Shown in pieces: positions 1-44,999 of a stretch of DNA of 44,999 nucleotides. The stretch lies in the NCBI GenBank assembly GCA_014730055.1, contig WJIV01000173.1, positions 1 through 44,999 on the forward strand, written 5' to 3'. Numbering within the stretch: the stretch's first letter is position 1; every line of letters begins with the position of its first letter. The position numbers were made by a program, and so were the translations under genes. The notes under the pieces are model-generated. The model did no database searches and was not told the origin of the DNA. It saw nothing but the letters and a program-made list of their open reading frames with translations. This DNA comes from Candidatus Bathyarchaeota archaeon. Lineage in GTDB: Archaea; Thermoproteota; Bathyarchaeia; TCS64.

Positions 1-1
1 G

Positions 2-733
2 AAAGCTATAGAGGATGGTCTGATAAAGCACCTAGGATTCAGCTTCCATGATGAACTACCACTCTTCAAAGAGATTATTGACGCCTATGATAAATGGACA
101 TTCTGTCAGATTCAACTCAACTACATGGATACAGAGTATCAGGCAGGATTAGAGGGACTTCGGTACGCAGCCGAAAAAGGAATAGCTGTTGTTATAATGG
201 AGCCCATCAAAGGGGGTAAATTAGCTGTGACCCCTCCTAAAGATGTCAAGGAGATCTGGGCTAAGGCTGAGAAAGACAGAACTCCTGCTGAGTGGGCTCT
301 TCAATGGGTCTGGAACTTGCCAGAGGTAAGCACAGTTTTAAGCGGTATGAGTGAGATGTGGCATGTTGAGGAGAACATTGAGTATGCCAAAAGGAGTGCG
401 CCAGGAATATTATCAGAGCAAGAACTCAAACTATATGATGAGGTCGTTGAAGCATACAACAACCTCGGCTTTATAGGATGTACAGCATGCAGATACTGTA
501 TGCCGTGTCCTGAAGGAGTTGAGATACCAAAGGTACTTGGACTCTACAATGAATACTACATGAACGAACAGAGTGACGAGATAAAACAAAAATACTGGGA
601 AGAAATTAGCCCGGAAATGGAGCCAGCTAACTGTATAGCATGTGGGAAATGCGAAGAACAATGCCCCCAGGAGTTACCGATAAGGAAATTCATGAACGAG
701 GCAGGCAGAATATTCAAACGCCCTGAAGAGTAA
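2..733 (+). CDS. Aldo/keto reductase with C-terminal 2x[4Fe-4S] ferredoxin domain (5' end missing)
   Basis: The reading frame is open from base 2, so the gene begins outside the window. The visible part is the C-terminal half of an aldo/keto reductase barrel (the stretch around GFSFHDELPLFK and the QLNYMD and IMEPIKGGKL motifs), which uses NAD(P)H to reduce carbonyls. The end carries two cysteine clusters, CTACRYCMPCP and CIACGKCEEQCP, typical of a pair of [4Fe-4S] clusters. Members of this fused subfamily are common in anaerobes and are assumed to exchange electrons with ferredoxin as well as nicotinamide. The substrate cannot be read from the sequence. It converges on the Tag-like gene with a T-rich 66-base gap. 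The family call is secure; the physiological role is unknown. Confidence 0.88.
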   Translation, partial: KAIEDGLIKHLGFSFHDELPLFKEIIDAYDKWTFCQIQLNYMDTEYQAGLEGLRYAAEKGIAVVIMEPIKGGKLAVTPPKDVKEIWAKAEKDRTPAEWALQWVWNLPEVSTVLSGMSEMWHVEENIEYAKRSAPGILSEQELKLYDEVVEAYNNLGFIGCTACRYCMPCPEGVEIPKVLGLYNEYYMNEQSDEIKQKYWEEISPEMEPANCIACGKCEEQCPQELPIRKFMNEAGRIFKRPEE

Positions 734-799
734 TCCCCAAAATCATTTTTATCTAAATATAATTAAACAAATAATTTTGTGCTTGCATTTCTGATTATT

Positions 800-1288
800 C
801 TATACAAGGTTACTAGCCTTTCTGGAGTGGACGCTCTCATCGTATTTTATTGGTTCACCAACACTCCATAAGAATATGTGCGCGGTACTCTTACCAACTC
901 GAGAGAACATGCTGATAAGTCGCTTTACTACATAATCGTAATTATTTGACTTATCTAGGTAATCAAGCCATTTCCTAAAACTACCATGTTCTTTGGATAC
1001 TCGCTTGAAAACCTCTGCGTTCTCAATAGTAGCCTGAATCTTCTGTTTGTTCCTTATTATGCCTGCATCATTTCTAAGTCTTTCAGAATCCTCAACGCCG
1101 TATGAGGAAACCACCTCTATATCGAAATTATCAAATGCTTTTAGGAAGTATTCCCACTTACTCGCAACTACTTGCCAACTCATACCAGCCTGAAAAATAA
1201 CCCGCGTGAGGTTCATGAAATATTCTCGATCTGTCTCTGGCCTTTTATCATGAAACACCCAGTCAGGTATACTCCTTTCTTTATGCAT
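800..1288 (-). CDS. DNA-3-methyladenine glycosylase I (Tag)-like, HhH-GPD fold
   Basis: This 162-residue protein resembles bacterial Tag, which removes 3-methyladenine from alkylated DNA. The N-terminal part has the Tag hallmark QAGMSW followed by a helix resembling the Tag FDxxxVxxY segment. The middle has DAGIIRNKQKIQATI, matching the helix-hairpin-helix region of Tag (NDAGIIRHRGKIQAII in bacterial members). It is shorter than the roughly 187-residue E. coli enzyme and lacks the N-terminal Cys and C-terminal His/Cys residues that bind zinc there. It may therefore be a zinc-free Tag relative with shifted specificity. It diverges from the GGT-like gene across a hairpin-containing gap. Family confidence is good; exact substrate is not. 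Confidence 0.75.
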   Translation of the reverse strand: MHKERSIPDWVFHDKRPETDREYFMNLTRVIFQAGMSWQVVASKWEYFLKAFDNFDIEVVSSYGVEDSERLRNDAGIIRNKQKIQATIENAEVFKRVSKEHGSFRKWLDYLDKSNNYDYVVKRLISMFSRVGKSTAHIFLWSVGEPIKYDESVHSRKASNLV

Positions 1289-1308
1289 ATTTAGAGCATT
1301 TGAATAAT

Positions 1309-1341
1309 AGATATTGAATTTTTCCGTTAATTCAAATATCT
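1309..1341. repeat. Inverted repeat in the divergent Tag/GGT promoter region
   Basis: AGATATTGAATT at 1309-1320 and AATTCAAATATCT at 1329-1341 are inverted copies with one bulged base, separated by an 8-base spacer. It lies between two divergent starts (1288 and 1358), so it could be an operator for either gene. The AT-rich sequence also makes chance symmetry possible. Confidence 0.4.
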
Positions 1342-1357
1342 AGTAGACAATGAACTA

Positions 1358-2983
1358 GTGATTAAATTGGAGCCACGTCAAGGAACAAAAGAAGTTGCAC
1401 ATTCACAGAAAGGGATGGTAAGCAGCAGTCATCCAAGGATTAGTGAAATTATGGTTAAAATCCTTAAAAGAGGTGGAAATGCGGTGGATGCTGCAATAGC
1501 TGGAAGTCTAGCAGGTCCAGTTTATGAGCCACATATGACCACGCACAGCGGTACAATCAGTTTCCTTTACTTCGATTCCAAGTCAGATGAATACTACTTC
1601 ATGGATGCGTCCCCTATACTTCCAAAAGGTTTACCTCCTTTCTGCCCTCACCCTTACTCTCCTAAGACAGCTGCAGCTATCCCAGGATCCCCTTCCGGCC
1701 TGAAATCAATGCTGGAGAGGTTTGGTTCAATCAAGTGGCGCGAGTTAATAAAGCCCGCTGTGGATGCGGCGAAAAACGGTCACACAGTTACCAGTTGGGA
1801 ATATGCTATATTATATGGTGGATCAGGTAGCAAATCTAGTTCACTTGAGGGACGAACCTTCTTTCCAAGTGGCAGAAAACACTTCACACCCGACGGGTTC
1901 CAAGTCCCTGTAGGAAGTAATTGGAAGCGCCCCGATTTGGCACAGACATTAGAAAGATCATCCATTGAGGGACCGGAATACTTCTTGGATGGAGACTGGG
2001 CAAAGAACTTCGTCTCGGAGGCTAGAAGGCTAGGCTGGGACATATCAGTGGATGATGTGGCAGGTTTTAAGCCCTTATGGCTGAATCCAATTAAATTTAA
2101 GTATAAGGAGAATGAGATAATTGGAATCCCCCCACCGCAAAGAGGAGGATTCTATACTGGGTTCTTGTTTGGAGTGCTAAGTAATTTTGACCTAATGATG
2201 ATGAATCACTACACAGAATCAGCGGATACACTAGCCTTAATTGCATGGACACTGAGAAGGGCTCACTATAATAGAAACCTAATACACGACCCAGAATACT
2301 ATGATAATCCTATTAATGCACTTCTTTCTGAGACTTTCCATAGAGTTATTGCCGACCTCTGGAGAGGTGGAAGGCCACGTATAGACCTAAGCGAATATCT
2401 AGATTTAACTCACAGCGAATCCACCATTAGAGGAAGTCTCCCCTCGACAATGCATGTCCCCCATGATAGCTGCGAGCTCAGTATCACGGATTCAGAAGGT
2501 AACTGGGTACAGATGATGGAAACTGGAGGTGCGGGTATACCAGGTGTTGTTGTGGATGGTGTACCAGGAAGCGGCATAGGGTGGGAGAGATATGCTCTCG
2601 TTGAACCCGGTGGGAGAACCCAGCATGCAATATCCAATACACTCGTCGCTAGATCTGGAGAACCATGGATGGCAGTTGGTAGCCCAGGGGATTGCATTTT
2701 TACTGTACCACAGGTTCTTCTTAGTATCCTAGAATATGGGTGGGACCCTTATTCTGCTATAGATGCACCAAGGTTCTGGCCTCTAAGAGATGATTGGACA
2801 ATTGAGGTTGAGAATCGGCTGCCCGTAGAGGTAATCTCTGGATTAAAAAAGATTGGAATTATGCCTCGACCTTTGGGAGATTATCATTGGCCAATGGGTA
2901 GCATGCAATGTGTCTGGAAGTCAGAGACGGGTCTTAGCGGTACTGCTGACCCCAGACGCCTAGGAGTAGCACTTGGTTACTAG
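1358..2983 (+). CDS. Gamma-glutamyltransferase family Ntn-hydrolase (nucleophile Thr replaced by Ser)
   Basis: The 541-residue product starts at GTG and covers the whole GGT family length: an N-terminal region with GGNAVDAAIAGSLA, a central region and a C-terminal region with VGSPGD. GGT proteins self-cleave before a threonine and then transfer or hydrolyse gamma-glutamyl groups, for example of glutathione. In canonical members the new N-terminus reads TTHxS. Here the aligned segment is DSCELS, with Ser371 and Cys372 where the two threonines belong. Ser or Cys can serve as Ntn nucleophile, so cleavage may still occur, but the substrate may differ. There is no signal peptide, so it is probably cytoplasmic. 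Archaea often lack glutathione, so another gamma-glutamyl or amide substrate is likely. The MFS gene starts its stop codon right at its 3' end, convergently. Confidence 0.85.
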   Translation: MIKLEPRQGTKEVAHSQKGMVSSSHPRISEIMVKILKRGGNAVDAAIAGSLAGPVYEPHMTTHSGTISFLYFDSKSDEYYFMDASPILPKGLPPFCPHPYSPKTAAAIPGSPSGLKSMLERFGSIKWRELIKPAVDAAKNGHTVTSWEYAILYGGSGSKSSSLEGRTFFPSGRKHFTPDGFQVPVGSNWKRPDLAQTLERSSIEGPEYFLDGDWAKNFVSEARRLGWDISVDDVAGFKPLWLNPIKFKYKENEIIGIPPPQRGGFYTGFLFGVLSNFDLMMMNHYTESADTLALIAWTLRRAHYNRNLIHDPEYYDNPINALLSETFHRVIADLWRGGRPRIDLSEYLDLTHSESTIRGSLPSTMHVPHDSCELSITDSEGNWVQMMETGGAGIPGVVVDGVPGSGIGWERYALVEPGGRTQHAISNTLVARSGEPWMAVGSPGDCIFTVPQVLLSILEYGWDPYSAIDAPRFWPLRDDWTIEVENRLPVEVISGLKKIGIMPRPLGDYHWPMGSMQCVWKSETGLSGTADPRRLGVALGY

Positions 2984-4171
2984 TCAGGTTATTCCCCTTA
3001 ACCTACAAGCCTGGAAGACTCTGCATCCTACTAGAAATGGAATGATAAGAATAGCTGAACTCAGAAAGAAGGGACTAGCAATATTGGTTAAATCAGCGGT
3101 TACTCCCCCCAAAAGTGGACCGGGTATTCTGGCTATGCTGCCAACAGATTGAGTTACCCCGAGGGTTCCACCTTGTTTATCCTGTTCGGTCATCATCGAG
3201 ATGAAACTGGGGACTGCAGTGTTACTTATTCCAATACCTGCACTGAGAAAAGCAAGGCAGACTCCGAATAAAATTATGTTGTTTAAAATGGGCATTAGGA
3301 AAATCCCGATCATCATAGATAGGGGACCAAGGATTATGAGCTTCTCCTCACCTAACCATGCTGAGAGTCTTTTTATTGCGAATCCCTGTAAGACTACCTG
3401 GACTATACCTATGAAAATGAACATATAGCTAGTCTCAACTTCGGTGAATCCATAGTTCTCAATCGCTAATATTGGTACAATTACAGGAATCGTTGCAAAT
3501 GCCAGAACTACAACGAAATATATTAGCAGCACCTGACCAACAATTGGTTTATTTATAGTCTCAATGATCTCTTGAATTGAGTCAACCCATCCAGTTGAAA
3601 TCTTGGATTCCTTATGGACCCTAGGTTCAGGTAGGAATAAAAGTACGAAGGATAAGTTAATAACACCTAAAAAAGCTGCAGTCGCACCTGGTGCCCATAA
3701 CCCATAAGGGCTAAGAAAACCGCTTATTACCGGTCCAAGAATGAATCCGATCCCAGAGGCCGCCCCCACCTTACCTATTCCTTGGGACCTCTCTTCTCGT
3801 GTAGTTATATCAGCTATGTACGCCTGTGCAATGCCGCCTTCAGTTGCCAATCCAGCTATCACTCTTGAAGCCAGAAGAACAGGGTAACTATTTGCGAAAG
3901 TGAAAAGTAGAAAACTTCCAATGCTTGTTAATATGCTGAAAATTAAAACTGGTCGCCTACCCATCCTATCACTAATTCTTCCAAGTAAGGGGCTGAAGAT
4001 AAATTGCATCAAACTGAAGCTAGCTATAAGAATTCCAATTCCAGTTGCTCCTGCCTCAAATTTCCGGGCGTAGAAGGGTATTAAAGGTATAATTATGCCA
4101 AAGCCAGTCATGTCAATAAGGACAGTTATTACAATTATGTTCAGAGGAGATAGTCTCTTATTTGATATCAT
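2984..4171 (-). CDS. MFS transporter (multidrug/TetA-like, 12 TM)
   Basis: This is a 395-residue integral membrane protein with about twelve hydrophobic segments. The first helix carries DMTGFGIIIPLIPFYA, typical of the DHA1/TetA group of drug:H+ antiporters. The loop between helices 2 and 3 has GRISDRMGRRPVL, the MFS motif A (GxxxDRxGRR). A second family motif, GFILGPVISGFL, matches motif C of antiporters. It would export a small molecule using the proton or sodium gradient; the substrate is unknown. Start is ATG at 4171. It is convergent with the GGT-like gene, with no gap between the stops. Confidence 0.88.
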   Translation of the reverse strand: MISNKRLSPLNIIVITVLIDMTGFGIIIPLIPFYARKFEAGATGIGILIASFSLMQFIFSPLLGRISDRMGRRPVLIFSILTSIGSFLLFTFANSYPVLLASRVIAGLATEGGIAQAYIADITTREERSQGIGKVGAASGIGFILGPVISGFLSPYGLWAPGATAAFLGVINLSFVLLFLPEPRVHKESKISTGWVDSIQEIIETINKPIVGQVLLIYFVVVLAFATIPVIVPILAIENYGFTEVETSYMFIFIGIVQVVLQGFAIKRLSAWLGEEKLIILGPLSMMIGIFLMPILNNIILFGVCLAFLSAGIGISNTAVPSFISMMTEQDKQGGTLGVTQSVGSIARIPGPLLGGVTADLTNIASPFFLSSAILIIPFLVGCRVFQACRLRGIT

Positions 4172-4286
4172 TTAAACAATGATAGCCAGTGAATCCTCAG
4201 TTTTAAAGTTAAGACATATTATGAGATTAAAATGAAGCAGAGATATAATTTGACTGATTTAATATGAAATTTATCTTATAGATCCT

Positions 4287-4412
4287 TTGAAGAATCCTGG
4301 ACAAAAGCATGAGGAGGAGAGTTTTGAGGAAAAGGTTCAGCAAGTGTTTGAGATTAGGGGGAGAATACTGAAGTTTTCCCAACCAACGAAACATTGGAAA
4401 GGTTATGTTTAA
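4287..4412 (+). other. Possible 41-aa small ORF or gene remnant in the 4172-4476 gap
   Basis: The 305-base gap between the MFS gene and the radical SAM gene has no clear gene. One frame is open from a TTG at 4287 to a TAA at 4410-4412 and encodes a protein-like, charged stretch (rich in E and K, ending HWKGYV). It has no ATG and no convincing ribosome binding site. It could be a small protein or the tail of a decayed gene. An overlapping minus-strand ORF of 72 codons looks hydrophobic by chance. Confidence 0.15.
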
Positions 4413-4476
4413 GCAAATCATAATCACGAAATAGGAATAGATCAACCTATAAAGATGCTTGCCTTAATCTCAACAA

Positions 4477-5904
4477 ATGCACGTAGTGCTTGTGGAGCCA
4501 CCAAAAGACTTCTGGTTCATTATGGGCAAGTATATACCACCACCTTTCGGAATACTATGCCTGGCTGCGCATCTAGAGGAGAAGTATCCAAGCAACGAGA
4601 TAACAGTCATAGACTCTCAAGCCGAGGGATTAGACTGGGATAAGCTTGAAAAGAAGATCTCTCGAATTGACCCAGATATCATCGCTCCATCTAGCCTATC
4701 AACGGCTAACGCTTTCTATGCATTAAGAACAGCTGAATTGGCCAAAAAGTTGAACCCCGAGGTCAAGACTATCCTAGGTGGGCAGCATTTCACGGCACTC
4801 TCCGAGGATACGCTTCAGAATTACCCGGAGATAGACTTTATAATACGGGGAGAGGGTGAAGAAACCTTCTCAGAATTAGTAAATAGAATTGATAAAGATA
4901 AGTCCATGTCAGAGTTGAAGGGCCTGTCATACAAATTAGAGGATAAAATCGTTCATAATCCTGATAGACCTTTGATATCTGACCTTAATTCAATACCTTA
5001 TCCGGCTTATCACCATGTTTCGGAGCATATGAAAGATTACTACTTCTCGCTAATGGCGGATCAAGACAGGCCTTTTGCAATCGTTGAGGGCTCAAGAGGT
5101 TGCAAACATAAATGTAGCTACTGTAGCCAGTGGTGTTTCTGGGATAATAAACAGAGATCAAAAAGTCCCACCAGAATTTTAGAAGAGTTCAAGCTCTTGT
5201 ATGATAAATATGGAAGCAAATTTTTCTGGTTCACTGACGATAACTTCGGACTAGGTCATCGGACAAGAGAAATATGCGAAAAAATTATAGAGGAAGGGCT
5301 AGGCGAAGAGATTCAATGGTTCTGCCAGATTAGAGTAGATGATATTGTTAACAATCCAGAGACACTGAACTTAATGAGTAAAGCTGGATGTACCTGGGCT
5401 CTTGTTGGATTTGACAATCCAAGTCAAGGTATTTTGAGAGATTATAGGAGGACAAACCTCAACAAACAGGAAAATAGGGAAGCTGTAAAAATTCTCAGAG
5501 AAAAGGGTATCTTCAGTCAGGGCACCTTCATCATTGGTCACAAGGAAGATAATCATGAGTCAATTAATGATGTTAGGGAATACGCGGATTTCCTCGACCC
5601 AGATATAGCTTCATTCTTTGTACTTACCCCATTCCCAGGGACGGATATATTCAATGAAGCAGTTAGAGAGGGATGGATAGAGGACTATAACTGGGCAAAT
5701 TACGACATGGTCCATGCGGTTATGCCAACAAAACACCTAAGCATAAAGGATGTCCAGAAGGAACTCTATGACTGCTATAATCACTTCTTTGGATCATGGC
5801 CCAGGAGATACCGCGGAATATCAAGTAGGAATCCTATAACAAGAAGAACTTATACATATTTGGCAAAACAGGCACTAATAACTGAGCTAAAAGGATTGGT
5901 CTAG
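4477..5904 (+). CDS. B12-binding-domain radical SAM protein
   Basis: The 475-residue product has an N-terminal Rossmann-like cobalamin-binding domain (VVLVEPP, ILGGQHFTAL and FIIRGEGEETF segments, residues 1-140) and a radical SAM core with the cluster motif C209xxxC213xxC216 after GSRG. Motifs further on (GTFIIGHKEDN, LTPFPGTDIF) match the B12-dependent radical SAM class that contains BchE and many methyltransferases. The canonical DxHxxG cobalamin-His motif is absent (DSQAEG stands near that place), which is common in this class. It would generate a 5'-deoxyadenosyl radical for methylation or rearrangement of an unidentified substrate. The downstream membrane protein begins 8 bases after its stop, so the two are probably co-transcribed and functionally linked. 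Confidence 0.9.
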   Translation: MHVVLVEPPKDFWFIMGKYIPPPFGILCLAAHLEEKYPSNEITVIDSQAEGLDWDKLEKKISRIDPDIIAPSSLSTANAFYALRTAELAKKLNPEVKTILGGQHFTALSEDTLQNYPEIDFIIRGEGEETFSELVNRIDKDKSMSELKGLSYKLEDKIVHNPDRPLISDLNSIPYPAYHHVSEHMKDYYFSLMADQDRPFAIVEGSRGCKHKCSYCSQWCFWDNKQRSKSPTRILEEFKLLYDKYGSKFFWFTDDNFGLGHRTREICEKIIEEGLGEEIQWFCQIRVDDIVNNPETLNLMSKAGCTWALVGFDNPSQGILRDYRRTNLNKQENREAVKILREKGIFSQGTFIIGHKEDNHESINDVREYADFLDPDIASFFVLTPFPGTDIFNEAVREGWIEDYNWANYDMVHAVMPTKHLSIKDVQKELYDCYNHFFGSWPRRYRGISSRNPITRRTYTYLAKQALITELKGLV

Positions 5905-5912
5905 GGGAGATT

Positions 5913-7127
5913 ATGATCTTTAAAGTAGTCAAAAAAAGACAACTGTTCTCCTACTTATTGATCTTTGTTTTTATGCCCATTATTACATTTTATGTCGGAA
6001 AATTCATGGACAAATTTTTCTTGCTTCCATCATTCCCTCCCGTGCCATGGAACCTTTTCGCAGGTATCGGGGTCTTTTACCTCGGACTGGGTCTAGGTAT
6101 CAAATCAACGCGCTCATTATATCAATTTGGTGGGGGTCTGCCTTGGGGAGAGGCAGTTAATGAGGTCAAAACTAAGAGAATGGTAAAAGACGGAGTATAT
6201 CAATATGTAAGAAATCCCATGGTACTGGGATATTCCATCTTACCAATGGGTATGGGGCTAATTTTTCGGTCCCTTGGTATGGCTATTAGCATTACCCCTT
6301 TGGTATTGGCAGTAAATATTGCAATTGTGAAGTTAATTGAGGAGCCAGATCTGCTCGAGAGATTCGGAACAGACTATATTAATTATAAGAAAGCTACTCC
6401 ATTTCTAATCCCCGACATACGGAGAATTTTCAAGGAATTTGTTCATATCACATTAACTAAAAAAACCCAAATTCAATATGCGTCCCTTTCATTAGCAGGT
6501 CTATTTTTTCTGTCCCAGATACTAGTTAAAGAATCTAACACTTTTTTTACTATAAAGCATCAATCCTCACTTTTTCTTGGTTCTTTTAGCATAATTTGCC
6601 TTATTGGACTAATTGCCGCAGTTTCCCCAAGACTATTGAAGTTTAAGCCACACAGGGTTGAGACCTCAAATTTCAGGGGACATCATCCTGATTGTGAGAA
6701 GTATCAATCACACATTTTGATTTTCAAAAATAAAGCCTACTGTGCAGGTTGCAGTGGACTGGCTATTGGAACAATTCTATCATTGTCTTTTACCTTAGTC
6801 TATCGGGTTCTTGGTATAGGGAACTTAGAAGTTGAACTAATCTTATGGTCTGGAGCAGTGCTGGTTACATTAGGGTTAATACAGCATTTTATAGATCTGG
6901 GAATTTCTTATGTTCATTTCATTCTCAATGTTTCCTTGGTTTTAGGAGTTTCTTTGATGATAATAACAATTGACTATCTTGGTCTGGGAATTTTTGTTAG
7001 AGTTTATGCTTTAGCCATGACTTTATTCTGGGTATCTTCGAGAATAAGAATCTCTCAGGAGGAACACTTTGACATCTGCGGTTCCTGCACCCTTGAATGT
7101 AATATAGGCTTCAAGGCAAATTCATAG
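5913..7127 (+). CDS. Membrane fusion: isoprenylcysteine-carboxylmethyltransferase-like domain plus DUF2085-like domain
   Basis: This 404-residue membrane protein has about eight to ten hydrophobic segments. Residues about 90-165 carry the ICMT/phospholipid methyltransferase pattern: GVYQYVRNPMVLGY followed by LIEEPDLLERFGTDYINYKKATP, the SAM-binding region of that family. From about residue 250 a second part begins with HHPDCEKYQSH and YCAGCSGLAIG. This Cys/His pattern at the mouth of transmembrane helices resembles DUF2085, thought to bind metal. The end contains three more cysteines (ICGSCTLEC). The pairing of a SAM-dependent membrane methyltransferase with an upstream radical SAM gene 8 bases away suggests one lipid- or peptide-modifying pathway, but no substrate can be named. 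Confidence 0.7.
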   Translation: MIFKVVKKRQLFSYLLIFVFMPIITFYVGKFMDKFFLLPSFPPVPWNLFAGIGVFYLGLGLGIKSTRSLYQFGGGLPWGEAVNEVKTKRMVKDGVYQYVRNPMVLGYSILPMGMGLIFRSLGMAISITPLVLAVNIAIVKLIEEPDLLERFGTDYINYKKATPFLIPDIRRIFKEFVHITLTKKTQIQYASLSLAGLFFLSQILVKESNTFFTIKHQSSLFLGSFSIICLIGLIAAVSPRLLKFKPHRVETSNFRGHHPDCEKYQSHILIFKNKAYCAGCSGLAIGTILSLSFTLVYRVLGIGNLEVELILWSGAVLVTLGLIQHFIDLGISYVHFILNVSLVLGVSLMIITIDYLGLGIFVRVYALAMTLFWVSSRIRISQEEHFDICGSCTLECNIGFKANS

Positions 7128-7173
7128 TAATATTTGTATAAGTGATGGTGAAATAGGTCTTAGGTGAATAACA

Positions 7174-7479
7174 ATGGTATACTGTACTAAATGCGGTACT
7201 GAGAATCCTGATGACGCTGAGAACTGCAGCAATTGTGGTGCATCTTTGAATCCTCCCGCTTACCGGAGTAGAAGGGATAATTGGGATTATGATGATGACT
7301 GCTTCGGGGGAAGGGGGAGAAGAACATGGCCCATTATAATTGGCCTTTTCTTAATCCTATTAGGAGCTTCATCGTTACTTGATGAACTTTATCCATGGAT
7401 TAACCCCGACACTCTATGGCCGCTTTTCATAATCGGTATAGGTCTACTGATTGTGTATAACGCGATGCAAAAAAGATAA
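7174..7479 (+). CDS. Zinc-ribbon plus two-helix membrane protein
   Basis: The 101-residue protein opens with a zinc ribbon (CTKCGTENPDDAENCSNCG, residues 4-22), then an Arg/Asp-rich linker and two hydrophobic helices (about residues 50-68 and 80-97) that resemble the LiaF/DUF5668 type membrane hairpin (WPLFIIGIGLLI). Such small proteins are common in archaea; a sensory or regulatory role at the membrane is often proposed but not shown. The start ATG at 7174 directly precedes the zinc ribbon. No operon partner is evident: the next gene converges. Confidence 0.65.
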   Translation: MVYCTKCGTENPDDAENCSNCGASLNPPAYRSRRDNWDYDDDCFGGRGRRTWPIIIGLFLILLGASSLLDELYPWINPDTLWPLFIIGIGLLIVYNAMQKR

Positions 7480-7485
7480 AATCAT

Positions 7486-8205
7486 CTATTTTTCTTGTTG
7501 ACGTAATCTCTCATATAATACTATAGCGGTTGCCACACTCACGTTAAGGCTTTCAAGTTTTCCCCTCATCGGTATTCTAAGTATTGAATCACATCTGTCA
7601 AGAAGCGTAGGGCTAATCCCGCGGTCCTCTCCTCCAATTATAAAGACAACTGGCAAGTCGAGATTTTCCTCATAGATTGTTTTAGGACCGGAAGAGTCAA
7701 TCCCAATAATAAATAGCCCATCGTCTTTTAGTTTCTTAAGTACCGGATAAAAGCTACGCTCCCAGACTGGAACTCTTAGACTACCTCCCATTGATACTCT
7801 GTGCACTGTTGGGCTAAGTGAAGCGCTGGCCTTTTTCGGTATGATTACACCATCAACACCTGTTGCCTCAGATGTTCGAAGAATAGCACCAAGATTATGA
7901 GGATCTTGTACTTGGTCAAGCATCAGCAGACAGATATCCTTTCCTGTTTCCTCAAGTACTTTATCAAGCCCCCATTGAGCATTTGGTTGTGCTAAAGCGA
8001 TTATTCCTTGGTGGTGCCCTGTATCGCTGAGGCTTTCAAGCTTGTGTTGCGGGACTTCTTCTATTCTCACTTTCTTTTTTACTGCGATGTCTAATATGGC
8101 TTGGAGCCTTGGATCTCTATTTCTTGTAGATTCTACTCTTATCAGTGTAACTATATTCTGTTTTAATGCTTCCTCGACAGGATTTCGGCCCTCAAGCTTT
8201 ATCAT
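7486..8205 (-). CDS. rlmB: RlmB-type TrmH/SpoU RNA 2'-O-ribose methyltransferase
   Basis: This 239-residue SPOUT enzyme transfers a methyl group from SAM to a ribose 2'-OH, in bacteria to a conserved 23S rRNA guanosine. The N-terminal substrate-binding domain begins GRNPVEEALK and ends in HHQGIIAL. The catalytic knotted domain has motif 1 (DPHNLGAILRTSEATG), motif 2 (FIIGGEDRGISP) and motif 3 (IPMRGKLESLNVSVATAIVLYE), all intact. Full length matches bacterial RlmB (about 245 residues). This architecture is far more typical of bacteria than archaea, so acquisition by transfer is plausible. The true target in this organism is not known. The GNAT gene lies 42 bases upstream in the same direction. 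Confidence 0.88.
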   Translation of the reverse strand: MIKLEGRNPVEEALKQNIVTLIRVESTRNRDPRLQAILDIAVKKKVRIEEVPQHKLESLSDTGHHQGIIALAQPNAQWGLDKVLEETGKDICLLMLDQVQDPHNLGAILRTSEATGVDGVIIPKKASASLSPTVHRVSMGGSLRVPVWERSFYPVLKKLKDDGLFIIGIDSSGPKTIYEENLDLPVVFIIGGEDRGISPTLLDRCDSILRIPMRGKLESLNVSVATAIVLYERLRQQEK

Positions 8206-8247
8206 TTGGATTGATAAAAGCTCGATATTATAAAAAAGGATCTTGTT

Positions 8248-8769
8248 TCAACAGAATTCTTTTGCAAAAACTTGGAAGACACCACCATCGCCAGTTATAC
8301 CATCTAGTTCAACCCCATAACCCTCTCTATACCCTCTGTTTCGACAGATATTTAGAGCAGCGGGATGATCCGCATAATACACTATGAACCTATAATCTCG
8401 TGATTTTACCATATCCTCAAAATATTCGAAGAAAAGTTTACCAAGACCTCTTCCTCGCTTATCCTCTTTTAGCCATACCTCGTGGAGTTCAATGAAATGC
8501 CCTTCAACTCCGAGTTCTTCTTCGAGTATTTTTCTATCTTTATCATCTCTATGAGTTCCATTAGGGTGAGAACGGGTGTTTGACTCGTGCCAGATACAGT
8601 GACCAAGAATTACATCATCACTTTGTAAAGTAATTAGATGGTCTGGATTTTCCTTGATTATCTCTAGCTCAGTTTTTCCAATTTCACCAATTATTGATTG
8701 ATAATATTTTCTAAAAAAATCTAGATCAGCACCATGAGTGAAAATGATGTCCATATCCGCAATAATCAT
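8248..8769 (-). CDS. GNAT-family N-acetyltransferase
   Basis: The 173-residue protein has the GNAT fold pattern: a beta strand ending in FIELHEVWLKEDKRGRGLGKLFFEY, where RGRGLGK is the acetyl-CoA pyrophosphate-binding motif A (R/QxxGxG/A). It is followed by a strand (FIVYY) and helix (AALNICRNRGYREGYG) of motif B. The substrate cannot be deduced. The start may be the ATG at 8769 or the second Met at about 8754 (MDIIFTHG). It lies upstream of rlmB on the same strand and diverges from the zinc-ribbon gene at 8833. Confidence 0.82.
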   Translation of the reverse strand: MIIADMDIIFTHGADLDFFRKYYQSIIGEIGKTELEIIKENPDHLITLQSDDVILGHCIWHESNTRSHPNGTHRDDKDRKILEEELGVEGHFIELHEVWLKEDKRGRGLGKLFFEYFEDMVKSRDYRFIVYYADHPAALNICRNRGYREGYGVELDGITGDGGVFQVFAKEFC

Positions 8770-8832
8770 AGAGCTAGGAATAAATTTTACCTAAATGCTT
8801 AATCCTTAAGTCTCACCATAAAAAGAGTTGAT

Positions 8833-9174
8833 ATGATTATGTCAGAGGGAAGTATGAAAGAGATGGCTGAGCTCCTTAGAAAGGGAGCTAGCATGTTGAG
8901 TGAGACATGTCCGAGATGCGGGACCCCCCTATTTGAGCTTCCAGGGGGAGAGATTATTTGTCCCATGTGCCAGAGGCCCGTGAAAATCGTATCAGGGGAA
9001 ACCGACGAAGAGGACATAGAAGCACAAGGTAGCTTAGAGGAGACCCTCAGAAAGAAGATTAATTTGGTACAGGGAATGCTCGAGGAGGAAACAGAGACTG
9101 TAAAGATGAGAGAGCTTATTCAGACACTACTGCTCCTACTTGATGCACGTGATAGGGTTAGGAAATTATCCTAA
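8833..9174 (+). CDS. Sjogren's syndrome/scleroderma autoantigen 1-like zinc-ribbon protein
   Basis: This 113-residue protein matches the archaeal/eukaryotic family known as autoantigen p27. It has a helix (MKEMAELLRKGASMLSETCP) and then a zinc ribbon CPRCGTPLFELPGGEIICPMC at residues about 25-48. A helical, acidic C-terminal part follows that could be a coiled coil. The function of the family is unresolved; zinc binding is inferred from four cysteines in two CxxC pairs. It stands alone on the plus strand. A small promoter region of about 60 bases separates it from the divergent GNAT gene. Confidence 0.8.
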   Translation: MIMSEGSMKEMAELLRKGASMLSETCPRCGTPLFELPGGEIICPMCQRPVKIVSGETDEEDIEAQGSLEETLRKKINLVQGMLEEETETVKMRELIQTLLLLLDARDRVRKLS

Positions 9175-9179
9175 AAAGT

Positions 9180-9938
9180 TTAATTACCCGTGAACTGTGT
9201 CAAGGACTTTCTGTCATAGCTGGAGTTTTTATTTAATTTTTTAACATTCTTATCTCGTAAAATCTTATGGACTTGTTTATTTACGATTCTACTAATCTTA
9301 TTTCTAGATAGGGATCCATCAACTCTCAGCACAATTGTTTCATCGATTTTACTCAACTCAAAGTCCTTTTTCTTGTCTTCTTCAGAATATCCCCACAAGT
9401 TACTTTTCATCAAGCTGAAGATTTGATAATATACAGATCTAATTTTCTCCTGTTTTGCGATATCCTCAAAATACGTATGATCTTTTACTCTTATCTGGCC
9501 ATTGGCTAAACGCTTTTGTCCTTCCTCTGGCGTAATATCTAGAAAGATTACAATATCTGGATCCAATGCAAATTTGTTTATAGTTTTCACCCAGTCGAGA
9601 TCGAGTTCCTTGTTCATTCCTCTGCTCTGATATGCTAGGGAACTGTAAACATATCTGTCCGAGATTACTACTTTACCTTCATCAAGAGCTGGCTTGATTT
9701 TTTTCTGTGTATGATCAACTCTATCTGCAGCGAATAAAAGAGCAAGCGCCTCTTCTGACGTTTCCTCACTTCCATATAAGACCTGACGAATCAGATTGCC
9801 GATTGGCATACCCTTGGTAGGCTCTGCAGTTGCCAGAACATCATAGTTATTTTTGAGTTTTTCAGTGAGTCGAGTATATTGCTCGGATTTACCTGAACCG
9901 TCAATCCCCTCAAATACTATGAAGCATCCTTGACTCAT
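9180..9938 (-). CDS. tmk: Thymidylate kinase with C-terminal extension
   Basis: The enzyme phosphorylates dTMP to dTDP in the cytoplasm. Seen motifs are the P-loop FEGIDGSGKS near the N-terminus, the EPT substrate loop, DRYVYSSLAYQSRG (DRY/H dTMP-binding motif) and a LID-like region (DITPEEGQKRL). At 252 residues it is about 40 longer than most Tmk proteins. The additional tail, after residue about 210, is basic and polar (KNVKKLNKNSSYDRKS) with no recognised domain. The start at 9938 places the P-loop at the usual distance. It converges on the zinc-ribbon gene with a 5-base gap. Another nucleotide kinase specificity cannot be excluded. Confidence 0.88.
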   Translation of the reverse strand: MSQGCFIVFEGIDGSGKSEQYTRLTEKLKNNYDVLATAEPTKGMPIGNLIRQVLYGSEETSEEALALLFAADRVDHTQKKIKPALDEGKVVISDRYVYSSLAYQSRGMNKELDLDWVKTINKFALDPDIVIFLDITPEEGQKRLANGQIRVKDHTYFEDIAKQEKIRSVYYQIFSLMKSNLWGYSEEDKKKDFELSKIDETIVLRVDGSLSRNKISRIVNKQVHKILRDKNVKKLNKNSSYDRKSLTQFTGN

Positions 9939-10008
9939 CTGACTTGCACCGGCTCTCTAATGTAGATGCATAAGGGATATAAGAAAGATCCATTCAAAAA
10001 AAATATGG

Positions 10009-11154
10009 TTATAATTGAAATCGATCTCTATCATACTCAGTTAGGCTTTCAGCTTTCCCGTTTTTGACAAGCACCATGTCTTCGACCCGGAGATAGTATT
10101 CTTCTTTATGCCATAGTTTGGGCTCCATACAGAAAACCATTCCATCCTCTAAATAGTCATCATTAGAGGGCTTAAGCCAAGGCGACTCGTGTACCTCGAC
10201 ACCTATTTGATGCCCCACTACTCCGTTAGGGTGCCTGTTTCGGAGGTATTCACCGTAACCTTCTCGGTTGCAAACTTTCTCGATGTGTGGGAAGATCTCA
10301 TTCACTCTGTGAACTTCTTCACCAATAGTATCTATTGTCTCTACTACGGCGGTCATAAGTGCAGGATAAGCATTAAGTATGTGATCCTCTGGCTCGCCAT
10401 AATAGAGGCTTCTTCCCCAATCGCTGCAGTACCCATCCAAGACAAAACCAACGTCGAAAGCTATACTTGTTTTCGATTCAAGACCCTGATCTCTACCGTA
10501 GTTGAACACATCTTCTGTCGCTGGTCTATTTGATTTACAGAAACCTGCTGTTGTCGGGAAACTAATATCACTAGCTTTACGCCGCCTACCCATCGTCTCG
10601 ATCTTAAGAGTAGTCTCTCTCATAGTATCTCCCTCACAAAGTTCTTCAATGACATCTCCCATTACTTCGTCAGTAAGTCTAGCTACCTTTCTTAACCTGC
10701 TGATCTCATCCTGACTTTTTATACTCCGTAGCTTATCCATCATCCCCTCCGCTGAGCTGAATTTTGCTCCCTTACAACATTTTGCCACAGAGAGAACCAT
10801 GGAGGCCCAGGTGTACTCACCGATCGCAACCCTTGTAGGCTCATCGACAATATCATTAACTATTCCCTTAACTGCTGGGTGAAAATCCTCAAACATACCC
10901 AAACCGCGAACATCTTTAATCCAACTCTCTTCGGCTTTACTCTTAGAGCCCATTCCGGCCAATAAAATCGGTTCCCCATCAAGAGGTACGAAGACCGCAT
11001 CAGCTGGATAGTTCAAGTCCCTAAATCTTCTCCAATCCAGACCTGCACCGGTTATGTATTGAAAATCCGGGCCAGCACCGATGACAAGCAGATCTAGATT
11101 TTTCTTCTCCATCTTTTCTTGAAGAGACTGTAGTCTGAGTCTATAATCAATCAT
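10009..11154 (-). CDS. M24-family metallopeptidase (Xaa-Pro aminopeptidase/creatinase fold)
   Basis: The 381-residue protein has the creatinase-like N-terminal domain (residues 1-130) and the pita-bread M24 catalytic domain. The five metal ligands are visible: two Asp in AFDVGFVLDGYCSDWGRSL, His in GVVGHQIGVEVHE, Glu in GMVFCMEPKLW and Glu in LRVEDMVLV. Enzymes of this type release N-terminal residues before proline or act as related hydrolases. It lies 83 bases downstream of the aconitase-X genes on the same strand. The AT-rich gap may hold its own promoter, so a role in the mevalonate branch is not implied. Confidence 0.85.
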   Translation of the reverse strand: MIDYRLRLQSLQEKMEKKNLDLLVIGAGPDFQYITGAGLDWRRFRDLNYPADAVFVPLDGEPILLAGMGSKSKAEESWIKDVRGLGMFEDFHPAVKGIVNDIVDEPTRVAIGEYTWASMVLSVAKCCKGAKFSSAEGMMDKLRSIKSQDEISRLRKVARLTDEVMGDVIEELCEGDTMRETTLKIETMGRRRKASDISFPTTAGFCKSNRPATEDVFNYGRDQGLESKTSIAFDVGFVLDGYCSDWGRSLYYGEPEDHILNAYPALMTAVVETIDTIGEEVHRVNEIFPHIEKVCNREGYGEYLRNRHPNGVVGHQIGVEVHESPWLKPSNDDYLEDGMVFCMEPKLWHKEEYYLRVEDMVLVKNGKAESLTEYDRDRFQL

Positions 11155-11237
11155 GATTATATAGTGTTGTAAAAATGATAAATCGTTTATGTCTCAAATG
11201 CCAGCTGTAGTATCGATTTCTTATAATTTAAGTCAGA

Positions 11238-11639
11238 TTACTTGATTACCTCAACTAAACCATCATCAGCCTCGACCTTCACTCTGTCACCGTTATTTAT
11301 TAGCTTGAGTGGATCATTATCTAACATATCTACTAGGGGTATATCACTTATTACACAACCTGTGGCAATAATTGCCTCTGTCTCGATGTTTATAATCGCC
11401 GCTGGAGCGGTTCCCAGCTTTTTCATACGATAGAGGACATAACTACCTACTGTGCTTCCTTTGCCAGTTGGAAACACAAATATCTTTCCGCTGATATTTT
11501 CTCCGCAACAACAATGACCTGGCTCAGTTACGCACCCAGTAACAGGGTCAACTCCACCATAGAAACTTACGGGTTCCGAACTAACTAGGGCTTCTCCTTC
11601 CGCCTTCCCCCCCATAACACTTCTACCTTTTAACTTCAT
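11238..11639 (-). CDS. Aconitase X small (swivel) subunit; probable phosphomevalonate dehydratase small subunit
   Basis: This 133-residue protein is the swivelling domain of aconitase X. It shows KLKGRSVMGGKAEGEAL at the N-terminus, the GKGSTVGSYVLYRM segment and TEAIIATGCVISDIPLVD, all family hallmarks. In archaea the two-subunit AcnX dehydrates (R)-mevalonate-5-phosphate to trans-anhydromevalonate-5-phosphate in the modified mevalonate pathway. Related AcnX enzymes in bacteria act on hydroxyproline derivatives, but the UbiD neighbour makes the mevalonate role far more likely. The start ATG overlaps the stop of the large subunit (ATGA at 11636-11639), consistent with coupled translation and 1:1 stoichiometry. 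Confidence 0.85.
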   Translation of the reverse strand: MKLKGRSVMGGKAEGEALVSSEPVSFYGGVDPVTGCVTEPGHCCCGENISGKIFVFPTGKGSTVGSYVLYRMKKLGTAPAAIINIETEAIIATGCVISDIPLVDMLDNDPLKLINNGDRVKVEADDGLVEVIK

Positions 11640-12826
11640 ATTGAGGCCCCCTCCACTAATTCTGGTAGTTCGGCCAGTTTGAGATCAAAGCCATGAGCGA
11701 CGCTATAGTGCCCTCCCTTGAAACTGTTCGTAGCAACGCCTTCCCACCCCATCTCATGAAGTGGTGCAACTACCATGCAGGTATCCCTGTAGACCTTCCC
11801 TCCCGCAGCCTCAATGGTTTTTACATGCCCTGCTCTCTCAGCCTCAGAATACACTCCCCTGCTTGTGAAGACCCATAATCGTCCATCAAGATTTTTTCCC
11901 CTCACAAGTTCTGCCGTCTCAGCCATCTCCCTGAGGCTACAGTGTGGGCACCCTATACAATATGTAGGATTTTCGGGGTTACAAACCAGTTTTTCCCTAG
12001 CCTCATCTAGTTGGGTACTCTCTATGGAAATTTTCTCAATTTCGCTGATATGTTCTCTTGCCCATTTCCACTCAGCTGTTACACCTTCACCATGCCATAG
12101 TGCAACCCCTCCGCTAGTCGCTATTGCCGCTCCGAGGGTTTTCTGGGACTCTAGATCTGGTTCACCAAGATTCTTCAAGTAAGGAACCTTATTACCCATT
12201 TGCTTGCCTGTAACATAACCCAAAGCGCTATAATCGATTCTTTCACATAATTCGGCATCTATCTCCACTAGAACCTGAGGTCTTCTCTTCTCCTTTAGAC
12301 GATAACCATAGAAAGGGGACAACCCCGTTACAGCTGATGCAAGGGTAGTGGGTCCTGATTCACGGTTAGTCCTTGCTCCAAGCATACTGTTGCTGAAGCA
12401 TACTGCATTTGACTCAGCCCAAGCTATCTGGGAGCCTTTGCTAGGTACATGACCGATGAGATAAGGTGTACAAGTACATGTTATTTCGACTCCTATAGTT
12501 TCGAAGGCTCTTATGACCCTTCTTTGACCAGAAGCAAAGTCTTCTGGTATGTTCATCTCCTCCCACTTCTCCATATCCATACCAGCAGGATTCAAAGTTG
12601 CCCGTATGGAGCATCTAGCTCCCATTCTTGCCTGCTCCTCCAGCCACTCTGTACCAGCCTCGCCGAGATTCTTGAAGCTGACACCAGATATGTGGGCTGA
12701 CTCAACAGGCTCTAGCCTCTCGGCGCCAAAAACCTCACCCAGTGCAACAAGCAGTTCCATGGACTTGCTTACTGCATCTCCTTCTTCTCCATCTAGCATC
12801 CGCTCCTGTCGCCTCGTCAGAAACAT
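11636..12826 (-). CDS. Aconitase X large (catalytic) subunit; probable phosphomevalonate dehydratase large subunit
   Basis: The 396-residue product belongs to the AcnX catalytic family (formerly DUF521). It shows FSNSMLGARTNRESGP, the substrate/cluster-binding region, and CIGCPHCSLREM near the C-terminal third, with cysteines expected to ligate the iron-sulphur cluster. With the small subunit it would perform the dehydration of mevalonate-5-phosphate, the first dedicated step of the archaeal mevalonate branch characterised in Aeropyrum pernix. An iron-sulphur enzyme of this sort would be oxygen sensitive, suiting an anaerobe. It is followed by the small subunit with an ATGA overlap and preceded, after 60 bases, by the UbiD-type decarboxylase. 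Confidence 0.88.
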   Translation of the reverse strand: MFLTRRQERMLDGEEGDAVSKSMELLVALGEVFGAERLEPVESAHISGVSFKNLGEAGTEWLEEQARMGARCSIRATLNPAGMDMEKWEEMNIPEDFASGQRRVIRAFETIGVEITCTCTPYLIGHVPSKGSQIAWAESNAVCFSNSMLGARTNRESGPTTLASAVTGLSPFYGYRLKEKRRPQVLVEIDAELCERIDYSALGYVTGKQMGNKVPYLKNLGEPDLESQKTLGAAIATSGGVALWHGEGVTAEWKWAREHISEIEKISIESTQLDEAREKLVCNPENPTYCIGCPHCSLREMAETAELVRGKNLDGRLWVFTSRGVYSEAERAGHVKTIEAAGGKVYRDTCMVVAPLHEMGWEGVATNSFKGGHYSVAHGFDLKLAELPELVEGASI

Positions 12827-12886
12827 GAAATCATCAGAATTGTTAACTGGAGAGATATAAAGAATTAGAAAATAGTCTAAATAGGT

Positions 12887-14218
12887 CTAGGAATATTTCT
12901 GGAGAACCTTCTCAAGTCTTTCATCAATGGGGATCTGAGCCCTTCTGAACCCTTCCTGATCCTTGAACATTGGCTTAGTCGCATCTATTCCAACTTTACA
13001 GCCCAGTTCTTTCTCCTGGTCACCGGCGGGATCTAGACTAGATACCCGGACATTTGGAACGAGTAGAATATCCTCATCACCCTTAAACCGCGTGGCGATT
13101 GCCCACTCAACCTGTTCCATGTTGTAGGGGTCGATGTCGCTGTCAACGACAACTGCGTGTTTCAGGCTAGGATGAGCAGCGAAAGTTGCCATTAGGACAT
13201 TCTTAGGATCCCCTTCCCTAAATTTCTCAAAACTGACGACGCAGTGCAGCCAGCCCATTCCTCCTAGAGTCATATTTACTCCTCTGACATTGGGAACTAT
13301 TCCTCTGACATACTCCCATATCCTTGGCTCTTTTGGCATGCCCATCATCAACCTGTGCTCTGAGCCTGAGGGTAGTAAAGCCTGGTAGAGGTAGTCCTCC
13401 CTGTGCATTATTCCAACTAGCTCCACTACGGGTTGCTGCCGCTGGACGTCAAATGTTCCGGAAAGATCAACAAATGGTCCCTCCGTGGCGGTCTCATCGA
13501 GTCTGAGTTTTCCTTCAAGCACTAACTCGGCGTTCGCGGGTGCAAGGGCATCTACATGTTCACAATCTGTAAGTGTTAACTGCCCACCGAGGAAGTTGTT
13601 GACAACGTTGAACTCGCTCGTTCCGAACGGTGCAGTTAGAGATCCCGCTATCATTACGGCGGGGTGTAATCCTAAACTTATGCTTACATCTAAAGATCTT
13701 AATCCATTTTCCTTAGCTCTTTGAGTCATTCGGTATAAATGTCGAGGCACAATTCGAATACTCATCCTCTTATCATCCAGAACCAGTAGCCTGTGGAAGC
13801 TAACATTCTCATGCTCGCCACTCGGGTCCTTGATATAAACTATTCCCGAAGTAATGTACGGCCCTGGGTCTCCCTTGAAATGAGTGAGCACAGGTATGTC
13901 AGACAAGCTACCTTTCTTCACGACCTCTTTAACCGGACCATCCCCTATCTTACACTCTACCGGATTATTAGTAGCATGGATTATAGTCTCATATAAGTCG
14001 TCGACTTTTGTTCCAAGACCCCTTAAAATTAGATCCCTAGTACCTGAAACTCCACCTACTACTCTTGTACCCGTCTCTTTTTCATTTTCTATTATGACGA
14101 TTTTTTCCGAATCAAACCTCTTCAAAGCCGCCGCTATCTCGAATTTCCTTGAAAGTGGCTCGCTAATCGTAACAGTCTCATTCCGAACTGATTTGAGAAA
14201 GGTGCGCAGATCACTCAT
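12887..14218 (-). CDS. UbiD-family prFMN decarboxylase; probable trans-anhydromevalonate-5-phosphate decarboxylase
   Basis: The enzyme belongs to the UbiD family, which uses prenylated FMN to decarboxylate unsaturated acids. Visible motifs include SIRIVPRHLYRMTQRAKENG, LGLHPAVMIAGS and EGPFVDLSGTFD, matching the cofactor- and substrate-binding regions. In the archaeal mevalonate pathway it converts trans-anhydromevalonate-5-phosphate to isopentenyl phosphate, which isopentenyl phosphate kinase then phosphorylates. I chose ATG 14218 (443 residues) over the longer in-frame ATG at 14242. A GGTGA sits 5 bases upstream, and the start overlaps the stop of the small upstream gene. UbiX, which makes the prenylated FMN, and isopentenyl phosphate kinase are not in the window. 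Confidence 0.85.
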   Translation of the reverse strand: MSDLRTFLKSVRNETVTISEPLSRKFEIAAALKRFDSEKIVIIENEKETGTRVVGGVSGTRDLILRGLGTKVDDLYETIIHATNNPVECKIGDGPVKEVVKKGSLSDIPVLTHFKGDPGPYITSGIVYIKDPSGEHENVSFHRLLVLDDKRMSIRIVPRHLYRMTQRAKENGLRSLDVSISLGLHPAVMIAGSLTAPFGTSEFNVVNNFLGGQLTLTDCEHVDALAPANAELVLEGKLRLDETATEGPFVDLSGTFDVQRQQPVVELVGIMHREDYLYQALLPSGSEHRLMMGMPKEPRIWEYVRGIVPNVRGVNMTLGGMGWLHCVVSFEKFREGDPKNVLMATFAAHPSLKHAVVVDSDIDPYNMEQVEWAIATRFKGDEDILLVPNVRVSSLDPAGDQEKELGCKVGIDATKPMFKDQEGFRRAQIPIDERLEKVLQKYS

Positions 14219-14543
14219 CCTTATCACCTGTGAATTTATCAACTAGGGCAAAAAGCTGTTGGTCTAACAGGAAATCTTTAGGAAGGTTAGTTGATACAAG
14301 GGCCAATTTATTGTATTTTACAGCCAGCCTTTCACCTATTATCTTCGAGGTTATCACATCCCTCTCACCTATCACTTGGCTTGAGGTTTTATCTGGAAGC
14401 GTTATAGTTGTTGTGCCAAGTCTTGGGTTATCCCCCTCCCATATGAAGGCTAATACAGCATTTGAAAATTCAATAAATGAGGCGTGTATATTTTTCCCTT
14501 CTATTTCTTTTTCATGTGAGGACTGTTCTAAACTCATGTACAA
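14211..14543 (-). CDS. Small protein resembling proteasome assembly chaperone 4 (PAC4)
   Basis: This 110-residue soluble protein has an alternating beta/alpha pattern with no membrane segment. The order and spacing of its features resemble eukaryotic PAC4: a strand with FIEFSNAVLAFIWEGD, a strand GTTTITLP, a helix ending ERLAVKYNK, then LALVSTNLP (compare VSYNL in PAC4) and a final helix with LFALVDKF. PAC-type proteins help assemble the 20S proteasome alpha ring. This is recalled similarity, not an alignment. It overlaps the UbiD start by 8 bases, so it is co-translated with the mevalonate genes, and an unrelated role tied to those enzymes is possible. Confidence 0.45.
   Translation of the reverse strand: MYMSLEQSSHEKEIEGKNIHASFIEFSNAVLAFIWEGDNPRLGTTTITLPDKTSSQVIGERDVITSKIIGERLAVKYNKLALVSTNLPKDFLLDQQLFALVDKFTGDKDE
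14219..14228 (-). promoter_or_regulatory. Ribosome binding site that decides the UbiD start
   Basis: On the minus strand GGTGA (14228-14224) stands 5 bases before ATG 14218. It supports translation from 14218 rather than from the in-frame ATG at 14242, and it lies inside the last codons of the PAC4-like gene. Confidence 0.6.
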
Positions 14544-14569
14544 TACTGATAATTGAAGCGGTTAAGGGT

Positions 14570-15664
14570 TTAGATGACCTTAACTAGTTTAGATTCATGC
14601 CTACCAGTAATTACTCTTTGATAACCACGAAGCTTTTCATCTAGTTCCGGGTCTCCAGTGTCTACTGCTAGATTTTTCAAACCTTGGAGTTTGATCGGAG
14701 TCGCAATTATAATAATGTTTGAGACGCCCACTTTATTCACTACTTGAGAACTTATCTGTTGGTTCCCACGGCCCAGTAAACTACCCTGGCCACCAAGAGG
14801 ACTGACAATAACGACGTTTTCCTCTTCCAAGGATTCGAGTATAGTCTGTTCATCGACATCCTTCGCTATCATTTTTTTGTCCATAAGAAGGTCTACACCC
14901 AGCAAGGTCTTCTCTTGATCCAGTTCATCAGTTATTGCCTTAACAGTTGACCCGGGTCCCATAATGTATAAAGTACCAGGCCTCATTTCATCTATTATTC
15001 TGTCTGCAATGGATTCCTTCATTATACCCTCGTCAGGCATAGAGGTTGCCTGTTTCTCACTAAGTACAAGAGATGATTCATATGGTGTCATGGCATATCC
15101 TTTCAGATCTGCGTCGAGAATTCCCTCTCTATATGCTTCTTCATCTATATCCATTACCTCCCTCTCTGATACAGGTGCTTCACCTCTGACAAAATCTCTT
15201 ATTAGCTTGGAGGCAGCCCTCGGCGTCGAAGTGAAAACAGCACTGTACATCTTCACACCGGAAGGAATTCCCATTATTGGAACATCACCATCAACCACCT
15301 CTAGAATATCCACAGCGGTACCATCGCCACCAACAAAGATGATGAGATCCATATCTGAATCCAACATTTCTCTAGCAGCGTCCTTCGTATCTTTCTTAGA
15401 CGTCTCTTCTTTTTGAGGTCTCCCAAGCACCTTGAAATCAAAATCAAGATCCATTAGGAGGTTTTCACCCATATTTCCCCCCCAGGTAAACCATTCGACA
15501 TCCAATTTTTCTACGTTGCTAAGTGCTTCACGGGCCCTTTCTTCCGCTACAGGTTCGGCTCCCTTCTCCCTCGCCTTCTCCAATGTATCTTTACCGTCAG
15601 TCCCTTTGAGCCCGACCTTCCCCCCCATACCTGCAATTGGGTTTATAATTAAACCGATTCTCAT
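14570..15664 (-). CDS. COG3199-type ATP-NAD kinase-like protein
   Basis: The 364-residue protein has the NAD kinase/diacylglycerol kinase fold. It begins IGLIINPIAGMGG, has the family's GGDGT motif (FVGGDGTAVDI, about residue 115) and the MGIPSGVKMYSAVFTSTPRAA segment characteristic of the AcoX-like group. This archaeal family is annotated as predicted NAD kinase, making NADP+ from NAD+ with ATP or polyphosphate. The fold is shared with lipid and sphingoid kinases, so another substrate is possible. It starts 69 bases from the divergent aglB, possibly sharing a promoter core, and its 3' end lies 26 bases upstream of the PAC4-like gene on the same strand. Confidence 0.82.
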   Translation of the reverse strand: MRIGLIINPIAGMGGKVGLKGTDGKDTLEKAREKGAEPVAEERAREALSNVEKLDVEWFTWGGNMGENLLMDLDFDFKVLGRPQKEETSKKDTKDAAREMLDSDMDLIIFVGGDGTAVDILEVVDGDVPIMGIPSGVKMYSAVFTSTPRAASKLIRDFVRGEAPVSEREVMDIDEEAYREGILDADLKGYAMTPYESSLVLSEKQATSMPDEGIMKESIADRIIDEMRPGTLYIMGPGSTVKAITDELDQEKTLLGVDLLMDKKMIAKDVDEQTILESLEEENVVIVSPLGGQGSLLGRGNQQISSQVVNKVGVSNIIIIATPIKLQGLKNLAVDTGDPELDEKLRGYQRVITGRHESKLVKVI

Positions 15665-15686
15665 TATTCTATGGAAAAAGGAGCGC

Positions 15687-15700
15687 TATTTTAATAAAAG
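15687..15700. promoter_or_regulatory. Shared TATA-like core between COG3199 gene and aglB
   Basis: TATTTTAATAAAAG is nearly symmetric and lies about 25-35 bases from both divergent start codons (15664 minus and 15734 plus), the expected archaeal TATA distance for leaderless or short-leader transcripts. One element may serve both genes. Confidence 0.35.
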
Positions 15701-15733
15701 CCTGTATATCCTAGTGGGATAGAGTGCAGGAAC

Positions 15734-17731
15734 TTGGCGGAAAGTAAAGCAACTACGGTAAACGCATTGGAAAAATTTTCAGGTCTTAAGATCTCGAACA
15801 GAGTCGCTCTAGAACTTGGTATACTAGCGGCAGTGGTGGCATTAGCAGTATTGGTTAGGGCGCTCCCACTCCAGTATGGAGCTTACTATACAGCTTATGA
15901 CCCATTATTACAGTATCGTGCTACGGAGTATATTTCAGAGAACGGGTTTAGGGCTTATTTTAACTGGCATGACGATCTCTCTTGGTACCCCATGGGTAGG
16001 GACGTATCGAAGGCATATTATCCCGGAATCCCACTTACAGCAGGATTACTATACCACATATTAAATTCAATTGGAATAAATGTGAGTGCTTACAATGTCG
16101 GTTTGTATTTCCCATTATTCATGGCAGCACTCACTTGCATTGTTGCATATTTCTTGGGAAAGGAAATTAGAGGACCCGCAGTTGGTCTGTTCAGCGCAGT
16201 ATTCGTAGCTATAAATCCTACACACATAAACCGTACAGCACTAGGTTTCTTCGATACCGAAAATATAGGATTATTCTGTATGGTTTTATTGCCGTTGTTT
16301 CTACTCAGGTCGATAGATAAAAAGAATAAAGATGAGCTAAGGGTAATATATGGAATTCTCTCAGGACTAACACTTGGTTATATCTATCTTTCTTGGGGGG
16401 CGGCAAAGTACCTGAACGGTCTGATAATTTTATACATGCTCGTTTTGATGTACAATGAGAGATTCGAGTACAGGCACCTTGTTAGTTACTGCCTTACCAT
16501 TGGATTCGGTTACCTAATAATGTCAATGGTACCGAAACTTGGAGTAAAGGCTCTATTGGGAATAGACAATCTAGTAGGTTTCGGAATGGTACCAATAATG
16601 GTAGCTTATATCTACATCAAGGAAAGGATGGATATTCAAATAATAGCCAATGTTTCAGGAGCCTTGCTAGTACTTGGAGTACTAGCTGTTTTCATTCTAC
16701 CAGCAATTGGGATCAATATCCCCATCGGTACAAAGTTCCTTAAAGCAATTAATCCCTTTACATCGGGTACTACACCATTGTATCAGTCAATCGCTGAGAA
16801 CAGGGTGCCAGCATGGGCCTCCCTTTTCCAGAACTTTGGTATAATACTCATGTTAGGTGTAATAGGAATATATTTTTCCTCGAAAAAGCAAGATGATAAG
16901 TCACTTTACCTATCAGTATATTTCTTTACCTCAATATATTTCGCAGGGATAATGTCTCGTCTAAGCCAGATCCTCGCTGTCCCAGCATGCATAATGGGGG
17001 CATATGGCCTCGTAGAGTTAGCATCCCCCTTCTTTAAACTAACTAGCCCAGTTCAGGATTCAAGGGCTCGTAGGAAAAAACAGGTTTTTGGCATGAATAA
17101 ATACCTCGGTATAGCTTTCATCGTTATAACTATGCTAACTCTTGTTCCTAACACATGGAGAGCGATAAATGCAGGAGATGCTCCTACTAGCCTCGCTAGC
17201 TCCGCTGTGCCTTATAGATTCGATGGCGATTATGTTAATGACTGGCCTGAAGCTCTGGAATGGATGGAGAATAACATAGGAGATGATGAAGTTGTATGTT
17301 CTTGGTGGGACTATGGCTATTGGATTCAAGCTATGTCAGGCAGAAAGACCATGGCGGATGGATCGACAAGCGATTACAACCAGATAGCAACTATTGGTAG
17401 AATAATGATGCTTCCCCCAAATGAGTCTATCAAAATCTTAGCTGAGTATCCTGCAGACTACATCCTAGTCTTCTACGCCTACAACCCTAACAATCCAGAG
17501 CAGTCGCTGAATATTGGAGATGACGTCAAGTGGAGCTGGATGGTCAGGATAGGAGGCCTAGATATTAACGAGTACAGAGATCCTGAGAACTATGGACGTC
17601 CCACTGAAAAATTCTACAATAGCACTATAGCTGGTCTCATGTACGGAACTTGGGATCAGAGATACTTCGAACCGGTGCATTTCTCTCCTCATGGATTCGT
17701 ACGTATATTCAGGATCTATTATCCTGAGTAG
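15734..17731 (+). CDS. aglB: Oligosaccharyltransferase AglB/STT3
   Basis: This is the membrane enzyme that transfers an oligosaccharide from a polyprenyl phosphate carrier to Asn in N-X-S/T sequons outside the cell. The 665-residue protein has about 12-13 transmembrane helices over residues 25-470 and an extracellular C-terminal domain. The catalytic first loop has the acidic TAYDPLLQYRAT segment (around residue 55), and the sequon-binding motif WWDYG is at residues 524-528, followed by TMADGSTSDY. The C-terminal domain is short, placing it in the compact AglB class. The start is TTG at 15734, with no in-frame ATG or GTG nearby. Its carrier lipid would come from the isoprenoid pathway whose genes lie just across the divergent region. 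Confidence 0.93.
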   Translation: MAESKATTVNALEKFSGLKISNRVALELGILAAVVALAVLVRALPLQYGAYYTAYDPLLQYRATEYISENGFRAYFNWHDDLSWYPMGRDVSKAYYPGIPLTAGLLYHILNSIGINVSAYNVGLYFPLFMAALTCIVAYFLGKEIRGPAVGLFSAVFVAINPTHINRTALGFFDTENIGLFCMVLLPLFLLRSIDKKNKDELRVIYGILSGLTLGYIYLSWGAAKYLNGLIILYMLVLMYNERFEYRHLVSYCLTIGFGYLIMSMVPKLGVKALLGIDNLVGFGMVPIMVAYIYIKERMDIQIIANVSGALLVLGVLAVFILPAIGINIPIGTKFLKAINPFTSGTTPLYQSIAENRVPAWASLFQNFGIILMLGVIGIYFSSKKQDDKSLYLSVYFFTSIYFAGIMSRLSQILAVPACIMGAYGLVELASPFFKLTSPVQDSRARRKKQVFGMNKYLGIAFIVITMLTLVPNTWRAINAGDAPTSLASSAVPYRFDGDYVNDWPEALEWMENNIGDDEVVCSWWDYGYWIQAMSGRKTMADGSTSDYNQIATIGRIMMLPPNESIKILAEYPADYILVFYAYNPNNPEQSLNIGDDVKWSWMVRIGGLDINEYRDPENYGRPTEKFYNSTIAGLMYGTWDQRYFEPVHFSPHGFVRIFRIYYPE

Positions 17732-17826
17732 CCTCTCTTTTAGAAAAGGTTAAGAATTGATTTGTTTATTGGGTAGTGACTCATTGGGTGGATTTATGCT
17801 ACCTCTGATCAGGTTGATACTGTTCT

Positions 17827-18429
17827 ATGAACAAGGTTAGAAAGACAGAGTACAGGGCTGTCCCAGTTCGTGAGACTCTTATCCAGATGAAAGACATATC
17901 TGAGCTGATGCTAGACCTCGCCTATAGTGCCGCTCTATTCGATAACGAGGACCTTGCCGAGGAGGTGATGGAGCTGGAGACCAAGATAGATGATCTTGTG
18001 TATCTATTGAACATGAATCTCATGCTTGCAGCTAGGGATCGAGAAGATGCTGAGACCATGGCAGGCATCTCGAAGATCGGATCACTAACTAACGCAATAT
18101 CTGATGCAGCAGCTGATGTAGCTGGTATAGTACTAAAGGATATTGGCATTCATCCAGTAGTACGTGAGGTCTTTCAGAGGGCCGAAGAGCATCTAGCTCG
18201 AATGGTCATCTCTGAGAACTCAATTCTAATTGGTAAGACAATAGAGGACCTTGACCTCGCAGCCGAGGTAGGCATTGACATAATCGCCATCAGGCGTGGA
18301 AAGTACTGGCATATCAACCCTGATAAGGAGATTCTGATGCCGGAAGATGTTCTTGTTGCAAGGGGAACTGGATCGGGGCTTAAGAAGCTAATAAAGGCGG
18401 CGAATGCGGAGGTTGAGGACTTTGAGTAA
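17827..18429 (+). CDS. PhoU-domain/TrkA-C protein, first of a tandem pair
   Basis: The 200-residue protein combines a PhoU-like helical domain (about residues 15-110, with ELMLDLAYSAALFDNEDLAEEVMELE) and a TrkA-C/RCK_C domain (about 125-195, with ENSILIGKTIEDLDLAAEVGIDIIAIRRG and EDVLVARG). This is the COG3273 type architecture. TrkA-C domains bind small ligands such as nucleotides and regulate cation transporters or channels; the protein has no membrane segment itself. The second gene overlaps it and has the same architecture, so a heteromeric regulator is likely. No transporter gene is adjacent, so the partner is encoded elsewhere. Confidence 0.8.
   Translation: MNKVRKTEYRAVPVRETLIQMKDISELMLDLAYSAALFDNEDLAEEVMELETKIDDLVYLLNMNLMLAARDREDAETMAGISKIGSLTNAISDAAADVAGIVLKDIGIHPVVREVFQRAEEHLARMVISENSILIGKTIEDLDLAAEVGIDIIAIRRGKYWHINPDKEILMPEDVLVARGTGSGLKKLIKAANAEVEDFE
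18408..18413 (+). promoter_or_regulatory. Ribosome binding site GGAGGT that decides the second PhoU/TrkA-C start
   Basis: GGAGGT ends 8 bases before TTG 18422. It lies downstream of the alternative ATG at 18404, so it argues for the TTG start, which overlaps the upstream stop by 8 bases. Confidence 0.55.
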
Positions 18430-19009
18430 AGGAGATATAGCTCATTGGGAGAAGATAACCAACGATCTGGTTACACTGAAAAACACGTCTGAGATGATGA
18501 TGGACCTAGCATACTCAGCTGTCCTTCTCAACAGCCAGTATCTAGCGGAGGAAGTCAGGCTACTTGAGGAACAGATAGATAATTTACACTTTGAATTTCA
18601 GTATGAGGTATTATCTAAAACAGAGACCGCTTCAGACCCCAGGGATCTGCTTGGGCTTATTCGCCTTGGAAGCGTAACTGAGAGAATAGCTGACGCAGCA
18701 AGCGAGATAGCTGAGGTTGTGCTGAGAGGAATAGAGCCCCATCCCGTGCTTCAGATGGTAATACAGGATGCAGAGGAGACAGTTGAAAGGGCCACTTTAA
18801 GCGAGGATTCACCGATAATTGGCAAAACTCTCAGAAAAGCTAAGATTGCTGAGGAAACAGGTATGTGGGTACTTGTAATTAGGCGTGGTGATAAGTGGAT
18901 TAGGCCAAGACCTGGTACTATTCTGAGGGCGGGTGACGTGATAATTGCATCTGGTTACTCAGAGGGTGAAGAAGACTTCGTTCAATTGCTTACAGGAAAA
19001 AGTAGTTAA
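18422..19009 (+). CDS. PhoU-domain/TrkA-C protein, second of a tandem pair
   Basis: This paralogue repeats the architecture of its neighbour: a PhoU-like helical domain (SEMMMDLAYSAVLLNSQYLAEEVRLLE) followed by a TrkA-C domain (EDSPIIGKTLRKAKIAEETGMWVLVIRRG, RAGDVIIASG). The PhoU-like parts share the segment LAYSA followed by xLAEEV, showing gene duplication, but overall divergence is high, suggesting distinct roles in one complex. I prefer the TTG start at 18422 (195 residues, MSKGDIAHWEK) because of GGAGGT 8 bases upstream. The in-frame ATG at 18404 would add six residues. It converges on the S6e gene 11 bases downstream. Confidence 0.8.
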   Translation: MSKGDIAHWEKITNDLVTLKNTSEMMMDLAYSAVLLNSQYLAEEVRLLEEQIDNLHFEFQYEVLSKTETASDPRDLLGLIRLGSVTERIADAASEIAEVVLRGIEPHPVLQMVIQDAEETVERATLSEDSPIIGKTLRKAKIAEETGMWVLVIRRGDKWIRPRPGTILRAGDVIIASGYSEGEEDFVQLLTGKSS

Positions 19010-19020
19010 AAATTTTGAGC

Positions 19021-19446
19021 TTATTCTTGCTCTTCAACTTCTTCTTCGTCGATTTCTGGTTCAGGCTCTGGCTCAGGTTCCTGTTCTTCCTTTTTTCTAC
19101 CCTTTGGCTTATCAACGATTGTGAAGTTAAGGTATGTGGTATCAGTATTAACAGTGTTTCCACGTACCATTTTTCTCTTCTTTTCACCCTTATTCTTGGG
19201 CTTGTAGCCAACGCCTCCGCTTAATACGACGGAGGTCTTTACGCTCCCATGAACATCGGGTCTCATAGGGATACCATCTTTATCTGTTCCACCTGTTAGT
19301 TTAAGCTTGTATCCCTGCATTTCAGCTACCGCACCATCTATGGTACTTCCTATCCTTGTACCTACTAGGCTTCTTAATCTCTGATCGTCTATCTCTACTT
19401 TCCTGCTTGTCCCGTTCTCAGGGTCCGAGATGATTAGTACTGGCAT
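19021..19446 (-). CDS. rps6e: Ribosomal protein S6e with acidic tail
   Basis: This is a component of the archaeal small ribosomal subunit. The core reads PVLIISDPENGTSRKVEID at the start and has LKLTGGTDKDGIPMRPDVHG, the S6e signature. After residue about 118 the protein ends in a low-complexity acidic tail of alternating Glu and Pro plus Glu runs, not part of the usual compact archaeal S6e (about 125 residues). I choose ATG 19446 (141 residues), 12 bases after the aIF5B stop and behind a GGAG, instead of the overlapping ATG at 19470. The pairing with aIF5B is a familiar archaeal gene order. Confidence 0.93.
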   Translation of the reverse strand: MPVLIISDPENGTSRKVEIDDQRLRSLVGTRIGSTIDGAVAEMQGYKLKLTGGTDKDGIPMRPDVHGSVKTSVVLSGGVGYKPKNKGEKKRKMVRGNTVNTDTTYLNFTIVDKPKGRKKEEQEPEPEPEPEIDEEEVEEQE

Positions 19447-19457
19447 TTTGTGTTCTC

Positions 19458-21236
19458 CTATACTGCCCAAAGAAAGTCGTCTTTACGCTTGAACTCCACA
19501 AGCTCCCTGAGCGCCTCGTTCGCGCTCTCCGAGAGTCGATCTGTATATTTTGTCCTCAGGAGCTTAGCGTCTTTCTCTGGAATGTCAACATAGAGGACAT
19601 CACGCTCTTTTATATGTCTACCTACTATTGGCTGGGGCATACTAACTGCTACCTCTTTTCCTGCCTCCGCATGGCTCACAGCTTCCCCGCTTTCCTGTAT
19701 CTGGGTGATTCTACCTATTCTTTCACCCTGTTCGTTTATCATATTTACACCCGGCTCTATGGTGCCTGCGAGAATATCCACACCAAATATAGCTGGCTTG
19801 GCTCTCCTGAAGATGAAGCCATCCATTATCTTGATCTTTCCTGGTTTTACTAGTTTATCGAATTCTTGACGTGCTTTAGCTTCCCTCTCTTCCTCCATCC
19901 ACCTGATGTAATCATCCATCAAGTTGTAGATAATGTCATTCCAGAATACGGGAACCTTCTGATCCTTCGCCTCCTGTTCTGCATCAGGGAGGATCTTAAC
20001 ATTGAAGGCCAAGATAGCCCCATATAGCGGCTCCTCATGTTTTACACTGAGGGCCTCCATAACATCTCTCTTGCTAACGTCCCCTATATCAGCCAACCGG
20101 ATGGGCATCCCTTTCTGCCTTAGACTTTCGACTATTGCCTCAAGACTCCCCAGTGTATCAGTTTTTAGGATAATACCTGTCTGGTCGGTATCAACCTTAA
20201 GGCGTTCCAGCTCTGATTCGACTTCATGGATGGCTCTCTCCTCAGTCATTTCTTCCCCCACAGCTATCAATGGTGAGCCGGGAATTGCATCCCCTAGGTC
20301 AGGCGCGGCTATTTTTATCCCAGCCGCCGCTGCAGCCTCATCTATAGTGTTGAACTTTTTTCTCGGGTCCCTTATCTCATCTAATGGTTGAGGTACAAGT
20401 ATTGCCCTTATTTTGCTTACTATCGGCCCTTCTTTTCCTCCTATCACTATGGTATCTTCTGACTTTAGTACACCATCATAGATTATTGCGTTGATAGTTG
20501 TACCTAATCCAGGCTCCTCTCTTACCTCCAATATAGTCCCTAAGGCCTTTCCATCGGTAACCTGGAGTTTCTGCTCTAGATACTGCTGTGTTAATCCAAT
20601 AAGAACCGCCAATAGTTCCCCAAGACCCTCACCAGTCTTTGCGCTAACAGGAACAACGGCGACGTTCTTGGTGAAGTTTCTAACCCGGTCAAATCTGTCG
20701 CTGCTTATTCCCTGTCTGCTTAGTGTTCCCATGATGTTATAGATGCGGTTATCCAAATCATTCTTGACCCAATCCTGCTGTTTCTGATAATTCTCTAGGA
20801 AGCTAGCATATTCCTCGCTTCTCCATCCATCCACACGATCAATCTTGTTTGCTGCTACAATAAAGGGAACTTTTCTTGATTTTAGTATATTTAATGACTC
20901 ATAAGTCTGATTCTCAAACCCGTGCATTACATCTACGACGAGGATCGCAATATCCGCGACGCTTCCTCCTCGAGTTCTGAGATTAGCGAATGCCTCGTGT
21001 CCCGGTGTATCTACAACTAGTAAGCCAGGGACTTTGACATTGACCTTGAAGTTTTTCACTAATTTCTGAGTAATAGCTACAAGGGTATCGAAGGGGAAAT
21101 AACTAGCACCTATTTGCTGTGTGAGTCCCCCCGCCTCTCGTAACTGTACAGCTGTTCCTCTTATTTTATCAAGTAGGCTGGTCTTTCCAGTGTCAACGTG
21201 CCCCAGCATGCAAATTATTGGTTGTCTCATAGGCAT
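19458..21236 (-). CDS. infB: Translation initiation factor aIF5B (IF-2 homologue)
   Basis: The GTPase promotes ribosomal subunit joining and initiator tRNA delivery. It has G1 GHVDTGKTSLLDKIRG at the N-terminus, G3 DTPGHEAF, G4 NKIDRV and G5 SAKTGEG, then the beta-barrel domain II, domain III (SLEAIVESLRQKGMPIRLADIGDVSK) and the C-terminal barrel. At 592 residues it is the short archaeal form without the long N-terminal extension of eukaryotic eIF5B. I saw no intein. It lies upstream of S6e and 74 bases downstream of cdc48 on the same strand. Confidence 0.96.
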   Translation of the reverse strand: MPMRQPIICMLGHVDTGKTSLLDKIRGTAVQLREAGGLTQQIGASYFPFDTLVAITQKLVKNFKVNVKVPGLLVVDTPGHEAFANLRTRGGSVADIAILVVDVMHGFENQTYESLNILKSRKVPFIVAANKIDRVDGWRSEEYASFLENYQKQQDWVKNDLDNRIYNIMGTLSRQGISSDRFDRVRNFTKNVAVVPVSAKTGEGLGELLAVLIGLTQQYLEQKLQVTDGKALGTILEVREEPGLGTTINAIIYDGVLKSEDTIVIGGKEGPIVSKIRAILVPQPLDEIRDPRKKFNTIDEAAAAAGIKIAAPDLGDAIPGSPLIAVGEEMTEERAIHEVESELERLKVDTDQTGIILKTDTLGSLEAIVESLRQKGMPIRLADIGDVSKRDVMEALSVKHEEPLYGAILAFNVKILPDAEQEAKDQKVPVFWNDIIYNLMDDYIRWMEEEREAKARQEFDKLVKPGKIKIMDGFIFRRAKPAIFGVDILAGTIEPGVNMINEQGERIGRITQIQESGEAVSHAEAGKEVAVSMPQPIVGRHIKERDVLYVDIPEKDAKLLRTKYTDRLSESANEALRELVEFKRKDDFLWAV

Positions 21237-21310
21237 TCTAGATACCCCGCAGTATACAGATTAAGACAATTAATATACCTATCTGAGTTGTGGTGCAAGA
21301 AAACAGGGTT

Positions 21311-23506
<2,196 letters not shown>

Positions 23507-23510
23507 TCAC

Positions 23511-24011
23511 CTAATTAATTTTAATTTCTTTTCCTCTATCCTTGTCTTCTGTTATTTTAAAAAGTAAATCTAAAACACCATTATTATAGCTTACATCTGC
23601 GGAATCTGGGTCGATCTTAACGCCTAATGGAATCTCATTGGTGATGGTCTTTGAGTCTTTACTCGCTCTTATAGTAACCTTCTTGTCTGTTGCGTTTATC
23701 TTGATATCTTCTTTGGAAACCCCAGGTATCTCGGCAATAATTCTAACCCTGTTATTGCCATCATCAACGTCGACCTGGGTTAAGATCTCCTGCTCAAGAG
23801 GTTCACCTAATCCCATCTCATATCGATCTTGGAATGGGTTACTTCCAAATTCCTTAATAACGGGCTCCCCATCTGGCCCCTTGGTCATTGTGTAACCATA
23901 TGACCAAGTCTTCACATGAGGATCACTTTGGAATTCTAGGTCTCTTAACCCGAACTGCCTAAATATTTTCTCGATCATCTCATCGAAAGGATCATTATTA
24001 TTCCATGTCAT
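23511..24011 (-). CDS. hsp20: Hsp20 small heat shock protein
   Basis: This 166-residue protein is an ATP-independent holdase. The N-terminal part (residues 1-75) is polar and glycine-containing. The alpha-crystallin domain occupies about 76-160, with RVRIIAEIPGVSKEDIKINATDKKVTIRAS and the conserved YNNGVLDLLF segment (the GVL motif). A C-terminal basic tail ends in EIKIN, reminiscent of the IxI anchoring motif. It is the first gene of a minus-strand run with cdc48, giving a chaperone-unfoldase operon. The promoter region next to its start contains a TATA-like element and several ATGTCA boxes (24056-24138) that may govern its expression. Confidence 0.93.
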   Translation of the reverse strand: MTWNNNDPFDEMIEKIFRQFGLRDLEFQSDPHVKTWSYGYTMTKGPDGEPVIKEFGSNPFQDRYEMGLGEPLEQEILTQVDVDDGNNRVRIIAEIPGVSKEDIKINATDKKVTIRASKDSKTITNEIPLGVKIDPDSADVSYNNGVLDLLFKITEDKDRGKEIKIN

Positions 24012-24040
24012 TTTTATTACTGGAAGTATCCCTTCATCGC

Positions 24041-24052
24041 TTATTTTTAAAT
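24041..24052 (-). promoter_or_regulatory. TATA-like element for hsp20
   Basis: On the minus strand this reads ATTTAAAAATAA, 30-41 bases upstream of the hsp20 ATG at 24011. The sequence ATGTCA/TGACAT lies right next to it on the upstream side (24056-24061). Confidence 0.5.
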
Positions 24053-24055
24053 CTT

Positions 24056-24081
24056 ATGTCAAATTGTCATATTTCTGACAT
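24056..24081. promoter_or_regulatory. Candidate operator: inverted ATGTCA repeat
   Basis: ATGTCA at 24056-24061 and TGACAT at 24076-24081 form a perfect inverted pair, 14 bases apart, with a further TGTCAT at 24065-24070 between them. Another ATGTCA occurs at 24133-24138, beside the TATA-like element of the divergent ACT-domain gene. The spacing places the pair just upstream of the hsp20 TATA-like element, as expected for an activator or repressor site. The binding protein is unknown. Confidence 0.4.
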
Positions 24082-24140
24082 CAGATAAATATTTATTACA
24101 GAATAAGCATTGTTTGAATGATTTCTAACCATATGTCATA

Positions 24141-24153
24141 AATTTTTATATTA
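24141..24153 (+). promoter_or_regulatory. TATA-like element for the ACT-domain gene
   Basis: AATTTTTATATTA lies 25-37 bases upstream of ATG 24178, the usual archaeal distance for a transcript with a very short leader. An ATGTCA box at 24133-24138 sits where the BRE would be. Confidence 0.5.
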
Positions 24154-24177
24154 CCCTATTTTTTAAGAGGATCGGAA

Positions 24178-24834
24178 ATGTCGAGGAACAGGCACACAGT
24201 CCAAGATGCTGTTCGTGTGATCATAGCACGAGACCCGTATCTATACAGAGGGTTGAGGATGAAGGTTATAAACTACAGCGCTGCTGCTCGATATATTCGC
24301 GGAGAAGTTGAGAACCTTGCAGGGGACGAAGTTGATACAAACACAATCGTAACTGCCATAATGCGTTTCAGTAGAGAAGCACAGCAGCAGAGAGCCAGGG
24401 AAAGAACCCTACCATTAAGTGGTAGCAGACTAAACTTGGTTACGGATGTAAAGGAGCTAACTGTGAGAGCTAGCTCCAGAGACCAGGTTGATATCATTGA
24501 ACAGTTACTTGAGCTCCAGCGTAGTGGATTGAGGATTAAATTTCACCAGTTCCCAGGGAGTATCAAAATCATCACGACAAGTGATGGCATTACGGATATA
24601 ATGCAATCACTTTGGCAGTATGAACCAGAGATTGAGGAGGGCTATGCTGAGTTAAACATCACAGTTCTAGGAGGTAACGATCGGATGGACAGGATTGCAC
24701 TGCTGACCGATTTACTATTCAGAAATGGTGTACATATGGTAGACGCTTTTTTCACTGGAGATGAAATGAGTCTGATAATCCGGGAGGAGGATGCTTCAAA
24801 GGCCTTTGAGGTTTTGAGGAGTCAGACACGTTAA
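24178..24834 (+). CDS. Archaeal protein with helical N-terminal domain and ACT-like regulatory domains
   Basis: The 218-residue soluble protein has an N-terminal helical part (residues 1-75, DAVRVIIARDPYLYRGL and AARYIRGEVENLAG) that resembles a winged-helix fold. Two beta-alpha-beta segments follow: about 85-145 (LNLVTDVKELTVRASSRDQVDIIEQLLELQRS) and about 150-215 (AELNITVLGGNDRMDRIALLTDLLFRNGVHMVDAFFTGDEMSLIIREED). The second matches the ACT ligand-binding pattern seen in amino-acid-regulated enzymes and transcription factors. I infer a ligand-responsive regulator, but there is no direct evidence of DNA binding. It diverges from hsp20 and overlaps the MFS stop by 4 bases. Confidence 0.6.
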   Translation: MSRNRHTVQDAVRVIIARDPYLYRGLRMKVINYSAAARYIRGEVENLAGDEVDTNTIVTAIMRFSREAQQQRARERTLPLSGSRLNLVTDVKELTVRASSRDQVDIIEQLLELQRSGLRIKFHQFPGSIKIITTSDGITDIMQSLWQYEPEIEEGYAELNITVLGGNDRMDRIALLTDLLFRNGVHMVDAFFTGDEMSLIIREEDASKAFEVLRSQTR

Positions 24835-25982
24835 TCTCTTCTTTGAACAAGGTATACGACTATTAGACCTATAATAGTTGCAAAAGCAGAAAACTTCAAG
24901 GCACCGCTGGAATTTGTAGTATCAGCTATTACACCTAGTATTAATGGACCAACTATTCCCCCAAGATTCCCAAACATAGAATATACGGCCATTGCCGTTC
25001 CTCTCTGGTTTGGTGGAGATTCTTCAGCTATGTATACGTTGCCCGATGTCAGATAAATACCGTAGGCAAGCCCCTGTATTCCCATTAAAATACTTAGAAT
25101 TATAATAGCTGTCTGAAATGATACAGTTAAGATAGTAAACGCAGAGAGAGCTAATCCAACTGCCATTAGTGTGAATGTCTGGATATATTTCGTTAATATT
25201 CCCACAGGTAGCCGTACGATTGTGCTGACTATTCCTCTGGTAGTGAAGCCAACCCCTATCTGAGCCTCGTCCAACCCGACATCAGTGCCATACACTGGGA
25301 AGAATAAGGTTAGTGCGTTGAACATCAATGCATTAAGGAAATTTGCTAGCCCTGAAGCCTGAACACTTGGCTCTTTGATTATAGTCCCCAAGTTACGAAG
25401 ATCTCTTTCATTACTTGCTCTTTTTTTATCCTCTTTGATAAACTGAATGAGAAGAAGAGAGGTTAAAGCTAGAATGCTGCTTAGGACAAAAGCTGTTTCT
25501 GGTCCTCTAATCTTTGTAGCATAGCCACCGATTAGAGGTCCGAGCGTGAAACCTAGCCCCATGGATGTCATATAGAGTCCTTGAGATGTATTCCGATGCT
25601 CTGAACAAGTTATCTCAGAGATTAGTAGAAAACCGTTTCCAAATATCATGCCTACACCCATACCTAACGCAATTCTAATGGGGTATAGGTGGATGGGGTT
25701 CGTGGCTGCTATATAGCTCAGGGGAACTATTGTGAAAAGTATTAGCCCCGGAGTCATCATGGTTTTTCGTCCAAGTCTGTCTGATAGCCTACCGAGAGGT
25801 AACGAGAGAACAAGCATTGTTATGGCAGCCGCTGACCCATAAGTTCCAAGGATAGTAAGGGAGGCGCCTAGGTTTCTCGCATACCCGGGGAATATTGGTA
25901 TAACTGTACTGTGACTAGCATCAGCGAAGAAAATTGCTAGGGTAAGCAGTTTTACTCTACGAGGGATCTCTGGAAGCTTCAT
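24831..25982 (-). CDS. MFS transporter (DHA1-like, 12 TM)
   Basis: The 383-residue membrane protein has about twelve hydrophobic helices. The loop after helix 2 carries GRLSDRLGRKTMM, the MFS motif A, and helix 5 has LGFTLGPLIGGYA, a motif C-like antiporter sequence. A charged central loop (IKEDKKRASNERDLRNLG) separates the two six-helix halves. It probably exports a small molecule; the substrate is unknown. It is unlike the MFS at 2984-4171 in sequence detail but belongs to the same broad group. The stop overlaps the ACT-domain gene by 4 bases, convergently. Confidence 0.87.
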   Translation of the reverse strand: MKLPEIPRRVKLLTLAIFFADASHSTVIPIFPGYARNLGASLTILGTYGSAAAITMLVLSLPLGRLSDRLGRKTMMTPGLILFTIVPLSYIAATNPIHLYPIRIALGMGVGMIFGNGFLLISEITCSEHRNTSQGLYMTSMGLGFTLGPLIGGYATKIRGPETAFVLSSILALTSLLLIQFIKEDKKRASNERDLRNLGTIIKEPSVQASGLANFLNALMFNALTLFFPVYGTDVGLDEAQIGVGFTTRGIVSTIVRLPVGILTKYIQTFTLMAVGLALSAFTILTVSFQTAIIILSILMGIQGLAYGIYLTSGNVYIAEESPPNQRGTAMAVYSMFGNLGGIVGPLILGVIADTTNSSGALKFSAFATIIGLIVVYLVQRRD

Positions 25983-26066
25983 AGGTTGGTGTTTATTTGC
26001 CTATGGGGTTATGAAGGCTTCTAGTCGTGGTGGGATTTTTATGGTAGTATCTGGGCTATAGTGTCT

Positions 26067-27338
26067 ATGTCTGATAGCTGGGAATCCAGGCTGCCTTTCT
26101 ATTATGGTTGGGTAATTTTCGTAATCACATTCTTCATTTACATGTTTATGTACGGACTGCGTTATAGCGTTGGAATCTTCTTTGAGCCCATAAGGGATGA
26201 GTTTGGTTGGACAAACGCTATGACAGCTAGTGGCGTTACCATTTTCTTCTGGGTTTACGCTTTAAGTGCGCCTTTCGTGGGTCAACTAGCGAGTAGGATA
26301 GGAGCCCGAAAGACCGTTCTAATGGGTGGCCTTCTTCTGGGCGGAGGGGGGATAATCCTCAGTAGAATTACGGCATTATGGCAGCTATATATCGCATGGG
26401 GAGTAATTGCAGCTATGGGCAGCGCCGCCTTATACGTAGTGCCAACAATGGTGCTGAGCACCTTTTTCCATAAAAAGAGGGGGAGTACGGTTGGCTGGAG
26501 TAGCATGGGGGTCAGTGCGGGTCAAGCCTTGATAATACCGCAGATAGCAAAACTAATCGAGTCATGGGGATGGAGACCAAGTATGCTTCTCCTTGGTTTG
26601 ATGGTTGTCTGTACGACGAGTGTTATTGGCTATCTTTTTCTGAGAGATTCTCCAGAGAGTATGGGGCTTTTCCCAGACGGAGCTGATGGCCCACCTGATC
26701 GTAGGGAGATCAATTATGTCGAGAGTGATTGGAGTCCCCGAGATGCTCTAGGTAGCTGGAGCTTCAGGCTTGTGGCCATAAGTTACTTCTTCTGCCTGGG
26801 TGGGGTCATAAGCATAATGACATTTGTTGTACCGCATATGATCAATATAGGAATAGCGCCCATTAAGGCAAGCGGGGCATTTGGGATCATTGGATTCATG
26901 AGTGCAGCGGGCAGCTTTGTATTCGGATTCTTCAGCGACAGGTTTGGGAGAAAGCTTACAATCGTAACAACAACATGCCTCCTGGCAATAGCTTTTTTCG
27001 TTGCGACATTCATCCCAGCAAATCTGACTCTGCTATATGCTTGGGCCGTATTATATGGATTAAGTTACGGAGGAGCACCTGAGCAGTACGCTGCAGTGGT
27101 GACCGATTATTTTGGGAGAACATATAATACTACGCTTTTTGGTTTAATTACTCTAGCTGGTGGATTAGGGGGAGGACTATTCCCATTAATTGGGGGATAT
27201 TTTGTTGACCTTACTGGAAGCTACTATCTTACACTAATGTTTCTGAGCGGAGGCATGTTCTTAGCCTCTGCACTAGCATTCCTCTCAAAAGACCCGAATA
27301 TTGCGGTCATCACAGAGACTGCCAAAGTAAGAAAATAG
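26067..27338 (+). CDS. MFS transporter (OFA/monocarboxylate-like)
   Basis: The 423-residue protein has twelve predicted helices, starting with FYYGWVIFVITFFIYMFMYGLRYSVGIFF. The opening PFYYGWVIF and GVFFEPI-type pattern and SRIGARKTVLMGG (motif A variant) resemble the oxalate/formate antiporter and monocarboxylate transporter groups. It may carry organic acids, which would suit the carboxylic acid enzymes nearby (nitrilase, carboxyltransferase), but that link is inference. Two starts are possible: GTG at 26061 and ATG at 26067; I give the ATG. It is divergent from the preceding MFS and converges on the nitrilase with a 7-base gap. Confidence 0.87.
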   Translation: MSDSWESRLPFYYGWVIFVITFFIYMFMYGLRYSVGIFFEPIRDEFGWTNAMTASGVTIFFWVYALSAPFVGQLASRIGARKTVLMGGLLLGGGGIILSRITALWQLYIAWGVIAAMGSAALYVVPTMVLSTFFHKKRGSTVGWSSMGVSAGQALIIPQIAKLIESWGWRPSMLLLGLMVVCTTSVIGYLFLRDSPESMGLFPDGADGPPDRREINYVESDWSPRDALGSWSFRLVAISYFFCLGGVISIMTFVVPHMINIGIAPIKASGAFGIIGFMSAAGSFVFGFFSDRFGRKLTIVTTTCLLAIAFFVATFIPANLTLLYAWAVLYGLSYGGAPEQYAAVVTDYFGRTYNTTLFGLITLAGGLGGGLFPLIGGYFVDLTGSYYLTLMFLSGGMFLASALAFLSKDPNIAVITETAKVRK

Positions 27339-27345
27339 AAACCTG

Positions 27346-28398
27346 CTATTCGATATCTCTTAGCATCTTTTCTAACATTTCGGGTTCAATATCGTATTTT
27401 TCCGCTACTTGCGTTATTTTTGTGTATGGTATCTCCGCCCGTGTAAAGGGGTGATTTGGCTCTCCTCGCATGTCTAGTCTTAATACATCCCATCTTGCAT
27501 AATGGCCAAGGGCATCAATGTAGGCTTTTGTGTGTCGTCTATCATCTTGGTCTAGATCTGCATAGATGATGGTCTCCTGATCGAAAATAGGTTCCTCCAT
27601 GTAAACCCCTGCAGGGTTTATTATGCTAGATCCTCCTGAAGCGATATTGAAGTCCTGAGTCTCGGGGGGCATCTCATCATCCGGAATGTATTGACATGCC
27701 GAGAGCACGAATGTCTGTGATTCTATAGCATATTCTCTAACCGCGTAGTCGATGTCACAAAGATGATAGTCATCACCTTCTTTAAAGCGACGTTTTTTAC
27801 CCGGATGCCAATTCATGAACCAATAACCATCCCATAAAGCACAGTGAATCTCCTCTCCAAGGTATGTCATGGCAGCCTTTAACAGCGTCATATGGTGCTC
27901 ATAGCAGATGAGTCCTCCGATTCTTCCTATACCGGTCTCAAAGGTCTTTAAGTCACGTGCATCCCCAGGAGCCCAGACGGTTCGCTCACCATGTGTGGGC
28001 ATGAGCTTGCGGTGTCTACCTAAAATCTCTCCTTTATTATCTATATAGAAAATTGTATTGTAAAGCGTATTGGAGCCGGGAATGTTGCTCATCTCAGTGC
28101 AGCCTATGACTGCAGTGATATTTACATCTCTACAGGAGTCCGCAAGTGTATCGGTATCAGAGCTAGGTATCTTAACTGAGTTCTTCATATACTCTATCTG
28201 ATTTTCGCTCCAGAGGCTGATGGGATTGCATCCTCTCCAATAAGGGTACCCGGGAATATGCGTCTCGCTGAAAACTACCAACTCAGCCCCATTTTTACCT
28301 GCCTCCTCAATAGCACTACAGGTCTTATCTATCGTCGCCTCTTTGTCCATAAAAACTGGACTAATCTGTGCTACAGCAACCTTAACATTCTCTTGCAT
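27346..28398 (-). CDS. Nitrilase-family carbon-nitrogen hydrolase
   Basis: The 350-residue enzyme belongs to the nitrilase branch of the CN-hydrolase superfamily, which hydrolyses nitriles to acids or amides. The catalytic triad is visible: Glu45 in VVFSETHIPGYPYW, Lys131 in HRKLMPTHGERTVW and Cys165 in GGLICYEHHM. The PGYPYW and HRKLxPTHxERxxW segments are characteristic of aliphatic/aromatic nitrilases and cyanide hydratases rather than of amidases or NAD synthetase domains. Length is typical. The substrate in this organism is unknown. It stands alone on the minus strand, 153 bases from the divergent cofE. Confidence 0.9.
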   Translation of the reverse strand: MQENVKVAVAQISPVFMDKEATIDKTCSAIEEAGKNGAELVVFSETHIPGYPYWRGCNPISLWSENQIEYMKNSVKIPSSDTDTLADSCRDVNITAVIGCTEMSNIPGSNTLYNTIFYIDNKGEILGRHRKLMPTHGERTVWAPGDARDLKTFETGIGRIGGLICYEHHMTLLKAAMTYLGEEIHCALWDGYWFMNWHPGKKRRFKEGDDYHLCDIDYAVREYAIESQTFVLSACQYIPDDEMPPETQDFNIASGGSSIINPAGVYMEEPIFDQETIIYADLDQDDRRHTKAYIDALGHYARWDVLRLDMRGEPNHPFTRAEIPYTKITQVAEKYDIEPEMLEKMLRDIE

Positions 28399-28551
28399 CG
28401 ATATCAGAGAAGATTAGACTTGAATACTATTTGAAAACTATCATAAAGAAAAATAATTGCCCCAAATGTTTAAGAGTAATTTTCTTTTCTAAAAATAATT
28501 ACAATCTAAATAACCATCTTGCTTATACGCGGAGTTGCTGATTAAGATTTA

Positions 28552-29298
28552 ATGTCTTTCAGTGTATTTGGCCTCGAAGGCATTCCTTATGTATCACATG
28601 GAGATGATATTGCTCGGTTGATCTTTGAGGCTGCTGTTGCGAGTGGTTTTGAATTTGAGAATAAGGATATTGTTGTTGTTACACAGAAGATAGTCTCGAA
28701 AGCTGAGGGGAGGATTATAAATCTGGAGAAGGTGGAACCTTCGAGCTTCGCGTCTAATATTGGTAAGATGATGGATAAAGATCCTAGGCTTGTTGAAGTG
28801 GTCCTTACAGAGACATCAAGGATTATTCGTATGAAGGGGAACGCCCTGATAGTCGAGACACATCATGGGCATGTATGTGCAAACGCCGGGGTTGATTTCA
28901 GCAATGTGAAAGATGGCTACGTAACACTACTGCCGGTGGACCCGGATGCATCAGCAAGGGGAATAAAGGAAAAACTAATAGAACTAACGGGTAAAAAAAT
29001 AGCTGTAATCATAACAGATACATGGGGTCGAGCATGGAGACTTGGACAAGTAGACTTCGCTATAGGTGTTGCTGGGATGGCTGCTTTTAGAGATTACAGG
29101 GGAGAAACTGATTATCTAGGGCATGAGTTAAGGGTCACAAATATTGCCGTGGTGGATGAATTAGCCGGAGCCGCAGAGCTGGTTAAGGGTAAGAGCACAG
29201 GTGTTCCAGTTGTAATTATCAGGGGATACGATTACCCGGAAGGTAATGGATTGGGTTCCGATATCGTGAGGCCTGTCGAGGAGGATCTTTTCAGGTAG
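28552..29298 (+). CDS. cofE: Coenzyme F420-0:L-glutamate ligase
   Basis: CofE adds gamma-linked glutamates to F420-0 in a GTP-dependent reaction, completing the deazaflavin cofactor F420. The 248-residue protein has the family pattern: VVTQKIVSKAEGRIINL, VLTETSRIIRM, HGHVCANAGVDFSNV, IITDTWGRAWRLGQVDFAIG and DELAGAAELVKGKSTGVPVVIIRG. These carry the GTP- and metal-binding residues. F420 is used by many archaea for hydride transfer. The gene is monocistronic or first of a run: the heme-like membrane gene starts 33 bases downstream. The other F420 genes are not in the window. Confidence 0.95.
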   Translation: MSFSVFGLEGIPYVSHGDDIARLIFEAAVASGFEFENKDIVVVTQKIVSKAEGRIINLEKVEPSSFASNIGKMMDKDPRLVEVVLTETSRIIRMKGNALIVETHHGHVCANAGVDFSNVKDGYVTLLPVDPDASARGIKEKLIELTGKKIAVIITDTWGRAWRLGQVDFAIGVAGMAAFRDYRGETDYLGHELRVTNIAVVDELAGAAELVKGKSTGVPVVIIRGYDYPEGNGLGSDIVRPVEEDLFR

Positions 29299-29331
29299 TC
29301 TCCTTTTTAGTCGCCAATACTTGATTAGATC

Positions 29332-29811
29332 GTGGTCTCTAGAAGCATCAGGTTATCCCAAGTCTTGATGATCTCAGGGCAGCTACTGATTTATGCAGGT
29401 CTTATGGCTTACAGGCCATTAAGATACATCGGAGAGTGGAGTATTGACTGGCAGGATATTATACATTGGATGGGCATACTTGGCTTCGTCATTATTGCTT
29501 CTGCATTGTTACTTCAATATTTGAAGATAAGACTCGGTACAGGAGCCTGGATACACTGCCCCCTTGGAATAACATCATTCTTATTTGCATTATTCCACTC
29601 AAGAACAAAAGCTGCAGTTATTCTTCCAGTTCATTATGCCAGTTACTACTTAGTGATACTACTTGGGATAGTTGTGGCTAGTGGAGCAGTGTTGAGGTAC
29701 CGGAAGACTAAGAGATGGCAAATCTGGCTAAAGGTGGCTCATGGGCCAACCACCTTATCAATGATTCTAATTCTGATGCATCATATTCTAGTGAAGCTGG
29801 CGGTTATATAA
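29332..29811 (+). CDS. Heme-type membrane subunit, MsrQ/YedZ-like (small)
   Basis: The 159-residue protein has four to five hydrophobic segments and several histidines at helix ends or within helices: IIHWMG, WIHCPLG, FHSR, PVHYASYY, VAHGPTTL and MHHILVK. Such paired histidines are typical of b-type cytochromes and ferric-reductase-like membrane proteins such as MsrQ/YedZ, which pass electrons to a periplasmic molybdenum enzyme. The start is GTG at 29332. Its TAA overlaps the ATG of the next gene by one base (TAATG at 29809-29813), so the two are translated together. Smaller than bacterial MsrQ (about 200 residues), it may be a distant or analogous electron donor. Confidence 0.55.
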   Translation: MVSRSIRLSQVLMISGQLLIYAGLMAYRPLRYIGEWSIDWQDIIHWMGILGFVIIASALLLQYLKIRLGTGAWIHCPLGITSFLFALFHSRTKAAVILPVHYASYYLVILLGIVVASGAVLRYRKTKRWQIWLKVAHGPTTLSMILILMHHILVKLAVI

Positions 29812-30488
29812 TGAGAAAACTCCTGATCATGTCAATATTAATTGGGTTCCTTTACAGCTCCTCGTTTGTATCAGGCCAAGAAGAAGAGCCAGTCCTACGA
29901 ATTTACGGTACCGTTGAGGAACCTTTGAACATAACTTATAGCCAATTCCTAGAGTTCCCTATGGTATCAGTGGATGCCTCTGTCATATGTGTTGGTGCTC
30001 CCCCTGAGGCACTAGGTGCTAACAGTTATGAGGTTTATACATATAACTGGACAGGTGTAAGAGTTACAGAACTTTTAGAGATAGCTGGTATAACCGATAG
30101 TGCGATGGAGGTCGTCTTCAGGGATAATACACGCTACAGCAGCAGCTTAACCCTAGAAGAACTGGATAACCCTGACATTATTCTCGCAATCTATGCTGAT
30201 GGTGAAACACTGAACCGTGCGCAAGGTTATCCCTTCAGGTTAGTAGCTCCCTGCTATTGGGGTTATAAATGGGTAAAGTACGTTGAGAGGATGGAGGTAG
30301 TGGACTACGACTACAAAGGTTTCTGGGAGAGCCACGGTTACCCTGATGAAGCACTAATACCTGACTGCACATATACAACATCAAACCCACAGGTCTTTAC
30401 TTCAATAAGCCAGAGGCTTATAGCGTTTGGAATTATTCTAGTTGTGGCATCTATACTAAACGCCGGATATGAAATTAGATCAGCATAA
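29811..30488 (+). CDS. Exported molybdopterin oxidoreductase, sulfite-oxidase fold (MsrP/YedY-like), membrane anchored
   Basis: The 225-residue protein begins with a signal peptide (MRKLLIMSILIGFLYSSSFVSG) and has a sulfite-oxidase fold molybdopterin domain: VICVGAP with the expected molybdenum-ligand cysteine, NWTGVRVTELLEIAGI and GYPFRLVAPCYWGYKWVKYVERMEVVD, all matching the family. A C-terminal helix (RLIAFGIILVVASIL) would anchor it outside the membrane. The longer in-frame ATG at 29715 lies inside the upstream gene; ATG 29811 fits the signal peptide and the one-base overlap. With the upstream heme-like protein it resembles the MsrPQ methionine-sulfoxide repair pair. The substrate is not shown, and no Tat twin-arginine motif is visible, which is unusual for this family. 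Confidence 0.75.
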   Translation: MRKLLIMSILIGFLYSSSFVSGQEEEPVLRIYGTVEEPLNITYSQFLEFPMVSVDASVICVGAPPEALGANSYEVYTYNWTGVRVTELLEIAGITDSAMEVVFRDNTRYSSSLTLEELDNPDIILAIYADGETLNRAQGYPFRLVAPCYWGYKWVKYVERMEVVDYDYKGFWESHGYPDEALIPDCTYTTSNPQVFTSISQRLIAFGIILVVASILNAGYEIRSA

Positions 30489-30539
30489 AAATAAATCATA
30501 AAAAATTAGATAACCCAGTTTCAGATTAAAGATAAAAAG

Positions 30540-30612
30540 TGGGCCGGGCCGGATTTGAACCGGCGATTACCGCGATGTGAACGCGGTGTCCTAACCACTA
30601 GACCACCGGCCC
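30540..30612 (-). tRNA. trnV: tRNA-Val, anticodon CAC
   Basis: On the minus strand the sequence folds as a full tRNA: acceptor stem GGGCCGG/CCGGCCC with discriminator A, D arm GTCT/GGAC with the loop AGTGGTTA, anticodon stem CCGCG/CGCGG around loop TTCACAT (anticodon CAC, reading GUG) and T arm GCCGG/CCGGC with loop TTCAAAT. No intron and no encoded CCA. A run of T follows on the minus strand at about 30534-30538, fitting archaeal termination. Confidence 0.97.
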
Positions 30613-30636
30613 ATCCTGCACCTCTAACACGATCTG

Positions 30637-30647
30637 ATAAATTAAAT
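30637..30647 (-). promoter_or_regulatory. TATA box of tRNA-Val
   Basis: On the minus strand ATTTAATTTAT lies 25-35 bases upstream of the tRNA 5' end, preceded by a purine-rich BRE-like GGAAAG. Position and sequence fit a strong archaeal tRNA promoter. Confidence 0.6.
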
Positions 30648-30759
30648 TCTTTCCGATTGGATCTAGTCTATTTTGGGAGATACTATATCCATTAATTTAT
30701 TCATATTTTTTCGGTTAATGTTATCAGATTAATCGTGTATTTCTATTCATACTTACCTG

Positions 30760-32319
30760 GTGAGAGATTTGAGAATGAACGAAAAAGTAGAGGAACTTAG
30801 AAAGAAAATCAAGGAAGCTATGCTTGGTGGTGGAGAGGAAAGGATAGAGAGACAGCACCAAAGGGGAAAGCTTACCGCTAGAGAGAGAATTGAGATCCTC
30901 CTAGACCGGGGAAGCTTCTCAGAGATTGACCCATTCGTGACACACAGATACAGCGAGTCAGATATGAGTAAGGGACTAGGCGATGGTGTTGTGGTGGGTC
31001 ATGGAACCATCGATAGTAGATTGGTTTTCGTCTACGCCCAGGATTTCACTTTTATGGGTGGCTCCCTCGGTGAGATGCACGCCAAAAAGATATGCAAGGT
31101 TATGGACCTGGCTATGGAGACAGGTGCCCCGATTATCGGATTGAACGACTCCGGGGGCGCTAGGATCCAGGAAGGTGTGGGTGCTTTAGCCGGATATGGC
31201 GAGATTTTCAGGAGAAATGTAATGGCATCAGGCGTAGTACCTCAGATCACAGCTATTATGGGTCCATGTGCAGGGGGTGCTGTTTACTCTCCAGCTCTCA
31301 CTGATTTCATCATAATGGTGCGTGGTACCAGCCAGATGTTCATAACTGGTCCATCTGTGATCGAATCTGTTACGGGTGAGAAGGTTTCAATGAATGAACT
31401 TGGTTCAGCTGAGGTTCATTCTCAGATCAGTGGCGTTGCCAGTTTGGTTGCAGAAAATGATGAAGAGTGCCTTAAATTAATACGTTTACTTCTCAGCTAT
31501 CTTCCTTCTAATAATTTGGAGGACCCCCCAATTCTCGAAGTTGAGGGACAGGAAAACGAGGAGAAAGATCATCTCTTAGAGCTAGTTCCTACAGACCCAA
31601 GGAAGGTTTATGATATCTTAGAAGTGATCAAAACGGTTGTTGATAGGGGTACTTTTTTTGAAATACATCGATATTACGCAACAAACGTTATTGTAGGGTT
31701 GGCGAGACTCCGTGGAAAGACTATTGGTGTTGTTGCTAACCAGCCTGCTAGTTACGCGGGCTGCCTCACAGTGGATGCATCGGATAAGATTGCACGATTT
31801 GTTAGGTTCTGTGATGCCTTCAATATACCGATCGTTACACTTGTTGATGTCCCGGGTTATATGCCGGGTACTGATCAGGAATACGGAGGTATAATACGGC
31901 ATGGTGCTAAAGTCATTTATAGCTATGCTGAGGCAACCGTACCAAAGATTACTGTGGTTCTTCGGAAGGGATACGGTGGAGGATATATCGCTATGTGTAG
32001 TAAACACATTGGAGCTGATCTCGTCTATGGGTGGCCTACTGCTGAGATAGCTGTGATGGGTCCAGAAGGTGCAATCGGTATAATATATAGAAATGAGTTG
32101 AGAGAAGCTGAGAACATAGAAGAAAAAAAGGAAAAACTTGTTGAAGCGTATCGGATAAAATATGCAAATCCTTACGTTGCTGCTTCACTAGGCTACATTG
32201 ATCGGGTTATCGAGCCTCAAGAGACGAGGAAGCTTCTGATAAGCTCTTTAGAGAGACTATCTAAAAAGAGGGCAATAAGCAATAGACCTAGATCGAAGCA
32301 TGGAAATATTCCATTATAG
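30760..32319 (+). CDS. Acyl-CoA carboxyltransferase (methylmalonyl-CoA decarboxylase alpha / propionyl-CoA carboxylase beta type)
   Basis: The enzyme moves carboxyl groups between acyl-CoA and biotin on a carrier protein. The 519-residue protein has both carboxyltransferase halves: LTARERIEILLDRGSF, QDFTFMGGSLGEMHAKKI, NDSGGARIQEGV and GPCAGGAVYSPALTDF in the N half; CDAFNIPIVTLVDVPGYMPG and LRKGYGGGYIAMCSKHIGADLVYGWPTAEIAVMGPEGA in the C half. Together with the beta, carrier and gamma genes downstream it would decarboxylate methylmalonyl-CoA (or malonyl- or glutaconyl-CoA) and pump Na+. Two starts are possible: GTG 30760 and ATG 30775, the latter 10 bases behind GGTGAG. It converges on the beta subunit with a 10-base gap. 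Confidence 0.92.
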   Translation: MRDLRMNEKVEELRKKIKEAMLGGGEERIERQHQRGKLTARERIEILLDRGSFSEIDPFVTHRYSESDMSKGLGDGVVVGHGTIDSRLVFVYAQDFTFMGGSLGEMHAKKICKVMDLAMETGAPIIGLNDSGGARIQEGVGALAGYGEIFRRNVMASGVVPQITAIMGPCAGGAVYSPALTDFIIMVRGTSQMFITGPSVIESVTGEKVSMNELGSAEVHSQISGVASLVAENDEECLKLIRLLLSYLPSNNLEDPPILEVEGQENEEKDHLLELVPTDPRKVYDILEVIKTVVDRGTFFEIHRYYATNVIVGLARLRGKTIGVVANQPASYAGCLTVDASDKIARFVRFCDAFNIPIVTLVDVPGYMPGTDQEYGGIIRHGAKVIYSYAEATVPKITVVLRKGYGGGYIAMCSKHIGADLVYGWPTAEIAVMGPEGAIGIIYRNELREAENIEEKKEKLVEAYRIKYANPYVAASLGYIDRVIEPQETRKLLISSLERLSKKRAISNRPRSKHGNIPL

Positions 32320-32329
32320 CGCCGTAAAA

Positions 32330-33433
32330 TTAGACCAGCAATCTTGGTAATAATGCAAGTATAATGCCTCCTGCTATAATTGACGCTAATTGTCCACCAG
32401 TGTTAACAGCTAGAGCATGAGGCATCAACCAGTTATCCATGTCCTCTTCCCTACCAACTTGGTGAGCTACCCTTGCAGCCATTGGAAACGCGGATATTCC
32501 ACATGAACCGATTATTGGATTAATTTTCCCTCCAGTTACATATGATGCTATTTTTGCCATTAAAATCCCTAACGTGATACTTGATATGAAGGCAAAGAGT
32601 CCAAGCATAAAGATCATTAAGCTCTCATAGTTAAGGAAATCCTCCGAGACAAGTGTGCCCCCTATAGTCAAACCGAGTAAAAGAGTAACAATATTAATAA
32701 GTTCATTCTCGGCTGATCTTGCAAGCCTCTCAACAACTTTACTTTCCTTTAGGAGGTTGCCCAGCATGAGACTGCCAATTAACGGTGTCGCCATTGGTAT
32801 AAGTATGCTTACCAATATGAATACCCCTATTGGAAATAATATTCGAATATAATCTGGATAAGAATGTGGTTGATAATCCATTCTAATAAGTCGCTCCTCT
32901 TTAGTGGTCAACAATTTCAATAGCGGAACTTGAATCACCGGTATAAGAGACATATAAGAATACGCCGCCACGGCTATTGGACCTAAAAGGTGAGGAGCAT
33001 AGATAGCTGAGACAAATATCGCGGTTGGGCCATCCATGGCACCTATAATGCCTATGCTTGATGCCTCGTATGGGGTAAACCCAGCGGTCTGTGCAAGAAA
33101 GACAGCAACGAAGACTCCAAGCTGACCAGCAGTAGCAAATATTACAAGCCATGGACGTTCAAGGAGAGCACCAAAATCGATCATTGCACCCACACCAATG
33201 AATATCAAGGAAGGAAATAGCCCGTTAGATATACCCAAGTCATATATAATTCGAAAAATACCGCCCTCCTCCATCAGAGCTGTTCCGGGAATATTTACCA
33301 TTATCACTCCGAAACCTATTGGAAGAAGCAGAAGAGGTTCATACCTCTTTCTTACAGCCAAATAAATTAGCAGACAGCCTAATCCGATCATGAATAGCTT
33401 CCCTAAGGATATATTGATGGATAATAAGCTCAA
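32330..33433 (-). CDS. Na+-pumping decarboxylase membrane subunit beta (OadB/MmdB family)
   Basis: The 367-residue integral membrane protein couples decarboxylation of carboxybiotin to sodium export. It has about ten hydrophobic helices and the family's conserved GGIFRIIYDLGISNGLFPSLIFIGVGAMIDFGALLE, IIGAMDGPTAIFVS, LTIGGTLVSEDF and GSCGISAFPMAARVAHQVG segments. The second of these contains the Asp in DGPT that is proposed to bind Na+ in OadB. Start and the preceding stop overlap as ATGA (33430-33433) with the biotin carrier gene. The protein confirms that the neighbouring carboxyltransferase belongs to a membrane pump, not merely to a soluble carboxylase. Confidence 0.93.
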   Translation of the reverse strand: MSLLSINISLGKLFMIGLGCLLIYLAVRKRYEPLLLLPIGFGVIMVNIPGTALMEEGGIFRIIYDLGISNGLFPSLIFIGVGAMIDFGALLERPWLVIFATAGQLGVFVAVFLAQTAGFTPYEASSIGIIGAMDGPTAIFVSAIYAPHLLGPIAVAAYSYMSLIPVIQVPLLKLLTTKEERLIRMDYQPHSYPDYIRILFPIGVFILVSILIPMATPLIGSLMLGNLLKESKVVERLARSAENELINIVTLLLGLTIGGTLVSEDFLNYESLMIFMLGLFAFISSITLGILMAKIASYVTGGKINPIIGSCGISAFPMAARVAHQVGREEDMDNWLMPHALAVNTGGQLASIIAGGIILALLPRLLV

Positions 33434-33819
33434 TTTATCACTACCAGAATGTCATCTCTATTTACCCTATCTCCCTTTGAGACTCTTATCTCGTTCACTC
33501 TTCCCTTTACAGGCGAGTGTATCTCGTTTTCCATCTTCATCGCCTCGAGTACGAGCAATGACTCTCCAGTCTCAACTTCTTGTTCCAGTTCAACATCTAT
33601 GGATATTATTACACCAGGAATTGGGGCTCTAACGATTCCTTTCTCAGCAATCAGTTCCTTGGTTGTTTTAGGCTCTTTTCTAGGAATTGGAGGTGCCCTA
33701 CTTGGAGTCTCTATCCCAGACTTGACTTGCTCTGAGGTTACAGCCTGTTCTTTTATTTCCTCTACATTTACAATGAATGTTTTATCGTTGATTGTTATCT
33801 TGAATTTTCTTTGATTCAA
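33430..33819 (-). CDS. Biotin carboxyl carrier protein of the decarboxylase pump
   Basis: The 129-residue protein carries biotin between the carboxyltransferase and the membrane subunit. The C-terminal biotinyl domain has EAMKMEN with the biotinylated Lys95, preceded by IVRAPIPGVIISIDVELEQEVETGE and followed by SPVKGRVNEIRVSKGDRVN. The N-terminal 35 residues form a short beta region; a Pro-rich linker (about 38-50) connects them. Both its neighbours are close: the gamma-like gene ends 4 bases upstream and the beta gene overlaps by 4 bases. Biotin ligase is encoded nearby at 34247. Confidence 0.95.
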   Translation of the reverse strand: MNQRKFKITINDKTFIVNVEEIKEQAVTSEQVKSGIETPSRAPPIPRKEPKTTKELIAEKGIVRAPIPGVIISIDVELEQEVETGESLLVLEAMKMENEIHSPVKGRVNEIRVSKGDRVNRDDILVVIN

Positions 33820-33823
33820 TATT

Positions 33824-34132
33824 TCAGTCCCTCATACGACGGTTAATTTCTTCTATTCTGCCTGTCTGACTCCATCTCGATGCGGGAACTTCATGCTCTA
33901 TTCGCCGATTCGGCTCAGCTTCAGTTTCCATATATATTGTCACTGCTGCTGTTATCGCGGCGACCACTTCATCTGAGAGTAGTGATTTCTCAATTTGATC
34001 ATCTTTTGTTGGAATACTTCTCATCAGAACTCTCTTCAATGTCTCGGTGTACAAAATAATAAGTGATAGAATTACGAATATTGAGATAGCTCCGTATAGC
34101 GCTAAATTGAGACTGAAGTCAATGGAAGTCAT
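33824..34132 (-). CDS. Small membrane subunit, OadG/gamma-like
   Basis: The 102-residue protein has one N-terminal transmembrane helix (LYGAISIFVILSLIILYTETL, residues about 12-32) and a cytoplasmic tail with the helix DEVVAAITAAVTIYME, then a basic end (RRIEHEVPASRWSQTGRIEEINRRMRD). This layout matches the gamma subunit of sodium-pumping decarboxylases, which holds the complex together. The sequence is very divergent in this family, so the call rests mainly on position just ahead of the biotin carrier (4-base gap) and on topology. It begins at ATG 34132. Confidence 0.75.
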   Translation of the reverse strand: MTSIDFSLNLALYGAISIFVILSLIILYTETLKRVLMRSIPTKDDQIEKSLLSDEVVAAITAAVTIYMETEAEPNRRIEHEVPASRWSQTGRIEEINRRMRD

Positions 34133-34246
34133 AGCATTTTAAGTATATACTATTTATACGCTAATATGTTTGTCCTATAAATCAGTCCACGTATGAATTC
34201 TAATATATTGAATTACCTAGATCTGTAAATAGACAAGAGAACGGTA

Positions 34247-34987
34247 ATGATGGATGAACTCATATGGAAGATTTCTCATCTTGACGAATTGTCATCAACG
34301 AATGACATTGCCAAGGAGCTTGCTTCTGATGGATGCGATGAGGGCACCGTGGTAATAGCTGGAATCCAGACATCAGGTAGAGGCCGGTTATCGAGACGAT
34401 GGATTTCCCCTAAGGGAGGATTATGGTTCTCAATTATTCTGAGACCTCAGATGCTGCCAGAGGAGTCCAATCTACTTAATGTTCTTGCTTCTGTGTCTAT
34501 ATGTAAGGTAATAAGAAATAAATTCAATTTAAATACGGTAATAAAATGGCCAAACGATATTCTGATCGAGGAAAAGAAGGTTTGCGGGATACTTATTGAG
34601 AATTCTGTGACATCAGGACAAATTGAATACTCAGTTATAGGAATCGGAATAAATACAAACATCGACAATTCATATTTTTCTGAAGAACTTAATGCAACTT
34701 CTCTCAATTCGGAGGTAAATCGCGAAATCAACAATGAAAATTTACTGAAGCATATTCTATCAGAGATCAAGCTAAGCTATGATAATTTAAGACGTGGTGA
34801 AATTACTTCTTTGCTTAATGAATGGGTAGAAATGAACTGTTTAATTGGAAAAATGGTCAAAGCTTATGATGAGAGTAGAGTTATTGTTGGAAAAGCCATT
34901 GATGTTGATGACAGTGGCAACTTGATTGTGAATACGAAGAATGGAGATATACATAAGATTTCATCGGCTAGCATAAAAATAGTTTAG
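34247..34987 (+). CDS. birA: Biotin-protein ligase
   Basis: The enzyme joins biotin to a specific Lys in the carrier protein via biotinyl-5'-AMP. The 246-residue protein has the core catalytic motifs: SSTNDIAKELA, IQTSGRGRLSRRWISPKGGLWFSIIL (GRGRxxRxW), KWPNDILIEEKKVCGILIE and IGIGINTN. A C-terminal SH3-like domain is present (LIGKMVKAY...). No N-terminal helix-turn-helix is present, so it is not a repressor. It is divergent from the gamma/BCCP/beta run and its substrate is surely the nearby Lys95 of the carrier. A 110-base intergenic region separates the two. Confidence 0.95.
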   Translation: MMDELIWKISHLDELSSTNDIAKELASDGCDEGTVVIAGIQTSGRGRLSRRWISPKGGLWFSIILRPQMLPEESNLLNVLASVSICKVIRNKFNLNTVIKWPNDILIEEKKVCGILIENSVTSGQIEYSVIGIGINTNIDNSYFSEELNATSLNSEVNREINNENLLKHILSEIKLSYDNLRRGEITSLLNEWVEMNCLIGKMVKAYDESRVIVGKAIDVDDSGNLIVNTKNGDIHKISSASIKIV

Positions 34988-34994
34988 AAAATAG

Positions 34995-36011
34995 TTATCC
35001 CAGTACTTCCTTGAAGACTCTGAGATGATTTCCTCCAAGTATCTTGAAGATATCTTCATCACTATAATCTCTTTTCACGAGTACTCGTGTTAGATTAGGT
35101 AGTTTAGATACCTCCTCAATCCCTTTAGGGGCTTCCCTTATACCGTCATAGTCACTGCCTAGTCCGACATAGTCAGGCCCAACTAGTTCGACAATATGAT
35201 CTATATGATCAACAAGGTCATCTACAGTAACTGTATCTGTATCCTTTTTAACGAATCCAGTAGCGAAGTTCATTCCTAGAACGCCTCCATGATCTGCCAC
35301 AGCCTTTATCATATCGTCCGTAAGATTCCTCGGATGATCACAGATATTACGACTATTGCTATGGCTGGCGATAAATGGCCCATTCATTACATCATTTACG
35401 TCCCAGAAGACACTATCGGCAAGATGACTAACGTCGAAGATTATACCTAATTTCTCCATCTCCTCTAAAGCCTGAACCCCGAGCTCCGGTAGCTTACTCT
35501 CTGCTCTCTTTGCTCCTAAACCATCTGCAAAAGGCGTCCTGTAATTCCAGGCAAAACTCAGCATTCTCATACCAAGTCTGTAAAACACCCTTAGAGCGGC
35601 CAGATCTCCCATCAAGGGTTCAGCACCTTCCATGCTTAACAATCCGCATACTTTCCCGCTGTTTTTGGCCTCAATTATCTCACTCTGATTGATTACAGGA
35701 ACTATCTCAGGATTTTCTTCTATCATTGAGTAGAACTTGTCAACCATCTGCATTGCCACGAGGGGTGCTTCAGGTACGAATGCTCTTCTACCAGTATAAA
35801 TTGCAAAAGTCTGGCAGGTTACTCCCCCTTCAATCATTCTAGGGAGATCAATATGCCCCCGGTCACTTCTATTTCCTAATATTCTAGCCTCAGGCATCCC
35901 CCATGGTTGAGGCAATAATTGCATTAAAGTATCGCAGTGTGTATCAACAATAATAGCTTGCTCGTGTAGTCTCTTGGCTCTTCTCTCCTGAGAGTCGCTT
36001 AATTCTATCAT
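34995..36011 (-). CDS. M19 (renal dipeptidase family) metallodipeptidase
   Basis: The 338-residue TIM-barrel enzyme hydrolyses dipeptides, including some with D-residues, using a two-zinc site. Visible ligands and motifs are His25 and Asp27 in VDTHCDT, Glu in LSMEGAEP, FDVSHLADSVFWDV (His), SHSNSRNICDHPRNLTDD (His) and LGSDYDG (Asp). No signal peptide is present, so it is cytoplasmic. Length is typical for bacterial and archaeal members. It converges on the biotin ligase with a 7-base gap. A role in recycling peptides is likely; the exact substrate is unknown. Confidence 0.92.
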   Translation of the reverse strand: MIELSDSQERRAKRLHEQAIIVDTHCDTLMQLLPQPWGMPEARILGNRSDRGHIDLPRMIEGGVTCQTFAIYTGRRAFVPEAPLVAMQMVDKFYSMIEENPEIVPVINQSEIIEAKNSGKVCGLLSMEGAEPLMGDLAALRVFYRLGMRMLSFAWNYRTPFADGLGAKRAESKLPELGVQALEEMEKLGIIFDVSHLADSVFWDVNDVMNGPFIASHSNSRNICDHPRNLTDDMIKAVADHGGVLGMNFATGFVKKDTDTVTVDDLVDHIDHIVELVGPDYVGLGSDYDGIREAPKGIEEVSKLPNLTRVLVKRDYSDEDIFKILGGNHLRVFKEVLG

Positions 36012-36194
36012 ATTAAGAATATTAGGTATTGATAGTTAAGTGATTTTTGTGATCATTTTCAGTTACCTCTCCAATCTAAAAAAAACCGCTAACTTTATCT
36101 TATATTCACAAGTTTTTGTCTGTTAATATGCTGGTTTAGTCGATGAGTGAGCTATCTTGGGATGTTATGGGGATCCTTTATTTTGTTAGTCAAG

Positions 36195-36206
36195 GTTTAA
36201 AAATTA
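36195..36206 (+). promoter_or_regulatory. TATA-like element for the SMC operon
   Basis: GTTTAAAAATTA lies 34-45 bases upstream of ATG 36240, and GAGGA at 36230-36234 is a likely ribosome binding site. The 228-base gap from 36012 is otherwise AT-rich, with no supported gene; a 24-codon ORF from ATG 36143 is probably chance. Confidence 0.45.
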
Positions 36207-36239
36207 GGGTAGTTTAGTGGTTAGAGTCCGAGGAATTAG

Positions 36240-38300
36240 ATGCTTATTCGTGAGGTAATACTTGAGAATTTCATGTCTTACGACTACGCTAGGGTGCCCC
36301 TTAAACAAGGGGTCAATGTAGTCTGTGGGCCAAATGGCTCCGGTAAATCCAGTTTGCTCCTCGGAATATGCGTTGCACTAGGTGATACATATACAGAACG
36401 CAGTAAGAAGTTGAGCGATCTCATTCGTTGGGACGCCGAACAGGCGAGGGTAACACTGATTCTTAATAACAGCTTAAACCAGACTGGGTACCGGCCCGTA
36501 CCACAGTTCAATATGGACGAGATAACCCTCACCCGTAACTTAAGAAGGGACGGAAAATACGGTTTCCAATTAAACCAGCGCGGGGTAACCAAAGCTGAGG
36601 TTGTAGACATACTCAAACGATTCGGTTTTGACCCGAATAATATGTTAATCATAATGCACCAGGCAATGCCTTCACGTTTCGCGAACATTAATCCCCAGGA
36701 CAGACTAGAGATCCTGGAAGAGGCGGTGGGTTTTGACAGCTTCAGAAAAGACGTTATTGAGGCAAAGGAAAAGCTAAGCGGAGTTCTAAGTGAGGAGGAG
36801 AGTCTTAATCAGCTCCTAGAACAAGCCCGGGAAACCTTGAATTACTGGAGAGAACAGAATGAGAGACTTCAGGAAAAGAAGCAGCTTGAGACAAGGATGA
36901 CCTTCCTTCAGAGAGAGATGGCTTGGAGCAGAGTAATGTCCCTTGAGGAAGATGTGACCAAGCTGGAGAGGGAGTTACAAGAGGCAGAACACGACCTTTT
37001 CAGGGCTCAGGAGGAGATGGAGCAGAACACAAAGCTCGTTGTTGACTCCGAGGACTCCCTTAGAAAGCTTAGGGTACTCGTAAATGATCTGATAGAGAAG
37101 AGAATAGATTTTGAGAGAAGAGCAGGTATTAGTGAGCACACCATAAACATGTCAAAGGACAGGTTGACAGAGGTTGAGAAGGTTCTTGATGTCCAGAGAG
37201 TTCAGAGAAGACGTTTTGAGGAAACATATCTTACATTGAAGAAAAGGCTAGAGGACGGCCCTACCACCCTTGATGACTATTTTGGATTATTTGAACAGCT
37301 TGAAGAAACTCAGGTAGAGACTTATCAAACCTTAACTCAGGAGTTCGTGGAGCAAAGGGAAGGATTACAATCAAAGATCAATTCGTTCACTCGACAGCTT
37401 ACAGAGGCAGAAGGGGAAGCAAGCAGGCTCGTGGAGGAGATGGAGGCTGCTAGGGCAAAGCTGGACTCAATAAATGATCAGTATATTGACAGCAGGATTA
37501 GATTAGCACTTCTAAACGATCGTAGAGATCGGTTGAAGCGAAGGATAGAAAACATAAAGGCAGATAGGGATAGAACAAACAGAGACCTGAAGGAAGCTGA
37601 GGCCGAGGCTCTAATTAAAGGGCAGAGGATTGAGACCGGGCGTACACAGGATGAGATATTGAACGAGATCCGCAAGACAAGCGGCATGCTGGCGAGTATG
37701 AGCGATGTTCCAGATGAAGCAGAGGAGATGTACGAGAACTATAACAGGACATTCAAGGAGATTCAGGAGAGAATAGAGCAGGTTAGGGAGAATCGCAGGA
37801 GAGTCCTTGAGGAGATAGAGGAGCGGAAGAAGAAGTGGCGAGAAGTTACGGAGGAGCTTCTGGATGAAGTTAATATGAGGTATAAGAGACTACTCTCAAA
37901 ACTTCAAGCTTCAGGGGAGGTCCGCCTAATAAATCCGCATGATATTGAAGATGCGGGACTCGAAATCTTCGTTGGCTTTAAGGGAGCCGCACCTCAGCGA
38001 TTAGATCCTTACACCCACAGCGGAGGAGAGAGGAGCAGCAGCGTAATGGCTTTCCTACTAGCACTACAGCAGAACGTGTTATCACCGTTTAGAGCTGTAG
38101 ACGAGTTCGACCTTCACATGGACCCCAAGAATAAGGAGGCCGTCAGCGAGTTCATAGTTGAGACGATGGAGGGAACGGATGGACAATATATGGCTATCAC
38201 ACCGAGCCAAGTCACCTTCCAAGAGCAAGATGTGCATATTATAATGGTTCATAAGACGGAGAATGTATCAGAAGCTCGACTCGTGGAGGGAGATGAATGA
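36240..38300 (+). CDS. Short-armed SMC-family ATPase, Smc5-like head
   Basis: The 686-residue protein has SMC/ABC head motifs at both ends. Walker A is GPNGSGKSS at residues 30-38, the Q-loop is HQAMPSRFANI (Gln141), the signature is SGGERSS from residue 594 and Walker B is FRAVDEFDLHMD with Asp621-Glu622. FRAVDE and RILEILEEAVG-type wording resemble Smc5 heads (CPFRVVDEIN) more than canonical Smc. Between about 170 and 540 it is coiled coil. It is far shorter than Smc (about 1,150) and no globular hinge is obvious; a break near residues 335-375 (GPTTLDDYFG) may be the turn. It probably binds DNA as an ATP-driven dimer. The next gene overlaps its stop (ATGA). Confidence 0.85.
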   Translation: MLIREVILENFMSYDYARVPLKQGVNVVCGPNGSGKSSLLLGICVALGDTYTERSKKLSDLIRWDAEQARVTLILNNSLNQTGYRPVPQFNMDEITLTRNLRRDGKYGFQLNQRGVTKAEVVDILKRFGFDPNNMLIIMHQAMPSRFANINPQDRLEILEEAVGFDSFRKDVIEAKEKLSGVLSEEESLNQLLEQARETLNYWREQNERLQEKKQLETRMTFLQREMAWSRVMSLEEDVTKLERELQEAEHDLFRAQEEMEQNTKLVVDSEDSLRKLRVLVNDLIEKRIDFERRAGISEHTINMSKDRLTEVEKVLDVQRVQRRRFEETYLTLKKRLEDGPTTLDDYFGLFEQLEETQVETYQTLTQEFVEQREGLQSKINSFTRQLTEAEGEASRLVEEMEAARAKLDSINDQYIDSRIRLALLNDRRDRLKRRIENIKADRDRTNRDLKEAEAEALIKGQRIETGRTQDEILNEIRKTSGMLASMSDVPDEAEEMYENYNRTFKEIQERIEQVRENRRRVLEEIEERKKKWREVTEELLDEVNMRYKRLLSKLQASGEVRLINPHDIEDAGLEIFVGFKGAAPQRLDPYTHSGGERSSSVMAFLLALQQNVLSPFRAVDEFDLHMDPKNKEAVSEFIVETMEGTDGQYMAITPSQVTFQEQDVHIIMVHKTENVSEARLVEGDE

Positions 38301-39073
38301 GCAGCGAGCTAGAGAGCGTAATTAGCCTTTGCCGTATGGTCCAAAATGGAAAGATTGAGCCCTTTGACGTTGATTTCGACTATATAATGAGCGTTATCAA
38401 GAAACATTATCCAGAGATCAAAGATGTACGCGAATTCTGTCTAGATGCCCAGGCACTCAAGGAGGTATCCACGGTCCTTGAGAACCAGAACAAATGGATA
38501 GCTCATCAGTCCACTACATTATACAAGGACCCTTTCATGCTCAACCAACAGCTAATGAACATGGATATTGGCAGCCTCGCAGATGCCTTCCTCAAGTCAT
38601 GGCACCCAATAATCGAGATGGAACAGATGAGTAGTAAGACATTAACAAATAGCCTCGGTTACTGGGGAGACCTAATTCCGCTAGATGAACGGTGGCAAGA
38701 GCCAGAAGTTGAAGCAAAGGACACAATGTATGCTACACGAAATGAGGTTCATGAACTTGGTTTTATACCTGAAGAGGGATTCGGTGAGATAATCGAGAAA
38801 TTCTGGAGAGAACTTGGCGATAGGGCTGGTGAGGGTGGAACGATCGACTACTGGGAATGGATTGGTAGAGATACTTACGAGGAAACTGTATATCGGGCCT
38901 ACGTGACTGTGTTTTTGGTAAGTTATGGATACGCAAATATTGACAGAAAACCCCTCCTTGAGGAGACAACGATAACCCACCTTGAGGAACCAAGGCCTAA
39001 CCCTGAACAAAGCAAAGTCAGTGTACCTGTACTGGTAGATTACGAGGAGTGGAAATATTGGCTAAAAGAATGA
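38297..39073 (+). CDS. Kleisin-like (ScpA-type) partner of the short SMC
   Basis: The 258-residue protein starts ELESVISLCRMVQNGKIEPFDVDFDYIMSVIKKHYP. This resembles the N-terminal kleisin motif of ScpA (LLxLIxxGKIDPWDxDIxxIxxxYL), which clamps the neck of an SMC. The middle is helical and acidic; the C-terminal end (VSVPVLVDYEEWKYWLKE) could contain the winged helix that would bind the cap of the other SMC head, though I do not see it clearly. Kleisins close SMC rings. Start ATG overlaps the SMC stop (ATGA) and its own stop overlaps the next start, so three subunits are coupled. No other family suggests itself, but the match is from recall, not alignment. Confidence 0.6.
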   Translation: MSSELESVISLCRMVQNGKIEPFDVDFDYIMSVIKKHYPEIKDVREFCLDAQALKEVSTVLENQNKWIAHQSTTLYKDPFMLNQQLMNMDIGSLADAFLKSWHPIIEMEQMSSKTLTNSLGYWGDLIPLDERWQEPEVEAKDTMYATRNEVHELGFIPEEGFGEIIEKFWRELGDRAGEGGTIDYWEWIGRDTYEETVYRAYVTVFLVSYGYANIDRKPLLEETTITHLEEPRPNPEQSKVSVPVLVDYEEWKYWLKE

Positions 39074-39630
39074 AAACCTACTCAACAAAGATAAAGAACG
39101 CAGTTCATCTGCTCTTCTTCCAGCATCACAGACTACCTGGAGTAAGGGGGTGGGAACTAAGAAAAGAGCTAGGTAACGACTGGCAGAATGTAATAGAGGT
39201 ATTAGACAAGCAGCTTCAGCCACTGGACCTCAAAGTGACCCGGGTATTCGACGAACCCAACATAATCGATCCGACAAATGCACAGTTATCAGATGCAAGA
39301 TACTACATAACAATGCGTGGTACCGTGGATCAGAAAGCAGCTAAATCCATTGGATGGAGAATAGACGATATAGCAGGATTGGCTGTTTCTGTTGCATATA
39401 TAATCTCAAAACAGGGAAAGGCACCCCGAAGAGAAATTGAAAAGATACTTGCTGAGAAACTTCCTGGATGGCGTGCAAAGCTCAACCTAGACAAATATAT
39501 TCAGGAGGGTTATCTTGGTGAGGATGATCAGGGGATCGTTTATCTTGATTGGAGGTCCCGTGCAGAAATTGACCAGAAAAAGTTAGTTGATCTGGTAGTC
39601 TCCTTTGGGAGAAAACAGTTAGAGGCCTAA
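39070..39630 (+). CDS. Winged-helix KITE-like third subunit of the SMC operon
   Basis: The 186-residue soluble protein looks like two winged helices: residues about 1-90 (RLPGVRGWELRKELGNDWQNVIEVLDKQLQPLDLKVTRVF, then ARYYITMRG) and about 95-180 (AGLAVSVAYIISKQGKAPRREIEKILAEKLPGWRAKLNLDKYIQEGYL...). Tandem winged-helix proteins that bind kleisins (KITE: ScpB, MukE, Nse1/Nse3) have this size and layout, with a hydrophobic wing strand such as YYITMRG. ATG 39070 gives an ATGA overlap with the kleisin-like stop; the earlier GTG 39049 is less likely. The order SMC-kleisin-KITE is the same as in condensin-type loci. Function is inferred from context. Confidence 0.55.
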   Translation: MKTYSTKIKNAVHLLFFQHHRLPGVRGWELRKELGNDWQNVIEVLDKQLQPLDLKVTRVFDEPNIIDPTNAQLSDARYYITMRGTVDQKAAKSIGWRIDDIAGLAVSVAYIISKQGKAPRREIEKILAEKLPGWRAKLNLDKYIQEGYLGEDDQGIVYLDWRSRAEIDQKKLVDLVVSFGRKQLEA

Positions 39631-39968
39631 GCATCCTCCATCTCGCTTAATTCTTGTAAAGGAAGCCCAATTTTTAACAACAGTCCGTCTATTAATAACT
39701 CCTCTTCAATATCTAGAAAATACTCTTCAAGTTTCACAGAGGGGATTTTAACCTCCTCGTAATCATGTAAACTGAGGACTATCTTGGCCTTCTCAGCATT
39801 CAACTGTAGGATATCCTCAACAACAGCAACCCTCGGTGAAATCCTCCATGCGGATTCGGCTTCGAACAGGTTTAGGTCCCTAGGAAAAGCATGAAGATCT
39901 AATAATGGATCCAGCCCAGTCGTGAAGATGTAAAGATTTCCGTTCTCAAATGAATAATACTTACCCAA
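39627..39968 (-). CDS. Unrecognised 113-aa acidic protein co-transcribed with the GT2 gene
   Basis: I do not recognise this family. It is soluble, acidic and rich in Leu and Glu. The middle half has alternating strands (RVAVVEDILQL, KIVLSLHDYEEVKIPSVKLEEYFLDIE). There is no signal peptide or membrane segment. Its start overlaps the stop of the glycosyltransferase by 8 bases (39961-39968), so it is probably translated from the same transcript and may partner with or regulate it. Its stop overlaps the KITE-like stop on the opposite strand. Coding status is supported by the overlap and amino acid composition only. Confidence 0.6.
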   Translation of the reverse strand: MGKYYSFENGNLYIFTTGLDPLLDLHAFPRDLNLFEAESAWRISPRVAVVEDILQLNAEKAKIVLSLHDYEEVKIPSVKLEEYFLDIEEELLIDGLLLKIGLPLQELSEMEDA

Positions 39969-41532
39969 TTTTTCTTACTCCTAGAAAGATAATTAGAAGA
40001 TCAATCAGCCCAGTCCCGAGAAACCTGATTATGTGGATTAAGGCATCTGTAAAGGGAAGGGATACAAGTATGAAACAGGTCAAGATTAGTATTGTCCTTG
40101 TAGGAAAGAACATTCCAAGCTCCGGACCATTTGTCACTCTATGCAGTTTATCCCCCTTTAATCGTCTTAACCAGTTCACAAATAACCTGAATTTTATTGT
40201 GAGTACATTATCAGTTATGTGACCGGTCTTAAGTGTCCTGATCCAGTTGCCTTCTTCTTTCTCGAGCAGCCCTTTCAAGGCAGCGTATGCTTGGTATGGC
40301 GTGACGAAGTAGCTGATTGCTATAAAGCTGAAGATTCCTGAATAATCCTCTCGCAGGTCTCCTTCTAGAAAAAGCCCCGCTAAACCCATCAGGGGAATTG
40401 CCAGAAAGTTACTAACGATCAGCCCCCACCCTAGCATGGGTGTCCAGAAAGAGGGCCTCTGCCTGTATATCTCAGATATAATGAAGCTTGTAGTACCTAT
40501 CATGAAGAATAAAGACTGCAGATAGTAAGGTGTAAAATAGAGAAACTCAAGTTTCTCGGAAACCGTTAACATGGGCGATTTTATTACCCTCCAGAAATAA
40601 CGTTTAACCGCATATGTGTGGCCTTCTGCCCATCTCATTCTCTGGCGTGCGAGTCTCGAAAGTGTGGTCGGTATCTCAGCTGGTGCCTGTATTAGAGGGG
40701 TATAAGCTACCCTATATCCCTCCAGGTATAGCCTCAATGTCAGCTCCCAGTCCTCAGTAATGCTTGTAGTCCATCCAAGTGTTCTAAGCACCTCGTTTCT
40801 GAGCATAAACACACTGCCGCTTATCATCTTCAAGGCTCCGAAGTACTCCTCTGCTACTCTCTCTATCATGTAGCTACCACTGAATTCTGCTCTAACACCT
40901 CGTGTGACCCAGTTCTCAGTCTTGTTTAGATAATGAAGCTGGTATCCCTGAACCGCAGCCACTGGTTTACCTTTGTTCTCTACCTTTTTGAAGTGGTTAA
41001 GGAAATCATGTATTATTGTCCTTGGAGGCACGAAGTCTGCGTCGAAAACCATAACGAACTTGCTCCTTGGATGCATATACTTCTGGGCGGCTTGCAGCGC
41101 TCCTCCCTTGAACCCTGTCCGATCCTTCCTGTGTACGAATTTTATTATTGGTTTTGTAGTTCTCCATTCGCTTTCTTTCATAATCTGTATGGTTTCGTCT
41201 CTCGAGTCATCAGCGACAAGAATTTCATAATTTGGGTAATCTATGTCCATGCAAGCCCGGATGATTCTCCTAGCTACGTTTGTCTCATTGAAAAATGGCA
41301 GATGTATCGAGATAAAGGGCTCAAGAAGTAATGAACCTAACTCAGAGTTGTTTTCATCCGATTGCTCAGGTAGTGAAGGGGATAAAATATCCGAGTTCCT
41401 TGTGAGGACAATTAAAGAGATTATTGTACTAACATAGTATTTGAGGGCAAAAACGAAGTAGAAACCTCCGAAGACCAGAGCGATATAAGATGCCAATAGG
41501 CCGATAGAGATTATCAGTTCTTCTTCATCCAC
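39961..41532 (-). CDS. Processive GT2 glycosyltransferase (cellulose-synthase-like), membrane bound
   Basis: The 523-residue protein has two or more N-terminal hydrophobic segments (ISIGLLASYIALVFGGFYFVFALKYYVSTIISLIVLT), the GT-A catalytic domain in the cytoplasm and several C-terminal helices (about 350-520). GT2 motifs are intact: LVADDSRDET, FDADFVPPRT (DxD), ITEDWELTLRLYLEG (the TED-like catalytic base) and RQRMRW, the QxxRW motif of processive synthases. It would extend and extrude a polysaccharide or transfer sugars to lipid carriers. The sugar is unknown. The N-terminal and C-terminal membrane segments match CESA/BcsA-like organisation. The 113-residue protein overlaps its end. Confidence 0.9.
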   Translation of the reverse strand: MDEEELIISIGLLASYIALVFGGFYFVFALKYYVSTIISLIVLTRNSDILSPSLPEQSDENNSELGSLLLEPFISIHLPFFNETNVARRIIRACMDIDYPNYEILVADDSRDETIQIMKESEWRTTKPIIKFVHRKDRTGFKGGALQAAQKYMHPRSKFVMVFDADFVPPRTIIHDFLNHFKKVENKGKPVAAVQGYQLHYLNKTENWVTRGVRAEFSGSYMIERVAEEYFGALKMISGSVFMLRNEVLRTLGWTTSITEDWELTLRLYLEGYRVAYTPLIQAPAEIPTTLSRLARQRMRWAEGHTYAVKRYFWRVIKSPMLTVSEKLEFLYFTPYYLQSLFFMIGTTSFIISEIYRQRPSFWTPMLGWGLIVSNFLAIPLMGLAGLFLEGDLREDYSGIFSFIAISYFVTPYQAYAALKGLLEKEEGNWIRTLKTGHITDNVLTIKFRLFVNWLRRLKGDKLHRVTNGPELGMFFPTRTILILTCFILVSLPFTDALIHIIRFLGTGLIDLLIIFLGVRKIG

Positions 41533-41577
41533 CCCATTTTTAATTATTTCTGAAGGATAGTCTTTGTTAACGACACT

Positions 41578-41591
41578 ATTATTTAAAAATT
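41578..41591. promoter_or_regulatory. AT-rich palindromic element between GT2 and coiled-coil genes
   Basis: The stretch ATTATTTAAAAATT is nearly symmetric and lies about 46-59 bases from the GT2 start at 41532, so it could be its TATA-like element. For the plus-strand gene a separate TATA-like TATACATATTTAT lies at about 41636-41648. Confidence 0.3.
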
Positions 41592-41691
41592 TATCTGAAA
41601 GTTAGTCTTCATGTATTAAGATAATATTTGGCTTGGTATACATATTTATTCTAGTGTTATGAATACCATGTCAACGTGGTGCACCCACTAT

Positions 41692-42558
41692 ATGTCCGCT
41701 GAAGAGAATAAGCTAGACAACTTAGAAGAGGAAGCAGCAGAACTTCGGGATACCCGTAATGAGTTATTCGCCAAGATAGGGAAGTTCCGAGACCAGAGAG
41801 ACAGCCTAAATGAGTCAGCAAGTAAGCTAAGAGAAGAAGCACTCAAGCATAAAGAAGAGAGGGATAGACTAAACTCCAGGATACAGGAGATTAAGAAGAG
41901 CTTAGGCCCACTATTTGAGGAGCTGGATGAGACTCGCCAGAAGCTAAGTAAGACAGATCAGGCACTCCGAAATGAATACAGATCACGCCCAAACAAGACT
42001 CAGGTGCAGAAGGACCTGCAAGAGACCGAATGGGAGATCATGACAACTCCTACAAGAGAGATACTAGACAGGGAAGAGCAGTTGATAACTAGAGCCGCGA
42101 AGCTTAGGAAGACCCTAGAGGGTTTCACGAGCCTTGAGAAGCAACAGGTAAAAAAGATGGATATAATGGCTGATAAAAAGGCGACCGAGAACGAGATAAC
42201 ATCGATGAGGGAAGAGATCCAGAAGCTTGCGGAGCGTAGCCAGGAACACCATGAGAAGATGATTATGTTCTTCGAGAAGGCGGACGAAGAGAAGGAGAAG
42301 GCGGATGAGACCCATCGACGCTATGTTGACACGATCCAAGAGGTCGAGAAGGTCAAGGATGAGATCAGCATGATTATGCCTCAGATAAACGCCCTAAGAA
42401 ACGGTATCAAGGTTAAGGACATGAAAGCTCAAGAGAGGCGGAGGATGAGCGTACAAGAGCGAAAGGAGCAGATGCGTCAGGAAGCTCTTAGGAAGATGGA
42501 GAGTGGCGAGAAACTCACCTTCGAGGATATGAAACTCATCTACGGAGAAGAAGAATAG
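41692..42558 (+). CDS. Archaeal coiled-coil protein (COG1340-like)
   Basis: The 288-residue protein is almost entirely charged coiled coil from residue about 1 to 230: repeated EExAxExRDTRNEL heptads, RDQRDSLNESASKLREEA, DRLNSRIQEIKKSLG and so on, ending in EKLTFEDMKLIYGEEE. This matches the archaeal COG1340 coiled-coil family by size and composition. Proteins of this type are abundant in archaea and their role is not known; some are annotated as phosphoserine phosphatase by error. I prefer ATG 41692 (MSAEENKLD) because a TATA-like element at 41636-41648 would start the transcript downstream of the earlier ATG at 41659. Confidence 0.7.
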   Translation: MSAEENKLDNLEEEAAELRDTRNELFAKIGKFRDQRDSLNESASKLREEALKHKEERDRLNSRIQEIKKSLGPLFEELDETRQKLSKTDQALRNEYRSRPNKTQVQKDLQETEWEIMTTPTREILDREEQLITRAAKLRKTLEGFTSLEKQQVKKMDIMADKKATENEITSMREEIQKLAERSQEHHEKMIMFFEKADEEKEKADETHRRYVDTIQEVEKVKDEISMIMPQINALRNGIKVKDMKAQERRRMSVQERKEQMRQEALRKMESGEKLTFEDMKLIYGEEE

Positions 42559-42600
42559 ACGGTTTTATGTTCTCATTAATCATATTCATTATAGATTATA

Positions 42601-44286
42601 ATGGGAGAAAGGACCTGGGATTTAATAGTTAAGGCCCTCGAGGCGGAGGGAGTAAGATACATTTTCGGGTTGCCCGGCAACCCCATGGCCCTATATGATT
42701 CACTTTATGACAGCGACATAGAACCTATACTCGTCAGACACGAGGGGTCGGGCGCTTTTATGGCCTTCGCTTATAGTAAGATTTCCAGGGAGCCCGGTGT
42801 CTGCTTCGGAAGCCCAGGGCCGGGAGTGGCAAATATGGTGAGTGGGGTTCTGGAAGCGTACTCCGGTTGTCAGCCAATGGTAATGCTGGGAGCCTCGGTG
42901 GCTCTTGAGAACGAGGGAAAAGGAGCTTTCCAGGAGACACCTCAGATGGAGATCTTTAACCCCATTACTAAATGGAGCCATAGGATACTTAAGCCAAACA
43001 ACGCAGGTTGGGCTGTGAACCGGGCCTTTAGCAAAGCCTGCAACGGGCAGCCAGGCCCAGTTTACATTGACGTACCCTTCGACGTTGGGCAAAGCTTGAC
43101 AAAAGGGCAAACCTATATCAGATCAGACAGACCTTTAAGGGTTAGACCGGATTTTAAGGCAGTTAAGAAAAGCGCTGAAATAATCCTGGAATCAGAAAGG
43201 CCTGTTATAGTAGCTGGGGGAGGGGCTTATATGAGTAATTCTAGTAAGGAAATTCGTGAACTATCTGAGGGCCTTGGTATTCCTGTGCTGACCACTCCAA
43301 GTGGTAGGGGCATTATACCTGAGGACCACCCTCTCTCACTGGGTCTTGTAGGTCTCTACAGGACAAGAGTCGGTAAAAGAGTATACCAAGAAGCTGATTT
43401 GATCATATCCCTAGGCTCTAGAAATGAGGAATTTCAGACCGCAGCCTGGGATTATTATCCGGAAGGAGCAAAATTAATCCAAGTGGATATCGAGTCCTCC
43501 GAGCTTGGGAGAAACTGGGCTCCTGAAGTACCCATTACGGCTGACGTAAAACTATTCCTAAAAGATCTTATGATTGTCCTGGAAGAAAAGACAAGGAAGA
43601 AGTCTCTAAAGGAAATGCCTAGAGTTAGAGAAATAATTGACGCTAAGAACCAATTTTATGCGGAAATTACCGAGGAATGTCTTGGAGCAGAATCGGTTAA
43701 GTCTAAGAGGGTAATTTTTGAGGCGAATAGGGTTTTTGAAAGGAACACGGTGCTTGTAAACGAGAACGGTTCCCAAGACTTGTGGAGCTATTACAGCCCC
43801 TATTACCGGGTTCTGGATATCGATGGATGCGTTGCTCCAGCAGAGCAAACTTGTATGGGTCTCGGAGTAGCTGGTGCTATAGGCGCGAAACTTGCGGCCC
43901 CGGATAAACAAATCCTTTGTACCACGGGGGATGGAGCTTTCCAGATGTCTATGAAAGAACTGCCAACTGCTGTACAGTATAATACACCTGTGACTTGGAT
44001 TGTACTTAATAACTACGGCCTAGGCTGGATCAAGCTTCACCAATGGGCCAATAAGGAGAGGTACATATCGGTTGATTATGAGGCCCAGCCAGACTTCAAG
44101 AGAATAGCTGAGGCATCCGGCTGTTATGGTGAGACCATTACAGAAGTTAGAGGTATAAGAAAAGCTCTAGAGTCAGCAAAAAAGGAGAACAGTCGCGGAG
44201 TTCCAGTTGTTTTGGACTTCCATGTTGAATCCATGGATTTCCCTGAAGGCTTCAAGGAGTTCCATCCAAAAATATTTTCCCCTTAA
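42601..44286 (+). CDS. Thiamine diphosphate enzyme of the acetolactate synthase family
   Basis: The 561-residue enzyme has three ThDP-enzyme domains. The N-terminal pyrimidine-binding domain has VRHEGSGAFMAFAYSK with the catalytic Glu48 that activates ThDP. The central domain has VIVAGGGAYMSN. The C-terminal pyrophosphate domain has GDGAFQMSMKELPTAVQYNTPVTWIVLNN, with the GDG-NN metal-binding motif at Gly443. The family contains acetolactate synthase, oxalyl-CoA decarboxylase, glyoxylate carboligase and sulfoacetaldehyde acetyltransferase; I cannot tell which from sequence alone. No regulatory small subunit follows, which slightly argues against a biosynthetic acetolactate synthase. ATG 42601 is likely leaderless. 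It converges on the next gene with an 11-base gap. Confidence 0.88.
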   Translation: MGERTWDLIVKALEAEGVRYIFGLPGNPMALYDSLYDSDIEPILVRHEGSGAFMAFAYSKISREPGVCFGSPGPGVANMVSGVLEAYSGCQPMVMLGASVALENEGKGAFQETPQMEIFNPITKWSHRILKPNNAGWAVNRAFSKACNGQPGPVYIDVPFDVGQSLTKGQTYIRSDRPLRVRPDFKAVKKSAEIILESERPVIVAGGGAYMSNSSKEIRELSEGLGIPVLTTPSGRGIIPEDHPLSLGLVGLYRTRVGKRVYQEADLIISLGSRNEEFQTAAWDYYPEGAKLIQVDIESSELGRNWAPEVPITADVKLFLKDLMIVLEEKTRKKSLKEMPRVREIIDAKNQFYAEITEECLGAESVKSKRVIFEANRVFERNTVLVNENGSQDLWSYYSPYYRVLDIDGCVAPAEQTCMGLGVAGAIGAKLAAPDKQILCTTGDGAFQMSMKELPTAVQYNTPVTWIVLNNYGLGWIKLHQWANKERYISVDYEAQPDFKRIAEASGCYGETITEVRGIRKALESAKKENSRGVPVVLDFHVESMDFPEGFKEFHPKIFSP

Positions 44287-44297
44287 AATCAAGTTCA

Positions 44298-44999
44298 TTA
44301 TATTCTTAGTATAGGACAGGTCATGCAGTGTATCCCACCCATACCTTTTCTCATCTCCTCTCCAGGTATCTGAACTACATCTATTCCCCTTTCATTTACT
44401 TCTCTCATGACCCTCGGATTACCTGTATAGTGGAAGGCAAGATCCGCGAACACGGTAAGGAAGTTAGCAGCCATATCGAAACACTCCTGGTCCGTAATCT
44501 CGATTATGTCCCATCCTTCACCCCTGAGCCACTCCATAAAGCTCCCATTCCACTTTTCAGTACTTGTCCTAAAGGTAGTTGGGACACCTTCCATTACCTC
44601 TGGGTGACTTATGGCGGTCTTTCCTGGTAGTTCAGCGAACTCTCCGTCTATATGTACGGAACCGTCAGGCATCTCCAAAGTGATCCATGTATCTATGAGA
44701 CGGTTCTCCAGGAGATAATCTCCCATCTGGTCAAGAGCCCCATTTGTGGTTCTATCACAGAGACCGGCAACAGCTGATCTGTTCTCAAGCAATGCGAACC
44801 CTCCTCCCTCGAATGTATCTGGCTCCTTCATCTCTAAAACAACGGGGATACCTAGCTCCTGGTACGCTGCTTTTATTACAGGTGTCTCTCTCCTCCTTGT
44901 CAGTAGCCCCATCCTGAAAAGAAATGCTCCATTGTCCGTGACGGTGCTGCTGTCCCTAACGAAAACAAGATTAGGGCACTCCACAACTTTCTGCGATGC
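44298..44999 (-). CDS. Arginine deiminase-fold hydrolase (5' end missing)
   Basis: The reading frame continues to the last base of the window on the minus strand, so the protein lacks its N-terminus. The visible 233 residues belong to the guanidino-group modifying (arginine deiminase/DDAH) superfamily: CPNLVFVRDSS (catalytic Asp region), FEGGGFALLE, GSVHIDGEFAEL with the catalytic His, and GGIHCMTCPILRI with the catalytic Cys near the end. Such enzymes deiminate arginine or methylarginine, or transfer amidino groups. The C-terminal motif GGIHCMTCPxxR closely resembles arginine deiminase, suggesting arginine catabolism, but the length compared with ADI (about 400) cannot be judged here. Confidence 0.88.
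   Translation of the reverse strand, partial: ASQKVVECPNLVFVRDSSTVTDNGAFLFRMGLLTRRRETPVIKAAYQELGIPVVLEMKEPDTFEGGGFALLENRSAVAGLCDRTTNGALDQMGDYLLENRLIDTWITLEMPDGSVHIDGEFAELPGKTAISHPEVMEGVPTTFRTSTEKWNGSFMEWLRGEGWDIIEITDQECFDMAANFLTVFADLAFHYTGNPRVMREVNERGIDVVQIPGEEMRKGMGGIHCMTCPILRI

Follow-up and report, generated by a model that had tools for sequence, protein, structure and literature searches.

A compact archaeal SMC operon that probably encodes a minimal Smc5/6-type complex

A conserved three-gene operon

The analyzed DNA, a 44,999-nucleotide stretch of a Candidatus Bathyarchaeota contig (hereinafter the window), contains three overlapping open reading frames (ORFs) on the plus strand that form one operon and encode a 686-aa SMC-type ATPase, a 258-aa protein and a 186-aa protein. 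The coupled three-gene locus proposed in the original prediction is present, with ORFs at positions 36240-38300, 38297-39073 and 39070-39630. Both ATGA tetranucleotides that had been interpreted as gene overlaps are found as well, at 38297-38300 (first and second genes; plus strand, by inspection of the ORFs and the sequence) and at 39070-39073, but the latter is probably wrong as the start of the third gene. Many homologs of the third protein begin approximately four codons upstream ('MAKR...'), and the equivalent codon in the window is TTG at 39058, the likelier start because it better fits the starts of the homologs. The third gene (39058-39630, plus strand) would encode 186 aa from the ATG at 39070 and 190 aa from this TTG; judging from the sequence, its overlap with the second gene is probably 16 nt rather than 4.

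The same gene order on one strand, which the original prediction had suggested looking for in relatives, is conserved in 40 of the 43 titled loci (in the remaining 3, the record or locus starts at most 183 bases from the first gene seen) as well as in 17 of the 20 loci that are more distant, so that the arrangement is not due to chance. In L010, L015 and L017, the frame of the SMC gene is either short or interrupted. In a sample of 398 genomes from the phylum (the groups sampled are Thermoproteota and Caldarchaeales), the gene for the second protein was detected in 157 and the gene for the third protein in 157; both are found together in 155 genomes, that is, in 155 of the 159 that have either. 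With the profile of the third protein, 155 of the 157 positive genomes yield one match each, and G079 and G337 yield two.

An SMC protein with short arms and no predicted hinge

The first protein (36240-38300, plus strand) matches the Pfam family SMC_N over residues 3-676 (E = 2.3e-34) and, as the original prediction held, carries SMC head motifs at both ends. The N-terminal Walker A motif GPNGSGKS (aa 30-37; 36327-36350, plus strand) includes residues G30, P31, N32, G33, G35, K36 and S37 that are invariant in 36 sequences, and the C-terminal part contains the ABC signature SGGE (aa 594-597; 38019-38030, plus strand), invariant in the same number of sequences, followed by the Walker B motif and D-loop RAVDEFDLHMD (aa 618-628; 38091-38123, plus strand), with the Walker B core DEFD at aa 621-624. 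In the alignments, the latter segment resembles the corresponding regions of SMC5 (FRVVDE...MD) and SMC6 (ALDEFDVFMD).

In the AlphaFold2 model, an outgoing coiled-coil helix (aa 166-335; 36735-37244, plus strand) leads to a 12-residue loop at the tip (aa 336-347; 37245-37280, plus strand; pLDDT of about 51-53), from which a coiled coil returns (aa 348-554; 37281-37901, plus strand) that is interrupted at aa 461-469 and 487-493. Sequence and model together display the layout of the SMC family, with the two halves of the head joined by an antiparallel coiled coil, and the modeled tip loop occupies the place of the hinge domain in other SMCs. PF06470, the hinge family, is neither among the 16 families that the scan listed for the window SMC nor among the 25, out of 102, listed for 19 homologs. 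This family finds most canonical SMCs but missed 32 with divergent hinges, and hence a miss by itself is weak evidence on the hinge; taken with the model, the compact SMC appears to lack a hinge domain.

Kleisin and KITE partners

The second protein (258 aa; 38297-39073, plus strand) had been suspected to be a kleisin, and profile and Pfam comparisons agree: the top 7 of the 9 PDB profile matches are kleisin chains, and the best match is Nse4, in its C-terminal domain (E = 1.6e-5). EID3 is a paralog of Nse4. PDB chains 7ylm, 8i4v, 7qcd and 7tve come from budding yeast and 9lwi from human. Among the homologs, the Pfam family Nse4_C (PF08743) is matched with a best E-value of 5.6e-9, above the Pfam cut-off in 3 genomes; a Pfam scan of the window protein alone gave no match to the Nse4 family. 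The Nse4 match covers the C-terminal domain (38723-39013, plus strand), which is also weakly matched by the C-terminal winged helices of ScpA (E = 0.11 and 0.19), and the N-terminal region (38300-38488, plus strand) weakly resembles the N-terminal domain of ScpA (E = 0.092, which alone is not significant). By these sequence comparisons, the protein is an Nse4-type kleisin.

The third protein is, according to its AlphaFold2 model (pLDDT 83.6), a tandem winged-helix KITE protein, as originally proposed. Foldseek retrieved four matches with E <= 0.001, all of them Nse1/MAGE-G1 or Nse1-Nse3-Nse4 chains. At the sequence level, 10 of 36 family members match MAGE and 10 of 36 match SMC_Nse1, whereas the KITE profiles matched no related chain among PDB sequences, and the only match to the Pfam family SMC_Nse1 in whole genomes was a protein other than the KITE. 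The RING-like domain of Nse1 was not found in the 186-aa protein, which contains no cysteine.

Relationship with Smc5/6 and other SMC systems

In the phylogenetic tree of SMC heads, which lacks the C-lobe for SMC2, SMC3, L103 and L104 and the N-lobe for L107, the compact SMC groups with SMC5 and SMC6 (support 97.4/99), away from canonical SMC (the canonical/SMC1-4 clade) and Rad50; two alternative groupings are rejected, the AU p-value for grouping with canonical SMC being 0.0057. The ten best matches of the SMC profile in PDB are all SMC5 or SMC6, whereas a single-sequence search with the window SMC retrieves canonical Smc first, by a slight margin. The small size of the ATPase and some partial Rad50-type matches could be taken to indicate a repair ATPase resembling Rad50, ASRP or RecN that is accompanied by two unrelated neighbors. 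This is very improbable considering the position of the head in the tree, the absence of a CxxC zinc hook from the window SMC (its only cysteines are at aa 29 and 44), an NCBIfam ASRP score of 68.3 bits against a cut-off of 300, and the tight co-occurrence of the two small genes along with their identities as kleisin and KITE.

The affinity of the complex to Smc5/6-Nse4-Nse1/3, which the original prediction put forward as a possibility, is supported by all three components: an SMC5/6-type head, a kleisin with an Nse4-type C-terminal domain, and a KITE fold closest to Nse1/Nse3 chains, so that, as in Smc5/6, the partners are KITE rather than HEAT-repeat proteins. Neither of two outcomes that would have spoken against the original prediction, small proteins unlike kleisin and KITE or a head placed in an unrelated ABC family, was observed. 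The archaeal operon differs in encoding one SMC and one KITE protein, where Smc5/6 has two of each, and in the absence of a RING domain and of a predicted hinge as well as in the much shorter arms. We conclude, with a probability of about 0.82, that the three genes together encode a minimal yet complete Smc5/6-type SMC complex. It probably represents an archaeal sister lineage of Smc5/6 that predates the duplications of SMC into Smc5 and Smc6 and of KITE into Nse1 and Nse3. We somewhat favor the specific version of this scenario in which the complex is a prokaryotic, pre-duplication Smc5/6 with a homodimeric, hinge-less SMC, an Nse4-like kleisin and a KITE resembling the ancestor of Nse1 and Nse3.

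MukBEF, MksBEF and Wadjet JetABCD have a gene triplet for SMC, kleisin and KITE. The archaeal operon shares this triplet, and a role in defense against plasmids or viruses, as in Wadjet or MksBEF (SMC, kleisin and KITE with a nuclease), could be envisaged. Such a role is improbable: neither the archaeal kleisin nor the KITE has a match among the PADLOC families, matches of the SMC to defense ATPases are expected for any head of this kind, and no recurring fourth gene family was found inside the related operons among the most frequent neighbor clusters. The window operon itself contains no fourth plus-strand gene and hence no JetD nuclease gene.

Canonical archaeal Smc-ScpA resembles the compact complex in having an SMC head and a kleisin partner and is often present in the same genomes; canonical Smc is larger (about 1,130-1,320 aa), normally possesses a hinge and belongs to a separate clade. 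Archaeal Smc-ScpA seems to lack the KITE protein ScpB, as reported in PMC7055376. As the original prediction anticipated, most relatives encode a separate canonical SMC: it was detected in 107 of the 155 genomes that carry the kleisin and KITE genes together. PF06470 was absent in 80 of the 155, including G015 and G016 with SMC frames of 1,156-1,167 aa, and the canonical profile (matches of at least 190 bits, with at most 8 candidates scored per genome) then identified an SMC in 32 of the 80. In 48 of the 155 genomes, no canonical SMC was detected by either the hinge family or the profile, and this, along with the single KITE gene in nearly all positive genomes, would fit a second condensin that folds and segregates whole chromosomes like Smc-ScpAB and substitutes for the canonical complex where the latter is missing. 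We consider this unlikely in view of the SMC5/6-type head, the short arms without a predicted hinge, and the retention of canonical SMC in the majority of the genomes, with a ScpA-like ORF adjoining it in 6 of 10 loci inspected by eye (one of the six was checked by Pfam and matched SMC_ScpA with E = 2.1e-6).

Possible mode of action and implications

The minimal Smc5/6-type complex would be built from a single kind of SMC, which presumably homodimerizes, together with an Nse4-like kleisin and an Nse1/Nse3-like KITE that, by analogy with ScpB or Nse1-Nse3, is presumably present in two copies per kleisin. The kleisin may bridge the two heads, with its N-terminal region bound to the neck and its C-terminal winged helix to the cap, and the KITE pair would sit on the middle of the kleisin. 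ATP would join the heads, and heads, kleisin and KITE could clamp duplex DNA as described for Smc5/6. Because the arms are only about 170-207 residues long and there is no predicted hinge, we would expect the complex to act as a short clamp or tether on DNA close to forks, joints or sites of repair, rather than as a long-armed, loop-extruding ring. Lhr is linked with repair. We propose tentatively, at slightly less than even odds, that the complex works as a DNA clamp driven by ATP and serves in repair or in the maintenance of chromosomes.

Whether Smc5/6 is a branch distinct from cohesin and condensin was undecided in 2017, according to PMC5228436. Smc5/6 retains KITE partners, whereas cohesin and condensin use HEAT-repeat partners, and a simple three-gene archaeal relative supports an old, separate Smc5/6 branch. 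If the operon indeed represents the pre-duplication form, this branch, including the KITE proteins, predates eukaryotes, and an SMC-kleisin-KITE machine can function hinge-free, as a head-side DNA clamp. With one SMC, one kleisin and one KITE, the complex is a minimal system for biochemistry, and a hinge-less SMC would allow a direct test of the need for hinges and long arms in DNA clamping, entrapment and loop extrusion.

Part of this has precedents. The name 'SMC5/6-related' is already in print for the SMC clade: PMC9389158, citing Yoshinaga & Inagaki 2021, applies it to an archaeal SMC clustering with SMC5 and SMC6, probably the same clade as the compact SMC. The words 'kleisin', 'operon' and 'ScpA' do not occur in the text of that paper, where the partners seem not to be treated. 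None of the titles and abstract beginnings listed in the literature search concerned a kleisin- and KITE-containing Smc5/6 complex of archaea; the novelty of the complex as a whole is uncertain because its partner proteins may already be covered in the preprint of van Hooff et al. 2024. Actinobacterial SMC variants described in PMC12153180 are similar to the compact SMC in lacking both hinge and zinc hook, but form a bacterial clade close to actinobacterial SMC, and the word 'kleisin' is absent from that paper.

With respect to the distribution of the family, a search of viral contigs for the kleisin found none, and a search with a distant kleisin identified 2 relatives, both with a precomputed PF08743 match. 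About 40% of the genomes sampled from the archaeal phylum keep the operon.

The three-gene operon and its conservation

The compact SMC gene (36240-38300, + strand, 686 aa), the kleisin gene (38297-39073, +, 258 aa) and the KITE gene (39070-39630, +, 186 aa) form an operon of these three genes only, because the flanking genes are located on the opposite strand (34995-36011 upstream; 39627-39968 and 39961-41532 downstream). The three genes are coupled as originally predicted, with the ATGA overlap present in the window sequence at both junctions; the second overlap is probably 16 nt rather than 4 nt long, because many KITE homologues begin with MAKR..., four codons 5' of the ATG in the window, where the window codon is TTG 39058.

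The order of the three genes is conserved among relatives. When titled genome contigs were scanned for the KITE protein, 43 loci emerged, with records ranging from Bathyarchaeota to Terraquivivens and Calditenuaceae; the order SMC-kleisin-KITE on one strand is found in 40 of these, and for the remaining three, the first gene seen lies no more than 183 bases from the start of the record or locus. Among 20 additional loci, chosen from lower-scoring genomes of the same phylum, 17 have this order; two have the SMC gene on the opposite strand at a distance of about 2 kb, and the last (genome G034) has a compact SMC, recognised by eye, on another contig. Across 398 sampled genomes of the phylum (Thermoproteota in GTDB), the kleisin and KITE profiles each match 157 genomes (155 match both and 159 either one); these genomes are related, and the 155 co-occurrences do not represent 155 independent events. 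Clearly, the two genes travel together. Organism-named relatives, among the best 120 of 216 clusters for the kleisin and of 1,885 for KITE, belong mostly to Bathyarchaeota or Bathyarchaeia. KITE is far more conserved than the kleisin (74-98% versus 56-94% identity in the best 120 clusters each) and has far more clusters, a disparity unexpected between partners.

Probable relationship with Smc5/6

The compact SMC is about half the length of canonical SMC and matches the Pfam family SMC_N from end to end (2.3e-34). AlphaFold2, run on a 36-row alignment, models it with a mean pLDDT of 85.2 as a head and one hairpin: an outgoing helix (aa 166-335), a 12-residue tip loop (pLDDT about 51-53) and a returning coil made of helices 348-460 and 494-554, separated by a broken stretch. 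The families listed for the window SMC include no hinge family, nor do the 25 (of 102) listed for 19 homologues, and the window SMC contains no CxxC hook; many distant homologues have an even shorter coil, with the tip region mostly aligned to gaps.

Searched as a single sequence, the compact SMC retrieves canonical Smc 5xei first (1.1e-31) and SMC5 second (3.4e-30). With a profile of 36 homologues, the top ten PDB sequences are all SMC5 or SMC6 (186-236 bits), the best canonical Smc scoring lower (179 bits). A profile built from nine canonical archaeal SMCs of the same phylum shows the opposite ranking, matching three Smc heads at 452-549 bits and full-length SMC1-4 chains at 232-368 bits, and SMC5/6 chains (nine among the matches listed) at only 80-92 bits. 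Profiles separate compact from canonical SMC better than the single-sequence search does. A maximum-likelihood tree (LG+F+R4, 350 columns) was built from 40 heads, comprising 21 compact, 8 canonical and 6 Rad50-like heads (the outgroup) and 5 PDB chains. In it, the compact SMC groups with SMC5 and SMC6 (SH-aLRT/UFBoot 97.4/99); topologies forcing SMC5/6 or the compact group together with canonical SMC were rejected (AU p 0.0017 and 0.0057, respectively; LG+F+G4). The head phylogeny agrees with the proposed proximity to Smc5/6. Within the clade, SMC6 adjoins the compact group (88.2/94) with SMC5 outside, an order of two long eukaryotic branches that carries no conclusion. In a Foldseek search with the model, the top two matches are Smc5/6 chains (1.2e-24 and 2.9e-24), with an archaeal Smc head close behind (4.4e-24).

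The kleisin-like nature suggested for the second gene is supported by profile searches. The window protein searched alone gave no significant match; profiles from 15, 23 and 36 sequences each had Nse4 as the top PDB match (0.02, 4.7e-4 and 1.6e-5, respectively). With the 36-sequence profile, EID3 (6.4e-4) ranks below Nse4 and is followed by two ScpA chains and 4i99_C (0.09-0.19); the last, named uncharacterised, belongs to a PDB entry in which an SMC head is combined with the ScpA winged helix. Kleisin chains account for seven of the nine PDB matches. Pfam Nse4_C is detected in 20 of the 36 family members (best 5.6e-9). A blind whole-genome search for Nse4_C gave matches in 10 of 40 operon-bearing genomes, three of them above Pfam's own cut-off, and in none of 20 genomes lacking the operon or 14 controls; all ten correspond to the kleisin gene, eight by coordinates and two (genomes G009 and G011) by arithmetic from loci L026 and L031.

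Yoshinaga & Inagaki 2021 reported archaeal SMCs, named 'SMC5/6-related', that form a group together with SMC5 and SMC6; these are used in PMC9389158, whose text does not mention kleisin, operon or ScpA. The canonical archaeal complex reportedly seems to lack the KITE ScpB (PMC7055376), and PMC5228436 leaves undecided whether Smc5-6 represents a distinct branch that retained KITE partners. The archaeal partners may already be described in the van Hooff et al. 2024 preprint. We conclude that the main point of the original prediction, a compact, non-canonical SMC-kleisin-KITE system, is right. Compared with Smc5/6, the archaeal operon has all three kinds of core part, but as single genes and with no detectable hinge; this combination, present in roughly 40% of the genomes sampled from the phylum, is the most surprising aspect.

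By analogy with Smc5/6, whose subunits clamp around duplex DNA in its cryo-EM structure (PMC9191643), the kleisin would link two SMC heads and hold a pair of KITE subunits, and ATP-driven engagement of the heads would close the clamp on DNA. The arms of the compact SMC are estimated at 25-30 nm, versus about 47 nm for a bacterial Smc (PMC5344682). Given the apparent lack of a hinge and the shorter estimated arms, tethering of DNA segments seems likelier than long-range loop extrusion.

Genomic context

A separate canonical SMC in the same genome was found in 107 of the 155 genomes with both partner genes, 75 with a recognised hinge and 32 with a divergent one; in the other 48, neither the hinge family nor the canonical profile detected any, and part of these may be gaps because the sampled genomes come without completeness values. 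Canonical-size SMCs (about 1,130-1,175 aa) with hinges escaping PF06470, the SMC hinge family, are encoded in G012, G014-G017, G019, G020 and other sampled genomes; therefore, hinge-based surveys will undercount archaeal SMC. The canonical SMC of G034 (L107:1158-5072, - strand) appears by eye to have its Walker A interrupted by an intein-like stretch of about 165 residues (GSGK|C...VHN|SN).

Of 54 loci with room, 24 have a convergent Lhr-type helicase gene no more than 6 kb downstream of KITE (12/12 of L032-L043, 10/20 of L078-L097 and 2/22 of L001-L031), and in 15 the distance is at most 100 bp; two examples tested contain the DEAD, Helicase_C, WH_Lhr and DEAD_assoc domains. This SF2 helicase (about 945 aa) lies just 3' of KITE in L031-L043 and several of L078-L093, is rare in the Bathyarchaeia group and does not adjoin the operon in the window. 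The adjacency hints weakly at a connection to DNA repair or replication.

Other neighbours include a 113-aa protein with no Pfam match (39627-39968, -) and a family 2 glycosyltransferase (39961-41532, -), each with relatives in 13 Bathyarchaeia-group loci, and a 299-aa coiled-coil protein with DUF7121 (41659-42558, +; 5.3e-11), with relatives in five. Several groups also encode a protein of about 235 aa close to the operon, at L012:3049-3762 (-) and as comparable ORFs in another 12 loci; the L012 copy has no Pfam or NCBIfam match. Acyl-CoA carboxylase-type genes occupy 30760-34987 of the window: a carboxyltransferase (30760-32319), a biotin-carrier-like ORF recognised by eye (33430-33819) and a biotin protein ligase (34247-34987).
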